Source of the DNA: Adlercreutzia sp. ZJ304 | GTDB taxonomy: Bacteria > Actinomycetota > Coriobacteriia > Coriobacteriales > Eggerthellaceae | Direction: 5' to 3' | DNA length: 64,000 nt | Assembly (NCBI RefSeq): GCF_011039075.1 | Contig: NZ_JAAKEG010000001.1 | Location: 186,001 to 250,000 of the forward strand | Shown here: positions 1-64,000 of the stretch, one piece after another | How positions within the stretch are numbered: position 1 is the stretch's first letter | Layout of the letters: each line of letters begins with the position of its first letter | Translations under genes and position numbers: made by a program | The notes under the pieces: generated by a model | What the model was told of the DNA's origin: nothing | Seen by the model: the letters and a program-made list of their open reading frames with translations, nothing else | Database searches by the model: none

Positions 1-1
1 G

Positions 2-424
2 GAGCAGTCTGATGGACTCTTAGATGTTCACGATATATGGCCGCTAGGTTGTTCTAATCCGCTTTGTGACACAGGCGTATTCTTGGTGAAAAGCGAAGAT
101 GCCGAACATGAAAGCGGCTTTTATCCTGCTACGCGCAGAATGACTCAGACCGAATATGAGCAAGGCTACAGCCCAGATTCGCCGCAAGGATCGGTATTTT
201 TAGACATACTTTATAAAAAGGGTGTTCAAGTAGAAGATGGTATATCAATTATCATAATGAACTATATGGACGCATTTAGTATGGATACGCAGCGTCTTCG
301 TGAATGTTCAATGATGGTAGCGATGCCCGATGGGCGCGCTATTCCGTTCTGTTCGTATCATCTTACCGATACGGCGGGTCGGCGAATATATCCGCCATGG
401 TGCAAGGAGGATATAAATGGCTGA
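2..424 (+). CDS. C-terminal part of a radical SAM protein (partial)
   Basis: The reading frame is open from the first complete codon of the window, so the gene starts upstream and only about 140 C-terminal residues are visible. The tail has a stretch resembling the C terminus of the MJ0619-like radical SAM family: a Cys in RLRECSMMV, then PDGRAIPFCSYHLTD. That family methylates pterins or joins lipid chains. The CxxxCxxC cluster motif lies outside the window, so the assignment rests on the tail alone. The stop overlaps the start of the next gene by 8 bases, and the last codons carry that gene's ribosome binding site, so the two are translationally coupled. Confidence 0.55.
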   Translation, partial: EQSDGLLDVHDIWPLGCSNPLCDTGVFLVKSEDAEHESGFYPATRRMTQTEYEQGYSPDSPQGSVFLDILYKKGVQVEDGISIIIMNYMDAFSMDTQRLRECSMMVAMPDGRAIPFCSYHLTDTAGRRIYPPWCKEDING

Positions 425-1391
425 TTATCGTATTAAGCATAATCCTGACGTTTGTGTGAAGTGCGGGCTGTGTGTGGCATTTTGCCCATGCGAGATGCTG
501 GGTATAGGAAGCGACGGATATCCTACAGTTTTAAATATAGACGAATGCGTCGGATGTATGACTTGTTCGGGGAATTGCCCTAAGCGTGCTTTGTCCGTAG
601 AGGCTACAGGAGATTCTTCATTCGACCCATTCAAGGACGAGCCGCGTGCTAAACCGATATCTTTAGAGACGCAGCAGCTTTACGAGCAATGGCAAGATAT
701 ATCAATGGAAAAACTTGGTTTACGCTGGCAACCTGTTGCGGTTAGTCTTATAGAAAAAGATGAATTACTGCCAGACGTGCCTATGCCTGCCGAGAATTTG
801 CGCTTCTGCCAAGCGATGATGGCAGCTAGGAGGGGTGCTAGTATTTTGATGCCACCTTTCCGTCATTCTTGTCCGGATGGCACATCCATTTTTGGGATGA
901 CCGGTGTGCCTGAAAAGCTGGCAACAGGCGAGATATATGTGCTTTTTCACAAACTTGTAAACGCTGAAGCTGCAGCCCAAATGGTAGCCGAGCGACCTAC
1001 GCTGCCACCGCATAGTCGCCGCGCTACGTATGTTGCGCCGCTTGCAAAAACGCTGCGCAAGCCCGAAGTGGTTGTGTTTACGGGTACCCCTGAACAGATG
1101 ATGTGGCTATGTATGTCTATGAGCTACTACACTGGGCATCGTTTTGATTTTCATGCAAGTGGTTATAACTCTATGTGCGTAGAGGCGGTTTTGTACCCCA
1201 TGATGGAAGACCAGCCTAACATTACATTTGGTTGTTATGGGTGTCGCGCGGCAAGTGATATAGGTGAAGATATGATGTTTATGGGTATGCCTACATCTGC
1301 TATGCCTACAGTCGTTCGCGGATTAACTGAATTGGCTAAGAAAGCCATTCCGGATTCGCGCAACAAGATATATGTCCCACCTATTATGTAG
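417..1391 (+). CDS. 4Fe-4S ferredoxin-type protein with DUF169 domain
   Basis: A 324-residue protein in two parts. Residues about 10-60 form a bacterial-type 2[4Fe-4S] ferredoxin with CVKCGLCVAFCPC and CVGCMTCSGNCPK. The rest is a DUF169 domain containing LRFCQAMMAARRG and further cysteines such as FGCYGCRAASD. DUF169 proteins have no settled function; the ferredoxin module points to an electron-transfer role in the cytoplasm. The AAGGAGG ribosome site at 403-409 fixes the ATG. It overlaps the upstream radical SAM gene and is followed after 9 bases by an acetyltransferase gene, so the three likely form one transcript. Confidence 0.8.
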   Translation: MADYRIKHNPDVCVKCGLCVAFCPCEMLGIGSDGYPTVLNIDECVGCMTCSGNCPKRALSVEATGDSSFDPFKDEPRAKPISLETQQLYEQWQDISMEKLGLRWQPVAVSLIEKDELLPDVPMPAENLRFCQAMMAARRGASILMPPFRHSCPDGTSIFGMTGVPEKLATGEIYVLFHKLVNAEAAAQMVAERPTLPPHSRRATYVAPLAKTLRKPEVVVFTGTPEQMMWLCMSMSYYTGHRFDFHASGYNSMCVEAVLYPMMEDQPNITFGCYGCRAASDIGEDMMFMGMPTSAMPTVVRGLTELAKKAIPDSRNKIYVPPIM

Positions 1392-1400
1392 TGGTGTCCT

Positions 1401-1829
1401 ATGACTGCACTATTTACTTTACGTTCTGCAGCTGAACTCGATCGTCAAGCGCTTGAATTGATGCTTGGCATGGAAGGTATGGATACATTTGATAGCTTAG
1501 AAGGTGTTACGGTTGCAGTTAATGAAGCCGATGAAGTGGTAGGCTTCATTCGCATTGCGATAGGGGAAAACGGCAAAGCATATGTAAACCCTGTAGTAGT
1601 TTTTCCGACTTGGCGCGGGTATGGCGTAGGAAGTTTTTTAACCGATGCGGCTTTGGCACAATACGGTGAGCTTCGTTTGGTTTCTCGCGGTGCTTCGAAG
1701 CCGTTTTACGACAAGATGGGCTTTCAATGCTGCGATTGGAGTTTAATTGTGCATGGGGTTTCTGAGGACTGTGATAATTGTAGCTGGCGCGAAGAATGCA
1801 GACCACAGCCGATGAGGCGTATGTTGTAA
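1401..1829 (+). CDS. GNAT family N-acetyltransferase
   Basis: A 142-residue protein with the GNAT fold order. It has a beta strand ending in VNPVVVFPTWRG and the acetyl-CoA loop GYGVGSFLTDAAL at about residues 74-86 (Q/RxxGxG/A-like). SKPFYDKMGFQ marks the late alpha/beta part. The C terminus carries a Cys-rich tail, CDNCSWREEC, that could bind metal. The substrate cannot be read from the sequence. It is the last gene of the operon beginning with the radical SAM protein and ends just before a strong terminator. Confidence 0.8.
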   Translation: MTALFTLRSAAELDRQALELMLGMEGMDTFDSLEGVTVAVNEADEVVGFIRIAIGENGKAYVNPVVVFPTWRGYGVGSFLTDAALAQYGELRLVSRGASKPFYDKMGFQCCDWSLIVHGVSEDCDNCSWREECRPQPMRRML

Positions 1830-1848
1830 AACTGAATTTCTCGATAAT

Positions 1849-1874
1849 AAAAAAGCCCGTATGCGGGCTTTTTT
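1849..1874. terminator. bidirectional Rho-independent terminator
   Basis: A perfect 11-bp stem (A6GCCCG / CGGGCT6) with a 4-base loop lies between the convergent acetyltransferase and PadR genes. The A-run on one arm and the T-run on the other let it work in both directions. The PadR stop codon lies at its edge. Confidence 0.9.
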
Positions 1875-2319
1875 ACTCTTCATACATTGGGTGCGAACAT
1901 TCAGGTGTAGGTGGAAGATCTATTCCCAGTGCGGTAGCTGCTTGAGCACGCAATTCTTGAAGCGTTAACGTATAGCAAGCCAATGCATCTATCCAGCGCC
2001 GCAGGCACTTATAGCCTTTATCTGTAAGGGAAAACATGCGTTTCGCTGAACCTTCTGCCGGCATTTCCCATTCCGATGTAACAAGCCCAGATTCCTCCAT
2101 ACGTTTAAGGGCACGATAAATTCCTGTTGCATCTGGCTTCTTGCCGCCAAACATTGGAGAGCCGGCAGCTTTTTGCACAATAATATAGCCATGCATAGGC
2201 TTTTGATACTGTGCCATTATTATAAGTATGGTCGGTTGCGACAATCTATTGAGCGACTTACCTAATTCGGCGCATTCTTTAAGATCTTCGTCGGATCTTG
2301 GATGACAGTTGCCCCACAT
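1873..2319 (-). CDS. PadR family transcriptional regulator
   Basis: A 148-residue winged-helix DNA-binding protein. LIIMAQYQKPMHGYIIVQK and GIYRALKRMEESGLV are the PadR recognition-helix region, followed by the wing SEWEMPAEGSAKRMFSLT and a C-terminal dimerisation helix. PadR proteins usually repress a neighbouring gene and respond to small hydrophobic ligands. It reads away from glmS and faces the DUF169 operon. Its start region shares the 2.3-2.5 kb intergenic space with the long inverted repeat upstream of glmS. The ligand is unknown. Confidence 0.82.
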   Translation of the reverse strand: MWGNCHPRSDEDLKECAELGKSLNRLSQPTILIIMAQYQKPMHGYIIVQKAAGSPMFGGKKPDATGIYRALKRMEESGLVTSEWEMPAEGSAKRMFSLTDKGYKCLRRWIDALACYTLTLQELRAQAATALGIDLPPTPECSHPMYEE

Positions 2320-2413
2320 AATGGATGCCTCTTCTAAAGTGATTTGGTCAGTAACATATAAATTAAATCATAAATATTATCAGAGAGCCAATATTTTATT
2401 TCTGAAGGGTTTG

Positions 2414-2460
2414 AATAGTGCGATATTTCAAAAATGCACATTATGAAAATATGCACTATT
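2414..2460. repeat. imperfect inverted repeat upstream of glmS
   Basis: Two 17-base arms (2414-2430 and 2444-2460) are near-complementary. The outer parts AATAGTGC and GCACTATT are perfect and the inner parts are ATATTTCA and TGAAAATAT. The loop is 13 bases and itself contains ATGCAC. It could be an operator or an RNA hairpin. A -10-like TACAAT follows at 2502-2507, 32 bases before the glmS ATG, so the repeat would lie upstream of that promoter. Confidence 0.55.
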
Positions 2461-2538
2461 AACACTTTTGACATTGATTGTGCGGTACTAAGTGATTCCA
2501 TTACAATGCTTGCATACCTATTTGAAAGTCGGTGGAAT

Positions 2539-4404
2539 ATGTGTGGGATAGTCGGTTATACAGGAAATAAACCTGCGTGTAACATACTTCTTGAGGGGCT
2601 TAGTCGCCTAGAATATCGCGGATACGATTCAGCTGGTGTGGCTGTTCAAGACGAAGATTCTACTAATGTGGTCTGTAGGCGAGGCAGGGTGTCAGAACTT
2701 CAGGCTTCGCTTAATTCTTTAGATATACAGGGGTTTTGTGGCATTGGACACACCAGATGGGCGACGCATGGTAGACCATCAGAGGCTAATGCGCACCCGC
2801 ATACTTCATGCGATGGTCGCATATCTATTGTTCACAATGGCATAATTGAAAATTTTGGGGAATTACGCGAGAGTCTTGAAGGCGCAGGGCATCACTTTAG
2901 AAGCGATACAGATTCTGAGGTGGTAGCGCATCTTATTGAAGATGCATACAAGAAATCGCTGCAAAGAGAATATGACAACAAGTTGCTTGCTTTTGTTGAT
3001 GCTGTTTCAGAGGCTACATCGCACTTGGTCGGTTCTTATGCGCTTGCTGTTATGAATGATGATTTTCCTTCTGCTATTGTGGCTACTAGGAAAGATTCTC
3101 CGCTTGTAGTAGGCATGGGTGAAACGGGGGCATATGTTGCATCCGATGTTATAGCCATGCTTGATTCCACGCGCAATATTCAAGTACTTTCAGATTATCA
3201 ACTAGCTCTGCTTACCCCTAACTCAATAACGTGTTTTGAACAGGGTAGCGCGGGCTTGAACGAAATTGATGTGCCAATTACTTATATAGATTGGGATATT
3301 GATTTGGCGGAAAAAACTGGATATCCCGATTTTATGCTGAAAGAAATTTATGAGCAGCCTAGAGTAATTCGCGATACTCTGGCAGGCAGATTGGTAGGCA
3401 ATAGCGTTTCTATAGATGAACTTACATTAAGTCCTGAAGAGTTAAATCTGATAGATCGCGTATACGTTATAGCGTGTGGCACCAGTTACCATGCTGGTCT
3501 TATAGCAAAAAACTTGATAGAGGGTTGGGCGCGCATTCCATGCGAAGTTGAAGTTGCTAGCGAATTTCGCTACAGAAATCCAATAATCACGCCTACTACA
3601 CTTGTTGTTGCGGTTTCGCAATCAGGTGAAACAGCTGATACATTGGCTGCTATTCGCGATGCACGAGTGAAAGGTGCTCGTGTTTTTGGTATAACGAATG
3701 TTGTGGGCAGCCCTGTGGCGCGCGAGTCTGATGGTGTTATTTACACAAAGGCGAACAAAGAGATAGCTGTTGCGTCTACAAAAAGTTTTCTTGGACAAGT
3801 GGTGTCGTTGACGCTTTTGGCTATGCTGTTAGCGCAAACAAGAGGAAAACTAACAAGCGCTCATATTCGTCAGCTTTATAGCGAGTTAGCCGATACTGCT
3901 GAAATGGTAGAGCGCATTCTTTCTGACACGACTGATATAGATAAGGCTGCACAAGCTTGTAAAGATGCGACAAGCGCACTATTCATAGGGCGCGGAATGG
4001 GTGCTGCTGTAGCTCATGAGGGTGCTTTAAAGCTGAAAGAAATAAGCTATTTACATGCTGAATCGTATGCGGCAGGTGAAATGAAGCACGGACCTATTGC
4101 GCTTATTGACGAGGGTTTTCCCGTAATAGCCATAGCAACGAATTCTCCTACATACGATAAAGTTTTGTCGAATTTGCAGGAGAGCCGTGCGCGTGGTGCC
4201 ATGGTGGTGGCAATCGCTACGGAAGGTGACGAGGATATAAAATCTCATGCCGACTACGTAATATATATTCCGCATGTTCGCGATGCATTAAGTCCCATTC
4301 TTGCAAGTGTTCCGCTGCAGCTTTTCGCGCGTTCTATTGCTTTGTCGCGCGGATGCGATGTAGACCAGCCGCGCAATCTCGCTAAATCTGTGACGGTGGA
4401 ATAA
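2539..4404 (+). CDS. glmS: glutamine--fructose-6-phosphate aminotransferase (isomerising)
   Basis: It makes glucosamine-6-phosphate from fructose-6-phosphate and glutamine, the first step of UDP-GlcNAc and peptidoglycan precursor synthesis. An open frame extends 35 codons further upstream, but the enzyme needs Cys as its second codon. MCGIVGY begins at 2539, giving the usual length of about 621 residues. The N-terminal Ntn glutaminase domain shows Cys1, RWATHG and HNGIIENF. Two SIS isomerase domains follow, with CGTSYHAG and SQSGETADT, then the C-terminal DQPRNLAKSVTVE signature. The stop overlaps the acpS ATG by one base. No glmS ribozyme is visible upstream. Confidence 0.97.
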   Translation: MCGIVGYTGNKPACNILLEGLSRLEYRGYDSAGVAVQDEDSTNVVCRRGRVSELQASLNSLDIQGFCGIGHTRWATHGRPSEANAHPHTSCDGRISIVHNGIIENFGELRESLEGAGHHFRSDTDSEVVAHLIEDAYKKSLQREYDNKLLAFVDAVSEATSHLVGSYALAVMNDDFPSAIVATRKDSPLVVGMGETGAYVASDVIAMLDSTRNIQVLSDYQLALLTPNSITCFEQGSAGLNEIDVPITYIDWDIDLAEKTGYPDFMLKEIYEQPRVIRDTLAGRLVGNSVSIDELTLSPEELNLIDRVYVIACGTSYHAGLIAKNLIEGWARIPCEVEVASEFRYRNPIITPTTLVVAVSQSGETADTLAAIRDARVKGARVFGITNVVGSPVARESDGVIYTKANKEIAVASTKSFLGQVVSLTLLAMLLAQTRGKLTSAHIRQLYSELADTAEMVERILSDTTDIDKAAQACKDATSALFIGRGMGAAVAHEGALKLKEISYLHAESYAAGEMKHGPIALIDEGFPVIAIATNSPTYDKVLSNLQESRARGAMVVAIATEGDEDIKSHADYVIYIPHVRDALSPILASVPLQLFARSIALSRGCDVDQPRNLAKSVTVE

Positions 4405-5000
4405 TGGCTAGATCGAAAAAAGTACAAGCTGCTATAGACGATGCAATGTCGATGCATGTTGCAGAAGGTCAGGTTGGATTAGGCGTCGATATAGTGGAGG
4501 TTTCCCGCATTCGCGAAATATTGAAGCGCTCTCCGGCGTTTTCGCGAAGAGCTTTTTCGCAAGAAGAGCAAAACTACTGTAATGCTACAGCCGATCCGGC
4601 GCTACACTACGCTACTCGATTTGCTGCTAAGGAAGCTGTAGTGAAAGCTCTTGGCACGGGTTTTGCTGAAGGTATTGGAGTTCGCGATATTGAGGTTAGA
4701 AGATCCAAAAACGGAAGACCATTTGCGGTGCTTACAGGAAACGCCAAGCGAAAAGCAGTTGATATGGGTGTTAGGGAAATTCCTATATCTTTGTCGTATA
4801 CAGCAACCGATGCTATTGCTTGCGCTATAGCAATAACCGAGGCTTCCATACGCGCCGGCGAGAAGCGAGTTGATATGACAGAAGAACTTTCGCGTCAGTT
4901 TAAGGAAGCGCGGGGCATGCTAGATGAAATTCCTGCACAAAAGTCTGAATGTGTAAATTCGTCAGTGGTTATCCCAGATGCTAAATTTGCTAACTTATAG
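4404..5000 (+). CDS. acpS: holo-[acyl-carrier-protein] synthase
   Basis: It transfers 4'-phosphopantetheine from CoA to acyl carrier protein. The core GLGVDIVEVSRIREIL (Mg-binding Asp) and RFAAKEAVVKALGTG are diagnostic. At 198 residues it is longer than the usual 120-130. About 25 extra residues precede the core and a polar tail of about 55 residues follows SLSYTATDAIACAIA. Internal ATG codons at residues 13 and 15 are alternative starts that would remove part of the N-terminal extension. The ATG at 4404 overlaps the glmS stop, which supports coupling. The C-terminal tail is not recognised. Confidence 0.9.
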   Translation: MARSKKVQAAIDDAMSMHVAEGQVGLGVDIVEVSRIREILKRSPAFSRRAFSQEEQNYCNATADPALHYATRFAAKEAVVKALGTGFAEGIGVRDIEVRRSKNGRPFAVLTGNAKRKAVDMGVREIPISLSYTATDAIACAIAITEASIRAGEKRVDMTEELSRQFKEARGMLDEIPAQKSECVNSSVVIPDAKFANL

Positions 5001-5015
5001 TATTAGGGATTATGA

Positions 5016-5921
5016 ATGAACGTGCGTATAGAACAATACACAGCTGAAAAGCTTAGTTCGCTTCTTCCTCATCCTAAAGTTGATGCTAATAAGTATTCAC
5101 GCGGCAAATTAACAATAGTGGGCGGCGCTAGTGTGTATCCCGGTGCTGTATGTTTGTCGTCAGTGGCGGCGCAGCTTATGGGAGCGGGATATGTTGAGGT
5201 ATTTTGTTCTTCGGAATCGGTGCCAATCGTTCAATCTTGGCGACCCTCGGTTGTAGCTAGGGATTGGGAAACTTTTGATGTGTCAAAATTGAGCGCGTCG
5301 CATCATTTTGGCGCTTGTTTAGTGGGACCCGGAATAGATGCAGGCGATGCGTGGCAATTGTCAACTGTGCTTTCCATTGTTGAAAAGGCGCAAGTGCCGC
5401 TTATTGTAGATGGAGGGGCGATATCTGCTCTATCCACTGTTGCGGGTATTAAGCTTGCGAGTCAGCGAAACATACACAGCGTTCCTCTTGTGATAACTCC
5501 GCATTTAGGCGAGGCAACCTATATGGCAGATGCTTCAGGCATTTGTGTGCCAGACACCGATTCTGACATGGATAAATACGCTTCGTTTAGTGCCAAGTTA
5601 TCCGATGCTTTTAATGCTGTTGTTCTGCTGAAAGGTCCTGTTTCTTTCATAAGCTCGCCTGGCACGCCAAGCTGTACACCTTTGGTGTTTTGTATGAAGC
5701 AAGGGACATCATCTCTTGCGAAAGCGGGCAGCGGCGATGTATTGGCTGGCATGGTAGGATCGCTTCTAGCGCAAGGTTTAGAAGACATAGATGCTTGCGT
5801 TTTGGGTGCTACGCTTCACGCGGAAGCCGGCAGGGCAGCTCAGGCAAAATTGGGAGACATTTCGGTATGTGCAGAAGATGTGGCGTTTAATATACCTGAC
5901 GCTATACTTTGCTGCAGCTAA
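5016..5921 (+). CDS. nnrD: ADP-dependent NAD(P)H-hydrate dehydratase
   Basis: It repairs hydrated NAD(P)H. The ribokinase-like fold shows GKLTIVGGASVYPGAVCLS near the N terminus, the VITPHLGEA segment, and the nucleotide-binding AKAGSGDVLAGMVGSLLAQG. It is the dehydratase domain alone (301 residues). The epimerase half that is often fused to it in bacterial Nnr proteins is absent here, and the adjacent acpS has no such domain. AcpS next to Nnr is a frequent bacterial arrangement. It lies 15 bases after acpS in the same direction. Confidence 0.9.
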   Translation: MNVRIEQYTAEKLSSLLPHPKVDANKYSRGKLTIVGGASVYPGAVCLSSVAAQLMGAGYVEVFCSSESVPIVQSWRPSVVARDWETFDVSKLSASHHFGACLVGPGIDAGDAWQLSTVLSIVEKAQVPLIVDGGAISALSTVAGIKLASQRNIHSVPLVITPHLGEATYMADASGICVPDTDSDMDKYASFSAKLSDAFNAVVLLKGPVSFISSPGTPSCTPLVFCMKQGTSSLAKAGSGDVLAGMVGSLLAQGLEDIDACVLGATLHAEAGRAAQAKLGDISVCAEDVAFNIPDAILCCS

Positions 5922-6067
5922 TTCTATTTTCTGCAAGTAGTTTTGTTTCGACTAATGTAGCGTAATTCTCTTAATGAACGCTTTTGCTAAACACTCGATA
6001 TTTGTAAACGTTGTGTAACGTAGGCTTTTCCTTTATTTGATTAGGTGTCTAATGGTTTAGTCGCGTG

Positions 6068-6073
6068 TATAAT
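6068..6073 (+). promoter_or_regulatory. -10 element TATAAT giving a leaderless transcript
   Basis: A perfect TATAAT preceded by TG ends 8 bases before the ATG at 6082. Transcription would start at or within a base or two of the initiation codon. No Shine-Dalgarno sequence lies in the gap. The -35 region (about 6045-6050) is poor. The rest of the 160-base gap after nnrD is AT-rich, with no gene seen. Confidence 0.6.
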
Positions 6074-6081
6074 AAGCACAA

Positions 6082-8091
6082 ATGGCTAATTATCAAGACA
6101 ACCCAAATATTAACGGCGATCCGGATAGCATTACGCTGCGCGAGTTGGAGCCAATGAACTCCAACCCTTATGTGCACTTATCTTTAGACATGCTAACGGG
6201 ATCTCCTTCTGCTGCCGAAAAAGAACAGCGCAAGCGTCAGCATGAAGCTGAACGCCGTGCGGAAATTGAGCGTCAGAAGAAAACGAAAAAACACAAGCCG
6301 CAAGAAGTGCGACAGAAGCCTGCCGAACCTTCGTTGCACGTCATAATTGAAAAAGCAATCCCTGAGGTTTCTGAAGACGATTTCTTTGATGATTACGATT
6401 ATGAGCAGGATTACAATCAAGACTACGATCAGCAGCCAGTGCGTGCAGCTGCTCACGGTCGCGACACGCGGGATCAAACTCGTAGACCTCAACCGACTCG
6501 CGATTATAGGGATACACAAGATCTTCGCGAAAATCGCCCAGAGCAACGCATTGCCTACGATCGCGTGAATCGCCAAGAGCGTACTTGGAATAAAAGCTAC
6601 AGTCACAATGTTGGTGCATTAGAGCAATTCGCGTCGAAGTTTCCGTCTATACCTAATAATCTTATGTATGGGGTAGACGAGCCTGAGCCGTCTGCGCCGG
6701 CTTCAGTCGTGTTGCCAAATGGCGGATGGAATGCGCAAATGCAATCTGCCTATTCACCACATGGCGCATATCCTTCTTCCTATGGTGTAGGACAAGAACC
6801 TTATGGTTACGATAATGGATATGTATCTCAACCGGTTTCTGGGCGCAGCGATGCTATCCCTGTATCTTCTGAGCCTTCTATATCTGTTGATAGTGCTAAC
6901 AAAGTTAGTAAGGCTGACGGAGGAAGGCGTACAAATCACTCAGATACATCTAGCGGATTTATAAAGCGTCCTTGGTCTGAATCGGCTTTCAATGCGCATA
7001 CTGCAATGGCATCGGCTTCTTCTGCTGCATCAGCGCCTGCTGCTTCTGCAACAAAGAAGGCTGTTAACAATCCTCGCGAGGCTATTGGTAGTACCCAGCC
7101 GCAGGTAGCTAAGACAGCTTCTGCAGCAAAATCGCCTAGCATAAGTATTCCATCTTCAGCGTTATCTGGCGGGTCTGTATCCGGTGCATCTAGAACAGAA
7201 AGCCGACCATTCCCGTCTGCCTCTGCTGCCGATTCATATACTGTTCCTCGGGGTATGGGTTCTTGGAAACGTAGCGCTGCTGCGGTTCCGCGTGATATGC
7301 CGAACAATCCTCGTATCAATACGCAGGCAAGTACCGTAAGTATAAAAATGGCACCTACGCCTGCTAATAACAATGCCAGCACAGGAAATCTGAATGCAGG
7401 TCGTGAATCTCTTAACAATGTAGATGCTAAGGTGCCTGCGAAGGGGCAAACCTATGATACCTCGCACATAGATGACTCCATTGGAGACTCGTCTTTGTTT
7501 GACGAAGCACCTGTGTCTATTGCCGATGGTATGAAAAAAGCTGATAAAAAGAGAAAACGCAGACGCAGCATCATAATTGCTGTTGTTGCTGTGCTTGTTT
7601 TGGCAGCTGCTGTTGTTGCATTCCTTATTTATAGCGGCACTTTAAAGCTTGACGCTATTGTGCCGGCAGCGTCATCATCCCAGCAATCTTCTGCGCAAAT
7701 TTCATCTTCGCAAAATTCTAATGGAGCGGCTTCATCGGGATTAAGTTCGTCGAAGTCTTCTAGCAATGCCGATCAGTCGGGTACAGTTATTTATGAATAT
7801 ACTGCTACCACATCTGATGGAATATCTTACACGGTAAACGACACGGTAACTTTTAACGCAGAAGGAAAGTGCCAAACTACAAAAATGGTACTTGGTTTCC
7901 CCGACGAAGCATCATGTAGCGATTTTCTTAGTAACTTACAGCGCGACTATGGTAGCGCCTATAGTCTTGATAGTCAGGACGGCGCCAATGCTACAGTTAC
8001 TATTGATATTAGTTCGCTTAAATTCGATCGCGAGGAATACGAAGATGCTTTGCGCTATAGCGTTGAAGATCTTACCGTGCTTAAGAAATAA
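6082..8091 (+). CDS. large disordered single-span membrane protein, hypothetical
   Basis: Not a family I recognise. Of 669 residues, about the first 490 are low-complexity and cytosolic: a charged Lys/Arg/Glu stretch near residue 50-85, an Asp/Tyr-rich patch (DDYDYEQDYNQDYDQQ), then Ser/Ala/Pro-rich sequence. A polybasic KKRKRRRS precedes a single membrane span at about residues 497-519 (IIIAVVAVLVLAAAVVAFLI). Outside the membrane there is a Ser-rich linker and a roughly 100-residue domain with one Cys pair (GKCQTT, EASCSDF), loosely like small extracytoplasmic lipoprotein domains. The start follows from a -10 box abutting the ATG. The topology, with the N terminus inside, recalls the smaller proteins at 33846 and 34225. 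Confidence 0.75.
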   Translation: MANYQDNPNINGDPDSITLRELEPMNSNPYVHLSLDMLTGSPSAAEKEQRKRQHEAERRAEIERQKKTKKHKPQEVRQKPAEPSLHVIIEKAIPEVSEDDFFDDYDYEQDYNQDYDQQPVRAAAHGRDTRDQTRRPQPTRDYRDTQDLRENRPEQRIAYDRVNRQERTWNKSYSHNVGALEQFASKFPSIPNNLMYGVDEPEPSAPASVVLPNGGWNAQMQSAYSPHGAYPSSYGVGQEPYGYDNGYVSQPVSGRSDAIPVSSEPSISVDSANKVSKADGGRRTNHSDTSSGFIKRPWSESAFNAHTAMASASSAASAPAASATKKAVNNPREAIGSTQPQVAKTASAAKSPSISIPSSALSGGSVSGASRTESRPFPSASAADSYTVPRGMGSWKRSAAAVPRDMPNNPRINTQASTVSIKMAPTPANNNASTGNLNAGRESLNNVDAKVPAKGQTYDTSHIDDSIGDSSLFDEAPVSIADGMKKADKKRKRRRSIIIAVVAVLVLAAAVVAFLIYSGTLKLDAIVPAASSSQQSSAQISSSQNSNGAASSGLSSSKSSSNADQSGTVIYEYTATTSDGISYTVNDTVTFNAEGKCQTTKMVLGFPDEASCSDFLSNLQRDYGSAYSLDSQDGANATVTIDISSLKFDREEYEDALRYSVEDLTVLKK

Positions 8092-8111
8092 GCTATTGAT
8101 TATGCTTGCTG

Positions 8112-8117
8112 TATAAT
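8112..8117 (+). promoter_or_regulatory. -10 element of efp
   Basis: TATAAT, again preceded by TG, lies 37 bases before the efp ATG and just after the preceding gene's stop. The predicted leader is about 30 bases and contains a strong GGAGGG ribosome site at 8145-8150. No good -35 is visible. Confidence 0.55.
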
Positions 8118-8154
8118 CTTGCAAATATGCTTAAAAGTAATTAACGGAGGGAAG

Positions 8155-8718
8155 ATGGCAACAATATCTACAGCCGATTTCAGAAACGGCATGTGCATTA
8201 TTTTCAACGGAAAGATGTACACCATAGTAGAATTTCAACATGTAAAGCCCGGTAAAGGCTCTGCATTTGTTCGTACAAAGTTGAAAGATATCAAATCGGG
8301 GCGCGTCATAGATAATACGTTCAACGCTGGCGTTAAATTGGAAAATGTGCGCCTAGAAACAAAGAAACTTCAGTATCTTTATAACGATGGTACCGATTAT
8401 CATTTTATGGATAATGATACTTATGAGCAAATGAGCATGCCTGCCACCGATGTGGGAGATGCGGCTAAATGGCTGAAAGAAAATGACGAAGCATCGCTTT
8501 TGTATGCGGGCGATGAGCTAATTTCTGTTGAGCCTCCTATGTTTGTTGAACTTGAAGTTACGCATACGGAGCCGGGTTTTAAGGGTGATACTGCAACGAA
8601 TACCACAAAACCTGCAACACTGGAAACTGGTATAGAACTTCAGGTTCCGACGTTCATCGAAATAGGCGATGTGCTGCAAATAGATACACGTGATGGGCGT
8701 TTCATAAAGCGTGTTTAA
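8155..8718 (+). CDS. efp: elongation factor P
   Basis: It helps ribosomes through polyproline stretches. The protein starts MATISTADFRNGM after GGAGGG at 8145-8150. An upstream in-frame ATG would add 12 residues not found in the family. At 187 residues it is the standard length. Domain I shows the loop VKPGKGSAF, whose tip Lys is the residue normally modified or used unmodified. The C-terminal OB domain carries EVTHTEPGFKGDT and GDVLQIDTRDGRFIKRV. No epmA/epmB or ymfI-like modification gene is in the window. Confidence 0.97.
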   Translation: MATISTADFRNGMCIIFNGKMYTIVEFQHVKPGKGSAFVRTKLKDIKSGRVIDNTFNAGVKLENVRLETKKLQYLYNDGTDYHFMDNDTYEQMSMPATDVGDAAKWLKENDEASLLYAGDELISVEPPMFVELEVTHTEPGFKGDTATNTTKPATLETGIELQVPTFIEIGDVLQIDTRDGRFIKRV

Positions 8719-8745
8719 TGCTCAATTTGTTATGTATTAAAATCG

Positions 8746-8779
8746 ATAAGACCCGACATTGCTCGGGTCTTATGTTTAT
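8746..8779 (+). terminator. Rho-independent terminator after efp
   Basis: A perfect 11-bp stem (ATAAGACCCGA / TCGGGTCTTAT, 8746-8756 with 8763-8773) has a 6-base loop and a T-rich tail. It separates efp from the carboxylase operon. Confidence 0.88.
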
Positions 8780-8846
8780 TTAGGCGTTATTCCGTGCGCC
8801 GCTCTGTTTTTCTGGCTGATGTAGGCTACGGGTCTTGTCTTTGCAC

Positions 8847-8867
8847 TATAATATGAAGTTCGAACTT
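8847..8867 (+). promoter_or_regulatory. promoter and palindromic operator of the carboxylase operon
   Basis: TATAAT at 8847-8852 is followed directly by a perfect 12-bp palindrome, AAGTTCGAACTT, at 8856-8867. The palindrome covers the expected transcription start (about 8859), where a bound repressor would block initiation. The leader to the TTG start is about 35 bases. Confidence 0.5.
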
Positions 8868-8893
8868 TGACTTTGTAGAAGGAGGTGCGCAAC

Positions 8894-10780
8894 TTGGCCA
8901 GATTACAGATCATGGACACCACGATCCGCGACGGCCAGCAGAGCCTCTGGGCTACGCGCATGCAGTTAGGTGATATGCTACCCATTCTTCCCAAGATGGA
9001 TAAGGTGGGCTATTGGGCCATCGAAGCTTGGGGCGGCGCCACTTTCGATACATGCTTGCGCTTCTTAGATGAAAACCCATGGGAGCGTCTGCGCTCAATT
9101 AAGGCCAACACACCCAATACTCCGCTTTCAATGCTTTCTCGCGGTCAGAATTTGGTCGGATATAAGCATTATTCACGTGATATCGTTTTTCATTTCATAC
9201 AATGCGCTCACAGAAATGGCGTTGAAGTATTTCGCGTGTTTGATGCGTTGAACGATATACGTAATGTGGTTGATAATGCTGAAGCTATAAAAGAGTGCGG
9301 TGCGCATTTTGAAGGCGCGATAAGCTATACAATTAGCCCAGTACACACGCTTGATAGCTTTTTGGAATACGGTCAGCAGCTAAAAGAGCTTGGAGCCGAT
9401 TCTATTGCCATCAAAGATATGGCTGGTATGCTTACGCCGTATCGCACCGAGCGCATGGTGAAGGCATTTAATGCCGAAATCGGGCTGCCGGTGCATATTC
9501 ATTGCCATTATGTAGGCGGTATGGCTCCAGCGAATATCATTAAAGCGGCAGAGGCTGGTGCGGCTATAGCCGATACAGCTCATGCTCCACTTGCTTTTGG
9601 TAATAGTCACCCTGCGGTTGAAATGATTGTAGCCGCTTTCCAAGAGAGCCGCTACGACACTGGGCTAGACCTAGGGCTACTTTTTGAGATATCTGAGTAT
9701 TGGGAAGAAATTCGCAAACGCAATCACTACAAGCGCGGTGTTTCTTCGCTTACGCATATGAAGGTATATAGCCATCAAGTTCCCGGTGGCATGATGAGTA
9801 ACCTTATGAGTCAGCTAGAGGTACAAAAAGCCACAGAGCGTCTGCCGGAAGTTATGGCTGAGATTCCAAAAGTACGCGCTGAAGTGGGTTATCCGCCTTT
9901 GGTAACGCCGCTTTCTCAAATAGTTGGCACACAAGCTGTTTTTAACGTGCTTACCGGTAAGCGCTGGTCGGTTGTTTCAAAGGAAATGAAAGACTACATT
10001 TGTGGTTACTATGGCAAGGCGCCGGGGCGTATGGATCAAAGTATCGTGTCGAAGGTTGCAGGCAGCGCCGACATACTTGATCCAGATGTTGCACCGGGCA
10101 GTTTGGTTACTACAACATATGATCAAGTAGCAGAAGAAATAGGGGATTTAGCTCATAGCGAAGAAGATGTGCTTATGTATGCTCTTTTCCCGAACGAAGC
10201 ACGTACTTATTTAAGCAAGCATCGTACATCTGAGAAAGTTGATTTCTTGCTAGAGCAGGAATCTAGCGGTACCAAGGAGGACGATTACGTGGACATAAAT
10301 CAAATTCGCGAACTGGTAAAAGTTGCCGAAGAAAGCGGAGTTGGCGAAATAGTTGTTGAAGAAGAAGGTGTGCGTATTGCAGTACGTATGCCCGGTGAGG
10401 GTGGTGCGTCTGTTCCGGTGGCGGCTCCTGTGTTGGCAACTCCTACAGTTGCTGCTGCGCCCGAGGCACCTGCGCAGACAAAAGCAGCAGAACAGCAACG
10501 TCCTTCTACGTGGTATGCGGTTAGTGCTCCTATGGTGGGAACGTATTATGAAGCTCCAGCTCCGGGGGAACCGCCGTTTGTAAAAGTGGGCGATGAAGTG
10601 GCTGCTGGTGAAACGCTTTGTATTGTAGAGGCAATGAAGCTAATGAATGAAATTACTGCCGAAGAGATGGGTACTGTACGCGAAGTTTGTTTGGATGATG
10701 CTACTCCTGTCGAATTTGGCACTGTTCTATTTTATATAGAGCCACATGAAGTTATGACAGCTGTTCCGGAGCAGGCATAA
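8894..10780 (+). CDS. carboxyltransferase-biotin carrier fusion (pyruvate carboxylase subunit B / OadA type)
   Basis: A 628-residue biotin enzyme subunit. Residues 1-450 are an OadA/transcarboxylase-5S-like TIM barrel (IMDTTIRDGQQSLWATRM, IKDMAGMLTPY, HIHCHYVGGMA). The last 160 residues are an AccB-like carrier with VDINQIRELVKVAEESG, an Ala/Pro linker, and the biotinylation motif EAMKLMNEI. It would carry CO2 between the AccC biotin carboxylase encoded next and pyruvate or oxaloacetate. The start is TTG at 8894, 8 bases after AAGGAGG at 8879-8885; a GTG inside that ribosome site is not a credible start. An internal ribosome site and GTG precede the carrier domain. The gene sits where accB lies in the Bacillus-type order efp-accB-accC-asp23-nusB. 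Confidence 0.9.
   Translation: MARLQIMDTTIRDGQQSLWATRMQLGDMLPILPKMDKVGYWAIEAWGGATFDTCLRFLDENPWERLRSIKANTPNTPLSMLSRGQNLVGYKHYSRDIVFHFIQCAHRNGVEVFRVFDALNDIRNVVDNAEAIKECGAHFEGAISYTISPVHTLDSFLEYGQQLKELGADSIAIKDMAGMLTPYRTERMVKAFNAEIGLPVHIHCHYVGGMAPANIIKAAEAGAAIADTAHAPLAFGNSHPAVEMIVAAFQESRYDTGLDLGLLFEISEYWEEIRKRNHYKRGVSSLTHMKVYSHQVPGGMMSNLMSQLEVQKATERLPEVMAEIPKVRAEVGYPPLVTPLSQIVGTQAVFNVLTGKRWSVVSKEMKDYICGYYGKAPGRMDQSIVSKVAGSADILDPDVAPGSLVTTTYDQVAEEIGDLAHSEEDVLMYALFPNEARTYLSKHRTSEKVDFLLEQESSGTKEDDYVDINQIRELVKVAEESGVGEIVVEEEGVRIAVRMPGEGGASVPVAAPVLATPTVAAAPEAPAQTKAAEQQRPSTWYAVSAPMVGTYYEAPAPGEPPFVKVGDEVAAGETLCIVEAMKLMNEITAEEMGTVREVCLDDATPVEFGTVLFYIEPHEVMTAVPEQA
10274..10291 (+). promoter_or_regulatory. 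internal ribosome binding site and GTG start for a free AccB-like carrier
   Basis: AAGGAGG at 10274-10280 is followed 8 bases later by an in-frame GTG at 10289. Translation from there would yield a 163-residue protein beginning MDINQIREL, the normal size and N terminus of AccB. The same codons encode the inter-domain linker TKEDDYV in the fusion. Whether it is used is not known. Confidence 0.55.
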
Positions 10781-12133
10781 ATGTTTGAGAAGATTCTTAT
10801 AGCGAATCGCGGTGAAGTGGCTTTGCGCGTAATGCGTGCCGCGAAAGAGCTCGGTGTGAAGACTGTAGCAGTTTACTCTACAGAAGATGCTGATACGCTT
10901 CCAGTTAGATATGCTGATGAAGCAGTATGTGTTGGTCCGGCTCCTGCCAATCAGAGTTATCTGGTCATTTCCAACATTATTGCTGCAGCAAAAAACACTG
11001 GGGCGCAGGCAATACATCCCGGCTATGGCTTTCTAGCTGAAAATGCCGATTTTGCACGGGCATGTGTTGATAATGAATTGGTATTTATTGGACCGTCTGC
11101 AGAATGTATAGAGCGCATGGGCGATAAGGCTACAGCCAGAGAAACCATGATGATGTGTGGTGTGCCAACAGTGCCCGGCTCTGAAGGTGTTTGCGACAGC
11201 GTGGAAGAGGCAAAACGCTTTGCTGATAGCGTTGGCTATCCAGTGCTTATAAAAGCTACAGCTGGTGGTGGCGGCAAAGGTATGCGGGAAGTACACGATC
11301 CGGCTGATTTAGAAGCGCAGTATAAGGCTGCACGTACTGAGGCGGGCGCGGCGTTTGGCAACGACGGTGTTTATCTTGAGAAGTTGGTTTTGAATCCAAG
11401 GCATGTAGAAATACAGGTTTTGGCTGACAACTATGGCAACAATATTGCTTTGTGCGAACGCGACTGCTCTATCCAGCGCCGGCATCAAAAGCTTGTGGAA
11501 GAAGCTCCGTCTCCGGCTCTAACAGAAGAGATACGTAGAGCGATGGGTGTTGCTGCGGTAAAAGCAATGCGTGCGGTGGATTATCGCAATGCTGGCACGA
11601 TAGAGTTTTTGCTGGACGAACGCGGCGAATTCTATTTCATGGAGATGAATACGCGCGTACAGGTTGAACACCCTGTTACTGAAATGATTACTGGTGCCGA
11701 CATCATTAAAGAACAGATTCGTATTGCAGCAGGTGAACCTATTAGCTGTGCAGATCGCGCTCCATTTTCGCCTATTGGGCATGCTATAGAGATGCGCATA
11801 AATGCAGAAGATCCCGACCATAGCTTCCGTCCGAACCCGGGAACTATAACGAAGTTCGCCATACCCGGTGGTCCGGGTGTACGGGTTGAGACATATGTTG
11901 GTGAGGGGTCGCGAATATCGCCTTACTATGATTCTATGGTCGCGAAGCTGATTGTGCATGGTCAAGATAGGTCTGAAGCTATAGCTCGCGCTAAGCGCGC
12001 TTTGGATGAATTCCAGATAGAAGGAATAGCCACCACTATTCCATTCCATAAGCGGGTTATGGATAATGCCACATTTATTTCTGGTGGCGCGACTACGTCG
12101 TTCATACCTACCGAAATGGGGGATTTACTATGA
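10781..12133 (+). CDS. accC: biotin carboxylase subunit
   Basis: It carboxylates biotin on the carrier protein using ATP and bicarbonate. At 450 residues it has the standard architecture: N-terminal [28 protein letters not shown]-grasp domain with [12 protein letters not shown] and [13 protein letters not shown], and the catalytic segment [18 protein letters not shown]. The C-terminal domain has RINAEDP. The ATG follows the stop of the carboxyltransferase gene immediately and the stop overlaps the next gene by four bases (ATGA). The encoded enzyme could serve both pyruvate carboxylation and, with a free carrier, acetyl-CoA carboxylation. Confidence 0.96.
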
Positions 12134-12483
12134 CTGAAAGACTGAACTCCAACGGGATGACAATAGCACCGGGTGTCGTTGACACTATTATTGCTATTGC
12201 TGTTGAAGAAGTTGATGGGGTAGCGTCGCTTGGACAAAATGGCGGTTCGTCTTTGCGTTCGGCTATGTTTGGCAAGCAAATGCATTCGGGCATAGAAACG
12301 CAAATACTTGAAGACGGCAAGCTAAATATAACGCTTCATTTAGATGTTAAATATGGTTATGTGTTGCCAGATTTAGCCGCTAAAGTGCGTCAGTCGGTTA
12401 GCGATGCGTTGTCGATGCAAGTGGGTGCCGAGGCAGCTAACATAGATATATACGTGGACGGCATCTCGTTCGATCAGCAATAG
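12130..12483 (+). CDS. Asp23/Gls24 family envelope stress protein
   Basis: A 117-residue protein of the Asp23 family, with [18 protein letters not shown] near the N terminus and [19 protein letters not shown], then DIYVDGISF. These proteins are abundant, membrane-associated and linked to cell-envelope stress; the molecular role is unsettled. It overlaps accC by 4 bases and is followed by nusB after 3 bases. This is the same position it holds in the conserved Firmicutes order accB-accC-asp23-nusB. Confidence 0.9.
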
Positions 12484-12486
12484 ATT

Positions 12487-12939
12487 ATGGCGCGACAACA
12501 TGAAAGAACCCTTTCGCGTAAGGGTGCGCTTCAGGTACTTTATACTGGAGTAATCAGGGATAAGTTGGCATCTCAGCTTCTTGCAGATGGAGATATCCTA
12601 TGCTTAGAGCGCCCGTTATCCGATTATTCGGTTATGCTTGTACAAGGCGTGGAAGAACATATAAAAGAGATAGATGGAAGACTAGCTAGCATTTCAGAAA
12701 ACTGGTCAGTAGAGCGCATGCCTATTATGGATAGGAATATCTTGCGGCTTGCAATGTATGAAATGCTGTATGTCGATGATGTGCCTACATCGGTTTCTAT
12801 AAATGAAGCTGTAGAGCTTGCAAAAGAATTTGGCGGCGAAGACGATAGTCCGCGATTTGTGAATGGAATGTTAGGGCGTATTGCTCGTCAGATGGAAGCT
12901 GAAAACGAAAAGGCGGATGCGGAGGTGCATGATGCCTGA
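12487..12939 (+). CDS. nusB: transcription antitermination factor NusB
   Basis: It binds boxA RNA with NusE during rRNA transcription. The 150-residue all-helical protein starts RTLSRKGALQVLYTG. It has the C-terminal family signature MDRNILRLAMYEMLY, then SINEAVELAKEFGGEDDSPRFVNGML. The C terminus overlaps xseB by 8 bases. It belongs to the carboxylase-dxs operon. Confidence 0.95.
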   Translation: MARQHERTLSRKGALQVLYTGVIRDKLASQLLADGDILCLERPLSDYSVMLVQGVEEHIKEIDGRLASISENWSVERMPIMDRNILRLAMYEMLYVDDVPTSVSINEAVELAKEFGGEDDSPRFVNGMLGRIARQMEAENEKADAEVHDA

Positions 12940-13201
12940 AGATGCTGGTTCGTTTTCATCTGTAAAGGAGCGATTAAACGAGATAGTTGACGAAATTTCA
13001 AGTGAAGACATTTCGTTGGATGATGCATTAACGTTGTATGAGGAAGCTGTGAAACTTGGATTGGCTGCATGCGATTTAAGCGAAGCTGATTTAAGTGAAG
13101 TGGAGAACACTGATGAGGCTCTAAATGATGCAGTTTCGCTAGAGCCTGTCCGTGAGTCTGTAACAGATGATGTTCCCTACACTGGAGTAGAACTTGGCTG
13201 A
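12932..13201 (+). CDS. xseB: exodeoxyribonuclease VII small subunit
   Basis: An 89-residue protein with a helical hairpin VKERLNEIVDEISSEDISLDDALTLYEE, split here as VKERLNEIVDEI and SLDDALTLYEEAVKL, typical of XseB, followed by an acidic tail. The start is the second of two adjacent ATGs (12932), 6 bases after GGAGG at 12921-12925. XseB needs XseA to form the nuclease. No xseA is next to it or elsewhere in the window, although xseA usually precedes xseB. It overlaps nusB and dxs at its two ends. Confidence 0.85.
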   Translation: MPEDAGSFSSVKERLNEIVDEISSEDISLDDALTLYEEAVKLGLAACDLSEADLSEVENTDEALNDAVSLEPVRESVTDDVPYTGVELG

Positions 13202-15077
13202 ACAGCGCATACTTGATTGTATTAAAACTCCAGCCGATCTTCATTTGCTCACCGAAAGTGAGCTAGGTATTTTAGCCGACGAAATTCGTCAGCAGATAAT
13301 TGATACCACATCGAAGACCGGTGGTCATGTTGCGTCTTCATTAGGCGCAGTAGAAATAATACTGGCATGCCATAGTTTGCTTGACGAGCCGAATGATAAG
13401 CTTATTTTTGATGTAGGTCATCAATCGTATGCCCATAAACTTGTAACGGGCAGGCTTGATAAGTTCGATACGCTTCGAACTTATCATGGCTTGTCAGGAT
13501 TCCCGCGTCCAAGCGAGAGCCCTTACGATGCGCATCCATCAGGTCATGCGTCTGATTCTCTTTCTGTAGCTTCGGGTTTTGCGAAAGCGAAACTGATGCG
13601 CAAAACAGATGAAAAAATTGTGGCAATAATAGGAGATGCGTCGCTTGCGGGCGGTATGGCTTTTGAGGCGCTAAATTATATTGGCACAGAGCAGTTGCCT
13701 ATGGTAATCATCCTAAACGATAATGAAATGTCTATTTCGCGCAACGTGGGTGCCTTAATGAAGCATTTTGGTAATATTCGCGCCAATAATGCATATCGCA
13801 ATACACGTGAAATTATGCAGGAAAAGCTTGAATCGGGCGGTTGGTTTAGTAATGCGTTTGCGGAATTTGGTAAGCGCACAAAAGATTCAATGAAGCATAT
13901 GTTTCTGCCTGAATCTATGATTTATGAACAGCTAGGTATAGTTTGCACGCCGCCTTTAGATGGGCACAACATTCACGAATTGCGCGCCATGCTAAAACTG
14001 GTGTTAGAGACGGACGGTCCTGTGCTGATGCACGTCGTAACCAAGAAAGGCGCAGGTTACGAACCGGCTATGGCAGATCCAGAACGATTCCACGGGGTAG
14101 GACCATACGATCCAAAGACTGGTAAGAGTGTTGCCTCTGCTGCATCGGGTATTAGTTATACTCAGGCTTTTGGCGATGCTTTGGTGCAAGAAGCTAAATG
14201 TAATAACCGCGTGGTAGCTATAACTGCAGCTATGGAAGGTGGTACTGGTCTTAAAGAATTTCACCGCGAATTTCCTGATAGATTTATAGATGTAGGCATT
14301 GCTGAAGAGCAGGCAATTGGCATGGCAAGTGGTATGGCTGCTGCGGGAATGAAACCGGTTGTTGCAGTCTATTCAACATTTATGCAGCGCGCTATAGACC
14401 AGATGATAGTAGATGTAGCACTTCCCGAATTGGATGTTGTTTTTGCGCTTGATCGCGCGGGTGTAGTCGGAAGTGATGGACCTACGCATCATGGGGTTTT
14501 TGATATTGTGTATGCGCGCATGGTGCCAAATATGCGCGTGTTTGTTCCGTCTGGTGCAAATGAATTGGCTAGTGCTGTGCATACGGCGCTGGCGATAGGT
14601 GGACCTGTTGCAATTCGTTATCCACGGGGAAAAGATGCGTCTTGTACCAAGCCCGATAAGCCAGAATTGTTGGATGTAGGCAAAGCTATTGTGCGTCGTG
14701 AGGGTAGCGATGTAGCAATACTTGCATTTGGACGTATGGTGGAAGTGGGAATTTCAGCAGCAGATTTACTTGAGAAGGCGGGTATATCTGCGCGAGTTGT
14801 TGATATGCGCTGGGTGAAGCCGCTTGATGCAGACGCAATAGCTAAGGCAGCTAAAACTAAACTGATAGTAACAATTGAAGAGGGTGTTATAAACGGCGGC
14901 GCAGGTGAAGCTGTTTTAGATGAGCTTTCTGCATTAGAGATGTACGCGCCTGCGCTTGTAATGGGCATTCCCGATAGTTTCATTATGCAGGGCAATGCAG
15001 AATTGTTGCTGTCAGAAATTGGTTTAGATGCTGAAGGTGTGTCTTCTGCTATAAAGGCAAAGCTGACACGTCTGTAG
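13194..15077 (+). CDS. dxs: 1-deoxy-D-xylulose-5-phosphate synthase
   Basis: It condenses pyruvate and glyceraldehyde-3-phosphate in the first step of the MEP isoprenoid pathway. The 627-residue thiamine-diphosphate enzyme shows HVASSLGAVEIILACH, DVGHQSYAHKLVTGR, the ThDP motif GDASLAGGMAFEALN, and the Pyr-domain motif GIAEEQAIGMASGMA. DRAGVVGSDGPTHHGVFD is also typical. The start is TTG at 13194 preceded by GGAG at 13184-13187, overlapping the xseB stop. It is the last gene of the operon; a terminator follows 77 bases later. Confidence 0.96.
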   Translation: MAEQRILDCIKTPADLHLLTESELGILADEIRQQIIDTTSKTGGHVASSLGAVEIILACHSLLDEPNDKLIFDVGHQSYAHKLVTGRLDKFDTLRTYHGLSGFPRPSESPYDAHPSGHASDSLSVASGFAKAKLMRKTDEKIVAIIGDASLAGGMAFEALNYIGTEQLPMVIILNDNEMSISRNVGALMKHFGNIRANNAYRNTREIMQEKLESGGWFSNAFAEFGKRTKDSMKHMFLPESMIYEQLGIVCTPPLDGHNIHELRAMLKLVLETDGPVLMHVVTKKGAGYEPAMADPERFHGVGPYDPKTGKSVASAASGISYTQAFGDALVQEAKCNNRVVAITAAMEGGTGLKEFHREFPDRFIDVGIAEEQAIGMASGMAAAGMKPVVAVYSTFMQRAIDQMIVDVALPELDVVFALDRAGVVGSDGPTHHGVFDIVYARMVPNMRVFVPSGANELASAVHTALAIGGPVAIRYPRGKDASCTKPDKPELLDVGKAIVRREGSDVAILAFGRMVEVGISAADLLEKAGISARVVDMRWVKPLDADAIAKAAKTKLIVTIEEGVINGGAGEAVLDELSALEMYAPALVMGIPDSFIMQGNAELLLSEIGLDAEGVSSAIKAKLTRL

Positions 15078-15153
15078 CGGCTCTCGAATTTTCAGAACCA
15101 AATATGAGGCAATGCGAATACCGATAGGGTAATAACCTTAACGGTTTCAGAGC

Positions 15154-15178
15154 GGCGAGGTTTGTACCTAGCCTTTTT
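15154..15178 (+). terminator. Rho-independent terminator of the accC-dxs operon
   Basis: GGCGAGGT (15154-15161) pairs with ACCTAGCC (15166-15173), with one G-A mismatch and a TTGT loop, followed by five Ts. The rest of the 301-base gap after dxs holds no gene that I can see. Confidence 0.7.
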
Positions 15179-15324
15179 ACGTGGTGCAAATTATTTTATG
15201 CTGTGACTTTATACAGGCGAGCTTTGCGAAATGTTGTAGGGTTTTGCGACAGGTTCTTACGCTGGGTTAGCTAACTTGGCGTGGGTAGTCAGATGATACC
15301 TAATGATGCAATGATTCAGCGAGG

Positions 15325-15330
15325 TATAAT
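15325..15330 (+). promoter_or_regulatory. -10 element upstream of the EcsC-like gene
   Basis: TATAAT lies 49 bases before the ATG at 15379. The -35 region is not convincing. The predicted leader is about 42 bases and ends in an A-rich stretch with only a weak GGAA ribosome site. Confidence 0.45.
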
Positions 15331-15378
15331 ACTTTTCAGGTGTATTACAGTAGTCAATAGCTTTTAGGAACAAAAAAA

Positions 15379-16098
15379 ATGGCAGAAGAAGAAAAACTAA
15401 CCGAGTTAAAAGCGGGGCAAATACTCAATACTGTTTATCAAAAGGCTTTGGATGGCATTCCGAAGGTAAGCCGTTCGGTTGATGAGCTTGCCGACGATTA
15501 TCTTAGCAAGCATGTATCACCGGAAACAGCAGCAAAAGCGCTTGTTAAAAATCAAGTGACGAAGTGTGGTACATCTGGATTTATTACTGGTTTGGGTGGA
15601 CTAATTACGATACCCGTTGCGATACCGGCGAACATAAGTAGCGTTATGTATGTCCAGCTCCGTATGATTGCGGCTATTGCAAAGATAGGCGGATATGACA
15701 TCTATTCAGATCAGATACAGACAATGATCTATATGTGTTTGACTGGTGCTGCTATTACCGATGTTGTTAAGGAAGCTGGGATTAAAGTTGGCGAGAAGAC
15801 CCTTGAAGCAGCAATTAAGAAAATTCCCGGCGAAGCGTTGGTAAAGATTAACCAAAAGATCGGTTTCAGGTTCATAACGAAATTTGGTGAAAAGGGTATT
15901 ATCAACCTTGGTAAGCTTGTGCCGCTGGTTGGTGGCGTAATAGGCGGCGGTATGGATGTTGCAACAACCATAGTTATAGGGCGCAATGCGATAAAGATGT
16001 TCATTGACAATGAGACGCCACTTGGAGATTTGCCAAGTGAAGATGATGTTACTAGGTTGGAAGAAATAGACATAGCAGATGACAGCGGTTTAATTTGA
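15379..16098 (+). CDS. EcsC family protein
   Basis: A 239-residue protein resembling the EcsC domain family, with alternating Gly-rich hydrophobic segments: TGLGGLITIPVAIPANISSVMYVQLRMIAAIA (residues about 74-105, split here only for description), then a Lys-rich middle and GKLVPLVGGVIGGGMDVATT. The family is named after a protein of the Bacillus Ecs transporter locus and its biochemical role is unknown. It is the last gene before the toxin-antitoxin repeat array. A hairpin without a T-run follows at 16126-16150. Confidence 0.72.
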   Translation: MAEEEKLTELKAGQILNTVYQKALDGIPKVSRSVDELADDYLSKHVSPETAAKALVKNQVTKCGTSGFITGLGGLITIPVAIPANISSVMYVQLRMIAAIAKIGGYDIYSDQIQTMIYMCLTGAAITDVVKEAGIKVGEKTLEAAIKKIPGEALVKINQKIGFRFITKFGEKGIINLGKLVPLVGGVIGGGMDVATTIVIGRNAIKMFIDNETPLGDLPSEDDVTRLEEIDIADDSGLI

Positions 16099-16125
16099 GG
16101 AACGACTTTTGGTTAACGTAACTAG

Positions 16126-16150
16126 GATTCTACAGGACAGATGTAGGATC
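16126..16150 (+). repeat. hairpin after the EcsC-like gene
   Basis: GATTCTACA (16126-16134) pairs with TGTAGGATC (16142-16150) over 9 bp, including one G-U pair. There is no T-run, so its role as a terminator is uncertain. Confidence 0.4.
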
Positions 16151-16208
16151 GCAGCCTCATGCCTTGCTGCCAAAATTGATATCGAACGAGGTCGTCGTTT
16201 TGGGTATA

Positions 16209-16505
16209 TTAGCGGAATAACTCGTTATGCGTGCCTGTTCGTTCCAAGTATGCAACGCCATTGTCCACTATCCATATAAGCAGCCAGTCGCCGGCATTGC
16301 ATACGTGACATTCACGATGCCCTTTCCATAAGCCTTTTAGAAGGTGCATGTTGTGATGTTGCTCAAGTATTTTAGTTGACTCGGCGGTATTTTTGGCGAT
16401 CAGGCTTACGACTGTGTTTAGCTTTGCGATATCAGCATGCCTCTTTAAGAGTTTTTTGATATCGCGAAGATACGATGGAAGAGGTTCAATCTCAAGCGCA
16501 CTCAT
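16209..16505 (-). CDS. yafQ: YafQ-type mRNA interferase toxin, copy 1
   Basis: A 98-residue RelE/ParE-superfamily toxin expected to cleave ribosome-bound mRNA. The YafQ signature is intact: KGLWKGHRECHV, DWLLIWIV and the C-terminal ERTGTHNELF. Candidate catalytic residues by analogy to E. coli YafQ are His54, His67, Asp73 and His93. It overlaps the antitoxin gene by 4 bases (ATGA), so antitoxin is made first from the same transcript. It differs from copy 2 at only three residues (Leu20/Phe-type, Thr31/Ala, Leu55/Ile changes). Confidence 0.9.
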   Translation of the reverse strand: MSALEIEPLPSYLRDIKKLLKRHADIAKLNTVVSLIAKNTAESTKILEQHHNMHLLKGLWKGHRECHVCNAGDWLLIWIVDNGVAYLERTGTHNELFR

Positions 16506-16795
16506 TCGTCTACCTCGCTTGCAATGAATGCCATCATTTCTTCCGCAGACTTGAAACGATGTCCGGTTCCACCTTTTGCGATGATCTTCTCCGCTTCTTT
16601 CATGGCGGCTATTGTTTCTTCGTTGGGTACTTCATTCGAATAGCCAAGGTCGAGCGGAATGGCGTGGTCGCGAACCATCTGTTTGTAAAAGGCTCTGGTG
16701 ACTCCAGAAAGATCGAAGCCGTAGTATTCCGCAACTGCCGAAGCGTCACGTTTTAAATCGCTATCTATTCTCATGGTTAAAGTTGCGGCAGCCAT
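16502..16795 (-). CDS. dinJ: DinJ/RelB-type antitoxin, copy 1
   Basis: A 97-residue antitoxin. The N-terminal TLTMRIDSDLKRDASAVAEYYG is a ribbon-helix-helix DNA-binding domain and the acidic C-terminal half would wrap the toxin. The start is MAAATLTMRID at 16795, 5 bases after AAGGAGG (plus-strand CCTCCTT at 16801-16807). A longer open frame upstream runs through the promoter and is not used. The protein is identical in all three copies in the window. Confidence 0.9.
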   Translation of the reverse strand: MAAATLTMRIDSDLKRDASAVAEYYGFDLSGVTRAFYKQMVRDHAIPLDLGYSNEVPNEETIAAMKEAEKIIAKGGTGHRFKSAEEMMAFIASEVDE

Positions 16796-16807
16796 AATAT
16801 CCTCCTT

Positions 16808-16837
16808 ATACGTACTGACAAATATATAGTAACGTAT
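16808..16837 (-). promoter_or_regulatory. promoter/operator of the antitoxin-toxin operon, copy 1
   Basis: Read on the minus strand, TTGTAG and TACTAT lie 16 bases apart as -35/-10 just upstream of the antitoxin. An inverted repeat, ATACGT / ACGTAT (16808-16813 and 16832-16837), spans the start region and is a plausible ribbon-helix-helix operator. The same layout recurs in copies 2 and 3, where the -10 is TATTAT. Confidence 0.45.
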
Positions 16838-17142
16838 GTGCAATCTACTACAAGGAGAAAAGTAATCATACAACCAAAATAATCATTTAGCGCTGCGATA
16901 GCGCTGCGATATGCGATCGATGTGGTATTTGGGGAGCTCAACCTTATGTTAAGCTCCCGTGGCGGCAAATAAAGGTGGTTGAGTTTTAAATCACCCGGTC
17001 CCTGACATCTGCGTTGTTATCTCGATAGATTGCTTTGAGTACCCTTGCAAATAACTTTTGCTGATTGCTGGCACCAAAACAGGCATTAAAATCGAGCGAG
17101 GAAAGGCTTTCCGACAATCCAGCAATGTGCTATCATATCTAG

Positions 17143-17204
17143 TAGCAAACCCGCCGGCCTCTGCACGCAAGTGCATGCTCACTGGCGGGTCTTTCTGTAT
17201 TTTA
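17143..17204 (+). ncRNA. putative AbiF-associated structured RNA
   Basis: Between the repeat and the Abi gene lies a compact hairpin structure: outer stem ACCCGCC (17149-17155) with GGCGGGT (17184-17190), inner stem TGCAC-GCAA-GTGCA (17162-17175) closed by a GNRA tetraloop, then a T-rich tail. A -10-like TATCAT sits at 17131-17136. A conserved RNA motif (abiF RNA) is known upstream of abiF genes and has been linked to control of the HEPN toxin. This position and size fit, but I cannot align it to the published consensus, and the hairpin could also be a plain terminator. Confidence 0.55.
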
Positions 17205-17217
17205 ATATGGGAGACGA

Positions 17218-18168
17218 TTGGAATACGCTAAGCCATATCTGAACCACGAGGAACAGGCTGACAAGCTTGTTGGCATGGGGATGGGCGGATCCAAAGCCGA
17301 CATACTGGGACGCTTAGAACAGGTGGGCTATTACAGGCTTAGTGGCTACTGGCACGATTACAGACAATTGGACGGCAAAGGGTTTCGGGTAGGAATCACG
17401 ATAGACACCGTGTGGTCCGATTACGTTTTCGATCGACAGTTCAGACTTGCGGTGCTGGATGCTGTCGAGCGCGTCGAGATATACACGAGGGCGAGGCTCG
17501 CCCATAAGCTTGCGCGCGATACGGGCGCATTCGGTTTCGATATTCACGAGGGGCTTCCCCGTCTGAGTGAGAACGATTATAAGAAATTCATCGACAAATG
17601 CAGGTCTAAGCATAGGAGCTCTCGTGAGCCGTTCGAGGTTCATTTCAGGAATAAGTATGGGGACGCACACGACATCCCGCCCTACTGGATACTAGTGAAC
17701 ACCATGGACTTCGGGCAGATGCTCACTTTGTACAGAGGCGCAAGCGTCGAGATTAGAAACGAGTTGAGCAGCGAGCTCAGTGTGTCGGCAAGAGTGTTCG
17801 AGTCGTGGCTCGTCGCATTGAACGTTGTGAGGAACATCTGCGCACATCATGGCAGACTGTGGAACAAGGAGCTTGGTGTCAAACCTGTCATTCCGAAGCA
17901 TGACATTCGTTGGCACAAACCATACGAGGTCCAGCCGTACCGCATGTTTTCAATACTAACGATCTTGGGCTATCTGCTCGATTATGTTGCGCCGAGCACG
18001 TCGTGGCACACTAGGCTGATAGACCTGCTTGACAGGCGCAGCGCTGATAAGCTGTACCGCATGGGATTTTCTGAGGGCTGGCAGGAATGTCCTTTCTGGA
18101 AGCCATATGTGATGGATTTCGATGATGGGGATGGTCGTGCAAATGAGTCTACTGCATCAGCGGAATAA
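17218..18168 (+). CDS. AbiF/AbiD (Abi_2) family HEPN protein
   Basis: A 316-residue abortive-infection protein of the Abi_2 family. YYRLSGYWHDYR at about residue 40 and RVEIYTRARLAHKLA are typical. Residues 205-211, RNICAHH, give the HEPN ribonuclease motif R-N-x3-H, and the following GRLWN is also conserved. Family members are RNase-type toxins against phage. The TTG start at 17218 has GGGAGA 5 bases upstream. Its last codons GCG GAA TAA lie inside repeat copy 2, so the repeat supplies the stop. The gene is visibly more GC-rich than the flanks, which suggests transfer. Confidence 0.85.
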   Translation: MEYAKPYLNHEEQADKLVGMGMGGSKADILGRLEQVGYYRLSGYWHDYRQLDGKGFRVGITIDTVWSDYVFDRQFRLAVLDAVERVEIYTRARLAHKLARDTGAFGFDIHEGLPRLSENDYKKFIDKCRSKHRSSREPFEVHFRNKYGDAHDIPPYWILVNTMDFGQMLTLYRGASVEIRNELSSELSVSARVFESWLVALNVVRNICAHHGRLWNKELGVKPVIPKHDIRWHKPYEVQPYRMFSILTILGYLLDYVAPSTSWHTRLIDLLDRRSADKLYRMGFSEGWQECPFWKPYVMDFDDGDGRANESTASAE

Positions 18169-18453
18169 CTCGTTATGCGTGCCTGTTCGTTCCAAGTATG
18201 CAACGCCATTGTCCACTATCCATATAAGCAGCCAGTCGCCGGCATTGCATACGTGACATTCACGATGCCCTTTCCATAAGCCTTTTAGAATGTGCATGTT
18301 GTGATGTTGCTCAAGTATTTTAGTTGACTCGGCGGTATTTTTGGCGATCAGGCTTACGACTGCATTTAGCTTTGCGATATCAGCATGCCTCTTTAAGAAT
18401 TTTTTGATATCGCGAAGATATGATGGAAGAGGTTCAATCTCAAGCGCACTCAT
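18157..18453 (-). CDS. yafQ: YafQ-type mRNA interferase toxin, copy 2
   Basis: A 98-residue toxin, three residues different from copy 1 and with all candidate catalytic residues retained (WKGHRECHV, DWLLIW, RTGTHNELF). Its stop codon is TGA rather than the TAA of copy 1, because the first base of the stop falls on the repeat boundary. Its 3' end overlaps the 3' end of the AbiF gene on the opposite strand by about 12 bases. Confidence 0.9.
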   Translation of the reverse strand: MSALEIEPLPSYLRDIKKFLKRHADIAKLNAVVSLIAKNTAESTKILEQHHNMHILKGLWKGHRECHVCNAGDWLLIWIVDNGVAYLERTGTHNELFR

Positions 18454-19040
18454 TCGTCTACTTCGCTTGCAATGAATGCCATCATTTCTTCCGCAGACTT
18501 GAAACGATGTCCGGTTCCACCTTTTGCGATGATCTTCTCCGCCTCTTTCATGGCGGCTATTGTTTCTTCGTTGGGTACTTCATTCGAATAGCCAAGGTCG
18601 AGTGGAATGGCGTGGTCGCGAACCATCTGCTTGTAAAAGGCTCTTGTGACTCCAGAAAGATCGAAGCCGTAGTATTCCGCAACTGCCGAAGCGTCACGTT
18701 TTAAATCGCTATCTATTCTCATGGTTAAAGTTGCGGCAGCCATAATATCCTCCTTATACGTACTGACAAATATATAATAACGTATGTGCAATCTACTACA
18801 AGGAGAAAAGTAATCATACAATCAAAATAATCATTTAGCGCTGCTATAGCGATCGATATGCGATCGATGTGGTATTTGGGGAGCTCAATCTTATGTTAAG
18901 CTCCCACGGCGGCAAATAAAAGTGGTTGAGTTTTAAATCACCCGGTCCCTGACATCTGCGTTGTTATCTCGATAGATTACTTTGAGTACCCTTGCAAATA
19001 GCTTTTGCTGATTTTTGGCACCAAAACAGGCATTAAAATC
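18159..19040. repeat. toxin-antitoxin repeat, copy 2 (full length)
   Basis: Direct repeat of 16211-17093 with scattered substitutions and a single-base indel in the GCGCTGC/GATCG-rich patch at about 18838-18863. It includes toxin, antitoxin, promoter, the 18879-18905 hairpin and the same CAGGCATTAAAATC end. Together with copy 1 it brackets the AbiF gene. Confidence 0.85.
18450..18743 (-). CDS. dinJ: DinJ/RelB-type antitoxin, copy 2
   Basis: Identical in protein sequence to copies 1 and 3 (97 residues) with silent differences in the DNA. Translation starts at 18743 after the same AAGGAGG. Because the three antitoxins are interchangeable, any one of them should neutralise both toxins. Confidence 0.9.
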   Translation of the reverse strand: MAAATLTMRIDSDLKRDASAVAEYYGFDLSGVTRAFYKQMVRDHAIPLDLGYSNEVPNEETIAAMKEAEKIIAKGGTGHRFKSAEEMMAFIASEVDE

Positions 19041-19042
19041 TC

Positions 19043-19087
19043 TTTATTTCAATTTACTACAAAATATTGAAATAAAAAAGGTATACT
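19043..19087 (+). promoter_or_regulatory. promoter with perfect inverted repeat upstream of the Fic gene
   Basis: TTTATTTCAA (19043-19052) and TTGAAATAAA (19067-19076) form a perfect 10-bp inverted repeat with a 14-base spacer. A -10-like TATACT follows at 19082-19087. The repeat covers the -35 zone, as expected for a repressor site. It begins within two bases of the end of TA repeat copy 2. Confidence 0.55.
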
Positions 19088-19119
19088 GAGATTCGTGTTT
19101 CAAAAAGAGAAAGGCGGGC

Positions 19120-20277
19120 ATGGGGCGTTCGGGCGAATATGTGAGCAATTTATCTGGTGAGATAGCATACCGTTCTTTTAGACCGGCACCGCTTCCTCTA
19201 GAACCTCAAATTGCATTGGACGGCGACGATCTCCGGCTTCTCCTTGCCGCTTCTCGCCGTTTGCAAGAGTTAGACACAATGGCTCAGTTCATTCCGGATG
19301 CGCAACTCTTCGTGTCGCAGTATGTGCGCAAGGAGGCGCTTGTCTCATCTCAGATCGAGGGTACCCAGTGTACGCTCGACGATCTGCTCGATCCTGAGGT
19401 TGAGAGCAATGCCGACTTAGATGTTGAGGATGTTGTCTGCTACACGAAAAGCCTCTGGCATGCGATTGACCGTCTTGACGAAATGCCTCTTTGCAACCGT
19501 TTGCTCTGCGAGGCGCATGCTCGGCTGCTCGGTAACGGGCGGGGCTCCGAGCGTAATCCGGGTGAATTTCGACGTTCGCAGAATTGGATCGGCCCGTCGG
19601 GGTGTACGCTGAAAGATGCACGCTATATCCCGCCTAACGTCGATGACATGATTGACTCGCTTGCCAACCTAGAGCGCTACATCAATGCCGACCCTGAAAT
19701 TGATCCGCTTATTCGTGCGGCTCTTATCCACTATCAGTTCGAGACGATCCATCCTTTCCTTGACGGCAACGGCAGGATCGGACGCATGCTCATCTTGCTT
19801 TACCTCATCGATCAGGAAATGTTGCACAGCCCAGTGCTCTATGTTTCCTACTTTCTCAAGCGCAATCAAATTGAGTATTATGACCGCATGGGTGAAGTGC
19901 GGCGATCGGGCAACTACGAGCAATGGATTCGCTTCTTCCTAGAGGCCGTGAAGGCGGCCGCTGAAGATGCCCTTGAATCAGCGCGCACCCTCGACCGTCT
20001 ACATCGGGAAAGCTGGGAGATCGTAGCGGCACAGCGTGCGGCGAAGTCGCTCTCCAGCGTGCTCGAATACGTGGAGAAGCGCCCCATCATGAGCATTGGG
20101 CGTTGCGCGAAGGAATTGTCCTTGAGCTACAACACGGTTGCTTCGGCGGTACGCAAGCTGTGCGCTCTCGGGATTCTGAGGGAAACCACCAACGCTTCGC
20201 GCAACCGTGTGTTCGCCTACGAGAGCTACCTAGCTGTTCTTCGACGAGGAACCGAGCCGCTCGGTGGCGACCGATAA
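19120..20277 (+). CDS. Fic family protein (class II, with N-terminal inhibitory helix)
   Basis: A 385-residue Fic protein expected to transfer AMP, or another nucleotide part, to hydroxyl groups of target proteins. The inhibitory motif SSQIEG (residues 76-81, S/T-x3-E-G) precedes the Fic core, so it is autoinhibited (class II). The active site at 211-222 is HPFLDGNGRIGR, with the catalytic His and the GNGR nucleotide site intact. The C-terminal 80 residues look like a winged-helix domain (SIGRCAKELSLSYNTVASAVRKL), which could allow autoregulation through the inverted repeat upstream. GC is visibly higher than in the flanks. The stop overlaps a short downstream frame by one base. Confidence 0.92.
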   Translation: MGRSGEYVSNLSGEIAYRSFRPAPLPLEPQIALDGDDLRLLLAASRRLQELDTMAQFIPDAQLFVSQYVRKEALVSSQIEGTQCTLDDLLDPEVESNADLDVEDVVCYTKSLWHAIDRLDEMPLCNRLLCEAHARLLGNGRGSERNPGEFRRSQNWIGPSGCTLKDARYIPPNVDDMIDSLANLERYINADPEIDPLIRAALIHYQFETIHPFLDGNGRIGRMLILLYLIDQEMLHSPVLYVSYFLKRNQIEYYDRMGEVRRSGNYEQWIRFFLEAVKAAAEDALESARTLDRLHRESWEIVAAQRAAKSLSSVLEYVEKRPIMSIGRCAKELSLSYNTVASAVRKLCALGILRETTNASRNRVFAYESYLAVLRRGTEPLGGDR

Positions 20278-20548
20278 TGGTTTTAACAAAGACTGATGTA
20301 GCTCCCGGCTTCGGGACCCTCCGTCACGTACAATTTGCTTATAATGGATTTCTTATTTGTCTACCTACATTCACAGATAGAAGTACCACATGGGTAGGAC
20401 TGTCAACAAAAATCCTCGACGCGGCGGTCGAAGCCGCCTACGGCGTTAATTTCGACGGCGACGAATAGAAGAAGTCGCGCACTTGTTTAAGCTCTATACA
20501 GAAGTCACAAAGGAGACCAGCTATATGAAGTCAAGATCTGATTCGTAG
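20277..20548 (+). pseudogene. short frame after fic, possibly a frameshifted gene fragment
   Basis: An ATG overlapping the fic stop opens a 63-residue frame (20277-20468) ending ILDAAVEAAYGVNFDGDE. A second frame picks up just downstream with RIEEVAHLFKLYTEVTKETSY and ends at 20548. Read together they resemble one C-terminal tail broken by a frameshift. The LDAAVxAAYG part reminds me of C-terminal segments of some adenine-specific DNA methyltransferases, but this is weak. It could instead be a small coupled protein. From 20549 to 20698 nothing is recognised. Confidence 0.35.
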
Positions 20549-20676
20549 TTATTTGAAGATTTGTTAGCACGTTCGTTTTATTGGAAATCGCACTTTGACA
20601 GCTGAATATTGAATGCTTTTAGGCGCAATAAACCAAGCCCTTCCGGGCAGCGCATGATGGTAGGTTATCAATGATC

Positions 20677-20715
20677 CTATTTATCTGGGTCGTAGGGCAT
20701 CTCAAGCGCACTCAT
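20677..20715 (-). pseudogene. truncated YafQ toxin remnant
   Basis: Only the first five toxin codons (MSALE) remain. The frame then runs into unrelated sequence and stops after 12 residues. No catalytic residue survives, so copy 3 has an antitoxin without a toxin. Confidence 0.8.
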
Positions 20716-21201
20716 TCGTCTACCTCGCTTGCAATGAATGCCATCATTTCTTCCGCAGACTTGAAACGATGTCCGGTTCCACCTTTTGCGATGATCTTCT
20801 CCGCCTCTTTCATGGCGGCTATTGTTTCTTCGTTGGGTACTTCATTCGAATAGCCAAGGTCGAGCGGAATAGCGTGGTCGCGAACCATCTGCTTGTAAAA
20901 GGCTCTGGTGACTCCAGAAAGATCGAAGCCATAGTATTCCGCAACTGCCGAAGCGTCACGTTTTAAATCGCTATCTATTCTCATGGTTAAAGTTGCGGCA
21001 GCCATAATATCCTCCTTATACGTACTGACAAATATATAATAACGTATGTGCAATCTACTACAAGGAGAAAAGTAATCATACAATCAAAATAATCATTTAG
21101 CGCTGCTATAGCGATCGATATGCGATCGATGTGGTATTTGGGGAGCTCAACTTTATGTTAAGCTCCCGTGGCGGCAAATAAAGGTGGTTGAGTTTTAAAT
21201 C
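20699..21201. repeat. toxin-antitoxin repeat, copy 3 (truncated)
   Basis: Matches copy 1 from 16489 to about 16992: the first codons of the toxin, the whole antitoxin, the promoter and the hairpin (21141-21167). It lacks most of the toxin on one side and the last 100 bases on the other. It shares the copy-2 form of the variable GATCG patch, so it is closest to copy 2. It ends in the stop codon region of glnK. Confidence 0.85.
20712..21005 (-). CDS. dinJ: orphan DinJ/RelB-type antitoxin, copy 3
   Basis: A 97-residue antitoxin identical to the other two, with its promoter, ribosome site and inverted repeat intact but no functional toxin gene behind it. It may simply be decaying, may act as an anti-addiction factor, or may add DNA-binding repressor for the two complete loci. 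Confidence 0.88.
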   Translation of the reverse strand: MAAATLTMRIDSDLKRDASAVAEYYGFDLSGVTRAFYKQMVRDHAIPLDLGYSNEVPNEETIAAMKEAEKIIAKGGTGHRFKSAEEMMAFIASEVDE

Positions 21202-21533
21202 GCTTCGTCGCCGGATTCGCCGGTGCGGATGCGTATTACCTCATCAACTGGGCTAATAAAAATCTTTCCGTCGCCAACTTCGCCTGTGCGTGCTGCATTT
21301 TGTATCGTTTGCACAATGCTCGCGGTGTCTGCATCATCAGCCACAATTTCGAACTTTACTTTAGGAACCATGTTAAGTAAAACTTCTGTTCCGCGGTAAT
21401 ACTCTTTCCAGCCATGCTGATTGCCGCAACCGTTTACTTGGCTTACTGTCATGCCTTTTACGCCCGATTCAAACAGAGCATCTTTTAGTATTTCCAGTTT
21501 TTCCGGTCTTACTATTGCTGTAATTCGTTTCAT
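21195..21533 (-). CDS. glnK: nitrogen regulatory protein P-II
   Basis: A 112-residue trimeric PII signal protein that senses ATP/ADP and 2-oxoglutarate and gates the ammonium channel. MKRITAIVRPEKLEILKDAL, GDGKIFISPVDEVIRIRTGE and the T-loop GCGNQHGWKEYYRGTEV are clear. Aligned with E. coli GlnB, position 51, the Tyr that is uridylylated or adenylylated, is Val here, so that modification is not possible. Tyr46 is present. Its last codon and stop (ATT TAA) fall in TA repeat copy 3, so the island begins at its 3' end. It follows amtB by 15 bases in the same operon. Confidence 0.95.
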   Translation of the reverse strand: MKRITAIVRPEKLEILKDALFESGVKGMTVSQVNGCGNQHGWKEYYRGTEVLLNMVPKVKFEIVADDADTASIVQTIQNAARTGEVGDGKIFISPVDEVIRIRTGESGDEAI

Positions 21534-21548
21534 ATCTGCGTTGCTCCT

Positions 21549-22826
21549 TTAATCGAGTCCGATATATGCCGGATATGCAGATTCGCCGTGTTCTGCAACG
21601 TCTAAGCCTTGTGCCTCGGCTTCATCGCTTACGCGAAGTTTACCGTGGAATACAAGTTTCACTATAAGTCCTAGCGTTATATCGCATATTCCAACAAACG
21701 CTACCGTTATTGCAATGCCTAATATCTGGCTTCCCAAAAGCGACCAATCGCCTGTGTAGAATAGTCCGCCAAAATCTGTCCATGATAGCTCTGGTACGCA
21801 AAACAAGCCGGTCATTATGCCGCCCACAATGCCGCCTACGCAATGGCATCCGAATGCATCTAGCGCATCGTCGTAGCCAATTTTTGGCTTTAGCCAAGAT
21901 ATGGCGAAATAGCATATAGGCGACACAGCTAGTCCCATAACAATCGCTGCCCAAGGTTCAACAAAGCCAGCCGCTGGGGTTATAACAACAAGACCAGCAA
22001 CAAGACCTGTGCAAGCACCTACCAGAGTTGGTTTTTTAACACGTATGCGCTCCACTAAAATCCAAGATACAACGCCTGTGCCACTTGCACATACGGTGTT
22101 GACCAAGGCTAAAGCAGCAATTCCGTCAGCTGCAAATTCACTTCCGGCGTTAAATCCAAACCAGCCAAACCATAATAGTGCAGCACCAAGCGCAATAAAT
22201 GGAACATTGTGGGGTCTATAGCTCATAGCGCCGAATCCTTTTCTGCGACCAACCATTACGCACAACACAAGAGCTGTAAGACCAGACGATATGTGTACTA
22301 CATCGCCGCCAGCGAAGTCGAGCGCGCCAATCTTATCGCCTATAAGCGACCCGTCTCCACCCCAAACCATATGAGCGAGTGGGGGATATATTAGTATTGT
22401 CCAGCATACGATAAATGCAGATATTGCGCCAAAGCGCATACGTCCTGCAACGCCACCTGTAATTATTGCAGTAGTAATCATGCAAAATGCCATTTGGAAT
22501 ACCACGTCTGCTATTGCTGGATACACTGCATCCTCTCCGGGCGCTTCTGCTTCAAGTAACATGTCGGTTGTGTTGCCTAGAAGAAACAGCTGATCGAAAC
22601 CACCAAATATAGGGTTTTCTCCACTTCCGCCATAGGCAAAAGACCATCCGCATACCGTCCACGTTATGGCAACAATTCCAAGTGCTGCAAAAACCATCAT
22701 CATTGTATTGCCGACATTTTTGCGGCGGGATAAACCACCGTAAAAGAATGCTAGACCCGGTGTCATAAGTAATACCAGCATCGCGCATATCAGCATGAAT
22801 CCCGTATTCCCGGTATCCATTCTCAA
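21549..22826 (-). CDS. amtB: ammonium transporter
   Basis: A 425-residue polytopic channel protein with about 11 membrane spans. It has the N-terminal LMTPGLAFFYGGLSRRKN, the first pore His in PPLAHMVWGG, and the second in DAFGCHCVGGIVGG. It takes up ammonium and is blocked by GlnK binding. The gene pair amtB-glnK is the usual arrangement. A Shine-Dalgarno GGAG precedes the ATG by 5 bases. The 192-base divergent region to the TSCPD gene would hold its promoter; I could not pick a convincing one. Confidence 0.96.
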   Translation of the reverse strand: MRMDTGNTGFMLICAMLVLLMTPGLAFFYGGLSRRKNVGNTMMMVFAALGIVAITWTVCGWSFAYGGSGENPIFGGFDQLFLLGNTTDMLLEAEAPGEDAVYPAIADVVFQMAFCMITTAIITGGVAGRMRFGAISAFIVCWTILIYPPLAHMVWGGDGSLIGDKIGALDFAGGDVVHISSGLTALVLCVMVGRRKGFGAMSYRPHNVPFIALGAALLWFGWFGFNAGSEFAADGIAALALVNTVCASGTGVVSWILVERIRVKKPTLVGACTGLVAGLVVITPAAGFVEPWAAIVMGLAVSPICYFAISWLKPKIGYDDALDAFGCHCVGGIVGGIMTGLFCVPELSWTDFGGLFYTGDWSLLGSQILGIAITVAFVGICDITLGLIVKLVFHGKLRVSDEAEAQGLDVAEHGESAYPAYIGLD

Positions 22827-23018
22827 CTCCTTTATTACTGTTTTACTGGGACGCTTTTGATAATGCCACCAAAAAATTTCGCATTTAATGTCGTGCTTTG
22901 ATGTTTACTGAATTGAACGAACTTTTTAACAATTAGGAATGCTAGCTGTTACATGGCAGAAACACATTGTCTTGGATAGAATAGAGCAAGCATGTTTTGA
23001 ATATACTAGGAGGCGTAC

Positions 23019-23267
23019 ATGTCTGAATATACATATAAAACACGTGGCGTATGTGCTCGTCAGATTGATTTTGAGATAGATGGTGATGTATTGCGCAATG
23101 TAAGATTTACAGGTGGCTGCGACGGAAATCTGCGAGCAATTTCCAAGCTAGTAGATGGCATGCCAGTTGATAATGTTGCATCTTTATTGGAAGGTAACAC
23201 CTGCGGACCTAAGTCTACAAGTTGCGCCGATCAGTTGGCTCAAGCTATTAAACAGGCTAAGGCGTAA
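23019..23267 (+). CDS. TSCPD domain-containing protein (TIGR03905 type)
   Basis: An 82-residue protein of the TSCPD family, which resembles the C-terminal part of B12-dependent ribonucleotide reductases. TRGVCARQIDFEIDGD, FTGGCDGNLRAISKLVDG and GNTCGPKSTSCADQLAQAI contain the conserved cysteines. The function of the stand-alone form is unknown; metal binding or redox use of the cysteines is likely. An AGGAGG site lies 5 bases upstream of the ATG. It precedes the exporter gene by only 4 bases. Confidence 0.85.
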   Translation: MSEYTYKTRGVCARQIDFEIDGDVLRNVRFTGGCDGNLRAISKLVDGMPVDNVASLLEGNTCGPKSTSCADQLAQAIKQAKA

Positions 23268-23271
23268 ATAA

Positions 23272-24573
23272 ATGCTACCCGGCCACACAGCTTCTGCGGC
23301 TCCTATACCTCAGTTTACCGATTCAGAATCGGTTGCGCTGAAGGTGCTTCCGTGTTTGCTAGACATTGGCGAGAGCATGATTTTGGCAGGTGCTGATGTA
23401 AATTTGGTCGAGTTGCTTGTGCGCCGTGTGGGCCATGCTTATGGTGCCGTGAAAATGAACGTATTGGTAATAACTGCATCAATAATAGTAACTATGACCA
23501 TGCCGGATACGCGCGAATATACCCAAACACGTCGTATTGAGAACGCCGGCGAAACCGACTTTGCAAAATTGGAGAAATTGACAAATCTCTGTATTGAATC
23601 GTATCAAAAACCTATTCCACCAGATGAATTGAAGCGTCGCTTTGAAGAAATTCGGAGTATAGCCTTCCCGAAATCTTTTCTGTTTGTTGGTGGTGTAATT
23701 GCTTCTGCTAGCTTTGCTGTTTTCTTTGGTGGTTCAATCCTTGATGGTGTGGTTACGGCGGTATTTGCTGTGCTTATGTGCCTTATGATTGTGTATTTGA
23801 AGCCAATTACTCCAAACACTATTGCGTTCAATTTTATGTCTTGCGCTATAACGGGGTTGTGTATTGGGGCTGCGTCGTTGTTTGTGCCTAATATGTCTGT
23901 TGACATGGTAATCATAGGCGTGATAATGCTTCTAATTCCGGGTGTAGCTATGACAAATGCCACGCGCGATATGATCTCGGGCGACACTATATCCGGTGTT
24001 ATGCGCTTTGTTGAAACAATTTTGTGGGCAGCGTCTATCGCTCTTGGATTTATGGCATCTCTTTGGATAATGGGTGTACAAACCAGTGAATTTATATCGA
24101 ATGCGCCGCCGCTGATTTCTTTTATAGCGTGCATTCCTGCAACGTTTGGTTTTGCCCTGTTTTTCGACGTGCGCAAAAGCCTTCTTGCTATTACCACCAT
24201 AGGAGGCGTAATTACATGGGGCATTTATCTGCTGCTTAGCGAATACGTAAGCGCCGATGCGTTTACGCCTACATTTATTGCATCGTGCTTTGCGGCAATA
24301 TATTCTGAGGTTTTGGCAAAGCGGTTTAGAACGCCCACATCAACTTTCTTCATAATATCGGTTATACCTTTAGTTCCGGGGCGTGCTTTATATTTCACTA
24401 TGAAATGTGCACTGTTGGGTTCATGGGCGCAATTTGGCGACTACGGTTTGCTTACATTGCAATTCGTATTGGGCATTGCGCTAAGCATAAGTGTTGTTTG
24501 GGCTATATCTCGCACGTGGTCAAACTTTAGAAATGAAAGAGATAAGAGATATTCGCAAAAGAAAGCAGGGTAG
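23272..24573 (+). CDS. threonine/serine exporter family protein (ThrE-like)
   Basis: A 433-residue membrane protein. The N-terminal part shows the DUF1212 features [19 protein letters not shown] and [14 protein letters not shown]. Then come about 10 hydrophobic spans, including [18 protein letters not shown] and, near the end, [19 protein letters not shown] of the second ThrE domain. Both halves are therefore in one chain, as in Corynebacterium ThrE. It likely exports small amino acids or related metabolites; the substrate is not readable. The stop lies one base before the chosen ribBA start. Confidence 0.85.
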
Positions 24574-24574
24574 A

Positions 24575-25774
24575 GTGTCTAAAATTGAATACGATTCAAT
24601 AGAACAAGCTCTGGAAGATTTGCGGGCGGGCAAAATCATTCTTTGCACAGACGATCCCGATCGCGAAAATGAAGGCGATATGATATGTGCCGCTGAATTC
24701 GCCACCACTGAAAATGTGAACATGATGGCAAGCGTGGCAAAAGGTTTAATTTGCATGCCGATATCAAAGGCAATAGCTGCAAAGCTACATTTGCCGCAGA
24801 TGGTACGCGATAACACCGACAATCACGAAACAGCGTTTACCGTATCTGTAGATCATATAAGCACAACTACGGGAATATCTGCCGAAGAGAGAGGCGTTAC
24901 AGCAAGGAAACTTGCAGATGCAGCCGCTATTCCGTCCGATTTTAGGCGACCCGGGCATATGTTCCCTCTTGTTGCTCGGGCGGGCGGCGTGTTAAAGCGC
25001 GAAGGTCACACAGAGGCAACAGTCGATCTTATGAGGTTGGCTGGTTTAACTGAGGCGGGTTTATGTTGTGAAGTGATGCGCGATGATGGGCTAATGATGC
25101 GCTCTTCTGAACTTCGCCAGTTAGCGAATAAGCTTGGACTGAAGCTTATCAGTATTAAGCAGTTGCAAGATTACAGAAAACGCCACGATAAGTTAGTGGA
25201 GCGTGTTGCCCGTACCAAGCTTCCCACAAAGCACGGCAACTTCGAGGCTTTTGCATATCTTAATCTGCTTAATGGCGAACACCATATAGCGCTTGTTAAG
25301 GGCGATATTGGAAATGGTGAAGATGTGTTAGTGCGTGTGCATTCCGAATGTTTAACAGGGGATGCATTTGGTTCGCTGCGTTGCGATTGCGGCGAGCAGC
25401 TTGCGTGCGCGATGGATGCTGTTGAATCTTGTGGACGCGGAGTTGTGCTATATATGCGTCAAGAGGGCAGAGGTATTGGTCTTGTAAACAAGCTGCGAGC
25501 ATATGAATTGCAAGATGATGGACTAGATACACTAGACGCGAATTTGGCACTTGGTTTCCGGGGCGATGAACGCGAGTATTATATTGGCGCACAAATTCTT
25601 CGCGATTTAGGGATTAAAACAATGAGGCTTCTTACAAACAATCCCGATAAAGTTTACCAATTAAAAGATTTTGGCATTGAAATTATAGAGCGCCTACCTA
25701 TTGCAGTTGATGCCAATGAATTTGATCGGAAATATCTGGAAACAAAGAAAACCCGAATGGGGCATATTCTATAA
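24575..25774 (+). CDS. ribBA: bifunctional 3,4-dihydroxy-2-butanone 4-phosphate synthase / GTP cyclohydrolase II
   Basis: It supplies both precursors of riboflavin. The RibB half (residues about 5-205) has [12 protein letters not shown] and [17 protein letters not shown]. The RibA half has [23 protein letters not shown] (zinc Cys residues, long form shown only by its ends RVHSECLTG and RCDCGEQL), RQEGRGIGL and LTNNPDKV. The GTG at 24575 gives 399 residues, the normal size. An ATG at 24533 is an alternative that would overlap thrE. No FMN riboswitch is seen because the gene is coupled to thrE. No ribH/ribE/ribD is nearby. Confidence 0.93.
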
Positions 25775-25789
25775 GACGGGATTTATTCT

Positions 25790-25822
25790 GTAACCCCGGC
25801 ATTAGGAGAGTGCCGGGGTTAC
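25790..25822. terminator. bidirectional hairpin between ribBA and ahcY
   Basis: A perfect 12-bp stem, GTAACCCCGGCA / TGCCGGGGTTAC, with a 9-base loop sits between the convergent ribBA and ahcY genes. It is very stable but has no T-run, so termination efficiency is uncertain. Confidence 0.7.
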
Positions 25823-25829
25823 GGTGCCT

Positions 25830-27092
25830 CTAAACAGTGCCTATTTGCCAACTGTTCATATATTCAACTTGTGCGGGGGTAAGCGTGTCAATATGTACCC
25901 CTAGTGCTTCAAGTTTTAGTTGCGCTATGTGCTCGTCAATTGCTTCTGGAACATCGTAGACTTTCTTTTGCATATTTTTAGCTTGGTCTAATAAGTATTC
26001 GGCGCAAAGTGCATGATTGGCGAAGCTCATGTCCATAACATTAGCAGGATGTCCTTCTGCGCCCGATAAATTCACCAGCCTGCCCTCCGCCAAAAGAATA
26101 ATGGTGCGGCCATCTGGCATAGTGTATTCATCTACAAGTGGCTTTAGTGTGGTTTTCTTTATGGCTTGTTCTTCTAGCCAAGGAATATTGATTTCGGAAT
26201 TGAAATGTCCTGAATTACAAATGATTGCGCCATCTTTCATGTTTTCAAAACATACATCGTCTATAACATTTAGGTTGCCGGTTACGGTAATCCAGATATC
26301 AGCCACTTTTGCAGCCTGTTCGCGTGGCATTACTTCAAAGCCATCCATATACGCTTCTAGTGCTGCTGTGGCATCCACTTCGCATACAACAACTTTACAC
26401 CCCATGCCTTTTGCGCGCATGGCAAGACCTTTTCCGCACCAACCATATCCGCTTACTACTAAAGTGCGACCTGCAAGCAGGCGGTTTGTAAGACGAATTA
26501 CGCCATCTAGGGTAGATTGACCTGTGCCATAGCGATTATCGAAGAAATGCTTGGTTTTTGCATCGTTTACGGCAATTACGGGGTAGGCTAGTTCATTTGC
26601 TGCTGCCATAGCTGCCAAGCGTATAACGCCTGTGGTTGTTTCTTCTGTGCCACCAATAATGTTTTGAAGCGCTTCGCGGCGTTTTTCATGAATGCGCCCA
26701 ACTACATCTCCGCCGTCATCCATTGTTATTTGCGGTTTGAAATCTATTACTGTGTCAATATGCTTGTAATACGTTTCGTTGTCTTCGCCGCATATTGCAT
26801 ATACCGATACTCCGTAGTCGCGTACAAGTGCGGCGGCGGTATCGTCTTGCGTAGAAAGTGGATTAGAAGCACAAAGACGCACATCTGCGCCACCCGCCAC
26901 TAGTGTGCGCATCAAATTTGCTGTCTCTGTAGTTACGTGCAAGCAAGCTCCTATACGAACTCCCTCTAGCGGGCGTTCTTTTTCGAAGCGCTTGCGTATC
27001 AGCGCCAGTACTGGCATATCTCGGTCTGCCCATTCAATACGTGCGCGACCCGCATCTGCAAGTGTTATATCTTTTATATCGCAATCTCTCAT
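25830..27092 (-). CDS. ahcY: adenosylhomocysteinase
   Basis: It hydrolyses S-adenosylhomocysteine to adenosine and homocysteine. The 420-residue NAD-binding enzyme has [34 protein letters not shown], and the Rossmann motif [35 protein letters not shown] is also typical. The length and the C terminus, ending in NSWQIGTV without the usual KPDHYRY, match the shorter archaeal/Thermotoga-like subfamily. The ATG at 27092 follows a GAGG site. The GT gene is divergent; no SAH riboswitch is visible. Confidence 0.95.
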
Positions 27093-27187
27093 TGCATTTC
27101 CTCTTCCGTGCTTTTACCTAAGTGCTGCAAGCATACATCAAACTTACAATTTCGACACATTTTCTATCTTTAGGGGATGTATCAGAT

Positions 27188-27193
27188 TATAAT
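27188..27193 (+). promoter_or_regulatory. -10 element of the glycosyltransferase gene
   Basis: TATAAT at 27188-27193 lies downstream of the most upstream possible ATG (27122), so that ATG cannot be used by this transcript. It supports the GTG start at 27248. The predicted leader is about 48 bases. Confidence 0.5.
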
Positions 27194-27247
27194 TTAGCCG
27201 TTTATTTGTTTGAAGACTTTTATTTGCCGTTCGAAGTAAGGAGAAAC

Positions 27248-28564
27248 GTGTTCGAACAACTTGCCGAGGCGATGGCACGGCTCTCGTTTGTCGATACGTT
27301 CAATTTTTGCGTTTTTGTCGCTTTTACATGCTGTTATACGTATCAGCTTTTTTATGTATTTGTTGTGCTTACTCGCCGTGCTCCAAAATGTGTGGCAAAG
27401 CGCAATCATAAGTTTGCCGTTTTAATTGCAGCTCGTAACGAATCTGCTGTAATAAAAGATTTAATTCAATCTATAAAACAGCAAAACTACCCATCGGAAT
27501 TAATAGATATTTTTGTTATAGCCGATAATTGCACTGACGATACGGCGGCTATAGCGCAAAACGCAGGTGCTAATGTTTTTGAGCGTTTCAATACTGAAAA
27601 AGTGGGGAAGGGATACGCGCTAGACTACGGTCTGAAGTCTATTTGGTACGATTTTCCCGATGCAAAGCACGAAGCATATTTTGTTTTCGATGCCGACAAT
27701 GTGCTTGATGCGAATTATTTTCGCGAGATGAATGCCACTTTTGATAGCGGCGCTAAAGCGTCTACCAGCTATCGCAATTCCAAGAATTTCGATTCGAATT
27801 GGATTTCTGCCGGTTATGGCACATGGTTTTTACGCGAGGCGAAATTCCTAAACCAAGCGCGTCTAACATTGAATACATCTTGCGCAGTTTCTGGTACCGG
27901 GTTTTTCATTTCAGCTGACATTCTTAAAGCAGCAGGCGGCTGGAAATGGCACCTGCTAACTGAAGATATAGAATTTTCGACTGATTCTATTATAGGCGGT
28001 GTGCGTATAGCGTATTGTCCTACTGCGGTTTTGTATGACGAACAGCCCACTACATTTCGCGATTCATGGAATCAGCGTTTCCGCTGGGCAAAAGGTTTTT
28101 ATCAGGTGTTCGGTCGCTATTCGGGGCGCTTGGTTAAAGGTGTTTTCAAAAATCCGAAAGGGTATCGCTTTGCGTGCTATGACATGCTTATGACACTGGC
28201 TCCCGGTATGTTGTTGTCAATAATTACTGTAACGCTAAATGCCATAATACTTGTACTTGGCGTTACCGGCATAATGTCTACCGGCATAGCCGTTATGAGT
28301 TCGCTCTCTAGTATTTTCTTCTGTTTGTTCAACTACGTTATGATCATGTTTGTATTTGGCGTGCTTACAACTTTTGTAGAGTGGAACAGCATACGTGCCA
28401 CCACCGCACGCAAAATTGGCAGCATGTTCACATTCCCTCTGTTTATGCTTACATACATTCCTATCGCGTTAGTTGCGCTAGTGAAAAAGGCAACATGGAA
28501 ACCAATTAAACACACTATTTCGGTCGATGTGTCGGAATATTCGGAGCGCAGAATTTCCGCTTAG
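27248..28564 (+). CDS. membrane-bound family 2 glycosyltransferase
   Basis: A 438-residue processive-type glycosyltransferase. An N-terminal membrane span (FNFCVFVAFTCCYTYQLFY) precedes the GT-A domain. The donor-site motif is VIADNCTDDT, the metal site VFDADNVLD, the acceptor or base motif LTEDIEFS, and QRFRWAKG is the QxxRW motif. At least three C-terminal spans follow. This layout is that of BcsA/HasA-like synthases of surface polysaccharide; the sugar is unknown. The GTG start has AAGGAG 4 bases upstream and follows the -10 box at 27188. Confidence 0.87.
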   Translation: MFEQLAEAMARLSFVDTFNFCVFVAFTCCYTYQLFYVFVVLTRRAPKCVAKRNHKFAVLIAARNESAVIKDLIQSIKQQNYPSELIDIFVIADNCTDDTAAIAQNAGANVFERFNTEKVGKGYALDYGLKSIWYDFPDAKHEAYFVFDADNVLDANYFREMNATFDSGAKASTSYRNSKNFDSNWISAGYGTWFLREAKFLNQARLTLNTSCAVSGTGFFISADILKAAGGWKWHLLTEDIEFSTDSIIGGVRIAYCPTAVLYDEQPTTFRDSWNQRFRWAKGFYQVFGRYSGRLVKGVFKNPKGYRFACYDMLMTLAPGMLLSIITVTLNAIILVLGVTGIMSTGIAVMSSLSSIFFCLFNYVMIMFVFGVLTTFVEWNSIRATTARKIGSMFTFPLFMLTYIPIALVALVKKATWKPIKHTISVDVSEYSERRISA

Positions 28565-28578
28565 TGGTATTGGTTGCT

Positions 28579-29319
28579 CTAATCAAGTACGCGCCCAAAT
28601 GCCAAAGCGTATATTTCTTTGTAGCCAGCACGGCGCAAACAGTCGGCGGCGGCGTATAGGGTAGATCCTGTTGTACATATGTCGTCAAATACGATAACTT
28701 TGCGGAAAGTGGGAGATGCGGGCGCAAGTTTAATGGCTGAAGACATGTTTGCGAATCTTTCTTTGCGCGATAAATTGCGTTGGTCAATCGATTTTGGTGG
28801 CATAAAAACTCCGACGCAGTCAAGCTTTGCAACGTTAGCCAGCGTGCATGCTAACTCTTGTGCATGATCGAATCCGCGTCGTTGGCGGGCTTTTATAGTG
28901 TCAGGTATATAGGTTATAACGCAATCATTTTTCCAGTCGGGTGATATATAGCGCGACGCTATGTTTGCTATGGTGTAGGCAAGGCGGCGCTCTCCCTTGT
29001 CTTTATATGTTTTAACTATGCGTTTCACTGCGTTGTCTGCCACCATTGCATATGCCATGTTGTTAAAAGGTACACTTTCTCTGTTTGCGCTAGCAAGCAT
29101 TAACGGTGTGCATTCGGTGCATTGTGTTCTTCCGTATGGTGCTCCACATATTGGGCATGCCAGATATGTATCTATATACGGTAACTTTTTCAGGCAATGC
29201 TCGCATATAAGCATGCCCGGTGCGTCGCATATTGCACAACGTGTCGGCCATATAGTTTCTGTGGCTATATCCGCGGCTACATGCAGCGCATTTTTGAAAA
29301 ATTCTATTGTATTAGTCAT
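28579..29319 (-). CDS. comFC: ComF family phosphoribosyltransferase-like protein
   Basis: A 246-residue protein with an N-terminal zinc-finger region (CAICDAPGMLICEHCLKKL, then CPICGAPYGRTQCTEC) and a phosphoribosyltransferase fold ending in VIVFDDICTTGSTLYAAADCL, the PRPP-binding loop. RQRRGFDHAQELA is also conserved. ComFC proteins are needed for DNA uptake in competent bacteria and are found in many non-competent ones. No comFA is adjacent. It converges with the glycosyltransferase gene, 14 bases apart. Confidence 0.88.
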   Translation of the reverse strand: MTNTIEFFKNALHVAADIATETIWPTRCAICDAPGMLICEHCLKKLPYIDTYLACPICGAPYGRTQCTECTPLMLASANRESVPFNNMAYAMVADNAVKRIVKTYKDKGERRLAYTIANIASRYISPDWKNDCVITYIPDTIKARQRRGFDHAQELACTLANVAKLDCVGVFMPPKSIDQRNLSRKERFANMSSAIKLAPASPTFRKVIVFDDICTTGSTLYAAADCLRRAGYKEIYALAFGRVLD

Positions 29320-29527
29320 AGTTATTTCGAATTCTAGATATGAAATCTTGCATCTAGTACATAGTTTTGCGACATGTATTTATACGGAATTACAGTGAAT
29401 ATAATTACGTTTGCGTAATGAATTTGATACCAAATTCAACAAAATGCAAGTTCTATTGATATACATATCTTGCAAAAATCTTGCAGCTTGGTTTGGTGTG
29501 TATCTAATTCGCGCATTCAAACCGCGC

Positions 29528-29533
29528 TATAAT
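29528..29533 (+). promoter_or_regulatory. -10 element for the structured RNA / lipoprotein leader
   Basis: A perfect TATAAT just upstream of a GC-rich structured stretch. The predicted start at about 29540 coincides with the 5' side of the RNA's closing stem. The 200 bases between it and comFC are AT-rich and hold no gene that I can see. Confidence 0.6.
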
Positions 29534-29540
29534 TATCGAA

Positions 29541-29778
29541 TATGCTTCCTTGGGTCTGTAGCTGCGGGATGTTCGCATCCTTAGTCCATGGCAGATGCGG
29601 TCGAAAGGATCCACGTAAAGCGGCTTTATAAGTCGCTGAGCATGGCGTATTCTAGAAGTAAGTCGCACCGCCCGTTGACTTTCCGCGATAAGGTGTCGCG
29701 GCGGGCGAGAGGTTCAAGCGGCAACGCGTAGACCCGGTGTGCGTGTGTGGGGTCAAAGGCTAGGTCAGCTGAGGAAGC
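29541..29778 (+). ncRNA. unassigned structured RNA candidate (about 240 nt)
   Basis: A GC-rich block in an AT-rich gap, with ends that pair: GCTTCCT (29544-29550) and AGGAAGC (29772-29778). Inside are hairpins at 29567-29580 (GGATG-TTCG-CATCC, a UUCG tetraloop) and at about 29620-29637. A nested stem at 29669-29707 has CGCCCG / CGGGCG around CCGCGA / TCGCGG. Another stem joins GACCC (29731-29735) to GGGTC (29750-29754). It contains no long open frame. I checked by eye for RNase P, tmRNA, SRP, 6S, and common riboswitch cores and could not match any. It may be a stand-alone RNA or a long leader of the lipoprotein gene 50 bases downstream. Confidence 0.55.
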
Positions 29779-29830
29779 TAATTGTTATGCGAGCAAACCT
29801 AAATAACAGGTGTTGCTGAAAGGAAGATGC

Positions 29831-30754
29831 ATGAAACGTTTACGTGCTGCAATAGCTATATGCTTGGTAATCGTGATGGCTTTTGCACTTACGGGATGCC
29901 AACAGCAAGAATACAAACCCGAGCTTGGCTCTGCGCAGGTCCAGCCTCCTACTATTGGAGAAGATGGTGTTTTGCGCGTTGGTGTGAACACTAACAAGTC
30001 TCCGCTTGCCGGCATGGGTAACGACAAGATAATAGGTATCGATGTAGATATAGCGGCTGCTTTGGCTGACGAATTGGGTCTGAAGGTCAGCATTGTCGAT
30101 GTTGGCAATAGTCCTGATGCTGCTCTAGAAGACGGCACTGTAGATATTGTTATGGGCATTGATAGTGCAGAGTCTCTTGAAGGTGTTTGGTTATCTTCTC
30201 AATATCTACCAACTGGTGTAGCGCTGTTTGCTTTGGAAGGCAGCAATGCTAAAGTTCCTACAGCTGATAGTAAGCCATCCATTGCTGCGCAGGTTTCCTC
30301 AAAAAGCGCATGGGCTGTTACCAATGCGTTTGGCGAAGAAGCTCTTTCTTCGGCAAATGATTTAACAAGTGCTGTTAACCAGCTCCAATCAGGTCAGGTT
30401 GACTACCTTGCATCTGATGCTGTTATAGGAATGTATGCCGCTAATCGTACAGGTGCTAATGTTGAGATAGTTGCTTTAATTGATAGTGCTAGTGGTTACT
30501 GCGTGGCTCTCTCTGAGTCTAATACCGAGCTACAAAAAACAATAACAGATTCGCTGCAAAACTTAATTTCTAACGGTACTGTGGGCGTTATAGAGCAAAA
30601 ATGGTTAGGTGCTGAACTCGATTTGGATAGCGTGGCGCAGGCTGAAGTAAAGAAACAGCAGACAGATAATGCCGAAGAGCCAGCCGCAGGAGCAAACTCA
30701 AGTAGTTCATCTTCTAGCGCAAGTTCTTCTAGTTCATCAAGTTCTGCCGCTTAA
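29831..30754 (+). CDS. amino-acid ABC transporter substrate-binding lipoprotein
   Basis: A 307-residue extracellular solute-binding protein of family 3. The signal peptide ends in the lipobox ALTGC (residues about 20-24), so it is lipid-anchored. The binding domain has LRVGVNTNKSPLAG, IIGIDVDIAAALADELGL and VDIVMGIDSAESLEGV. The C terminus is a Ser-rich tail of about 25 residues. No permease or ATPase gene is near, so it must work with a transporter encoded elsewhere. ATG at 29831 follows AAAGGAAG; a slightly longer frame upstream lacks a ribosome site. Its leader includes the structured RNA candidate if the same promoter is used. Confidence 0.88.
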   Translation: MKRLRAAIAICLVIVMAFALTGCQQQEYKPELGSAQVQPPTIGEDGVLRVGVNTNKSPLAGMGNDKIIGIDVDIAAALADELGLKVSIVDVGNSPDAALEDGTVDIVMGIDSAESLEGVWLSSQYLPTGVALFALEGSNAKVPTADSKPSIAAQVSSKSAWAVTNAFGEEALSSANDLTSAVNQLQSGQVDYLASDAVIGMYAANRTGANVEIVALIDSASGYCVALSESNTELQKTITDSLQNLISNGTVGVIEQKWLGAELDLDSVAQAEVKKQQTDNAEEPAAGANSSSSSSSASSSSSSSSAA

Positions 30755-30859
30755 CTGTTCTTGCGAAAATTTTGTATTGTGCAGTTTTGAAATGGTAGCT
30801 GCGGATTGCGTAAACACTAAGAATTTATAACTTAAAGTGTCTGATCGGAGGCATTAAAG

Positions 30860-33790
30860 ATGGTTGATCTGGGCGATCGTATAGCCGAATATGCACACAA
30901 GTCTGGTTTTCAGGTTGTAGAAAGCCAGAAAGTACACGAGATAGATGGTGTTGCGTATCGTATGGTGCATACAAAAAGCGGCGCCCAGCTTCTATTTTTG
31001 CAAAACGAAGACAACAATAAATCTTTTTCTATAACGTTCAAAACACCCGCCGCAGACGATACGGGCGTTTTCCACATACTGGAACATTCGGTATTGTGCG
31101 GATCTGACAAATTTCCAGTAAAAGAGCCATTTGTTGACTTACTCAAAGGCTCTATGCAAACTTTTTTGAACGCTATGACTTTTCCGGATAAAACGATGTA
31201 TCCGGTTGCGTCCACCAACGATCAAGATTTGTTGAACTTGATGGATGTTTATATGGATGCAGTGTTTCATCCGCTTATATATAAGAAAAAGGCGATATTT
31301 GAACAAGAGGGTTGGCATTTTGAGCTATCCGACGCGCAGCCTGCGCAGCTGGAATATAACGGCGTTGTATTCAACGAAATGAAAGGTGCCCTGTCAGATC
31401 CAGATTCAGTTTTATACGACACTCTTTCCGCTGCATTATTTCCTGACACTACTTATAGATTCGAGTCGGGTGGAATTCCAGCAGCCATAGTTGATCTAAC
31501 ATACGAGGACTTTCTGGAAACTCATGCAAGGCATTATCGCCCCGATAATAGCTACATAATTTTATATGGCAACGTGGATATAGAACGAATACTTACATTT
31601 TTGGATCTTAATTATTTGTCTCCTTTATCAGAAGTTGAACGTAAGGTTTTAGCTCCGAATCCTATAGGCACTCAGAAGCCTGTAATTAATACTAATGTAT
31701 TACGCCAGATGGTAACGTCGCCTGAAAACTCATGCGCGGCACTTGGTTTTGTTGCGGGGGATTTTTCGGATCGCGAACAGCTTATCGCCACAGATATTTT
31801 GGTTGATGCGCTGCTTGGCTCAAATGAAGCTCCTCTAAAGCGCGCTATATTGGATGCACAAATTGCCGATGATTGTATAGCTTACTTAGAAGATGGTATA
31901 GCTCAGCCATTTGTCATGTTGGAAATAAAGGGCTTGCGCGAGGGAGCGGTTGAGCGTTTTGGCAGCATCCTTCGCAAGAGCGCGCAGGCGTTGGCATCAG
32001 GTGGTTTAGACCACGAACTAATAGAAGCCTCGCTTTCGCATGCTGAATTTGTTATGCGTGAACATAATATGGGATACGCCGATGGTGTGGTTTATTCAAT
32101 AGCCGTTATGTCTGGATGGTTATACGATGACGATATGGCGCTAGATAACATACGTTTTGAGGCTGCATTTGCCAGCTTGCGCGAAAAGCTAGAGCATGGG
32201 TATTTTGAAGAACTTATTTCGCGATTATTCTTAACAAACAATCATTATGCACAAGTGGAAATTGTGCCTGTTCAAGACAATGAAGACGATGTGCTGCGTG
32301 AGAAATTGCAAAAATACCAAGCAGCTATGGAAGATGATGGTTTGCAAGCTATCGCTAATAATGTAGCATCGCTTCGGCTGGCGCAGCAATCTTCCGATAC
32401 GCCAGAGGCTCTATCTACGCTTCCGCGTCTCAATATTAGCCAGATAGGTATAGTGCCGCCAGAACCGAAATTTGAGCTGGATACCTCTACTTCTATTGCA
32501 TGTTTGCGCCACCATATTCCGTCGCATGGCATAGCTTATTTCTATAGATATTTCCCTCTAGATGGAATAAGTTTTGACGAACTGCCTTACGTAGGGCTGC
32601 TCTCTATGCTGTTAGGAAAACTGGATACTAGTGCGCATACTGCTGCCGAAATAGATCTTTTGAGCCAAGCTAAGCTGGGCAACTTGAACTTTTTTGCAGA
32701 GGTTCACGAACACATAGCTGATAATAACTTTAGTGCAAAGTTTGTAGTTTTCACATCGGCATTGGCGCAGAATTGCTCGTATGCAGCCAGTATTGCTGAT
32801 GAAGTAATGCTTCACACCAACTTTCACACATACGAAAAACTCCGCGATATTCTTATGCAGAAACGAGTGGCTATGGAGCAAGGTTTTGCCTCGGCGGGCA
32901 ACGCTGTGGCATCGCGCAGAGCCGCATCTTATTATCTTCCAGCTGCATGCGTGCGCGAACAGTTTAGCGGAATAGATTTCTATCGTTTTCTGAAAGAACA
33001 AATAGAAAATTTTGAGGAAAATAAAGAAACACTGGCAAATAAATTGCATGAAATTGCTCGGCGTATATTTACCGGAAATAATTGTTTACTTTCATTTAAT
33101 GGCGAAGATGCAGATCTTGATAATTTCCTGAACGCGCATAAAGAATTTGAAGCACAGTTTAGCGATGTGAATAGCGCATCTTCTGAGGCGCGTTTGCGGG
33201 TGCCCAATCTTGTAGATAAGCATGAAGCATTTATTGTTCCAAGCGATGTTTCGTATACAGCACTTGTGGCTGACCGTAGACAAGTTGGAGAATATTCAGG
33301 TGTTTGGTCTGTAATTTCCCGCGTGCTTACTTACGGTTATTTGTGGCAGGAAGTGCGCGTATTAGGAGGAGCATACGGAACAGGATTTAGTAGTACCATA
33401 ACCGGCTTATCCAGTTTTACATCGTATCGCGACCCTCATCTTGATGAAACTGTGCAACGCTTTAAGGGTTGCGCTAGTTGGCTTGCTGAATTTGCTCCCA
33501 ATGAAGAGGAATTTACTGGATTTATTGTAAGTTCTGTGGCGGGTATGGATGCGCCGCTTAAACCGCGAGAATTGATGCGCAGGCAAGACGGTATGTATTT
33601 CAGCGGATACACGCCAGAGTTGCGGGCGCGTTCGCGTTGTCAGATACTGGAGTGTACAGTTGAAGACATACGCGCCTTTTCAAGTGCTATGGAAAGGTTA
33701 TGTCAATCTGGACATGTGTGCTCCGTTGGTAATCGAGACATACTTAAGTCCTCTAAATTGGAATTTGAACTAGTCGATCTTATTGGGTAA
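30860..33790 (+). CDS. M16C family zinc metallopeptidase (presequence protease-like)
   Basis: A single-chain 976-residue pitrilysin-type protease. The inverted zinc motif HILEH is at residues 72-76, and the third ligand lies in the conserved FNEMKGALSD region. The four-domain layout and length match PreP/Cym1-like M16C enzymes, which degrade peptides inside a closable chamber. It has no signal peptide, so it acts in the cytoplasm. The GGAGG site at 30847-30851 supports the ATG at 30860. A possible TATAAC -10 lies at 30826-30831. Confidence 0.92.
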   Translation: MVDLGDRIAEYAHKSGFQVVESQKVHEIDGVAYRMVHTKSGAQLLFLQNEDNNKSFSITFKTPAADDTGVFHILEHSVLCGSDKFPVKEPFVDLLKGSMQTFLNAMTFPDKTMYPVASTNDQDLLNLMDVYMDAVFHPLIYKKKAIFEQEGWHFELSDAQPAQLEYNGVVFNEMKGALSDPDSVLYDTLSAALFPDTTYRFESGGIPAAIVDLTYEDFLETHARHYRPDNSYIILYGNVDIERILTFLDLNYLSPLSEVERKVLAPNPIGTQKPVINTNVLRQMVTSPENSCAALGFVAGDFSDREQLIATDILVDALLGSNEAPLKRAILDAQIADDCIAYLEDGIAQPFVMLEIKGLREGAVERFGSILRKSAQALASGGLDHELIEASLSHAEFVMREHNMGYADGVVYSIAVMSGWLYDDDMALDNIRFEAAFASLREKLEHGYFEELISRLFLTNNHYAQVEIVPVQDNEDDVLREKLQKYQAAMEDDGLQAIANNVASLRLAQQSSDTPEALSTLPRLNISQIGIVPPEPKFELDTSTSIACLRHHIPSHGIAYFYRYFPLDGISFDELPYVGLLSMLLGKLDTSAHTAAEIDLLSQAKLGNLNFFAEVHEHIADNNFSAKFVVFTSALAQNCSYAASIADEVMLHTNFHTYEKLRDILMQKRVAMEQGFASAGNAVASRRAASYYLPAACVREQFSGIDFYRFLKEQIENFEENKETLANKLHEIARRIFTGNNCLLSFNGEDADLDNFLNAHKEFEAQFSDVNSASSEARLRVPNLVDKHEAFIVPSDVSYTALVADRRQVGEYSGVWSVISRVLTYGYLWQEVRVLGGAYGTGFSSTITGLSSFTSYRDPHLDETVQRFKGCASWLAEFAPNEEEFTGFIVSSVAGMDAPLKPRELMRRQDGMYFSGYTPELRARSRCQILECTVEDIRAFSSAMERLCQSGHVCSVGNRDILKSSKLEFELVDLIG

Positions 33791-33791
33791 T

Positions 33792-33820
33792 TTGGGGACT
33801 AGCTCCTTTTCGCTTATAAT
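33792..33820 (+). promoter_or_regulatory. promoter of the small tail-anchored protein gene
   Basis: TTGGGG at 33792-33797 and TATAAT at 33815-33820 are separated by 17 bases. The predicted start lies about 19 bases before the ATG at 33846, leaving room for the GAGGCGAGG ribosome site. Confidence 0.5.
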
Positions 33821-33845
33821 CTTTTCTCCCGGAAAGAGGCGAGGA

Positions 33846-34178
33846 ATGGCTGATAAGGCAGATTTTAAACATATTAAAGTTACCAAAAGCGATGACGATA
33901 TAGTTATAGTTGCGGGCGCAGTAAACGCCGATGCGAAAAACGTTAGCGACGCGCCTAGTAAAAATATTAGCAATGCGTCTAGTGCAAGCGCCAACGTAAG
34001 CGCCAATGATGTGCCTAGTGAAAAAAAGAAACCAACAGCTAAGCCGAAGAACAAGGAATATGAGCAAACTTCACTAGCCGATATTGAGCAATCTAAGATG
34101 CCGCTTACGCAGAAGATAATCATTGCACTAGCGGTAATAGCGATAATTGTGTTCGCAATCTGGTATGTGATATTTTGA
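33846..34178 (+). CDS. small tail-anchored membrane protein, hypothetical
   Basis: A 110-residue protein that I do not recognise. The N-terminal 85 residues are polar and low-complexity, with ASN/SER/ALA repeats of the type NVSD, NISN, NVSA and a Lys-rich patch EKKKPTAKPKNK. The C terminus is one hydrophobic span (IIIALAVIAIIVFAIWYVIF) with almost nothing after it, so it is anchored by its tail with the rest in the cytoplasm. The ATG at 33846 lies after GAGG; an upstream in-frame ATG overlaps the promoter. Confidence 0.7.
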   Translation: MADKADFKHIKVTKSDDDIVIVAGAVNADAKNVSDAPSKNISNASSASANVSANDVPSEKKKPTAKPKNKEYEQTSLADIEQSKMPLTQKIIIALAVIAIIVFAIWYVIF

Positions 34179-34224
34179 CTTAAAATGCAGCAGTATATGC
34201 AATACAAAAATGCAGTAGAGATGG

Positions 34225-35208
34225 ATGGAAATTGTGGCTGAGCAAGAAGAAAAATATTTTACAGAACAAGAAGATGTAGAAGTAGAGACTCTAGACGAAT
34301 TTGAAGAAGTCGTACAGGGCGGTACTTCTGCTGCCCTTAATACAGAAGAAAGCCAGCAAGAGGCGGAATCTCCAGCTGAAAAGAAAGGTCCAAAACGCGG
34401 CAAGCATTCAAAAGGTGAACCTGAGCCTCCTGAATATATAAAGCGTTCGCGAAGAATGCGCAAAATATTACTTGTAATAATAATTGCATTGGTTATTTTG
34501 ATTGTAGCCGGCTGCGTTTTAACATACATGCTAGTCGATACCGCACGTAACGCCGCATCTCAACAGGCTCTTACCTCTATATCTGATGTCAACTCTTTAG
34601 AAGATGGCGATGAAGCTAAAGATGCATCTACATCTACGTCGAAGCGCACTACTGTTCCAGATTTAGTTTCGCTTTTGGGTATGAATCTTGATCAGGTAGT
34701 TGCAGAGCTGCAGCACGGTGCTCAAGTTAGCGGAATGACCGAGGTTAATGAGGAAGGTAATCCCGTCAAAATGCAAGTTAGCATTGCCTTGTCTGACGAG
34801 CCTGCCGATACTCGTTCTGGTACTCCTAGTGTTTACCTCGATTTGGACGAGGCGGGCAACGTAATAAAAGCAGGCTATTCAGTGGCTACGGCTTCTATTG
34901 GGTACGGCACACTTAGCTTTGCTGATGCTGTACAAAATGAACGAATAATAGAAAAGACTATAGAGGAAGCGGGGCTTACGGTTGCCAACCAAAGCGCCGT
35001 GCTTCCCGAGGATAAAATGGCATATTCAACATATGCTAGCGACGGCACAACGCTTACGCGCGAATACTGCGAATTTTCTGGCACTGGTAGTGCGGGGGGC
35101 GCAGAATATACATGGCAGGCTTCGCTTTCATATGATTACAATATGGCTAATGCTACAGGCAATCTTGCCGATACTATCCGTACTATATATGTATATGTCA
35201 GTGCTTAG
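34225..35208 (+). CDS. single-span membrane protein with acidic cytosolic tail, hypothetical
   Basis: A 327-residue protein of unknown function. About the first 75 residues are strongly acidic (EQEEKYFTEQEDVEVETLDE) and then Lys-rich. KRSRRMRK precedes one membrane span (ILLVIIIALVILIVAGCVLTYML, residues about 88-110, shown to mark it). The outer 200 residues contain a repeated-looking alpha/beta domain (VPDLVSLLGMNLDQVVAEL). The start may be ATG 34225 or GTG 34234. The layout is like that of the proteins at 6082 and 33846. It is followed by metG after 18 bases. Confidence 0.65.
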   Translation: MEIVAEQEEKYFTEQEDVEVETLDEFEEVVQGGTSAALNTEESQQEAESPAEKKGPKRGKHSKGEPEPPEYIKRSRRMRKILLVIIIALVILIVAGCVLTYMLVDTARNAASQQALTSISDVNSLEDGDEAKDASTSTSKRTTVPDLVSLLGMNLDQVVAELQHGAQVSGMTEVNEEGNPVKMQVSIALSDEPADTRSGTPSVYLDLDEAGNVIKAGYSVATASIGYGTLSFADAVQNERIIEKTIEEAGLTVANQSAVLPEDKMAYSTYASDGTTLTREYCEFSGTGSAGGAEYTWQASLSYDYNMANATGNLADTIRTIYVYVSA

Positions 35209-35226
35209 GTCTTCAAGGAGTTACAC

Positions 35227-36807
35227 ATGTCTAAGGGTACATATTCTGTAACCACGCCTATCTATTATGTAAATGCAGCGCCACATCTTGGCACCGCTTA
35301 TACAACTATAGCCGCCGATGTGGTTTCTCGTTATCAGCGTATGAATGGCTACGATGTTGCGTTTGTCACCGGAATGGACGAACACGGGCAAAAAGTAGCC
35401 GATACCGCTGCCGATCACGGAATGACACCGCTTGAGTGGTGCGATTCTATGGAGCCAGCATTTCGCGATGCATGGGATATGCTAGATATAACATATACCG
35501 ATTTTGTGCGAACCACCGAGCCGCGCCAAGCGAAAAGCGTGCAACAGTTTTGGCAGAAGCTCTACGACGGTGGATATCTTTATAAGGGTTCGTATGACGG
35601 ATGGTATTGTGTACACGAAGAAACGTATTACGCCGAAAGCGATTTAGAGAAAAACGATGAAGGCGAATTCGTTTGCCCAGATTGTAAGCGTCCTGTGCAG
35701 CGTGCCGGCGGAGAAGAGAATTGGTTTTTCAAGCTTAGTGAGTTTCAGCAGCCGTTGCTTGATTTGTATGAGAAGCGTCCAGAATTCATCCGTCCTGAAA
35801 CACGTCGAAATGAAGTGGTTTCATTTGTTGCTGGCGGCTTGAAGGATTTATCTATATCTCGCTCTACTTTCGACTGGGGCGTTCCTCTTCCGTTTGATGA
35901 TGGGCATGTTGCATACGTGTGGGCAGACGCGCTTATCGCATATATGACAGGTATAGGTTACGCAGATGACGCGCGCGCTGGCGAATTTGATAGTAGATGG
36001 CCTTTTCAGTATCACTTCGTTGGAAAGGATATAACACGTTTTCATTGTGTTATATGGCCCGCGATGCTTATGGCGGCGGGCTTACCTGTGGCTCATACCG
36101 TGTTTGGTCATGGTTTTCTTCTGACCAAGGGCGAGAAAATGTCGAAAAGCAAGGGCAATGCTTTGCGTCCGGCAGAACTTGTAGAGATATTTGGGGTAGA
36201 TGCCTACAGATATTACTTTATGAGCGATGTGCAGTTTGGTGCTGACGGTTCCATATCTATAGAGCGTATGGTGCAGGTATACAATGCCGATCTTGCCAAC
36301 ACTTGGGGAAATTTGGTATCGCGCGTGGCAAACATGACAAAGAAATATTTTGATTCCGTTGTTCCTGCGCCCTGTGCAGATTCCCTAGATAATCCATTGC
36401 GCGAAATAGCAGATACTTTATACGCAAAATACGATGCTGCTATTTCAGATGTAGATTTTACAGCTGCGACGCAGGCGGTTCAAAAACTTGCGCATAGGGC
36501 AAACGAATACGTAGAGGAAAGTGCTCCATGGAGCTTGGCGAAAGACCCCAATAAAGCCGATCAGCTAGCATCTGTTATATACAACACGCTAGAGGCTATT
36601 CGAATAATAGCTTTGTTTATGCAGCCATTTATGCCAAACACATCTTCTGATGTGTGGCAGCGTATTGGCGCTGGAGATATTGCGGGTATAACAGATATAG
36701 AAACGGCATCAAAGTGGGGTGGACTTAAGGCTGGCTCTCAAGTTCAAGTAGGGGATCCTCTATTTCCGCGCTTAGATGCTGATAAGATTGGCGAAGTAGA
36801 GGAATAG
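35227..36807 (+). CDS. metG: methionine--tRNA ligase
   Basis: It charges tRNA-Met. The 526-residue class I synthetase begins TYSVTTPIYYVNAAPHLGTAYTT with PHLG as the HIGH variant, and carries GEKMSKSKGN. The knuckle insert has CVHEETYYAESDL and CPDC, only one Cys pair, as in the shorter bacterial type. It ends without the C-terminal tRNA-binding (Trbp111) domain. AAGGAG at 35215-35220 supports the ATG. tatD follows after 3 bases, a common pairing. Confidence 0.96.
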   Translation: MSKGTYSVTTPIYYVNAAPHLGTAYTTIAADVVSRYQRMNGYDVAFVTGMDEHGQKVADTAADHGMTPLEWCDSMEPAFRDAWDMLDITYTDFVRTTEPRQAKSVQQFWQKLYDGGYLYKGSYDGWYCVHEETYYAESDLEKNDEGEFVCPDCKRPVQRAGGEENWFFKLSEFQQPLLDLYEKRPEFIRPETRRNEVVSFVAGGLKDLSISRSTFDWGVPLPFDDGHVAYVWADALIAYMTGIGYADDARAGEFDSRWPFQYHFVGKDITRFHCVIWPAMLMAAGLPVAHTVFGHGFLLTKGEKMSKSKGNALRPAELVEIFGVDAYRYYFMSDVQFGADGSISIERMVQVYNADLANTWGNLVSRVANMTKKYFDSVVPAPCADSLDNPLREIADTLYAKYDAAISDVDFTAATQAVQKLAHRANEYVEESAPWSLAKDPNKADQLASVIYNTLEAIRIIALFMQPFMPNTSSDVWQRIGAGDIAGITDIETASKWGGLKAGSQVQVGDPLFPRLDADKIGEVEE

Positions 36808-36810
36808 TTT

Positions 36811-37809
36811 ATGGACGACATCTCTAATGAAGAGCCGGAGTTCATAGACGAATATTTTCGCAAGAAACCGAAAAAGCACGGGCGTGAGTGGAAGGTGGTT
36901 GATGCACCGTATCTTTTTGCGCCCGTAGCAGATACGCATGCGCATTTAGATATGCTTCGAAACCCCGCTCTTGCGTTGGCTAGAGCCGGTGTGCACAATG
37001 TTCAGTTTGTAGAGGCGATGGTAGACCCGCTTGGAAGTGAGGGCGAAATAACCTTTAGCGACCTTGATGGTTGGATACAGCAAGCCCAGCTATATATCAG
37101 GCAAATGTCTACCCGCATATGCGGTCAGGGTTGGCACAGTGTTCCTCGTGTTCGTATATCTGTAGGCGTGCATCCGCATGTTGCAAAAGACTGGTGCAGT
37201 GCTGCGCGCGCTAATATCTTGACTAAGTTATGCGATAAGCGCGTAAGTGCTGTGGGAGAAATAGGGCTCGATTATCACTACGACTATTCTCCGCGCGATG
37301 TGCAGCGCAGCGTGTTTGCAGAGCAAGTTCAAATAGCAAATGAGGCGCACCTGCCAGTAATATTGCACGTGCGTGAAGCTTTTGACGATGCTTATTCCAT
37401 CATGCAAGAAATTGGATGGGCTAGTGCAGGTACGCTGCTGCATTGCTATACATCCGATGCGCAAGAAATTGTTCGTTGGGTAGAAGCGGGCTGCTATGTG
37501 GCATTTGGTGGTGCTTTCACATTTAAAAAACTTGATCAAATACGTCAGGCTGCAAAATTGGTCCCAAGCGATAAGCTGCTTTTAGAAACTGATGCGCCAT
37601 TTATGACACCTGAACCATTTCGCGGTATAGAATGTGAGCCGGCTCATACAATTTGGACTGCCGAGCGTGTTATGGAAGAGGTAATTCCCAATTCTACCGA
37701 TGTGCAGCGCCGCGAATTACTGGAAAGAATTTTTGAGAACTCTACGGATTTGCTTGATAGAGAACCTACCGAATGGCAAAGGGGCAGTATATGCACCGCA
37801 CAATTATAG
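36811..37809 (+). CDS. tatD: TatD family metal-dependent DNase
   Basis: A 332-residue TIM-barrel hydrolase. VADTHAHLDML holds the first metal-binding His pair; VGVHPH, GEIGLDYHYDYSPRDVQ, PVILHVREA, and LLETDAPFMTPEPFRG follow in family order. It acts on DNA 3' ends in repair or apoptosis-like turnover. It has about 30 extra residues at the N terminus (EEPEFIDEYFRKKPKKHGREW) and an insert after the first strand. It overlaps the downstream reductase gene by 19 bases. Confidence 0.93.
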   Translation: MDDISNEEPEFIDEYFRKKPKKHGREWKVVDAPYLFAPVADTHAHLDMLRNPALALARAGVHNVQFVEAMVDPLGSEGEITFSDLDGWIQQAQLYIRQMSTRICGQGWHSVPRVRISVGVHPHVAKDWCSAARANILTKLCDKRVSAVGEIGLDYHYDYSPRDVQRSVFAEQVQIANEAHLPVILHVREAFDDAYSIMQEIGWASAGTLLHCYTSDAQEIVRWVEAGCYVAFGGAFTFKKLDQIRQAAKLVPSDKLLLETDAPFMTPEPFRGIECEPAHTIWTAERVMEEVIPNSTDVQRRELLERIFENSTDLLDREPTEWQRGSICTAQL

Positions 37810-38414
37810 TTGGCTCTCCACGTTCTGACGGGCGATGCGCACATTTGGCTCAAGAGATATTTGATGCTTGTATAGATGAATGCCCCGAAGACGGTGTGTC
37901 TTTGGTATCGGTTTCCAGTATCGATGTATCTGGGTGTATGGGCTGCGATGGTTGCAAGCAGACGCTTTCAAAAGATTCCGCTTCGGTTCCTGCGTTTCCT
38001 GAAAAAGGAGATCCGCTAGAGCCGCAAGAGCGCATACGCAAAAGCGACTCCCAGCGTCATGTTTGCGTAATAGCTGACGATATGCCAGAAGTGCGTAAAC
38101 ATTTAGATGCAGCTGATGAACTTATAGTTGTATCTCCTGTTTATTTTGCAAGTGCGCCAGCACAACTAAAAGCATTATTAGACAGACTGCAACCGTATTA
38201 TTGGTCGGGGGTTCGCAGGCAAACTGCAAAACGTCCACTAACATTGCACGTTGTTGGAGAAGGCGGAGATCCGCATGGTGTAGAACCGCTTATTGGGTGC
38301 ATTCGTTCAGCGTTTTCTGTGGCTGGTTTTAAGTTGTGTGAAGTGCTTGATTGGCGTGGCAAAATTGATGAGCAAGGCAATGTTTTAGAAGATGCACAAG
38401 AATATGAAATCTAA
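37791..38414 (+). CDS. NAD(P)H-dependent FMN reductase / flavodoxin-fold protein
   Basis: A 207-residue flavodoxin-like protein. IIVGSPRSDGRCAHLAQEI is the FMN phosphate loop and DVSGCMGCDGCKQ is the Cys-rich motif common in anaerobe iron-sulfur flavoproteins. ELIVVSPVYFASAPAQLKALLDRL is the second flavin site. It probably reduces or shuttles electrons for small molecules; the partner is unknown. The ATG at 37791 has an AAAGGGGC ribosome site; an earlier in-frame ATG adds six residues only. Confidence 0.87.
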   Translation: MHRTIIVGSPRSDGRCAHLAQEIFDACIDECPEDGVSLVSVSSIDVSGCMGCDGCKQTLSKDSASVPAFPEKGDPLEPQERIRKSDSQRHVCVIADDMPEVRKHLDAADELIVVSPVYFASAPAQLKALLDRLQPYYWSGVRRQTAKRPLTLHVVGEGGDPHGVEPLIGCIRSAFSVAGFKLCEVLDWRGKIDEQGNVLEDAQEYEI

Positions 38415-39345
38415 AGTGTCTTCGTTGGCATCTCCGTCAGCAACGACGGATGTGCTAAGGCGTTTTGCGCTTTCGCCAAAGAAACAATTTGGGCAAAATT
38501 TTCTTATTAATGATGCTATAGTGCGAAAAATTTTACACTTGGCTGAAGTTTGCCAGAGTGACGACATAATAGAAATTGGTCCCGGTATAGGTACGCTAAC
38601 ATGCGCTTTAGCGGCTAATGCACATTCGGTTATATCTGTTGAACGCGATGCCGATTTACTAGATGTTCTTGGCTACACCATGAATGATGCGAAAAACTTC
38701 CATTTAATTATGTGCGATGCACTAAATGTTAAAGCAGATGCAATATCTGATGCCGTTGCACACTTGTCAACTTTTGATACTGATTGCAAATTGCCGTCTA
38801 AGCTGGTGGCTAATCTTCCGTATGCTGTGGCAGCTACAGTGGTGCTTCGCTTTTTTGAAGAGTTTTCTTTTATAAAGAGCGCTACTGTAATGGTTCAGCG
38901 GGAGGTGGCAAATCGAATGCAAGCGCGTCCTGCCACGAAGGAATATGGCGCTTACACAGTGAAATTGTCGCTATTTGCGAAACCTAATGGAAGCTTTTCG
39001 GTTTCTGCTGGTAATTTTTTGCCTGCACCTCGTGTTGAAAGCACCGTTATACGATTAGACAGATTCTCGCCGAAAGACGAAAGCGGCAAGCCGTTTTCTG
39101 CAAATGTTATAGCTGCTGCGGCTGATATGGCTGATGCAGCATTTTTTGCGCGCCGAAAGACCATAGCAAATTCCACTACGGCGTATTTTCGCGCTAATGG
39201 AGCAAGTGCGATAGCGCAAAAGGTACCAGAAATTCTAGAAGCTGCACATATTGACCCGCGCCGTCGCGGTGAGACACTTGCGCAAGATGAATTTCTAGCT
39301 TTGGGCAAAATAATTGCGCTTAATGTATCTGAACAAGGTGTGTAA
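38392..39345 (+). CDS. rsmA: 16S rRNA (adenine(1518)-N(6)/adenine(1519)-N(6))-dimethyltransferase
   Basis: It dimethylates two adenines in 16S rRNA helix 45. KKQFGQNFLINDAIVRKI at the N terminus, the SAM motif EIGPGIGTLT, NLPYAVAATV, and MVQREVANRM are diagnostic. At 317 residues it is slightly long. The start is unsure: ATG at 38392 or 38404, neither with a good ribosome site, both overlapping the reductase gene. tatD and rsmA lie close together in many bacteria. Confidence 0.94.
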   Translation: MHKNMKSKVSSLASPSATTDVLRRFALSPKKQFGQNFLINDAIVRKILHLAEVCQSDDIIEIGPGIGTLTCALAANAHSVISVERDADLLDVLGYTMNDAKNFHLIMCDALNVKADAISDAVAHLSTFDTDCKLPSKLVANLPYAVAATVVLRFFEEFSFIKSATVMVQREVANRMQARPATKEYGAYTVKLSLFAKPNGSFSVSAGNFLPAPRVESTVIRLDRFSPKDESGKPFSANVIAAAADMADAAFFARRKTIANSTTAYFRANGASAIAQKVPEILEAAHIDPRRRGETLAQDEFLALGKIIALNVSEQGV

Positions 39346-39439
39346 TAAACATTTGTTCGGTACATACTTTTCCCCTATGAGTTAGAATGTTCAAGAAAAA
39401 CAACGCGTATAACATGTATGCAGCAAAAGGGTGATTAAC

Positions 39440-40918
39440 GTGACTGATAACGAATCGAGCATACCAAGGCGCGAAGATGATTCGCAAAGCTTTACAAAAG
39501 ATTATTTAGACCGCGCTAAGGCTGCGTGTGATGCAGGCGATGCGGTATTGGGTATGTATCTTTATATGGCAGCATTTGAAGAGGCGGCCTGCGGAGAAGG
39601 CGCTCCTAGCGAAGATGCTTTGACCGGTTTGAAAGAAGCATGGGCATTGGCTTGCACTCACAAAGAACGTTCTTTAGCCGAATATATTTTCGAGCGTTTA
39701 GAGCCTTATCTTTCAGCTGAAGAAATTACCATTTGCGCTGAAGCCTTGCATGGTTTGGCGTTAGATAAGCTGGAAGAATTTGGGCTTTCTCGCGAAGATT
39801 TGGAAGACATGGCGCACGCCATAACTGAAGATTTATTAGATGGGGAAGAGCCTATCATCCATATTGAGCGCATTGCAGAGGATCGTATTCCTCGAAATTC
39901 AACTGCGCTTTCTGCAGTTTCCGATACTTCGGATAAGAAATCAAAAACAAAAATCATATTGGCTGGTGCGGCAAATATTGCAAAAAATAAGCCAGCTAGT
40001 TCTAATGAAGAGACGCTAGATTATTCCAATATTGCTGGTTATATTAATGCTATAGGTGCCATGCGCGATTTGGGCATAGGTATGCGCAACGACCCAGACT
40101 TCAAAAGTCTGCTAGACATGCTTAATAGCTTGCATGGTTTGCCTAAGAAACCTGCGCTAGATACTATTCTATTTAGATCGCCTGCTCGCGAAGATGTAAA
40201 CAGCTTTATGATGGCTACACTAGGCGAATTGAATATGCCTACTGTTCATATGCGCATGGAAGAGAGCTATCAAGGCTTACCGCTTCTATGCGTAAGCGCT
40301 CGTGCTGTAGATATTCCGAATAACGGCTCTCTTCATGATATTTTTCAGAAGGGTGGCGTGCTGGTACTAGAAGACCTAGATTTTTGGGCATCTCCGGTAA
40401 CTGACGAGGGCGACGATGGAAATGCCTTTTTTATGATGCAGCTAACACGTGGGGCGCGCGAAGCGGTTAACCTGATTCGTTTTGCCGTTGAAAGTCCAGA
40501 TGTATACGTTATAGCTACCTGCACCGATATCGATGGTATAGATAGCTTCTTCATGGAGCTTTTAGAACCCATGTCTCTTGTGGATATAGATTTACCTACA
40601 GCTGAAGAGCGCATTCAGATATGGGATTATATCGCCGAGAAGCACCCGTCGATTAGAGGTATTAATCGCGCCGATCTTGTCAGGTTGTCCTCAAATATGT
40701 CGCGTATTGATATTTATGCGGCGGCTAGGGAAGCTGTTGAAGATGCTTACAAGGCAGGGCTTATGCTGCGAAGGTATCAGCCGGTTACGCGCGAGAACAT
40801 TTTCGACAAGATAGCAGCGTATCAGCCGCTTGAGTCTAGCGAGTACGCAGAGTTAGAAGACGAAGTAATTCGCGACTTTCGTCGCGACCTCGGGCATATT
40901 GATGACATACTAGATTAA
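39440..40918 (+). CDS. degenerate AAA+-like protein, uncharacterised
   Basis: A 492-residue protein. The N-terminal 230 residues are acidic and helical. The second half follows the AAA+ order. Where the P-loop should be (residues 244-252) there is LFRSPARED, lacking the Gly-Lys-Thr/Ser. A Walker-B-like GGVLVLEDLDFW follows at 305-315, then a sensor-1-like strand VYVIATCTDID. After that come LPTAEERIQIWDYI and the lid helix NMSRIDIYAAAREAVEDAY. So the fold seems kept while ATP hydrolysis is unlikely. GTG at 39440 has AAAGGG 8 bases upstream; another GTG three codons earlier overlaps that site. A -10-like TAGAAT lies at 39383-39388. Some databases may give it a misleading name. Confidence 0.65.
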   Translation: MTDNESSIPRREDDSQSFTKDYLDRAKAACDAGDAVLGMYLYMAAFEEAACGEGAPSEDALTGLKEAWALACTHKERSLAEYIFERLEPYLSAEEITICAEALHGLALDKLEEFGLSREDLEDMAHAITEDLLDGEEPIIHIERIAEDRIPRNSTALSAVSDTSDKKSKTKIILAGAANIAKNKPASSNEETLDYSNIAGYINAIGAMRDLGIGMRNDPDFKSLLDMLNSLHGLPKKPALDTILFRSPAREDVNSFMMATLGELNMPTVHMRMEESYQGLPLLCVSARAVDIPNNGSLHDIFQKGGVLVLEDLDFWASPVTDEGDDGNAFFMMQLTRGAREAVNLIRFAVESPDVYVIATCTDIDGIDSFFMELLEPMSLVDIDLPTAEERIQIWDYIAEKHPSIRGINRADLVRLSSNMSRIDIYAAAREAVEDAYKAGLMLRRYQPVTRENIFDKIAAYQPLESSEYAELEDEVIRDFRRDLGHIDDILD

Positions 40919-40928
40919 ACGCCGCTTG

Positions 40929-40954
40929 TTCGCTTTGCTAATTAGCGAAGCGAA
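40929..40954. terminator. hairpin between the AAA+-like gene and pheA
   Basis: TTCGCTTTGCT (40929-40939) pairs with AGCGAAGCGAA (40944-40954), with one G-U pair and an AATT loop, between convergent genes. There is no T-run. Confidence 0.6.
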
Positions 40955-40962
40955 CGGGCTGG

Positions 40963-41814
40963 TTAAATTACAGGGTATGACCCCAATACCTTAACTTCGC
41001 GCAATTTCAGTCGTAAGCAAGAAAGCGCTGTTTGTACATCTAGGTCGATGTCTTTGCCGGAAAATTCCATGAAAAACATGTAGTCGCCAAACTGCTGTTT
41101 AAGTGGTCGTGATTGAAGCATGGTTATATTAATGCCAGCATAGGCAAATTCGGACAGTATCATATTCAGGGCACCAGCTTTGTCTTCGCGCAAGAAAAGA
41201 GCCAATGTGGTTTTGTATGTTTTGCCGACAAGTTGCGCTGCGGAACCCGGGCGACCTATTAAGGCAAATGCAGTTTGGTTGCCCAGATGATCTTCTATGT
41301 CCCTTGCAGCAACAACGCATCCGTGCAGCTTGGCGGCATACTCGTTTGCGATTCCTGCTATGGTTGCATCGGTTGCTGCTAAGCGCGCGCTTTCGGCAGT
41401 AGAAGGCATAATCATAGTTTCGCGGCTTGGAAGATGCTCGTTCAAATAGCGCCTGCATTGCGCAAGACCCTGTGGGTGTGAAGCCACCGTGCGTATATTA
41501 TCTATAGAAGCATCTTTTGCAGTAACCAGACAGTGATGTATGTCAATTACCGTTTCAGCCAAAATGACCGCAGATGAGCGAAATGCGAAATTGTCAAGCG
41601 TAGCGGTTACAGGACCTTCTAGTGAGTTTTCTTTGCCTACAACACCAAAGCCTGCACGTCCGCGATCTACGCAATTGAAGACATCGTCAAATGAGGTGCA
41701 CTCTATAAGTTCAGGGTTATCTATTCCTAAAGATGCTGCAAAAACATCAGCCGCCTCGTGTGTATATGTGCCGCGAGGACCTAGAAATGCTATTGTCTCA
41801 TTCAACTCTGACAT
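40963..41814 (-). CDS. pheA: prephenate dehydratase
   Basis: It converts prephenate to phenylpyruvate in phenylalanine synthesis. IAFLGPRGTYTHEAA, the middle GVVGKENSLEGPVTATLDN and TAFALIG are typical of the catalytic domain. A C-terminal ACT domain, with ALNMILSEFAYAGINITMLQSRPL, binds phenylalanine for feedback control. At 283 residues it is a monofunctional enzyme without chorismate mutase. ATG at 41814 follows GAAGGAGA; a longer frame upstream lacks a site. Confidence 0.95.
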   Translation of the reverse strand: MSELNETIAFLGPRGTYTHEAADVFAASLGIDNPELIECTSFDDVFNCVDRGRAGFGVVGKENSLEGPVTATLDNFAFRSSAVILAETVIDIHHCLVTAKDASIDNIRTVASHPQGLAQCRRYLNEHLPSRETMIMPSTAESARLAATDATIAGIANEYAAKLHGCVVAARDIEDHLGNQTAFALIGRPGSAAQLVGKTYKTTLALFLREDKAGALNMILSEFAYAGINITMLQSRPLKQQFGDYMFFMEFSGKDIDLDVQTALSCLRLKLREVKVLGSYPVI

Positions 41815-41939
41815 GCCATCTCCTTCAAACAATAAGACCAGCATTGTATGCTCAAAATAGACGGCTAAATAGTTTAGCGCAAAAGCGCGGCGCGTTTATA
41901 AAGTGATCTGTTTGGCTGTTTATCATGGCGGGAATAATC

Positions 41940-41969
41940 AATGTTACACATTAATACATCTGTAACATT
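41940..41969. promoter_or_regulatory. inverted repeat upstream of the hydrogenase operon
   Basis: AATGTTACA (41940-41948) and TGTAACATT (41961-41969) form a perfect 9-bp inverted repeat with a 12-base spacer. It lies 120 bases before hyaA. A further TGTTACA half-site occurs at 42082-42088 next to the start codon. The regulator is unknown; the site differs from the standard FNR box. Confidence 0.5.
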
Positions 41970-42089
41970 TTCGGGCATTTACACCGCGATTTCAACCTAA
42001 TTGGTGGCTGCCGCGTGCAGGTTAAAGCGAAAATAAGCAAAATGGTAACAGTTGTAAAAAGACGAGGGCACCCAAGGGAGGTGTTACAC

Positions 42090-43412
42090 ATGGTAGATCA
42101 GGCCACGACTACGGACGCATTTGGCGTGCTGGAGTCACGTGGGGTTAGCCGCCGCAGCTTTATGAAGCTTTGCGCTGGCGTTGCTGCCGCGGCAGGTTTG
42201 TCGCAGCTGGCTATTCCGCGTGTTGCCGAAGCGCTAGAAAAGTCTGTGATTGGAGCCACGTCTGGTGACTTATATCCGGTTATTTGGATTGAAGGCGCAT
42301 CGTGTACGGGATGTACGGAATCGTTTGCTCAGATCGAGACACCCGATGTGGCGTCGATAGTTCTTGATGTAATATCACTGAACTATTCTGAGACTCTATC
42401 CGCGGCTGCCGGGTATTCCATGGAGGAAGCAAAAGCGCAGACTATTGAAGCTGGCAACTACGTATTAGTGTACGAAGGCGCGGTTTTAGAGGGATGGAAT
42501 GGCAATGCGCTGCGCGTAGCAGGAGAGACTGGCAACGAGGCGCTTATACACGCTGCGGCATCCGCGAATGCGGTCATGGCTGTTGGCTCATGTGCAGTAA
42601 ACGGCGGTTGGTGTGCTGCTTATCCCAACCCATCGAAAGCTATGGGCGTGCAGCAATTCTTAAAGAAGGAAGGCATCAATACTCCAGTTATTAATGTCCC
42701 CGGTTGTCCCGTTAATCCCGAGTGGATAATGCAGGTTCTGGTGGATGTTGTGATGCTGGAAGATCCGTCACTGGTTAAGCTGAACAGTTTCAACGAGCCA
42801 GCTGATCTATTCGATCAGACCATTCATGACAATTGCCCCCGCCGCGGTCATTTTGAAAATGGCGAATTTGTTTACAAGTTCGGCAGTAAGGAAGAAGCAC
42901 TTGGTTATTGCTTGTATCCTCTAGGATGTCGCGGTCCGCAAACAAAGTCTCAATGCCCTGTAACACTGTGGAACAATCGTCGTTCTTGGTGTGTTCAGGC
43001 TGGCGCTCCTTGTATTGGATGCTGCGAGGCTAATCCGAACGATCCGGGCGACAACTGGGTACAGGTAAATACTCCGTTCTATCAGCGTTTCCGCGACTTG
43101 CGTGTTGGCGATTTCAAATTCCAACCCGAGCCTGCTGCATGGATTCTTACCGGTATCGTGGCGCTTGCGCTTGTGTGCCATGGTTTCGGCATGAAGAAGA
43201 CTGGACGTATGGACGGTGGCGCACCGTTTGAGGCTATCCGTAAATGGGATAAGGCGCATCCAGAGCAATCAATTGGCACATATGCCGATCCGAATGAAGG
43301 CGGTCCTGTTATCAGTTCTGAACTGACTCAAGAGAATACGCATCATGCAGCGCCTTCGGCAGAAGCTATGGCTGCTGATATAGAAAATACAGCGGGAGGT
43401 GAGGCGAAATGA
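42090..43412 (+). CDS. hyaA: [NiFe]-hydrogenase small subunit
   Basis: Electron-transfer subunit of a group 1 uptake hydrogenase. It has a twin-arginine signal (SRRSFMKLC, residues 20-28) for export of the folded heterodimer. The proximal cluster motif is CTGC (72-75), with Gly where oxygen-tolerant enzymes have an extra Cys, so a standard 4Fe-4S cluster is expected. VGSCAVNGGW, NVPGCPVNPEW, and CRGPQTKSQCP to GAPCIGCCEAN hold the other ligands. A C-terminal span (WILTGIVALALVCHGFG) anchors it to the membrane. ATG at 42090 lies 7 bases after AAGGGAGGT; longer frames are not supported. Confidence 0.96.
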   Translation: MVDQATTTDAFGVLESRGVSRRSFMKLCAGVAAAAGLSQLAIPRVAEALEKSVIGATSGDLYPVIWIEGASCTGCTESFAQIETPDVASIVLDVISLNYSETLSAAAGYSMEEAKAQTIEAGNYVLVYEGAVLEGWNGNALRVAGETGNEALIHAAASANAVMAVGSCAVNGGWCAAYPNPSKAMGVQQFLKKEGINTPVINVPGCPVNPEWIMQVLVDVVMLEDPSLVKLNSFNEPADLFDQTIHDNCPRRGHFENGEFVYKFGSKEEALGYCLYPLGCRGPQTKSQCPVTLWNNRRSWCVQAGAPCIGCCEANPNDPGDNWVQVNTPFYQRFRDLRVGDFKFQPEPAAWILTGIVALALVCHGFGMKKTGRMDGGAPFEAIRKWDKAHPEQSIGTYADPNEGGPVISSELTQENTHHAAPSAEAMAADIENTAGGEAK

Positions 43413-45082
43413 CGCGTTCGATCATTGATCCCATAACCCGTATTGAGGGCCATCTGCGCGTCGAGATGGAAGTTAACGACGGCGTTGTATCTGATGCTTG
43501 GGTATCGGGTGGCTGCTTCCGCGGTATGGAGCTTGTTGTACAGAATCGCACCCCTGAGGATGCGGCTCAAATCGTACAGCGCATCTGCGGCGTTTGCCCG
43601 GTTTCGCACTCGCATGCATCGTCTATTGCGGCTGAGAAAGCCTACGGAATTACCATTTCTAACAATGCGCGTATCATCCGCAATCTTATTGAGGGTGCGC
43701 AGTTCCTGCATTCTCACATTCTGTGGTTCTATAACCTTTGCGCTTTAGACTATGTAAATCCTCTGAATGCTCTGAAGGCTGATGTGGCTTCTACATACGA
43801 TCTTGCGCAAGAGGTTGGCACGTCGATAAACACCGACTTCAAGCTGCTGAAAGAAAAGCTAGAGCGCTTTGCTGCTAATGGTCAGTTGTCAATTTTCTCT
43901 GGCAACTGGTTTGACTGCGACAATGGCGAGGGCTACAAGCTTCCTCCCGAGGTTGACCTGATCTGCACTTCTCACTATCTTGAGGCGCTGAAGATGCAGG
44001 CTCGCGCCAGCGAGATAGCAGCTCTAATCGGTGGCAAGATGCCTCATGTTATGACTATCGTACCCGGCGGTACTGCGTTTGTTCCCACCGAGGCGAAGCT
44101 TGACGATCTGTGGGCAATGGCAAACGAGATTTATAACTGGGTATCTACAACCATGATTCAAGATACTCTGGCTTTAGCACCGTTCTATCCTGAGGTTCTG
44201 AAATTTGGCAAGGGCTGCGGTCGCTATATTGCTTGGGGTGTTTTTGAGGGTCCGGAATGGCCCTATGGTGGCGACTATACCGAACAAATGGTTAACCGCT
44301 ATCTGCCCATGGGCGTGTTAGATGAGAAGCTTAATATTTCCAATGTGGAAGAATCGCTTATCACTGAATATATGGGTCACTCTTGGTACGTGGGCGATTC
44401 TACCCACGAGTCACCCTATTTCGTGACAGAGCCTGAATTCTCTGAGTACAACGTTGAAGATCGCTACACTTGGGTGAAGTGCCCGGCATACGACGGCAAG
44501 CCGATGGAAGCTGGCGGTTTCGCTCGTATATTGGCTGCTTACAAGCGCGGTGTACCTTTCATCGTAGAAAATGTAGACAAGATGTTAGTGGCGCTTGGTG
44601 CAAAGCCCGGTCAACTAACCGCTCTGCAGTCTACACTTGGTCGTACCGCTACTCGCCAAATTGAGACTCTCTACATTGCGGGTCTTATGAAAGAGTGGAC
44701 GTTAGAACTTATGGAAGCCATTAAGGGTGGCGATTCTGAGTACTTCCGCGAGCCTGTTACCACTACAGGTGAGGGTACGGGTTTCTGGGAAGCTCCGCGT
44801 GGTGCTCTCTATCACTCAGAGAAGGTTACTAACCGCAACGTAGATGGCTATCAGATTATTATTCCGTCTACTTGGAATTTGGCACCGGCGAACGCTGAGG
44901 GCGTACATGGTCCGATGGAGCAGGCACTTATTGGCAACCCAGTGGAAGACATTGATATGCCGATTAACGCCCTGCGTACCGTTCATAGCTTCGACCCATG
45001 CACCGCTTGTGCTGTGCATATCACCGAGCCGAAGACGGGCAAAACATTCAAGACTGTAACAAGTCCTTGGGGGGTGAAGTAA
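43409..45082 (+). CDS. hyaB: [NiFe]-hydrogenase large subunit
   Basis: The 557-residue catalytic subunit. The nickel ligands are in RICGVCPVSH near residue 62-71 and in the C-terminal DPCTACAVH. The chain continues about 20 residues after that His (ITEPKTGKTFKTV and onwards). This tail must be clipped by the maturation protease encoded three genes downstream before the site closes. It overlaps hyaA by 4 bases (ATGA) and has a GGGAGGTGAGG ribosome site. It has no signal and is exported with HyaA. Confidence 0.97.
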   Translation: MTRSIIDPITRIEGHLRVEMEVNDGVVSDAWVSGGCFRGMELVVQNRTPEDAAQIVQRICGVCPVSHSHASSIAAEKAYGITISNNARIIRNLIEGAQFLHSHILWFYNLCALDYVNPLNALKADVASTYDLAQEVGTSINTDFKLLKEKLERFAANGQLSIFSGNWFDCDNGEGYKLPPEVDLICTSHYLEALKMQARASEIAALIGGKMPHVMTIVPGGTAFVPTEAKLDDLWAMANEIYNWVSTTMIQDTLALAPFYPEVLKFGKGCGRYIAWGVFEGPEWPYGGDYTEQMVNRYLPMGVLDEKLNISNVEESLITEYMGHSWYVGDSTHESPYFVTEPEFSEYNVEDRYTWVKCPAYDGKPMEAGGFARILAAYKRGVPFIVENVDKMLVALGAKPGQLTALQSTLGRTATRQIETLYIAGLMKEWTLELMEAIKGGDSEYFREPVTTTGEGTGFWEAPRGALYHSEKVTNRNVDGYQIIIPSTWNLAPANAEGVHGPMEQALIGNPVEDIDMPINALRTVHSFDPCTACAVHITEPKTGKTFKTVTSPWGVK

Positions 45083-45835
45083 ATGGCGCATTTAGCACAT
45101 TACCGTGAAGCACACCCTATGGTCTTCGTGGTTACTCACTGGATCAATCTTGTATGCATGATTCTGCTTATTCTTACAGGCTTTATCATTCATTATCCGT
45201 TTATTGCTGCCATTATGGGAATTTGCCGTGGCGTGCATGTATTCTGCGGCTTCGTGCTGTTCCTTAATTGCGTGTTCCGTGTAATTGCGGCATTCATTGT
45301 GAAAACATCACCTACGGGTGGCACCCGCAAACAAGACACCGACTATAAGTCTTGGCTGCCACAAAAAGACAATCGTCATCAGGCACTTGAGTGGGTTAAG
45401 TATTATCTGTTCCTGCGCAAAGATCATCCGCTAGGAGCTAAGCTGGGCGTTCCGCAGAAGCTTTCTTATCTGCTAATTCCCATACTTATCGTGCTTATGT
45501 TCTGGACAGGTCTTTGCCTGTGGGGCGTAACGATGAATCTTCCTGCAATGGCTGCTACCACCACATTGGTCGGCGGCGCTATGAGCATGCGTATCATTCA
45601 TTACTATGGCATGTTTGTGTTCATCATCTTCATGTTCATACATATTTACTTGGCAAATGTTGAGAGCACGGCTCCGACCAAGCTAATGTTCTTCCATAAA
45701 GAGCATGGTGGCTTGGTGTACGACCCCGATCTACACAACATTGTTGGTGAAGATTTGAACCCGCATAGCGACACACCTAAGGCTAAGCGCGGTCCAATTG
45801 ATGATTCTCATCATGTGACACGTACTGCATCCTAA
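45083..45835 (+). CDS. hyaC: Ni/Fe-hydrogenase b-type cytochrome subunit
   Basis: A 250-residue membrane protein with four spans and conserved histidines for two haem b groups: HWINLVCMILLILTGFIIHY, RGVHVFCGFVLFLNCVFR, and near the end IIHYYGMFVFIIFMFIHIY. It passes electrons from HyaA to the quinone pool. It starts immediately after hyaB. Loops are longer than in E. coli HyaC, with a Lys-rich cytosolic insert (GGTRKQDTDYKSWLPQKDNR). A terminator follows 25 bases after the stop. Confidence 0.93.
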   Translation: MAHLAHYREAHPMVFVVTHWINLVCMILLILTGFIIHYPFIAAIMGICRGVHVFCGFVLFLNCVFRVIAAFIVKTSPTGGTRKQDTDYKSWLPQKDNRHQALEWVKYYLFLRKDHPLGAKLGVPQKLSYLLIPILIVLMFWTGLCLWGVTMNLPAMAATTTLVGGAMSMRIIHYYGMFVFIIFMFIHIYLANVESTAPTKLMFFHKEHGGLVYDPDLHNIVGEDLNPHSDTPKAKRGPIDDSHHVTRTAS

Positions 45836-45853
45836 AAAGCAGAAAAACGTATG

Positions 45854-45888
45854 TATAATGCGGCGACCCGCTCTAGGGTCGCCGTTTT
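45854..45888 (+). terminator. terminator of hyaABC overlapped by a -10 element
   Basis: CGGCGACCC (45861-45869) pairs with GGGTCGCCG (45876-45884), followed by TTTT. Directly before it is TG-TATAAT (45854-45859). Transcripts from that promoter would begin inside the left arm at about 45866 and could not form the hairpin, so they would read into the next two genes. Confidence 0.75.
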
Positions 45889-45941
45889 CATATAACGTGC
45901 TATATTACAATTGTGAACGGCTCAAGATAAGGAGATGTGCA

Positions 45942-46364
45942 TTGGCAGAACTTACCGAAGAGCAAATTGCTAAGGAAGAAAAGTTTTTAAAAGGGCTGCC
46001 TAGACTGAATATCGGGGCGCTTTTGTTAGCTCCTATATGGGGACCAGCGCATGGGTTTTGGGTGACTATTCTGTACTATCCGGCATGGCTTTTTGTAGAC
46101 AATTTGCTTTTTGCTACTTATCTTGACCCAACGCCATTATCTATTGTGGCATCTGTTAGTGCAGTGTTAGCTATTTTGGTTATAACGGTTGTCTTTTCCA
46201 TAATTAGCCAGCCAATAGCGGCGCACAGAGCTGAAGAGCAGGGCAAAAGTAGGGAAACGTATTTAAGACAACAGCGCTATTGGGCTATAGGATGTGCTAT
46301 TGGCGCTGTAGTGGCAATAGCGTTAGCTAGTGTTTATAACCTAACTATAAGAACTGAAGTGTAA
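45942..46364 (+). CDS. small membrane protein of the hydrogenase locus, hypothetical
   Basis: A 140-residue protein with three or four hydrophobic spans (LNIGALLLAPIWGPAHGFW, ILYYPAWLFVDNLLFA, SAVLAILVITVVFSIIS, YWAIGCAIGAVVAIALASVY). The GALLLAPIWGPAHGFW stretch is like small DUF2628-type proteins. The start is TTG at 45942, 7 bases after AAGGAG; the more upstream frame runs through the terminator. It sits directly before the hydrogenase protease, so a role in that system is likely, but the function is not known. Confidence 0.65.
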   Translation: MAELTEEQIAKEEKFLKGLPRLNIGALLLAPIWGPAHGFWVTILYYPAWLFVDNLLFATYLDPTPLSIVASVSAVLAILVITVVFSIISQPIAAHRAEEQGKSRETYLRQQRYWAIGCAIGAVVAIALASVYNLTIRTEV

Positions 46365-46970
46365 ATGGATCAACAAAATGAAAATGCCTTATCCTCTGAA
46401 GAAGAGGTTTCTGGTGTGCTAAGCGAAGAACGCATAGCAGTTTTTTGTGTAGGAAATAGGCTGATGCTAGATGATGGGATAGGACCCGCCGTTTTTGACG
46501 AACTTGCTTCTTATGAATTTCCCAAAAATGTAGAACTTTTAGACGTGGGATGTATGAGCCTTTCTATGGTTGGTTATGTGGAAAGTTGCGATTATATTAT
46601 CACTGTTGATGCGGTGGACGGAACAGGACAGCCTGCAGGAACCATTTTTGAATTTGAGCCCGAGGATATGGCACGACATACTGGAGCTATGGCTTCTCTG
46701 CACGATTTGAAATTGGTTGATTTGTTTGATGCCGCACAATTGATGGGCTATACAGCTGAGGGGCGCTGTTTTGGAATGCAGGTGGAGAATAGAAGCCCCG
46801 AATTTGTCACGGAAGGTCTTACTCCTGCCGTCTTTGATAACCTGCCATTGTTGGTTGATACGGTTTTGGCTAATTTGGTGCACAGGGGCGTAGAAGTGCG
46901 CTATATAGAAACAGGCGAGCTAATCAGACCCGGCTGGCATCACTGTATTCAAAAGTTTAATGATGAATAG
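46365..46970 (+). CDS. hyaD: hydrogenase maturation protease (HyaD/HybD family)
   Basis: It removes the C-terminal tail of HyaB after nickel insertion. The 201-residue protein has AVFCVGNRLMLDDGIGPAVFDEL, with the metal-sensing Asp in DDGIG, and VELLDVGCMSLSMVGYVE and YIITVDAVDGTGQPAG as in HybD. The family's third ligand His lies in ASLHDLKLVDL. It has about 20 extra polar residues at the N terminus. Its ATG follows the membrane protein's stop directly. Confidence 0.93.
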   Translation: MDQQNENALSSEEEVSGVLSEERIAVFCVGNRLMLDDGIGPAVFDELASYEFPKNVELLDVGCMSLSMVGYVESCDYIITVDAVDGTGQPAGTIFEFEPEDMARHTGAMASLHDLKLVDLFDAAQLMGYTAEGRCFGMQVENRSPEFVTEGLTPAVFDNLPLLVDTVLANLVHRGVEVRYIETGELIRPGWHHCIQKFNDE

Positions 46971-47038
46971 CGAAGTTTAGCACAATACTTCATTCAGAAG
47001 CTGCGCAGTTTTCACTTCGCTTTACGCTATATTTCGTT

Positions 47039-47707
47039 TTAAGATACGGTATTGCATGTGCAGCTAGGGCAGAGGTCAACTAGGAAACACTCGCAGCACT
47101 TCGGGCGTTTGGCGGTGCAGATTTCGCGACCGAATAGTACCCATTGGTGATTAATCGGCTTCCACATATCGCGAGGGTACAGCTTCAATAGTGCCTGTTC
47201 TGTTTTTAGCGGGTCATCGTCTTTAGGAACAAGTTTCAGCCTGTGCGCTATTCGGTTTACATGAGTGTCTACCGCAATACCTTCCACAATGCCAAAGCCT
47301 TCGTTCAGTACAATATTGGCAGTTTTTCGCCCTACACCGGGCAGCTTTTGCAGTTCGTTCATATCGCGGGGTACATCTCCTGCGTAATCAGAAATTATCA
47401 TTTGCGCAATTTTTATAGCACGCGGTGCTTTTGTGCGATATAGCCCAATGGTCGAAATAATTTCCATCACATCGGATGGGTTGGCTTGCGCAAGATCGGC
47501 TATTGTGGGATAACGCTGCCATAGCGCAGGCGTAACTTTATTCACGCCTACATCGGTTGTCTGTGCCGAAAGCATTACTGCAATGGTTAGCCTAAACGGG
47601 TCGCCATCATAATTTAAGGCGCATTCAGCGGCGGGGTAGTGTTCGCACATTCTCTGCTCTATTTCTATAGCACGTTCGCGTTTTTTAGACATTTTTTCGC
47701 GTGGCAT
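47039..47707 (-). CDS. nth: endonuclease III
   Basis: A base-excision repair glycosylase/AP lyase acting on oxidised pyrimidines. The 222-residue chain shows the helix-hairpin-helix LPGVGRKTANIVLN, with the catalytic Lys. VDTHVNRIAHRL holds the catalytic Asp. The 4Fe-4S motif is CTAKRPKCCECFLVDLC (Cys-x6-Cys-x2-Cys-x5-Cys). It converges with hyaD. Confidence 0.96.
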   Translation of the reverse strand: MPREKMSKKRERAIEIEQRMCEHYPAAECALNYDGDPFRLTIAVMLSAQTTDVGVNKVTPALWQRYPTIADLAQANPSDVMEIISTIGLYRTKAPRAIKIAQMIISDYAGDVPRDMNELQKLPGVGRKTANIVLNEGFGIVEGIAVDTHVNRIAHRLKLVPKDDDPLKTEQALLKLYPRDMWKPINHQWVLFGREICTAKRPKCCECFLVDLCPSCTCNTVS

Positions 47708-47821
47708 TATTTCACCTTCGCAATGCGCTCAGTCTTGATGAAATCTATTCAAGACTTGTTGTAAAAATAAGGATATCAGATAGTCATCTGAAAGATGCGA
47801 AGCTAAAAGATATATCTACGA

Positions 47822-47866
47822 TACAATTGGTGGCACTGTTTAGCCGCGTTTTCGCGGCATTTTCGG
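47822..47866 (+). promoter_or_regulatory. -10 element and leader hairpin of mfd
   Basis: TACAAT at 47822-47827 is followed by the hairpin GCCGCG-TTTT-CGCGGC (47843-47858) and ATTTTC. The hairpin sits in the predicted mfd leader between promoter and ribosome site (GGAGAGG, 47870-47876) and could attenuate or merely pause transcription. Confidence 0.35.
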
Positions 47867-47883
47867 GTTGGAGAGGTTGAACT

Positions 47884-50800
47884 TTGATTATAGACGCTCT
47901 TGCAAATATTTTAGATAAGTCGCACTGTTTAGATAAATTTTGGGGAGCGCTAGATTCTGGCAGCGATGCAACCTTGGCTGTAGCGTCCTCTGCAAGACCG
48001 TTTCTTGTTGCTGCGCGATTTGCGCAGCGTCCGCAATGTACATTAGTAGTAGTTAGTGGCGAAGAGGCCTCTATTGCTTTTGCTCGAAATGTGGCGGCGT
48101 ATATAGGCGAGGAAAAAGTTTTGCGATTTCCCGAAAGGCGCGATTATCCGTTTCAGCCAAAACAACCCGACATGCGTGTAATAGCTTTGCGAATGCAGGC
48201 GGCGCATGCACTTCGCGCGGGAAAGCATGTGGTGGTTGTGGCAAGTGCGCGTTCGCTAGTGCGCGCAATGCCACCAGCTTGTGCGCAAGCCGATAGCCCT
48301 ATATATCTTGAATCCGGCAAAGAGTTGGTTGATATGAAAGTGCCGGAAATGGACGATTTAGACACTTTTGTAGCTGCGTTAGAGGCGCGCGGATATTCTA
48401 ATACGGGTGAACTTGATGGACCTGCTACATTTGCGAGACGCGGCGGCACGGTTGATATTTTTCCAGCAAATTCAGTGTTTCCAGTGCGTGTTGATTTCTT
48501 TGGCGATGAAGTAGACGAAATACGCCGCATAGTGCCTTCTACTGGGCAAACCATAGCATCTTTAAGTTCTGTAGAGATATATCCAGCATCGGAGTTTCCA
48601 ACTACTCCTAAGGCGCTTGCAAGGGCAAAACGTGCGCTTGATAAGCCAGCACTTACAAATAAGGCACTTCGTGAAGTCCTAGAAAAACTGGAAGGCGGGC
48701 TTCGCTTTGATGGTGCCGATATATTGCTTCCTTATTTGTACGACACGACCACTACGTTAGGCGATTATGTAAACGATAATGCGCTTGTGTGTCTAATGGA
48801 GCCTAGATCGGTTATGGATGATGCGGCGAATGCGTTTTCAGACGCGCAGGGTAGAGCGAAAGGATCAGGCTTTGCGGTGTCTGGGTTATATGTTGAACCT
48901 AGTGCGCTAGATTTTGGACCGGGTCAGCATGCGGTGTATGTATCTATAATGCGAGTAGGTGCAGCACCTGATGATGAATTGCCTGTAAAACGCACCGATG
49001 TAGCTGGTACGCCCGATAAACTGTTTGGCAAGCTGCTTTCGTGGACACAGGCTGACTATACATGCGTGTTCAGCGCTACAAATTATCGCGTTCGCGAAGA
49101 TATGAAATTGGCTTTTGTAGATCGTGGGTTAGCTATTTGCGATTTAAGCAATCAAGATGCTACCTCTGATGCTGCAGATGCAGCGCCACAGAAGTTGCGT
49201 CGCGGTATAGTTAATGTGGTGGATACCGATATACCGCTTGGTATGGTAATACCAAAAGCTAAGTTAGCTTTAGTGTCGATAGCTGACACACAGGGCGCTC
49301 AAAGTGCTTCGCGCAAACGTCGAAATGTAGACATTACCAAGATAACTTTCCCATATGCGCCGGGCGATTATGTCGTGCATGCTGTTTTTGGAGTAGCTCT
49401 TTTCAAAGCTATAGTGCGCCGTGAAATAGATGGTACCGAACGCGATTATATGGAATTGGAATACGCCGAGGGCGATAAATTATTCTTACCGGTCGAGCAG
49501 CTAGATCGCGTTACAAAATATGTGGGAGCTGAGGGCTCTAGCCCACGTTTGACGCGCCTGAATACTTCTGATTGGTCGCGCGCTGTAAGTAAGGCACGCA
49601 AAGCTACAAAGAAACTGGCGTTCGACTTGGTGGATGTATATTCCAGACGCGCGGCTACAAAGGGTTATCAATTCGTATGCGAAAGTCCTGCAATTCGCGA
49701 GATGGAAGAAAGTTTTCCCTACGATGAAACACCTGATCAGTGCGCTGCCATAGCCGATGTGAAAGCCGATATGGCTTCCTTGCGTCCTATGGATCGTCTG
49801 ATATGCGGCGATGTAGGGTTTGGCAAAACGGAAGTAGCGCTGCGTGCGGCGTTTATCTGTGTTGAGTCTGGCAAACAGGTAATGCTTTTGTGCCCAACTA
49901 CTATTCTGGCGCAACAACACTACACCAGTTTCAACGAGCGCTTGCAGCCTTTTGGTGTAAATGTAGCCGTTTTATCGCGATTCAAAACCGATATTGAACA
50001 AAAGAAAATTCTAGAAGAGTTTTCAAGCGGAACGTGCCAAATTTTAATAGGTACTCATAGGCTGCTTTCGCGCGATGTTAATCCCAAAGATTTAGGGTTG
50101 GTCATAATTGACGAGGAACAGCGTTTTGGAGTTGGGCACAAAGAACAACTAAAGAATCTGCGTGAAACCATAGATGTGCTCACTTTGTCAGCAACGCCTA
50201 TTCCGCGCACAATGCAGATGGCTGTATCTGGCGTGCGAGATATGAGTCTAATTCTGACACCTCCAAACGAGCGCATGCCCGTTAAAGTTCATGTAGGTGA
50301 ATGGGATCCAGATATTGTTTCTGATGCTATACGCTTCGAGCTTTCTCGCGGTGGACAGCTGTATTACGTCAGTAATCGTGTGCGAACTATTGAAGATGCG
50401 GTTCAGCGCGTAAGTCAGGCAGCGCCCGAGGCTCGTGTGGGTGTTGCGCATGGGCAAATGTCGAAAGAGCAGCTAGAGCGCGTAATGGAAGAATTTTCAG
50501 CTGGCAAAATAGATGTGTTGGTAGCCACCACAATCATAGAAAGCGGAATAGATAATCCGCATACCAATACTTTGATAATTGAAGATTCGCAACGCCTTGG
50601 TCTAGCGCAAATGTATCAATTGAAAGGTCGTGTAGGGCGAAGCAATGTGCAAGCGTATTCCTACTTTATGTTCCCGGAAGAAATACCGCTTACAGAGGAA
50701 GCAGAAGCGCGTCTTATAGCCCTAGATGAACATCAAGAGTTGGGAAGCGGTATGCGCATAGCTATGCGCGATTTAGAGATTCGCGGTGCGGGCAGTATGC

Positions 50801-51381
50801 TGGGTGCTGAGCAATCGGGAAATATGAGTGCGGTCGGTTTCGATTTGTTTGCGCAGATGCTAAATCAAGCTGTAGCTGCAACCAGAGAAGGAGATGGTGC
50901 AATAGCTGACAGTTTGCCTGCTGCTTTATCTGACATAACTGTGAATGTGCCCGGTCATTCCTATCTTCCCGAGGAATACATACCCGACACAGACGAACGC
51001 GTGCTTTGGTATAGAAAATTGGCAAGTGCGTCTACTCAAGAGATGGTTAATTCGTATCAAGAAGAAATATTGCGGGTGCATGCCGATATGCCTGCTGCTG
51101 CACGTAATTTGTTTGCAAAAGCAAGATGTAAGGCTATCGCCGCCGAGCACGGCGTGAAAACAGTTTCGCTGGCGGGCGGAAAACTTACAGTGGAGCCCAT
51201 AAATATAGGCGCATCAAAGCTAACTAAGATGCGTCGCCGTGGCGCTAGATATCTTAAAGACAAGCGCAAATTAACAATTCCTGCCAGAAATTTTACAGCT
51301 GAAGATGGCGAGGCTTTAATCGGCGCTGTGTCAATATTTTTGGACGAACTATATAATGACGAAGCGGATAGGGAAAAATAA
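47884..51381 (+). CDS. mfd: transcription-repair coupling factor
   Basis: It frees stalled RNA polymerase and recruits UvrA. The 1165-residue protein has the UvrB-homology module, the RNA polymerase interaction domain (PGDYVVHAVFGVALFKAI), and the helicase core. Its Walker A is CGDVGFGKTEVALRAA and its Walker B DEEQRFGVGHKEQL; motif VI is in QLKGRVGRSNVQAYSY. The C-terminal D7 domain is present. TTG at 47884 lies 7 bases after GGAGAGG. Confidence 0.96.
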   Translation: MIIDALANILDKSHCLDKFWGALDSGSDATLAVASSARPFLVAARFAQRPQCTLVVVSGEEASIAFARNVAAYIGEEKVLRFPERRDYPFQPKQPDMRVIALRMQAAHALRAGKHVVVVASARSLVRAMPPACAQADSPIYLESGKELVDMKVPEMDDLDTFVAALEARGYSNTGELDGPATFARRGGTVDIFPANSVFPVRVDFFGDEVDEIRRIVPSTGQTIASLSSVEIYPASEFPTTPKALARAKRALDKPALTNKALREVLEKLEGGLRFDGADILLPYLYDTTTTLGDYVNDNALVCLMEPRSVMDDAANAFSDAQGRAKGSGFAVSGLYVEPSALDFGPGQHAVYVSIMRVGAAPDDELPVKRTDVAGTPDKLFGKLLSWTQADYTCVFSATNYRVREDMKLAFVDRGLAICDLSNQDATSDAADAAPQKLRRGIVNVVDTDIPLGMVIPKAKLALVSIADTQGAQSASRKRRNVDITKITFPYAPGDYVVHAVFGVALFKAIVRREIDGTERDYMELEYAEGDKLFLPVEQLDRVTKYVGAEGSSPRLTRLNTSDWSRAVSKARKATKKLAFDLVDVYSRRAATKGYQFVCESPAIREMEESFPYDETPDQCAAIADVKADMASLRPMDRLICGDVGFGKTEVALRAAFICVESGKQVMLLCPTTILAQQHYTSFNERLQPFGVNVAVLSRFKTDIEQKKILEEFSSGTCQILIGTHRLLSRDVNPKDLGLVIIDEEQRFGVGHKEQLKNLRETIDVLTLSATPIPRTMQMAVSGVRDMSLILTPPNERMPVKVHVGEWDPDIVSDAIRFELSRGGQLYYVSNRVRTIEDAVQRVSQAAPEARVGVAHGQMSKEQLERVMEEFSAGKIDVLVATTIIESGIDNPHTNTLIIEDSQRLGLAQMYQLKGRVGRSNVQAYSYFMFPEEIPLTEEAEARLIALDEHQELGSGMRIAMRDLEIRGAGSMLGAEQSGNMSAVGFDLFAQMLNQAVAATREGDGAIADSLPAALSDITVNVPGHSYLPEEYIPDTDERVLWYRKLASASTQEMVNSYQEEILRVHADMPAAARNLFAKARCKAIAAEHGVKTVSLAGGKLTVEPINIGASKLTKMRRRGARYLKDKRKLTIPARNFTAEDGEALIGAVSIFLDELYNDEADREK

Positions 51382-51399
51382 AAACAGAAGGTGGAAAAA

Positions 51400-53010
51400 A
51401 TGACTCAGAAATCTAGTGTACGCGTTCGTTTCGCGCCTAGTCCAACAGGAATGCTGCATATAGGCGGTGCGCGTACTGCTATCTATAATTGGGCGTTTGC
51501 GCGTAAATCAGGTGGCTCTTTTGTGCTGCGCATAGAAGACACCGATCCAACGCGTTCTACCGAAGAAAACACGCAAATTATTCTGCGCGCTATGCGTTGG
51601 CTAGGACTAGATTGGGATGAAGGTCCAGAGGTAGGCGGGAAGTGTGGTCCGTATTTTCAAACGCAGCGTAGCGAAACATATTTGGCAGCGCTTGAGAAAT
51701 TGAAAGAAGCAAAGGCGGTATATCCGTGCTTTTGCACCAAAGAAGAATTAGATGCAAAGCGCGCGAAAGCTGAAGCGGAAGAAGGCGGCTATGCTGGATA
51801 CGATGGTACGTGTAGGCATTTAAGCCTAGAAGATGCCCAAGCACGTATAGACGCGGGCGAGCCTCATGTATGGCGGCTTGCCGTGCCCAAAGATCGTGGT
51901 CCTATCGAATTTGATGACGCTGTTTATGGACATATGAGCTTTCCGTCTGATGTTATAGACGATATGATAATTCAACGCACTGATGGAACTTTTACATACA
52001 ATTTTGCTGTAGTTTGTGACGATACAAACATGGAAATTAGCCATGTTATTCGCGGTGATGACCATCTTCCAAACACTCCAAAACAGATCTTAATCTATGA
52101 GGCATTAGGTAAAGAAATTCCAGTATTTGCACACCTTCCAATGATATTGGGCGAGGATGGCAAAAAGCTTTCAAAGCGTCACGGAGCTACGAATGTAGAA
52201 GAGTATCGCGACAGGGGATATTTACCTGATGCTATGGTTAATTATCTTGCGCTTCTAGGCTGGTCACTTGATGGCGAAACTACCGTCATTCCTAGAGATA
52301 CGCTATGTTCTTCTTTCAGCTTAGAACGCATCAATAAGAAGCATAGTATTTTTGATGAAAAAAAGCTTGATTGGATGAACGGTGTATACATTCGTGAAAT
52401 GGATGCATCTTCTTGGGTCTTGGCAGCCGCACCTTGGCTTGCGCAAGCAAAAATAGACGGCAGCAATGTGGCTGCCGGCATTACTATAGCGCCAACTCCA
52501 ACTAAGGAAGAGCAGCTTAGCGCATTGAAGGTAACGCGTGTTCCCGGCTGCGATGTGGATGCGCAAATATGGCAGCAAGCTCTTAGAGATGTGTCCGACA
52601 ATGCAGATTTCTATGAGAACTTGTATCCACTTGTAGCTGAACGTCTGGTGCGTTTTGATGAGATACCTGCAAAACTGGCATACATGTTCTGGAAAGCTAA
52701 TGTATGTCTCGACCAAAAATCGGTTGATAAAGTATTGTTGAAAGAGGGCGCTAGGGCAGATGAGGCACTTTCAATATGTCGTGGTGTATTGGAAGGGCTT
52801 AGCGGAGACTGGAATGAAGACGACGCTATGCAGGCTTGCAGAAGTCTAGGAGACGCAGCAGGCATAAAGCCAAAGCAGTTGTTGCAACCTTTGCGTGTAG
52901 CGGTAGCTGGCAATATGGTTTCACCGCCGTTGTTCGAGTCTATAAAGCTACTTGATATGAATGATGTTCTAGCGCGTATTGACGGTGTTTGCGCGAAAGT
53001 ATTTGGATAG
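51400..53010 (+). CDS. gltX: glutamate--tRNA ligase
   Basis: The 536-residue class I synthetase begins VRVRFAPSPTGMLHIGGARTA with the HIGH motif and carries LGEDGKKLSKRHGA. Whether it is discriminating cannot be read. ATG at 51400 follows AAGGTGG at 51388-51394; the GTG at 51391 is inside that site. It follows mfd closely and the thioesterase gene begins 8 bases after its stop. Confidence 0.95.
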   Translation: MTQKSSVRVRFAPSPTGMLHIGGARTAIYNWAFARKSGGSFVLRIEDTDPTRSTEENTQIILRAMRWLGLDWDEGPEVGGKCGPYFQTQRSETYLAALEKLKEAKAVYPCFCTKEELDAKRAKAEAEEGGYAGYDGTCRHLSLEDAQARIDAGEPHVWRLAVPKDRGPIEFDDAVYGHMSFPSDVIDDMIIQRTDGTFTYNFAVVCDDTNMEISHVIRGDDHLPNTPKQILIYEALGKEIPVFAHLPMILGEDGKKLSKRHGATNVEEYRDRGYLPDAMVNYLALLGWSLDGETTVIPRDTLCSSFSLERINKKHSIFDEKKLDWMNGVYIREMDASSWVLAAAPWLAQAKIDGSNVAAGITIAPTPTKEEQLSALKVTRVPGCDVDAQIWQQALRDVSDNADFYENLYPLVAERLVRFDEIPAKLAYMFWKANVCLDQKSVDKVLLKEGARADEALSICRGVLEGLSGDWNEDDAMQACRSLGDAAGIKPKQLLQPLRVAVAGNMVSPPLFESIKLLDMNDVLARIDGVCAKVFG

Positions 53011-53017
53011 GGGAAAT

Positions 53018-53431
53018 ATGTTTCCAGAGCATCCTACATTAGATGAATTAGTTGATTTTTTTCGAAACGACAGATTTGCATCCGAGCGCTGTGGCTGCGA
53101 AATTGTGGAAGGTTGGATGGGCCATGGGGTTTGCGAAATGGAAATAACACCAGAGCATCTTAATGCTGGTGGTAGTGTTATGGGTGGCGCAATCTTTACA
53201 TTGGCAGATTATGCATTTGCGGTTGCAAGTATGTGTGGTAGGGATGCATCCGTTTCGCTTTCCTCTAATATAGAGTTTATGAAATCTAGTAAGGGCAAAC
53301 GTTTAATTGCTACATGTGATGTAGACAAGTCCGGTAGAAAAGTGGGCTTTTATACAACAGATGTCAAAGACGATTTAGGTGAAAAAATCGCCAAGATTGT
53401 AACTACTTGCTACTATCCGTCTGTCTCTTGA
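53018..53431 (+). CDS. PaaI-type hotdog thioesterase
   Basis: A 137-residue hotdog-fold protein. LNAGGSVMGGAIFTLADYAFA is the catalytic region (motif HG/N-GGxxxxL-D; the usual His before Gly-Gly is replaced by Leu-Asn-Ala), followed by SLSSNIEFMKSSKGKRLIATC. It hydrolyses acyl-CoA or related thioesters; the substrate is unknown. The ATG at 53018 has AGGGGAAA upstream. Its 3' end overlaps the oppositely directed DUF1461 gene by 29 bases. Confidence 0.82.
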   Translation: MFPEHPTLDELVDFFRNDRFASERCGCEIVEGWMGHGVCEMEITPEHLNAGGSVMGGAIFTLADYAFAVASMCGRDASVSLSSNIEFMKSSKGKRLIATCDVDKSGRKVGFYTTDVKDDLGEKIAKIVTTCYYPSVS

Positions 53432-54164
53432 GGATAATTCTTCCAAATACTATAGATAGCGCAGCTAGTACGCATGACACGATAAGCCAACATAAGCCCA
53501 TTCCTATCCAAAAGCTTTGCGGATACATGCTAATTAACAAAGAATCAACCGGGAATACCCAAGTTCCCGGTTGAAAGAATAAAGCATGTATGCCGGCAAA
53601 AAAGCCGCTAAATCCGACAAGTGCGCAAATACCAATTACAGCAAACGCAATTAATACTGCAACGCCGGAATAAAAAAGCGCTTTGCCTACCGGTTTTGTA
53701 CCAAACATTTTAAACATTGCCATAAAGCAAAAAGTCGCTATAGCAACTACTCCAAACATTGGGAAGTACAATGTGCTTACAAGTTCGTTTACATCGTCTA
53801 AATGTGCTATTGCGCTTTCGTTTAACGTGTATTCATCCGGCACATCCGTTAATAATTCTTCTTGTGATGCTTGTGCATACTGTGTGCTGGCTTCTGCATT
53901 TGCTTTTGATATCTCTGACATTAAGGCATCAAGATTATGCGATCCTACAGTGTAGTCGCGGGTAGCCATAGCAAGTTTGTTAATTTGCTGCTCTGTAAAT
54001 GGTGTGCTTTCATATACTGAATTTTGTTCTGACAAAAATTGTGTTACATAGGGCACTCCTACGCATACTGCAAACCCGGCAATAAAATATGTTACTGCAA
54101 GCGCAATAGAAGTTATTATGCAAATTATCTTTTCTTGCGTGGCTGCCTTCACTATAGATTCCAC
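53403..54164 (-). CDS. TIGR01906/DUF1461 family integral membrane protein
   Basis: A 253-residue protein with four spans and a large loop between spans one and two. The C-terminal FQPGTWVFPVDSLLISMYPQSFW is the family hallmark (shown by its ends FQPGTWVFPVDS and MYPQSFW). The function is unknown. The start is GTG at 54164, which overlaps the 3' end of the ATP-grasp-like gene by 13 bases, so the two are coupled. Confidence 0.8.
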   Translation of the reverse strand: MESIVKAATQEKIICIITSIALAVTYFIAGFAVCVGVPYVTQFLSEQNSVYESTPFTEQQINKLAMATRDYTVGSHNLDALMSEISKANAEASTQYAQASQEELLTDVPDEYTLNESAIAHLDDVNELVSTLYFPMFGVVAIATFCFMAMFKMFGTKPVGKALFYSGVAVLIAFAVIGICALVGFSGFFAGIHALFFQPGTWVFPVDSLLISMYPQSFWIGMGLCWLIVSCVLAALSIVFGRIILKRQTDSSK

Positions 54165-55543
54165 CCGTCTTCTACATCTGCGTCTACCCAGATGGTCGCT
54201 GCTGTTATGCCATCATTTTGCTTGCTTATTGTTTCGTGTGGTCCTAGCCTGCTAAAAACTCCTTGAAAATGTCCATCGAATAAATAAAGACCATTCATGT
54301 TGTTATAGATTGCCGGACTGTAATCTATAGATCCATCTGCGCTGTTAAGTATATCGAAATCTGGAGGAAGAGTTTCTGTGCGGAATGGCTTGCAATATCT
54401 CTGGACAATGAAAGGGTATCCGCTGCGGCTATTTGCAAATAATTCTATAAGCTCTTCCCATTTTTCTTGACTAACCTCAGAGCCTGCATATACGTTATCG
54501 GCTCCGTAATGGTCGGTTGGCTTTATTATCCATAGATCTTTATTTTCTTTAATTTGTGCCAAATTGACATTTGCTTCATCGAGGAAAGTTGTCGTTGGTA
54601 CAGTTTGTTCAATAAATGATATTTCGTCTGCACTTAGGAATTCTTGTGTCTTTGTGTCGAATAACACATGAAATATCTGCTTGTCGTGCACGATATGCCC
54701 AGCAAAACTCCCTATAAGAGCAACTTTTTGTGCTCGCACAGCATCGATTAATGCCTGCGATTCATCCCAATGTTCTATTACGTCATTTGTAACACAGCGT
54801 CGCCATATAGCATCAATTCTATTGCCTTGTGCATCTTTTAGAACATTTCCATCGAAATTAAGATCTCGCACGTCGGCTATAAAACAATTTGTACCAGCCT
54901 GTTTAAATAAATCGGCATACACTTGAAATTCATCTACAACACCGTTTTCTAAGTAGTCACATATGGCAATTTGCGGATTAGCAACTTTGTTTTCGTAGGT
55001 GTCGTATATTTCCAAAAAGCGTTCTACCCATGGTTTAAATAAATCGCATCCCTGAGCTTTGTGCGCCTGTGAAAACACCTTAAACGATTGCGAGTTTTTT
55101 ATGGAGTTAGTTATTTCGCGATTTTCGTTCATGCCCGCCGAGCCATCTCCATTAAATTCGCAGAATTTTAGCGTGTAATCATCCTCGTTCAAAAAAGTAT
55201 CCACACGTGCAAATGGCAAAAGCGAATTATAGCCGCGTGGCAGCAAGATTAATTCTTCTAGCCGCTCATCGAAGTTAAATATGCGTCTGTAATCCGGATC
55301 GTCTATGTAGTGTTGCATTACTTTGCAAAGAATGCCGTGTGCTGTCTCTGCGGCATTTTTCATAGCATCAAAAGCGCGTTTTCCGAAAAGACGGGGAACG
55401 AAAGAACTAGCAACTACTTGATGGTGCACAATGGCTGTAGACGATTCCATATAGCCAAAAGCCGCGCGTCTGCTGTCTATATCACCATCTAGGTCGGCAA
55501 TTATTTCAAAATATTCATGTGTATATTCAGCGTCTTGTGCCAT
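54152..55543 (-). CDS. glutathionylspermidine synthase-like ATP-grasp protein
   Basis: A 463-residue protein that resembles the C-terminal ligase domain of glutathionylspermidine synthases. KFCEFNGDGSAGMNENREI is like the family's EFNADTP region; AGTNCFIADVRDLNF, LWIIKPTDHYGADNVYAGSE (ATP-grasp Lys) and FIVQRYCKPFRTET follow. Such ligases join a carboxylate and an amine; the substrate is unknown and gluthathione is unlikely in this host. ATG at 55543 has GGAGG 4 bases upstream. It is coupled to the DUF1461 gene, which suggests that its product acts at the membrane or envelope. Confidence 0.65.
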   Translation of the reverse strand: MAQDAEYTHEYFEIIADLDGDIDSRRAAFGYMESSTAIVHHQVVASSFVPRLFGKRAFDAMKNAAETAHGILCKVMQHYIDDPDYRRIFNFDERLEELILLPRGYNSLLPFARVDTFLNEDDYTLKFCEFNGDGSAGMNENREITNSIKNSQSFKVFSQAHKAQGCDLFKPWVERFLEIYDTYENKVANPQIAICDYLENGVVDEFQVYADLFKQAGTNCFIADVRDLNFDGNVLKDAQGNRIDAIWRRCVTNDVIEHWDESQALIDAVRAQKVALIGSFAGHIVHDKQIFHVLFDTKTQEFLSADEISFIEQTVPTTTFLDEANVNLAQIKENKDLWIIKPTDHYGADNVYAGSEVSQEKWEELIELFANSRSGYPFIVQRYCKPFRTETLPPDFDILNSADGSIDYSPAIYNNMNGLYLFDGHFQGVFSRLGPHETISKQNDGITAATIWVDADVEDGWNL

Positions 55544-55687
55544 GGTGCCTCCGAAAACATTATTTGAACTTGCTTTAAGCAGTCTAACACTCGTGCGCGG
55601 TTTGCGTGTTTTCGGCAAAGTAACAGCTAGGAGATAATAACTGTTAACAAATAGCAACCCTAGCTTTTGTAAGATATATCCATCCTG

Positions 55688-55693
55688 TAGAAT
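55688..55693 (+). promoter_or_regulatory. -10 element of the transketolase operon
   Basis: TG-TAGAAT at 55688-55693 lies 40 bases before the chosen start. A short inverted repeat, TAACAG (55621-55626) with CTGTTA (55641-55646), is upstream and may be an operator for one of the two divergent genes. Confidence 0.4.
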
Positions 55694-55732
55694 GTTGCAA
55701 TATGGATATATCTAGGAAAGGGTGTGTTCTCT

Positions 55733-56569
55733 GTGCATACAGATTCGCTTGAGCGGATAGCGCGCGAGATGCGCTGTAATGTACTTTCGATGATAGGTGA
55801 GGCGGGAAGCGGGCATCCGGGTGGGTCGCTTTCTTGTATAGACATTCTTACCGCACTTTATTTTGGGGGAGTTCTAAAACATAACCCTACCGACCCAGAT
55901 ATGGCTGAACGCGATAGATTCATCCTCGCAAAAGGTCACGCTGCTCCTGCGCTTTATGCAACTCTTTCTAAGGCGGGGTATTTCCCTGAAGAAGAACTTA
56001 AAACTCTCAGAAAATTAGGGTCGCGCCTGCAGGGTCACCCCGATTCTTCTCTTGTACCCGGAGTTGAGGTATCTACCGGCTCTTTAGGGCAAGGTCTTTC
56101 TATAAGTTGCGGTATTGCGTGTGGTTTACAGCTACAAAATCAGCCGGGGTATGTGTTTACCTTAATGGGCGATGGTGAATGCGAAGAGGGTCAGGTGTGG
56201 GAAGCTGCTATGTTTGCGGCGCACCGGAAACTGGGTAATTTAGTAGCTATAGTAGATGGCAATGGACTTCAGATAGATGGGCGCGTGCAGGATGTGTGCA
56301 ACCCAGAGAATATATGCAATAAATTTGCTGCTTTCGGTTGGGAAACTTGTGAAGTTGATGGTCATGATATAGGCGCTTTAATAGATACGCTTAGCAAGAT
56401 TAAAGCTGCTGATACAAATTCACCACATTTAGTTATGGCTCACACCGTGAAAGGTAAAGGCGTTTCTTTTATGGAGGACGAGGCTGGATGGCATGGGAAA
56501 GCGCCTAATGCTGAACAACTTAAGGCTGCATTGGATGAATTGCACACAGAAAATGAGGTGACAGCATGA
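55733..56569 (+). CDS. transketolase, N-terminal subunit
   Basis: The 278-residue ThDP-binding half of a split transketolase. GEAGSGHPGGSLSCIDILTALY and AKGHAAPALYATL hold conserved His residues. GDGECEEGQVWEAAMFAAHRKLGNLVAIVDGN is the ThDP site (ends GDGECEEGQVWEA and NLVAIVDGN). GTG at 55733 has AGGAAAGGG about 10 bases upstream; another GTG three codons earlier lies against that site. The stop overlaps the C-terminal subunit gene by 4 bases. Confidence 0.92.
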   Translation: MHTDSLERIAREMRCNVLSMIGEAGSGHPGGSLSCIDILTALYFGGVLKHNPTDPDMAERDRFILAKGHAAPALYATLSKAGYFPEEELKTLRKLGSRLQGHPDSSLVPGVEVSTGSLGQGLSISCGIACGLQLQNQPGYVFTLMGDGECEEGQVWEAAMFAAHRKLGNLVAIVDGNGLQIDGRVQDVCNPENICNKFAAFGWETCEVDGHDIGALIDTLSKIKAADTNSPHLVMAHTVKGKGVSFMEDEAGWHGKAPNAEQLKAALDELHTENEVTA

Positions 56570-57540
56570 GCGCATTGTGCCTTGATATAGACCCATCTAT
56601 TAAATTAGCAACGCGTGCTGCATATGGTCCAACACTTGCAAACCTAGCCGATTCCGGCATGCCTGTTGTAGCTGTAGATGCCGATCTAACCGGTTCCACC
56701 ACTACTGCAAAATTCGCCTCTGCTAAACCGGAGTATTCTGCGCGTTTGTTCAATTGCGGTATTGCCGAACAGAACATGATAGATGTTGCTGCCGGGCTTG
56801 CCTTAACGGGTCATATTGCGTTTACCGGGTCATTTGCAGTTTTCGGCACCGGTAGAGCGTATGATCAGATTCGCAATACGGCTTGCTATTCCAAACTAAA
56901 TGTGAAGATCGCCCCTACGCATGCGGGCATTTCAGTTGGTCCCGATGGCGGATCTCATCAAATGCTTGAAGATGTTGCACTGATGCGTGCTATTCCGAAT
57001 ATGCGAGTGCTAGTTCCTGCTGACTACAATTCTGCATGTGCAGCTATCAAGTTGGCTGCCGATACAAGCGGTCCTGTATATATAAGGATGGGACGCGCCG
57101 CTGTAGGTCAAATATACGGAAAAGATGTACAACTAAATATGGGCGCATCTTGCGTTCTACGCGAAGGTCAAGATGTAACAATTATTGCTAACGGGGTTGA
57201 AATAAAAGAGGCTCTTGAAGCGGCTGATATTTTGGCACAGCGCGGCATTGATGCTGAAATTATCGACGCGTTCTGTGTCAAACCTCTAGATGAAGATACG
57301 ATTATACGTTCTGTGCAAAAGACCGGGTGCGCACTTGTTGCAGAAGAGCACTCTGTTATGGGCGGCTTGGGCGATGCTGTGGCAAATGCGATATGTCGCC
57401 GCCATCCTGTACCGTGTGCGTTTGTGGGTATGCGCGACATTTTTGGCAAATCTGGCGAATTTGATGAATTGATGCATTATTTTGGCTTAGACGCTGAAGC
57501 TATTGTTAAAGCTGCGTGTCAGTTATGTGAGAATGACTAA
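56566..57540 (+). CDS. transketolase, C-terminal subunit
   Basis: The 324-residue Pyr and C-terminal half of the split enzyme: RLFNCGIAEQNMIDVAAGLAL (catalytic Glu), THAGISVGPDGGSHQMLEDVALM, and a final domain with VVAEEHSVMGGLGDAVA-like sequence. With the preceding gene it makes the heterotetramer that interconverts pentose and triose phosphates. A ribosome site for it (GAGGTGACAGC) lies inside the upstream gene. Confidence 0.92.
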   Translation: MSALCLDIDPSIKLATRAAYGPTLANLADSGMPVVAVDADLTGSTTTAKFASAKPEYSARLFNCGIAEQNMIDVAAGLALTGHIAFTGSFAVFGTGRAYDQIRNTACYSKLNVKIAPTHAGISVGPDGGSHQMLEDVALMRAIPNMRVLVPADYNSACAAIKLAADTSGPVYIRMGRAAVGQIYGKDVQLNMGASCVLREGQDVTIIANGVEIKEALEAADILAQRGIDAEIIDAFCVKPLDEDTIIRSVQKTGCALVAEEHSVMGGLGDAVANAICRRHPVPCAFVGMRDIFGKSGEFDELMHYFGLDAEAIVKAACQLCEND

Positions 57541-57596
57541 GTCTGCTAGAATTAAACAGTCTCAGTAAATGAAAACTATTGAACGGAGCAAACACT

Positions 57597-58454
57597 GTGG
57601 CACAAGATGCAAGTCGTGCTAGGGCTGCACGCTCAAGTGCAAGACGCACTTCTGCGGCACACGCATCGCAGCCTAAATCAAAAGCGCAGCTGACATCTCA
57701 GTTATCTCAGGCGCTTCCTGTACTTGGAATAGATGATGTTCCGGCAAAAATGGGAACACCTGTTATTACCTTAGAGCATGTCACTAAAGTTTATCCAGCA
57801 CAACCTAATAGACCAGCATTATCGGATGTTTCGCTTCAGATATATGCCGGCGAATTTCTTTTTTTGGTAGGGCATTCAGGGTCCGGCAAATCTACATTTA
57901 TCAAACTTTTAACGCGCGAACTAAAGCCCACACAGGGTCATATTTATGTTGCCGATGAAGATTTGTCTTCTATGCGCAATTGGCGTGTGCCTTATCTAAG
58001 GCGCAATATAGGTTGTGTTTTTCAAGACTTTAAGCTGCTGCCCAACAAGACAGTTTTCGAAAATGTTGCTTTTGCTTTAGAGGTTATTGGTAAAAGTAAA
58101 CATGTTGTAAAGACGCAAGTTCCAGAAGTGCTGCGTCTTGTGGGTCTTCAAGAAAAGCTAAACAAAAAACCCGATCAACTATCCGGTGGTGAACAGCAGC
58201 GCGTTTCTATTGCGCGCGCAATAGTAAACAGACCGCCTCTGCTAATTTGTGACGAGCCTACAGGAAATCTTGACCCGCAAACGTCGCGTGGCATTATGGA
58301 TTTGCTTGAGCGGATTAACCGCACAGGCACTACAGTGCTTGTGGCTACCCACGATCGCGAAATGGTTGATAATATGCGTAGGCGTGTTATAGCGCTTGAT
58401 CGAGGTCATCTAACTCGCGACCAAGATAGGGGGGTGTACGGTTTCGATGTCTAG
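57597..58454 (+). CDS. ftsE: cell division ATP-binding protein FtsE
   Basis: The 285-residue ABC ATPase of FtsEX, which activates septal peptidoglycan hydrolases. Walker A is GHSGSGKST, signature [14 protein letters not shown], Walker [13 protein letters not shown]. About 50 residues precede the usual N terminus: Arg/Ala/Ser-rich ([18 protein letters not shown]) and probably disordered, unlike the compact FtsE of most bacteria. GTG at 57597 lies 7 bases after CGGAGC. A -10-like TAGAAT is at 57547-57552. Confidence 0.94.
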
Positions 58455-59361
58455 TATTGGTTACTTTTTTAAAGAATCGTTACAGGGCTTTGTTCGCAAC
58501 CTGTCCACCGCTCTTGGTTCTATTGTCACAATATTTTTATCGCTGCTTATAATTGGTATTTTTCTAGTTGGCGGCTCTATGATTGAGCGCCTTATGTCAT
58601 CTGTTGAAAGCGAAGTATCTATAACTTGCTATGTGGCAGATGATGCACCTGATGCAAAAATTCAGCAAGTCATGGGCACGATTAATGGCATGTCTGACGT
58701 GCAAAGCGTAGGGTTTACATCAAAAGATCAGGCGCTAGAGAATTTCCGCAATTCTATGACTGCTAACCCAGAGATTCTCGATCAATTAGATGGCAATAAT
58801 CCGCTACCAGCCTCTATAGATGTTGAACTAACAAATCCTCAATCTGTTAGTAGCGTTGCAGCCGCTATTCAGGCCGATCCAATATACGGGCAAATCTGTG
58901 AAGACCCTAACGATGTGGGCGACTCTATTAAATATGGTCAAGGCACCGTAGAGCGCCTGTTCCAGATAACAAACTATGTACGCTATATTGGAATAGCGCT
59001 TATAGCTATACTAATCTTTATAGCGCTTGTGTTTATTAACAACACCATCCGTTTGGCTATTTTGGCACGCCGTAAAGAAATTGCCATCATGCGTCTTGTG
59101 GGCGCGTCGAACGGTTTTATCCGCGGACCATTCCTTATGGAAGGTGCGCTGCATGCGCTAATAGGTTCACTTTTAGCTATATTGGTTATTCAGCTTTTAC
59201 GTATGTTTGCTATTCCTGCTTTGCAAAATGCGATACGCTTCCTCGATTTTTCGATTAGCGATAGCACCTATTTGTTCATATATGCCATGCTTGTTATTTT
59301 TGGTCTGCTAATTGGACTTGTTGGTTCTATGTTTGCTATGCGGCGCTACCTAAAGGTATAG
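58447..59361 (+). CDS. ftsX: cell division protein FtsX
   Basis: The 304-residue membrane partner of FtsE, with four spans: [20 protein letters not shown], then an extracellular loop with VEVTITCYV-like beta strands ([16 protein letters not shown]), then [38 protein letters not shown] and [39 protein letters not shown] is the conserved cytosolic coupling region. It overlaps ftsE by 8 bases. The S41 peptidase follows 22 bases later. Confidence 0.95.
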
Positions 59362-59382
59362 CAAGCTCTTTGGAGGATAGCT

Positions 59383-60678
59383 TTGTCTACGGAACGCCTT
59401 AGCGCCAATAAAAGGAAACGCAAGAATGCCAATATGCGAGAACGCATGCGCAACCGTAAGGTTGTAAGTGCGTTCTGCTGTTTTTTGGCTATTGTTATAG
59501 CTTTTGTACTTGGATTTGTTGTAAGGTCTAACACCGCTTTTGTACAATCTTTGGGGTTTCCTACGGAATGGGGCACTAGTCAGCCCGGCACACCCGCCAG
59601 CGAAAAAACTACATATGAGGCTATATCGGCGCGTGTGGGCGAAGTAGAAGATATTTTGAAGTTATACAGTATGGACGAACTGGATCTTTCGAAAGCTACT
59701 TCAAGCATGTTGGAAGACATGATGCGTTCCACTAACGATCCTTATGCTCAGTATTACGATCCCAGTAGATATGAAAACTTTGTTAAAGAGTCAGCTGAAA
59801 AGAGTTATTCAGGCATAGGTGTTCTTTTTGGTGAATATGATGGGCGCGCTTACGTAACAGATGTTTTCACTGGGTCTGAGGCTAATGCGCGAGGCGTTGA
59901 ACAAGGCGATTTTGTAGTTGCTATAGATGGCGATTCTAGTCATAAATGGTCTATGACGGAAGTAATTGGCTCCTTAAAGCGCGGTGAAGGTTCTAACGTT
60001 GTTATAACTTGGATGCGTCCAGCCAGTTTAGATGCCACTAATGGCGAGCAATTTACAACTACTTTGGAATGCAGAGTGTACGAGGAAGAGAATATAAGCT
60101 ACTCGATTGACGGCGATGTTGGATATGTCAAAGTTCGTCAGATGACTTCTGATGCTGCTGCGCTAGTTAAAAATGCTGTGAATGATTTATCTAATCAACA
60201 AGCGAAAGCGTTTGTAATAGATGTGCGAGATAATCCGGGTGGATATTTAACGCAGGCGCTTGATATGGCAAGCCTTTTTGTGTCGGGTGGTGTGCTGGTT
60301 AGTATTCAAACGAACGACAATGAAAGCCCTCGTAACGCTTCGGGAGAAACAATAACAACTGCTCCTATAGTTGTTCTTATGAACCAATATACTGCGGCAT
60401 CTGCTGAGGTTTTTGCTGCTGCGCTAGAAGATAATCAACGCGCTACTATGGTTGGGCAAACCACAATGGGCAAAGGCTCTGTACAGGTAGTTCGCGAACT
60501 TACTTTTGGTGGAGCGGTGCGTTATACAGCTGCATATTATCTTACGCCTCAAGGTCACAGCATAGACGGGACTGGCGTTACACCAGATATAGTTGTAGCT
60601 AACCAAGATGGAGAAGACGGCGACACCCAATTAAATGTAGCCCTTGATGCAGCGCATTCTATGATTGAAGGCGCATAG
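59383..60678 (+). CDS. S41 family C-terminal processing peptidase
   Basis: A 431-residue envelope protease. A basic N terminus (RKRKNANMRERMRNRK) precedes one membrane span (VVSAFCCFLAIVIAFVLGFVV), so the domains lie outside. A PDZ domain with SGIGVLFGEYDGRAYVTDVFTGSEA and the S41 core follow. The catalytic Ser is in TAASAEVFAAALEDN and the Lys in TTMGKGSVQ. TTG at 59383 lies 6 bases after GGAGG. Its position after ftsEX is common in actinobacteria-like and Firmicutes genomes and suggests a role in wall hydrolase control. Confidence 0.93.
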   Translation: MSTERLSANKRKRKNANMRERMRNRKVVSAFCCFLAIVIAFVLGFVVRSNTAFVQSLGFPTEWGTSQPGTPASEKTTYEAISARVGEVEDILKLYSMDELDLSKATSSMLEDMMRSTNDPYAQYYDPSRYENFVKESAEKSYSGIGVLFGEYDGRAYVTDVFTGSEANARGVEQGDFVVAIDGDSSHKWSMTEVIGSLKRGEGSNVVITWMRPASLDATNGEQFTTTLECRVYEEENISYSIDGDVGYVKVRQMTSDAAALVKNAVNDLSNQQAKAFVIDVRDNPGGYLTQALDMASLFVSGGVLVSIQTNDNESPRNASGETITTAPIVVLMNQYTAASAEVFAAALEDNQRATMVGQTTMGKGSVQVVRELTFGGAVRYTAAYYLTPQGHSIDGTGVTPDIVVANQDGEDGDTQLNVALDAAHSMIEGA

Positions 60679-60683
60679 GCGCT

Positions 60684-62699
60684 ATGGGTCGAAAGAAGCG
60701 TTCGCCACGCAGGAAGCCAAAAGCTAATCCACGCGGTATTATTGAAATCAATCGCGCAGGCTATGGTTTTGTTCGCACCGCAGAAGGCGACTTTTTCATT
60801 CCCAGATCGTGTGTAGGCGATGCATTCGATGGTGACTTGGTAGAGGTGGCGCGCAAAACAAGCAAGCGCGCAGCATCTTATAATTCGCGACAGCGTCCAG
60901 AAGCGCGAGTGGTTAGAGCTTTAGAACGCGCTCATACAACGCTTATCGGCATATATGAGATTGCCGAGCCGTTCGGCATAGTTATTCCAGACGATAAACG
61001 TATCCAGCACGATATATTTACTAGATTAGAAGATATGCCGGGTATTCCGGATGGGTCTTTAGTTCGTGTGGCTATTGATATATATCCTTCAAAGCGTAGT
61101 GCGGCCATGGGTCACGTTATAGAAGTTTTGGGTTGCGCAGATGATGCGTTGCTATCTTCTACAAGGATTATAGCGCGCAACGATATACGTACCGTTTTCT
61201 CAAAGAAGGCTATTGACCAGGCTGAATCATGCAAGGTAGACGCTGAACTCGCATTTCGTGAGGGCTATAGAGATATACGTAATAGGTTTGTGTTCACTAT
61301 AGACCCTGCAGATGCGAAAGATTTTGACGATGCGATATCTATTGAAAAGATAGATTCATATGAAGGTAGACCTTGCAAATGGCGACTGGGAGTTCATATA
61401 GCCGATGTGGCATATTATGTGGACTATGCCTCTTCTATAGATGAAGAGGCGCAAAAGCGCGCTGTGAGTGTTTATCTTGCCGACAGAGTTGTGCCAATGT
61501 TGCCTGAGGCTTTGTCTAACGATATATGTTCACTACGACCAGACGAAGATAGACGCTGCATGAGCGTAGACATTTATATTGATGAAAATGCCACTATGGT
61601 TGGTTATGACATATATTCTGCGGTAATGAAATCAAATGCTAGGCTAACTTATGCGCAAGCTCTTGATATGCTTCAAGGAAATACAAGTTCAAATAAAGAT
61701 TTAGAGTGGCGTCTTCGCGAAGCTAGCTTAATTGCAAAGACTAGAGAGCGTGCAAGATATGCTAGTGGTGGAATTGAGTTTGCCACCAAGGAAGCAAAAA
61801 TTATACTGGATGATGATGGGCATGCTATTGGAATAGATATTCGCCAGAAAGACGACTCAACAACGCTTATTGAAGAGGCGATGATTTTCGCAAATGAAGT
61901 AGTTGCTATGGCGCTGCAAAATAGCAACCTAGCATGTGCTTATCGTATACACGAGCCACCGCACGTTGATGCGCTTGAAGGAGTTGTTAAGGTTCTTCGA
62001 GAATTTAAGTGGTTTGATAAAAACTGTGCTGAGAGACTTGTTTGTGGAGAGCCTTTTGCTATACAGCAAGTATTAGAAAAAGCCAAGGGAAGACCAGAGG
62101 CAGAATTGGTCACTTCGCTTTTGCTTCGCGCTATGACGCGCGCAGTTTATTCTACTGACAATGTTGGACATTACGGGCTTGGGCTTAAAACCTATTGTCA
62201 TTTTACAAGTCCTATAAGGCGCTACCCCGATTTAATGGTGCATAGGCTATTAAAAGCTATGCTTGCGCGCGATAGCCGCCCTGTTCGCAAAATGATAGAT
62301 AAGCTTCCGCAGCTTTGCGAACATTGTTCTGGTGCAGAACGTGTTGCGGAAAATGCCGAACGACAGTCTCGTGAAATAAAAATTGCAGAATATTTGCAAG
62401 ATTTTATTGGCAGGCGCTTCAGTGCTGTTATATCTGGTGTTGCTACATATGGGGTGTATGTTCGCCTAGATTGCACAGCTGAGGGTCTAATTCCTATACG
62501 CGAATTAGGTAGCGAATATTTTGTATTTGAAGCAGCATCTTATATGTTGCGCGGGTCGGATACTGGGCGTATATTTCGTTTAGGGCAGGCTTTAGATGTT
62601 GTTCTTGTGCAAGCAGATGTGCAGGCACCAGCGCTTACGTTTAGACCAGCATCGAAGAAACGCAAAGAAAAGCGTCCATTTACAACGAAATCGTCTTGA
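60684..62699 (+). CDS. rnr: ribonuclease R (RNase II/VacB family)
   Basis: A 671-residue 3'-5' exoribonuclease. The N terminus has a basic KRSPRRKPKANPRGI patch and a cold-shock-like domain. The RNB domain has FTIDPADAKDFDDAISIE, with the metal-binding Asp residues, then CHFTSPIRRYPDLMVHRLL. The C-terminal S1 domain has GRRFSAVISGVATYGVYVRL. It starts 5 bases after the S41 peptidase gene, so it is in the ftsEX operon. smpB and ssrA, often next to rnr, are not seen. Confidence 0.95.
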   Translation: MGRKKRSPRRKPKANPRGIIEINRAGYGFVRTAEGDFFIPRSCVGDAFDGDLVEVARKTSKRAASYNSRQRPEARVVRALERAHTTLIGIYEIAEPFGIVIPDDKRIQHDIFTRLEDMPGIPDGSLVRVAIDIYPSKRSAAMGHVIEVLGCADDALLSSTRIIARNDIRTVFSKKAIDQAESCKVDAELAFREGYRDIRNRFVFTIDPADAKDFDDAISIEKIDSYEGRPCKWRLGVHIADVAYYVDYASSIDEEAQKRAVSVYLADRVVPMLPEALSNDICSLRPDEDRRCMSVDIYIDENATMVGYDIYSAVMKSNARLTYAQALDMLQGNTSSNKDLEWRLREASLIAKTRERARYASGGIEFATKEAKIILDDDGHAIGIDIRQKDDSTTLIEEAMIFANEVVAMALQNSNLACAYRIHEPPHVDALEGVVKVLREFKWFDKNCAERLVCGEPFAIQQVLEKAKGRPEAELVTSLLLRAMTRAVYSTDNVGHYGLGLKTYCHFTSPIRRYPDLMVHRLLKAMLARDSRPVRKMIDKLPQLCEHCSGAERVAENAERQSREIKIAEYLQDFIGRRFSAVISGVATYGVYVRLDCTAEGLIPIRELGSEYFVFEAASYMLRGSDTGRIFRLGQALDVVLVQADVQAPALTFRPASKKRKEKRPFTTKSS

Positions 62700-62790
62700 A
62701 GCTATCAAACTGCAATGTTATCATCTAGTTTCCTGTGTAATGAATAGGTTAGGGTGTTTTGCGCCCACAAAATAGGAGGAATGTTACAAA

Positions 62791-62970
62791 ATGGCAGTAC
62801 CTAAGCAACGAATGGGACGTATTCGCACGCATCGTCGCCGCAGCCAGCACGACAAGGTAGATGCTCCATCTAAGTCTACTTGCCCACAATGTGGTGAAGT
62901 GAAGCTGCCGCATCGTGTTTGCCCTAATTGCGGCTTTTATAAGAATCGCGAAGTAATAGTAACCGAGTAA
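62791..62970 (+). CDS. rpmF: 50S ribosomal protein L32
   Basis: A 59-residue protein, MAVPKQRMGRIRTHRRRSQH, followed by a zinc ribbon CPQCGEVKLPHRVC-x2-C (CPNCGFY). The initiator ATG at 62791 follows AGGAGG at 62774-62779. The length and the start MAVPK are typical of L32. The gene for the DUF177/YceD protein that often precedes rpmF is not present here. Confidence 0.95.
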   Translation: MAVPKQRMGRIRTHRRRSQHDKVDAPSKSTCPQCGEVKLPHRVCPNCGFYKNREVIVTE

Positions 62971-62985
62971 ATTACAACAGCTATT

Positions 62986-63031
62986 ACGAGCGTACAGCCC
63001 TAGCCACGCGCAGGGTTGCACGCTCGTTAAT
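62986..63031 (+). terminator. hairpin between rpmF and plsX
   Basis: ACGAGCGT (62986-62993) pairs perfectly with ACGCTCGT (63020-63027), with an inner GCCC / GGGT stem, then TAATTTA. It fits a terminator, but the plsX ATG lies only 13 bases beyond the hairpin's 3' arm. Confidence 0.5.
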
Positions 63032-63039
63032 TTATAGCC

Positions 63040-64000
63040 ATGTCCGATAAGGTTACTATCGCTATAGACGCTATGGGGGGAGATTATGCCCCTGAGACTG
63101 TGCTGGAAGGTACAGCTTTAGCACTTGCGGAAGATTCGTCTCTTAATGTAATTATGTGTGGACCGGCAGGTATTGTTGAGTCATATTCTGATGCTAATTC
63201 TCGCTGCGATTGGTGTGGTGCCGAAGAGACGATAAGTATGGGTGAGCATCCGGCAAATGCGGTACGCAAGAAGAAGAATTCTTCCATAGTTGTGGGATGC
63301 AATCTTGTGCGAGACGGCAAGGCGCAGGGCTTCTTTTCGGCTGGGTCTACCGGTGCATGTTTGGCAGCTGCCACATTAATTATTGGACGGATTCGCGGTA
63401 TAAAACGCCCGGCGTTAGTGCAAGTTCTTCCCGCAGCTGAGAAGCCTTGTCTTTTGGTAGATGTTGGCGCTAATTCTGATTGTAAGCCTGAATATTTAGT
63501 GCAATTTGCTCAGATGGCATCTGTTTATGCGAAAGATGTTTACGGAGTTGCTAACCCTGTGGTTGGTCTTCTGAATATTGGTGAGGAAGACTCTAAGGGT
63601 GACGCTTTGGCTCAGAAAGCACACAAATTGATGTTGGGCAGAGTAGAGGGCTTTAAGGGAAATTGTGAGCCCGGAGATATGCTTGCTGGTAAATTTGATG
63701 TTGTAGTAACTGATGGTTTTACCGGCAATATTGCATTGAAAACCATAGAAGCAACATCAAAACTTCTATTTGGATATATAAAAGATGCGATAAACTCTGG
63801 TACTAAGGAAAAAATAGGTGCAATTTTAATACGCGATAGTCTAAGACAGTTAAAGCAGAATTTAAGTCCGGAAACTTATGGCGGTAGTCCGCTTCTAGGT
63901 GTCAAAGGGGCATGTGTTATTGGGCATGGTGCTTCTAGCGCTGTGGCTGTAAAGAATGGAATTTTGGTTTGTGCTCGCTCTGTGCGAGGGAATGCTGCTT
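63040..64000 (+). CDS. plsX: phosphate acyltransferase PlsX (partial)
   Basis: It makes acyl-phosphate from acyl-ACP for phospholipid synthesis. About 320 residues are visible and the gene runs off the window end. The N terminus VTIAIDAMGGDYAPETVLEG is diagnostic, followed by FFSAGSTGACLAAATLI, VGANSDCKPEYLVQFAQM, GLLNIGEEDSKGD and VVTDGFTGNIALKTIEA. rpmF-plsX is the standard order. No Shine-Dalgarno precedes the ATG; the gene might be leaderless or weakly translated from the rpmF transcript. Confidence 0.95.
   Translation, partial: MSDKVTIAIDAMGGDYAPETVLEGTALALAEDSSLNVIMCGPAGIVESYSDANSRCDWCGAEETISMGEHPANAVRKKKNSSIVVGCNLVRDGKAQGFFSAGSTGACLAAATLIIGRIRGIKRPALVQVLPAAEKPCLLVDVGANSDCKPEYLVQFAQMASVYAKDVYGVANPVVGLLNIGEEDSKGDALAQKAHKLMLGRVEGFKGNCEPGDMLAGKFDVVVTDGFTGNIALKTIEATSKLLFGYIKDAINSGTKEKIGAILIRDSLRQLKQNLSPETYGGSPLLGVKGACVIGHGASSAVAVKNGILVCARSVRGNAA

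Follow-up and report, generated by a model that had tools for sequence, protein, structure and literature searches.

The window, which is the whole 64,000-nucleotide stretch of DNA that was analysed, carries an ordinary, intact raiA RNA (ModT, RF03072) between a divergent comFC-like phosphoribosyltransferase gene and a gene for an SBP_bac_3 solute-binding lipoprotein (Table 1). Using cmscan, RF03072 was matched at 29545-29777 on the forward strand with 141 bits (E = 8.1e-35), relative to a curated gathering cut-off of 101.3 bits, and the match is complete, extending over model positions 1-209 of 209. This was the single Rfam match within the whole window, a permissive search of the RNA region revealed no second family above the cut-off, and a single copy of the raiA RNA is present in the genome. 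The RNA, which a preliminary description based on the letters alone had considered unassigned, thus belongs to a family that has already been catalogued and structurally solved, and its identity is not new; the Rfam search which that description had proposed returned a clear known class and makes the RNA an ordinary one. Its other readings of this region were largely accurate, including the exclusion of RNase P, tmRNA, SRP and 6S RNA, the prediction of a conserved structured RNA (approximately 240 nt, against the approximately 235 nt determined here, with coordinates correct to within a few bases), and the presence of a lipoprotein gene downstream. The raiA RNA is among the most conserved bacterial RNAs without a known biochemical activity.

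Table 1. Features of the raiA RNA locus, with positions counted from the first base of the window
Feature	Position	Strand	Evidence or remark
comFC-like phosphoribosyltransferase gene, divergent	28579..29319	-	PF00156 and PF18912
TATAAT, -10 box of the RNA promoter	29528..29533	+	Read directly
raiA RNA (ModT, RF03072), closed by helix P1	29544..29778	+	Covariance-model match and covariation in 48 relatives
UUCG-capped hairpin, an insert relative to the Rfam consensus	29566..29581	+	95.7 % of cells paired; 5/6 pairs with compensatory change
Branched arm with inner hairpins, including 29683-29688/29696-29701	29664..29741	+	Covariation in relatives
Spacer from the end of the RNA to the lipoprotein start codon, including AAGGAAG (29820-29826)	29779..29830	+	No intrinsic terminator
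SBP_bac_3 solute-binding lipoprotein gene	29831..30754	+	PF00497, E = 2e-17

The ends of the RNA pair as had been predicted, with helix P1 formed between 29544-29558 and 29766-29778, and the GC content of 0.52-0.61 within the RNA contrasts, as noted in the preliminary description, with 0.28-0.37 in the AT-rich upstream gap. The folding energy is no better than chance (z = -0.66; 50/200 shuffled sequences fold equally well) and, not being significant, was dropped as support for a structured RNA, with covariation taken as the evidence instead. For this, forty-eight raiA RNA copies were aligned without structural guidance, and the pairs scored were the Rfam pairs mapped onto the window. Three of these were excluded as non-standard there, and the set was extended by one pair of P1, by the inserted hairpin and by the hairpin at the distal end of the branched arm. 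The named pairs form in 90.9 % of cells, compared to 35-48 % when the partners are slid by one to three columns, and cells changed on both sides number 489 versus 69-147 in these slid controls, which are biased in favour of the structure by its placement via the window itself. Compensatory change is found in 47/65 pairs, and the count of such changes is far beyond this placement bias, so that the covariation check proposed in the preliminary description supports the structure.

The UUCG tetraloop (29572-29575), which had been recognised in the preliminary description, caps the 6-bp hairpin that the Rfam consensus lacks, and on the basis of its position this hairpin is probably the optional helix P2 of the published model. 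P2 is present in that model but lacking in the ModT of Clostridioides difficile (PMC11706538), and the hairpin thus distinguishes the RNA of the window from its C. difficile counterpart. Within the branched arm, helices 9 and 10 are 100 % paired across the 48 relatives, with compensatory change in 8/10 pairs, and helix 11 is paired in 85.7 %, while the innermost helix 13 lacks support (19.7 % paired). The nested 12-bp stem described previously does pair, but rather than a single stem it comprises two stacked helices (29669-29673/29703-29707 and 29683-29688/29696-29701). In three short raiA RNAs of 169-192 nt (L110, L158 and L163, from genomes G205, G387 and G435, respectively), only one hairpin remains of the equivalent of the branched arm, whereas the conserved core is retained, and the arm may therefore be dispensable. 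Three-dimensional structures of raiA RNAs have been solved (9CXF, 9ELY; PMC11751092, PMC12286853) and contain the pseudoknots pk-1 and pk-2, which are not part of the nested Rfam model.

The raiA RNA is near-universal in the order to which the window belongs, probably within the class Coriobacteriia, with RF03072 found in 193/199 genomes (191 above the cut-off), including scores of up to 173.5 bits. It also occurs in 39 of 41 close relatives and in 110/296 genomes of the phylum. Four of the six genomes of the order without a raiA RNA also show no HPF gene, and some of these absences are thus probably due to incomplete assemblies. The score in the window is lower than that of many relatives, and this, together with the weak support for the innermost model helix in the branched arm, could be taken to indicate a decayed, non-functional copy. 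Such decay is highly improbable, given that P1 is fully paired and the core helices pair, that a perfect TATAAT precedes the RNA, that it is the sole copy in the genome, and that two genomes of the same genus retain raiA RNAs with comparable scores of 138.4 and 136.9 bits. In genome G170, two contigs each carry a raiA RNA copy (L197 and L198), and both copies have a lipoprotein gene homolog behind them.

The TATAAT sequence, correctly read as a perfect -10 box in the preliminary description, places the transcription start near 29540-29541. A sigma-70 scan of the window detected no recognisable -35 box in front of this sequence, which also lacks a TG extension. The relatives have a -10-like box at the same site, mostly of the extended TGnTAnnnT type, for example TGCTACACT or TGGTATAAT. 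The presence of an intrinsic terminator in the gap ahead of the lipoprotein gene was considered and rejected, as terminator scans found none there in the window. In relatives, scans of the corresponding gap gave two matches across the 26 family loci, with one of the two located beyond the start codon, and none across 22 other class loci. On this basis, RNA polymerase is expected to continue into the lipoprotein gene, which is probably located on the same transcript as the raiA RNA, with the 3' end of the RNA presumably made by processing. At L111 (G206) and L184 (G031), the RNA is separated from the lipoprotein gene by a longer gap (104-120 nt) that contains a GC-rich hairpin; the hairpin in G206 is terminator-like and is followed by TATAAT, which suggests that the two are transcribed separately in that genome.

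In 26/26 loci of the window's family, the RNA is immediately followed by a homolog of the lipoprotein gene in the same orientation. The same arrangement is found in 18/19 loci sampled in other families of the order, 3/3 loci elsewhere in the class and 22/23 and 20/20 further class loci, giving a total of 89/91 loci in 90 genomes. The gap between RNA and start codon ranges from 21 to 120 nt in the family (median 37.5; 25/26 at ≤65 nt) and from 26 to 128 nt (median 44.5) in the other class loci with a called start, and overall the spacing varies up to approximately 150 nt. In several families (L009, L016, L122, L135-L137 and others), two SBP_bac_3 genes are arranged in tandem behind the RNA. By contrast, in other classes of the phylum the lipoprotein gene adjoins the RNA in 0/33 loci, of which twenty-one have an HPF (RaiA) gene downstream instead. 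A review, citing earlier work, has noted that the raiA motif often precedes genes encoding RaiA or periplasmic binding proteins of unknown specificity (PMC11477304); the linkage is thus known in kind, and the counts and spacing come from the present analysis. The linkage of the lipoprotein gene to the RNA in the class is much tighter than would be needed for a passive neighbour; it is real and class-wide, although it is not on its own proof of a riboswitch.

Genes for comFC and/or HPF are common, but not required, neighbours of raiA RNAs, with comFC, the usual upstream neighbour, found in 74 % of cases (PMC11706538), and comFC is present at the locus in the window. Most of the other families in the order have comFC upstream of the RNA in the same orientation, and an HPF gene is commonly found behind the lipoprotein gene. 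Among the 26 loci of the window's family, 18 have an inverted comFC, four have it on the same strand and in four it was not found, and an HPF gene is absent from the fetched flanks; that of the window's genome is on another contig. The simplest history would be one in which comFC-RNA-HPF is the older arrangement, into which the lipoprotein gene was inserted in the class, with subsequent rearrangement in the family. Association of the RNA and the lipoprotein gene is broken in G028 and G033, where the RNA is kept without the lipoprotein gene and HPF adjoins it instead, and in G040, a small genome of the same order in which the lipoprotein and HPF genes occur (L181, first 520 bases) with no RNA ahead of them.

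Rfam labels the RF03072 type as "Cis-reg; riboswitch", and the preliminary description left the choice between a riboswitch and an independent RNA. The RNA in the class could, also or instead, be a cis leader in which ligand- or growth-dependent refolding alters expression of the lipoprotein, or it could act in one pathway with that solute-binding protein. The adjacency of the gene in 89/91 class loci, the gap of usually 25-65 nt without a terminator in the window's family, and the different DMS reactivity of C. difficile ModT between growth phases (PMC11706538) are compatible with such a role, and metabolite riboswitches are likewise structured 5' leaders near genes for transporter components. 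Unlike these riboswitches, however, the RNA of the window has no terminator or coevolving sequestering pairing in the gap, and the raiA family has trans activity elsewhere (PMC11706538). Although the 5' strand of P1 can form a duplex of -10.9 kcal/mol with the Shine-Dalgarno region in the window, a translational switch of this type was rejected, as the cognate duplexes have no advantage in strength over swapped combinations (permutation fractions of 0.29 and 0.14) and the two regions do not coevolve, while helix P1 itself passes the same permutation test (fraction 0.0). At the window locus, neither a terminator nor coevolving masking of the ribosome-binding site, which could serve as an expression platform, was found. 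Considering also the variable spacing and the genomes with only one of the two partners, a cis leader or shared-pathway role appears unlikely; if true, the class-wide linkage would point to the activity of a major orphan RNA.

Of the two options, the independent, trans-acting RNA is favoured. ModT of C. difficile complements in trans, in agreement with observations in C. acetobutylicum. A cis riboswitch is thereby ruled out in these two clostridia, and ModT is very abundant in C. difficile (PMC11706538). The raiA RNA helps clostridia to leave exponential growth. It is very likely that the RNA of the window would similarly be transcribed from its own promoter, be co-transcribed with the lipoprotein gene, obtain its 3' end by processing and act in trans like ModT, with the trans role being carried over from the spore-forming clostridia that are the source of all functional work. 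From its own -10 promoter, the transcript would fold into the compact raiA structure, while polymerase would run on through the terminator-free gap, so that the lipoprotein mRNA would derive from the same transcription unit, and processing up to helix P1 would produce the 3' end. By analogy with clostridia, the released RNA would accumulate in exponential phase as a very abundant, stable, free RNA and would act in trans in timing the move into stationary phase. With its near-universal raiA RNA and near-inseparable lipoprotein gene, the class forms a useful second place for testing the function of this RNA.

The RNA of the window resembles the raiA/ModT RNAs of C. acetobutylicum and C. difficile in its secondary structure, comFC neighbour and single copy, and fills the whole family model above the curated cut-off, a comparison for which no clear -35 dependence is needed. 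The loci differ in their surroundings: the clostridial RNAs are followed by a RaiA/HPF gene or a PTS operon rather than by a solute-binding lipoprotein gene, and the window is further distinguished by its divergent comFC and by the location of its HPF gene away from the RNA.
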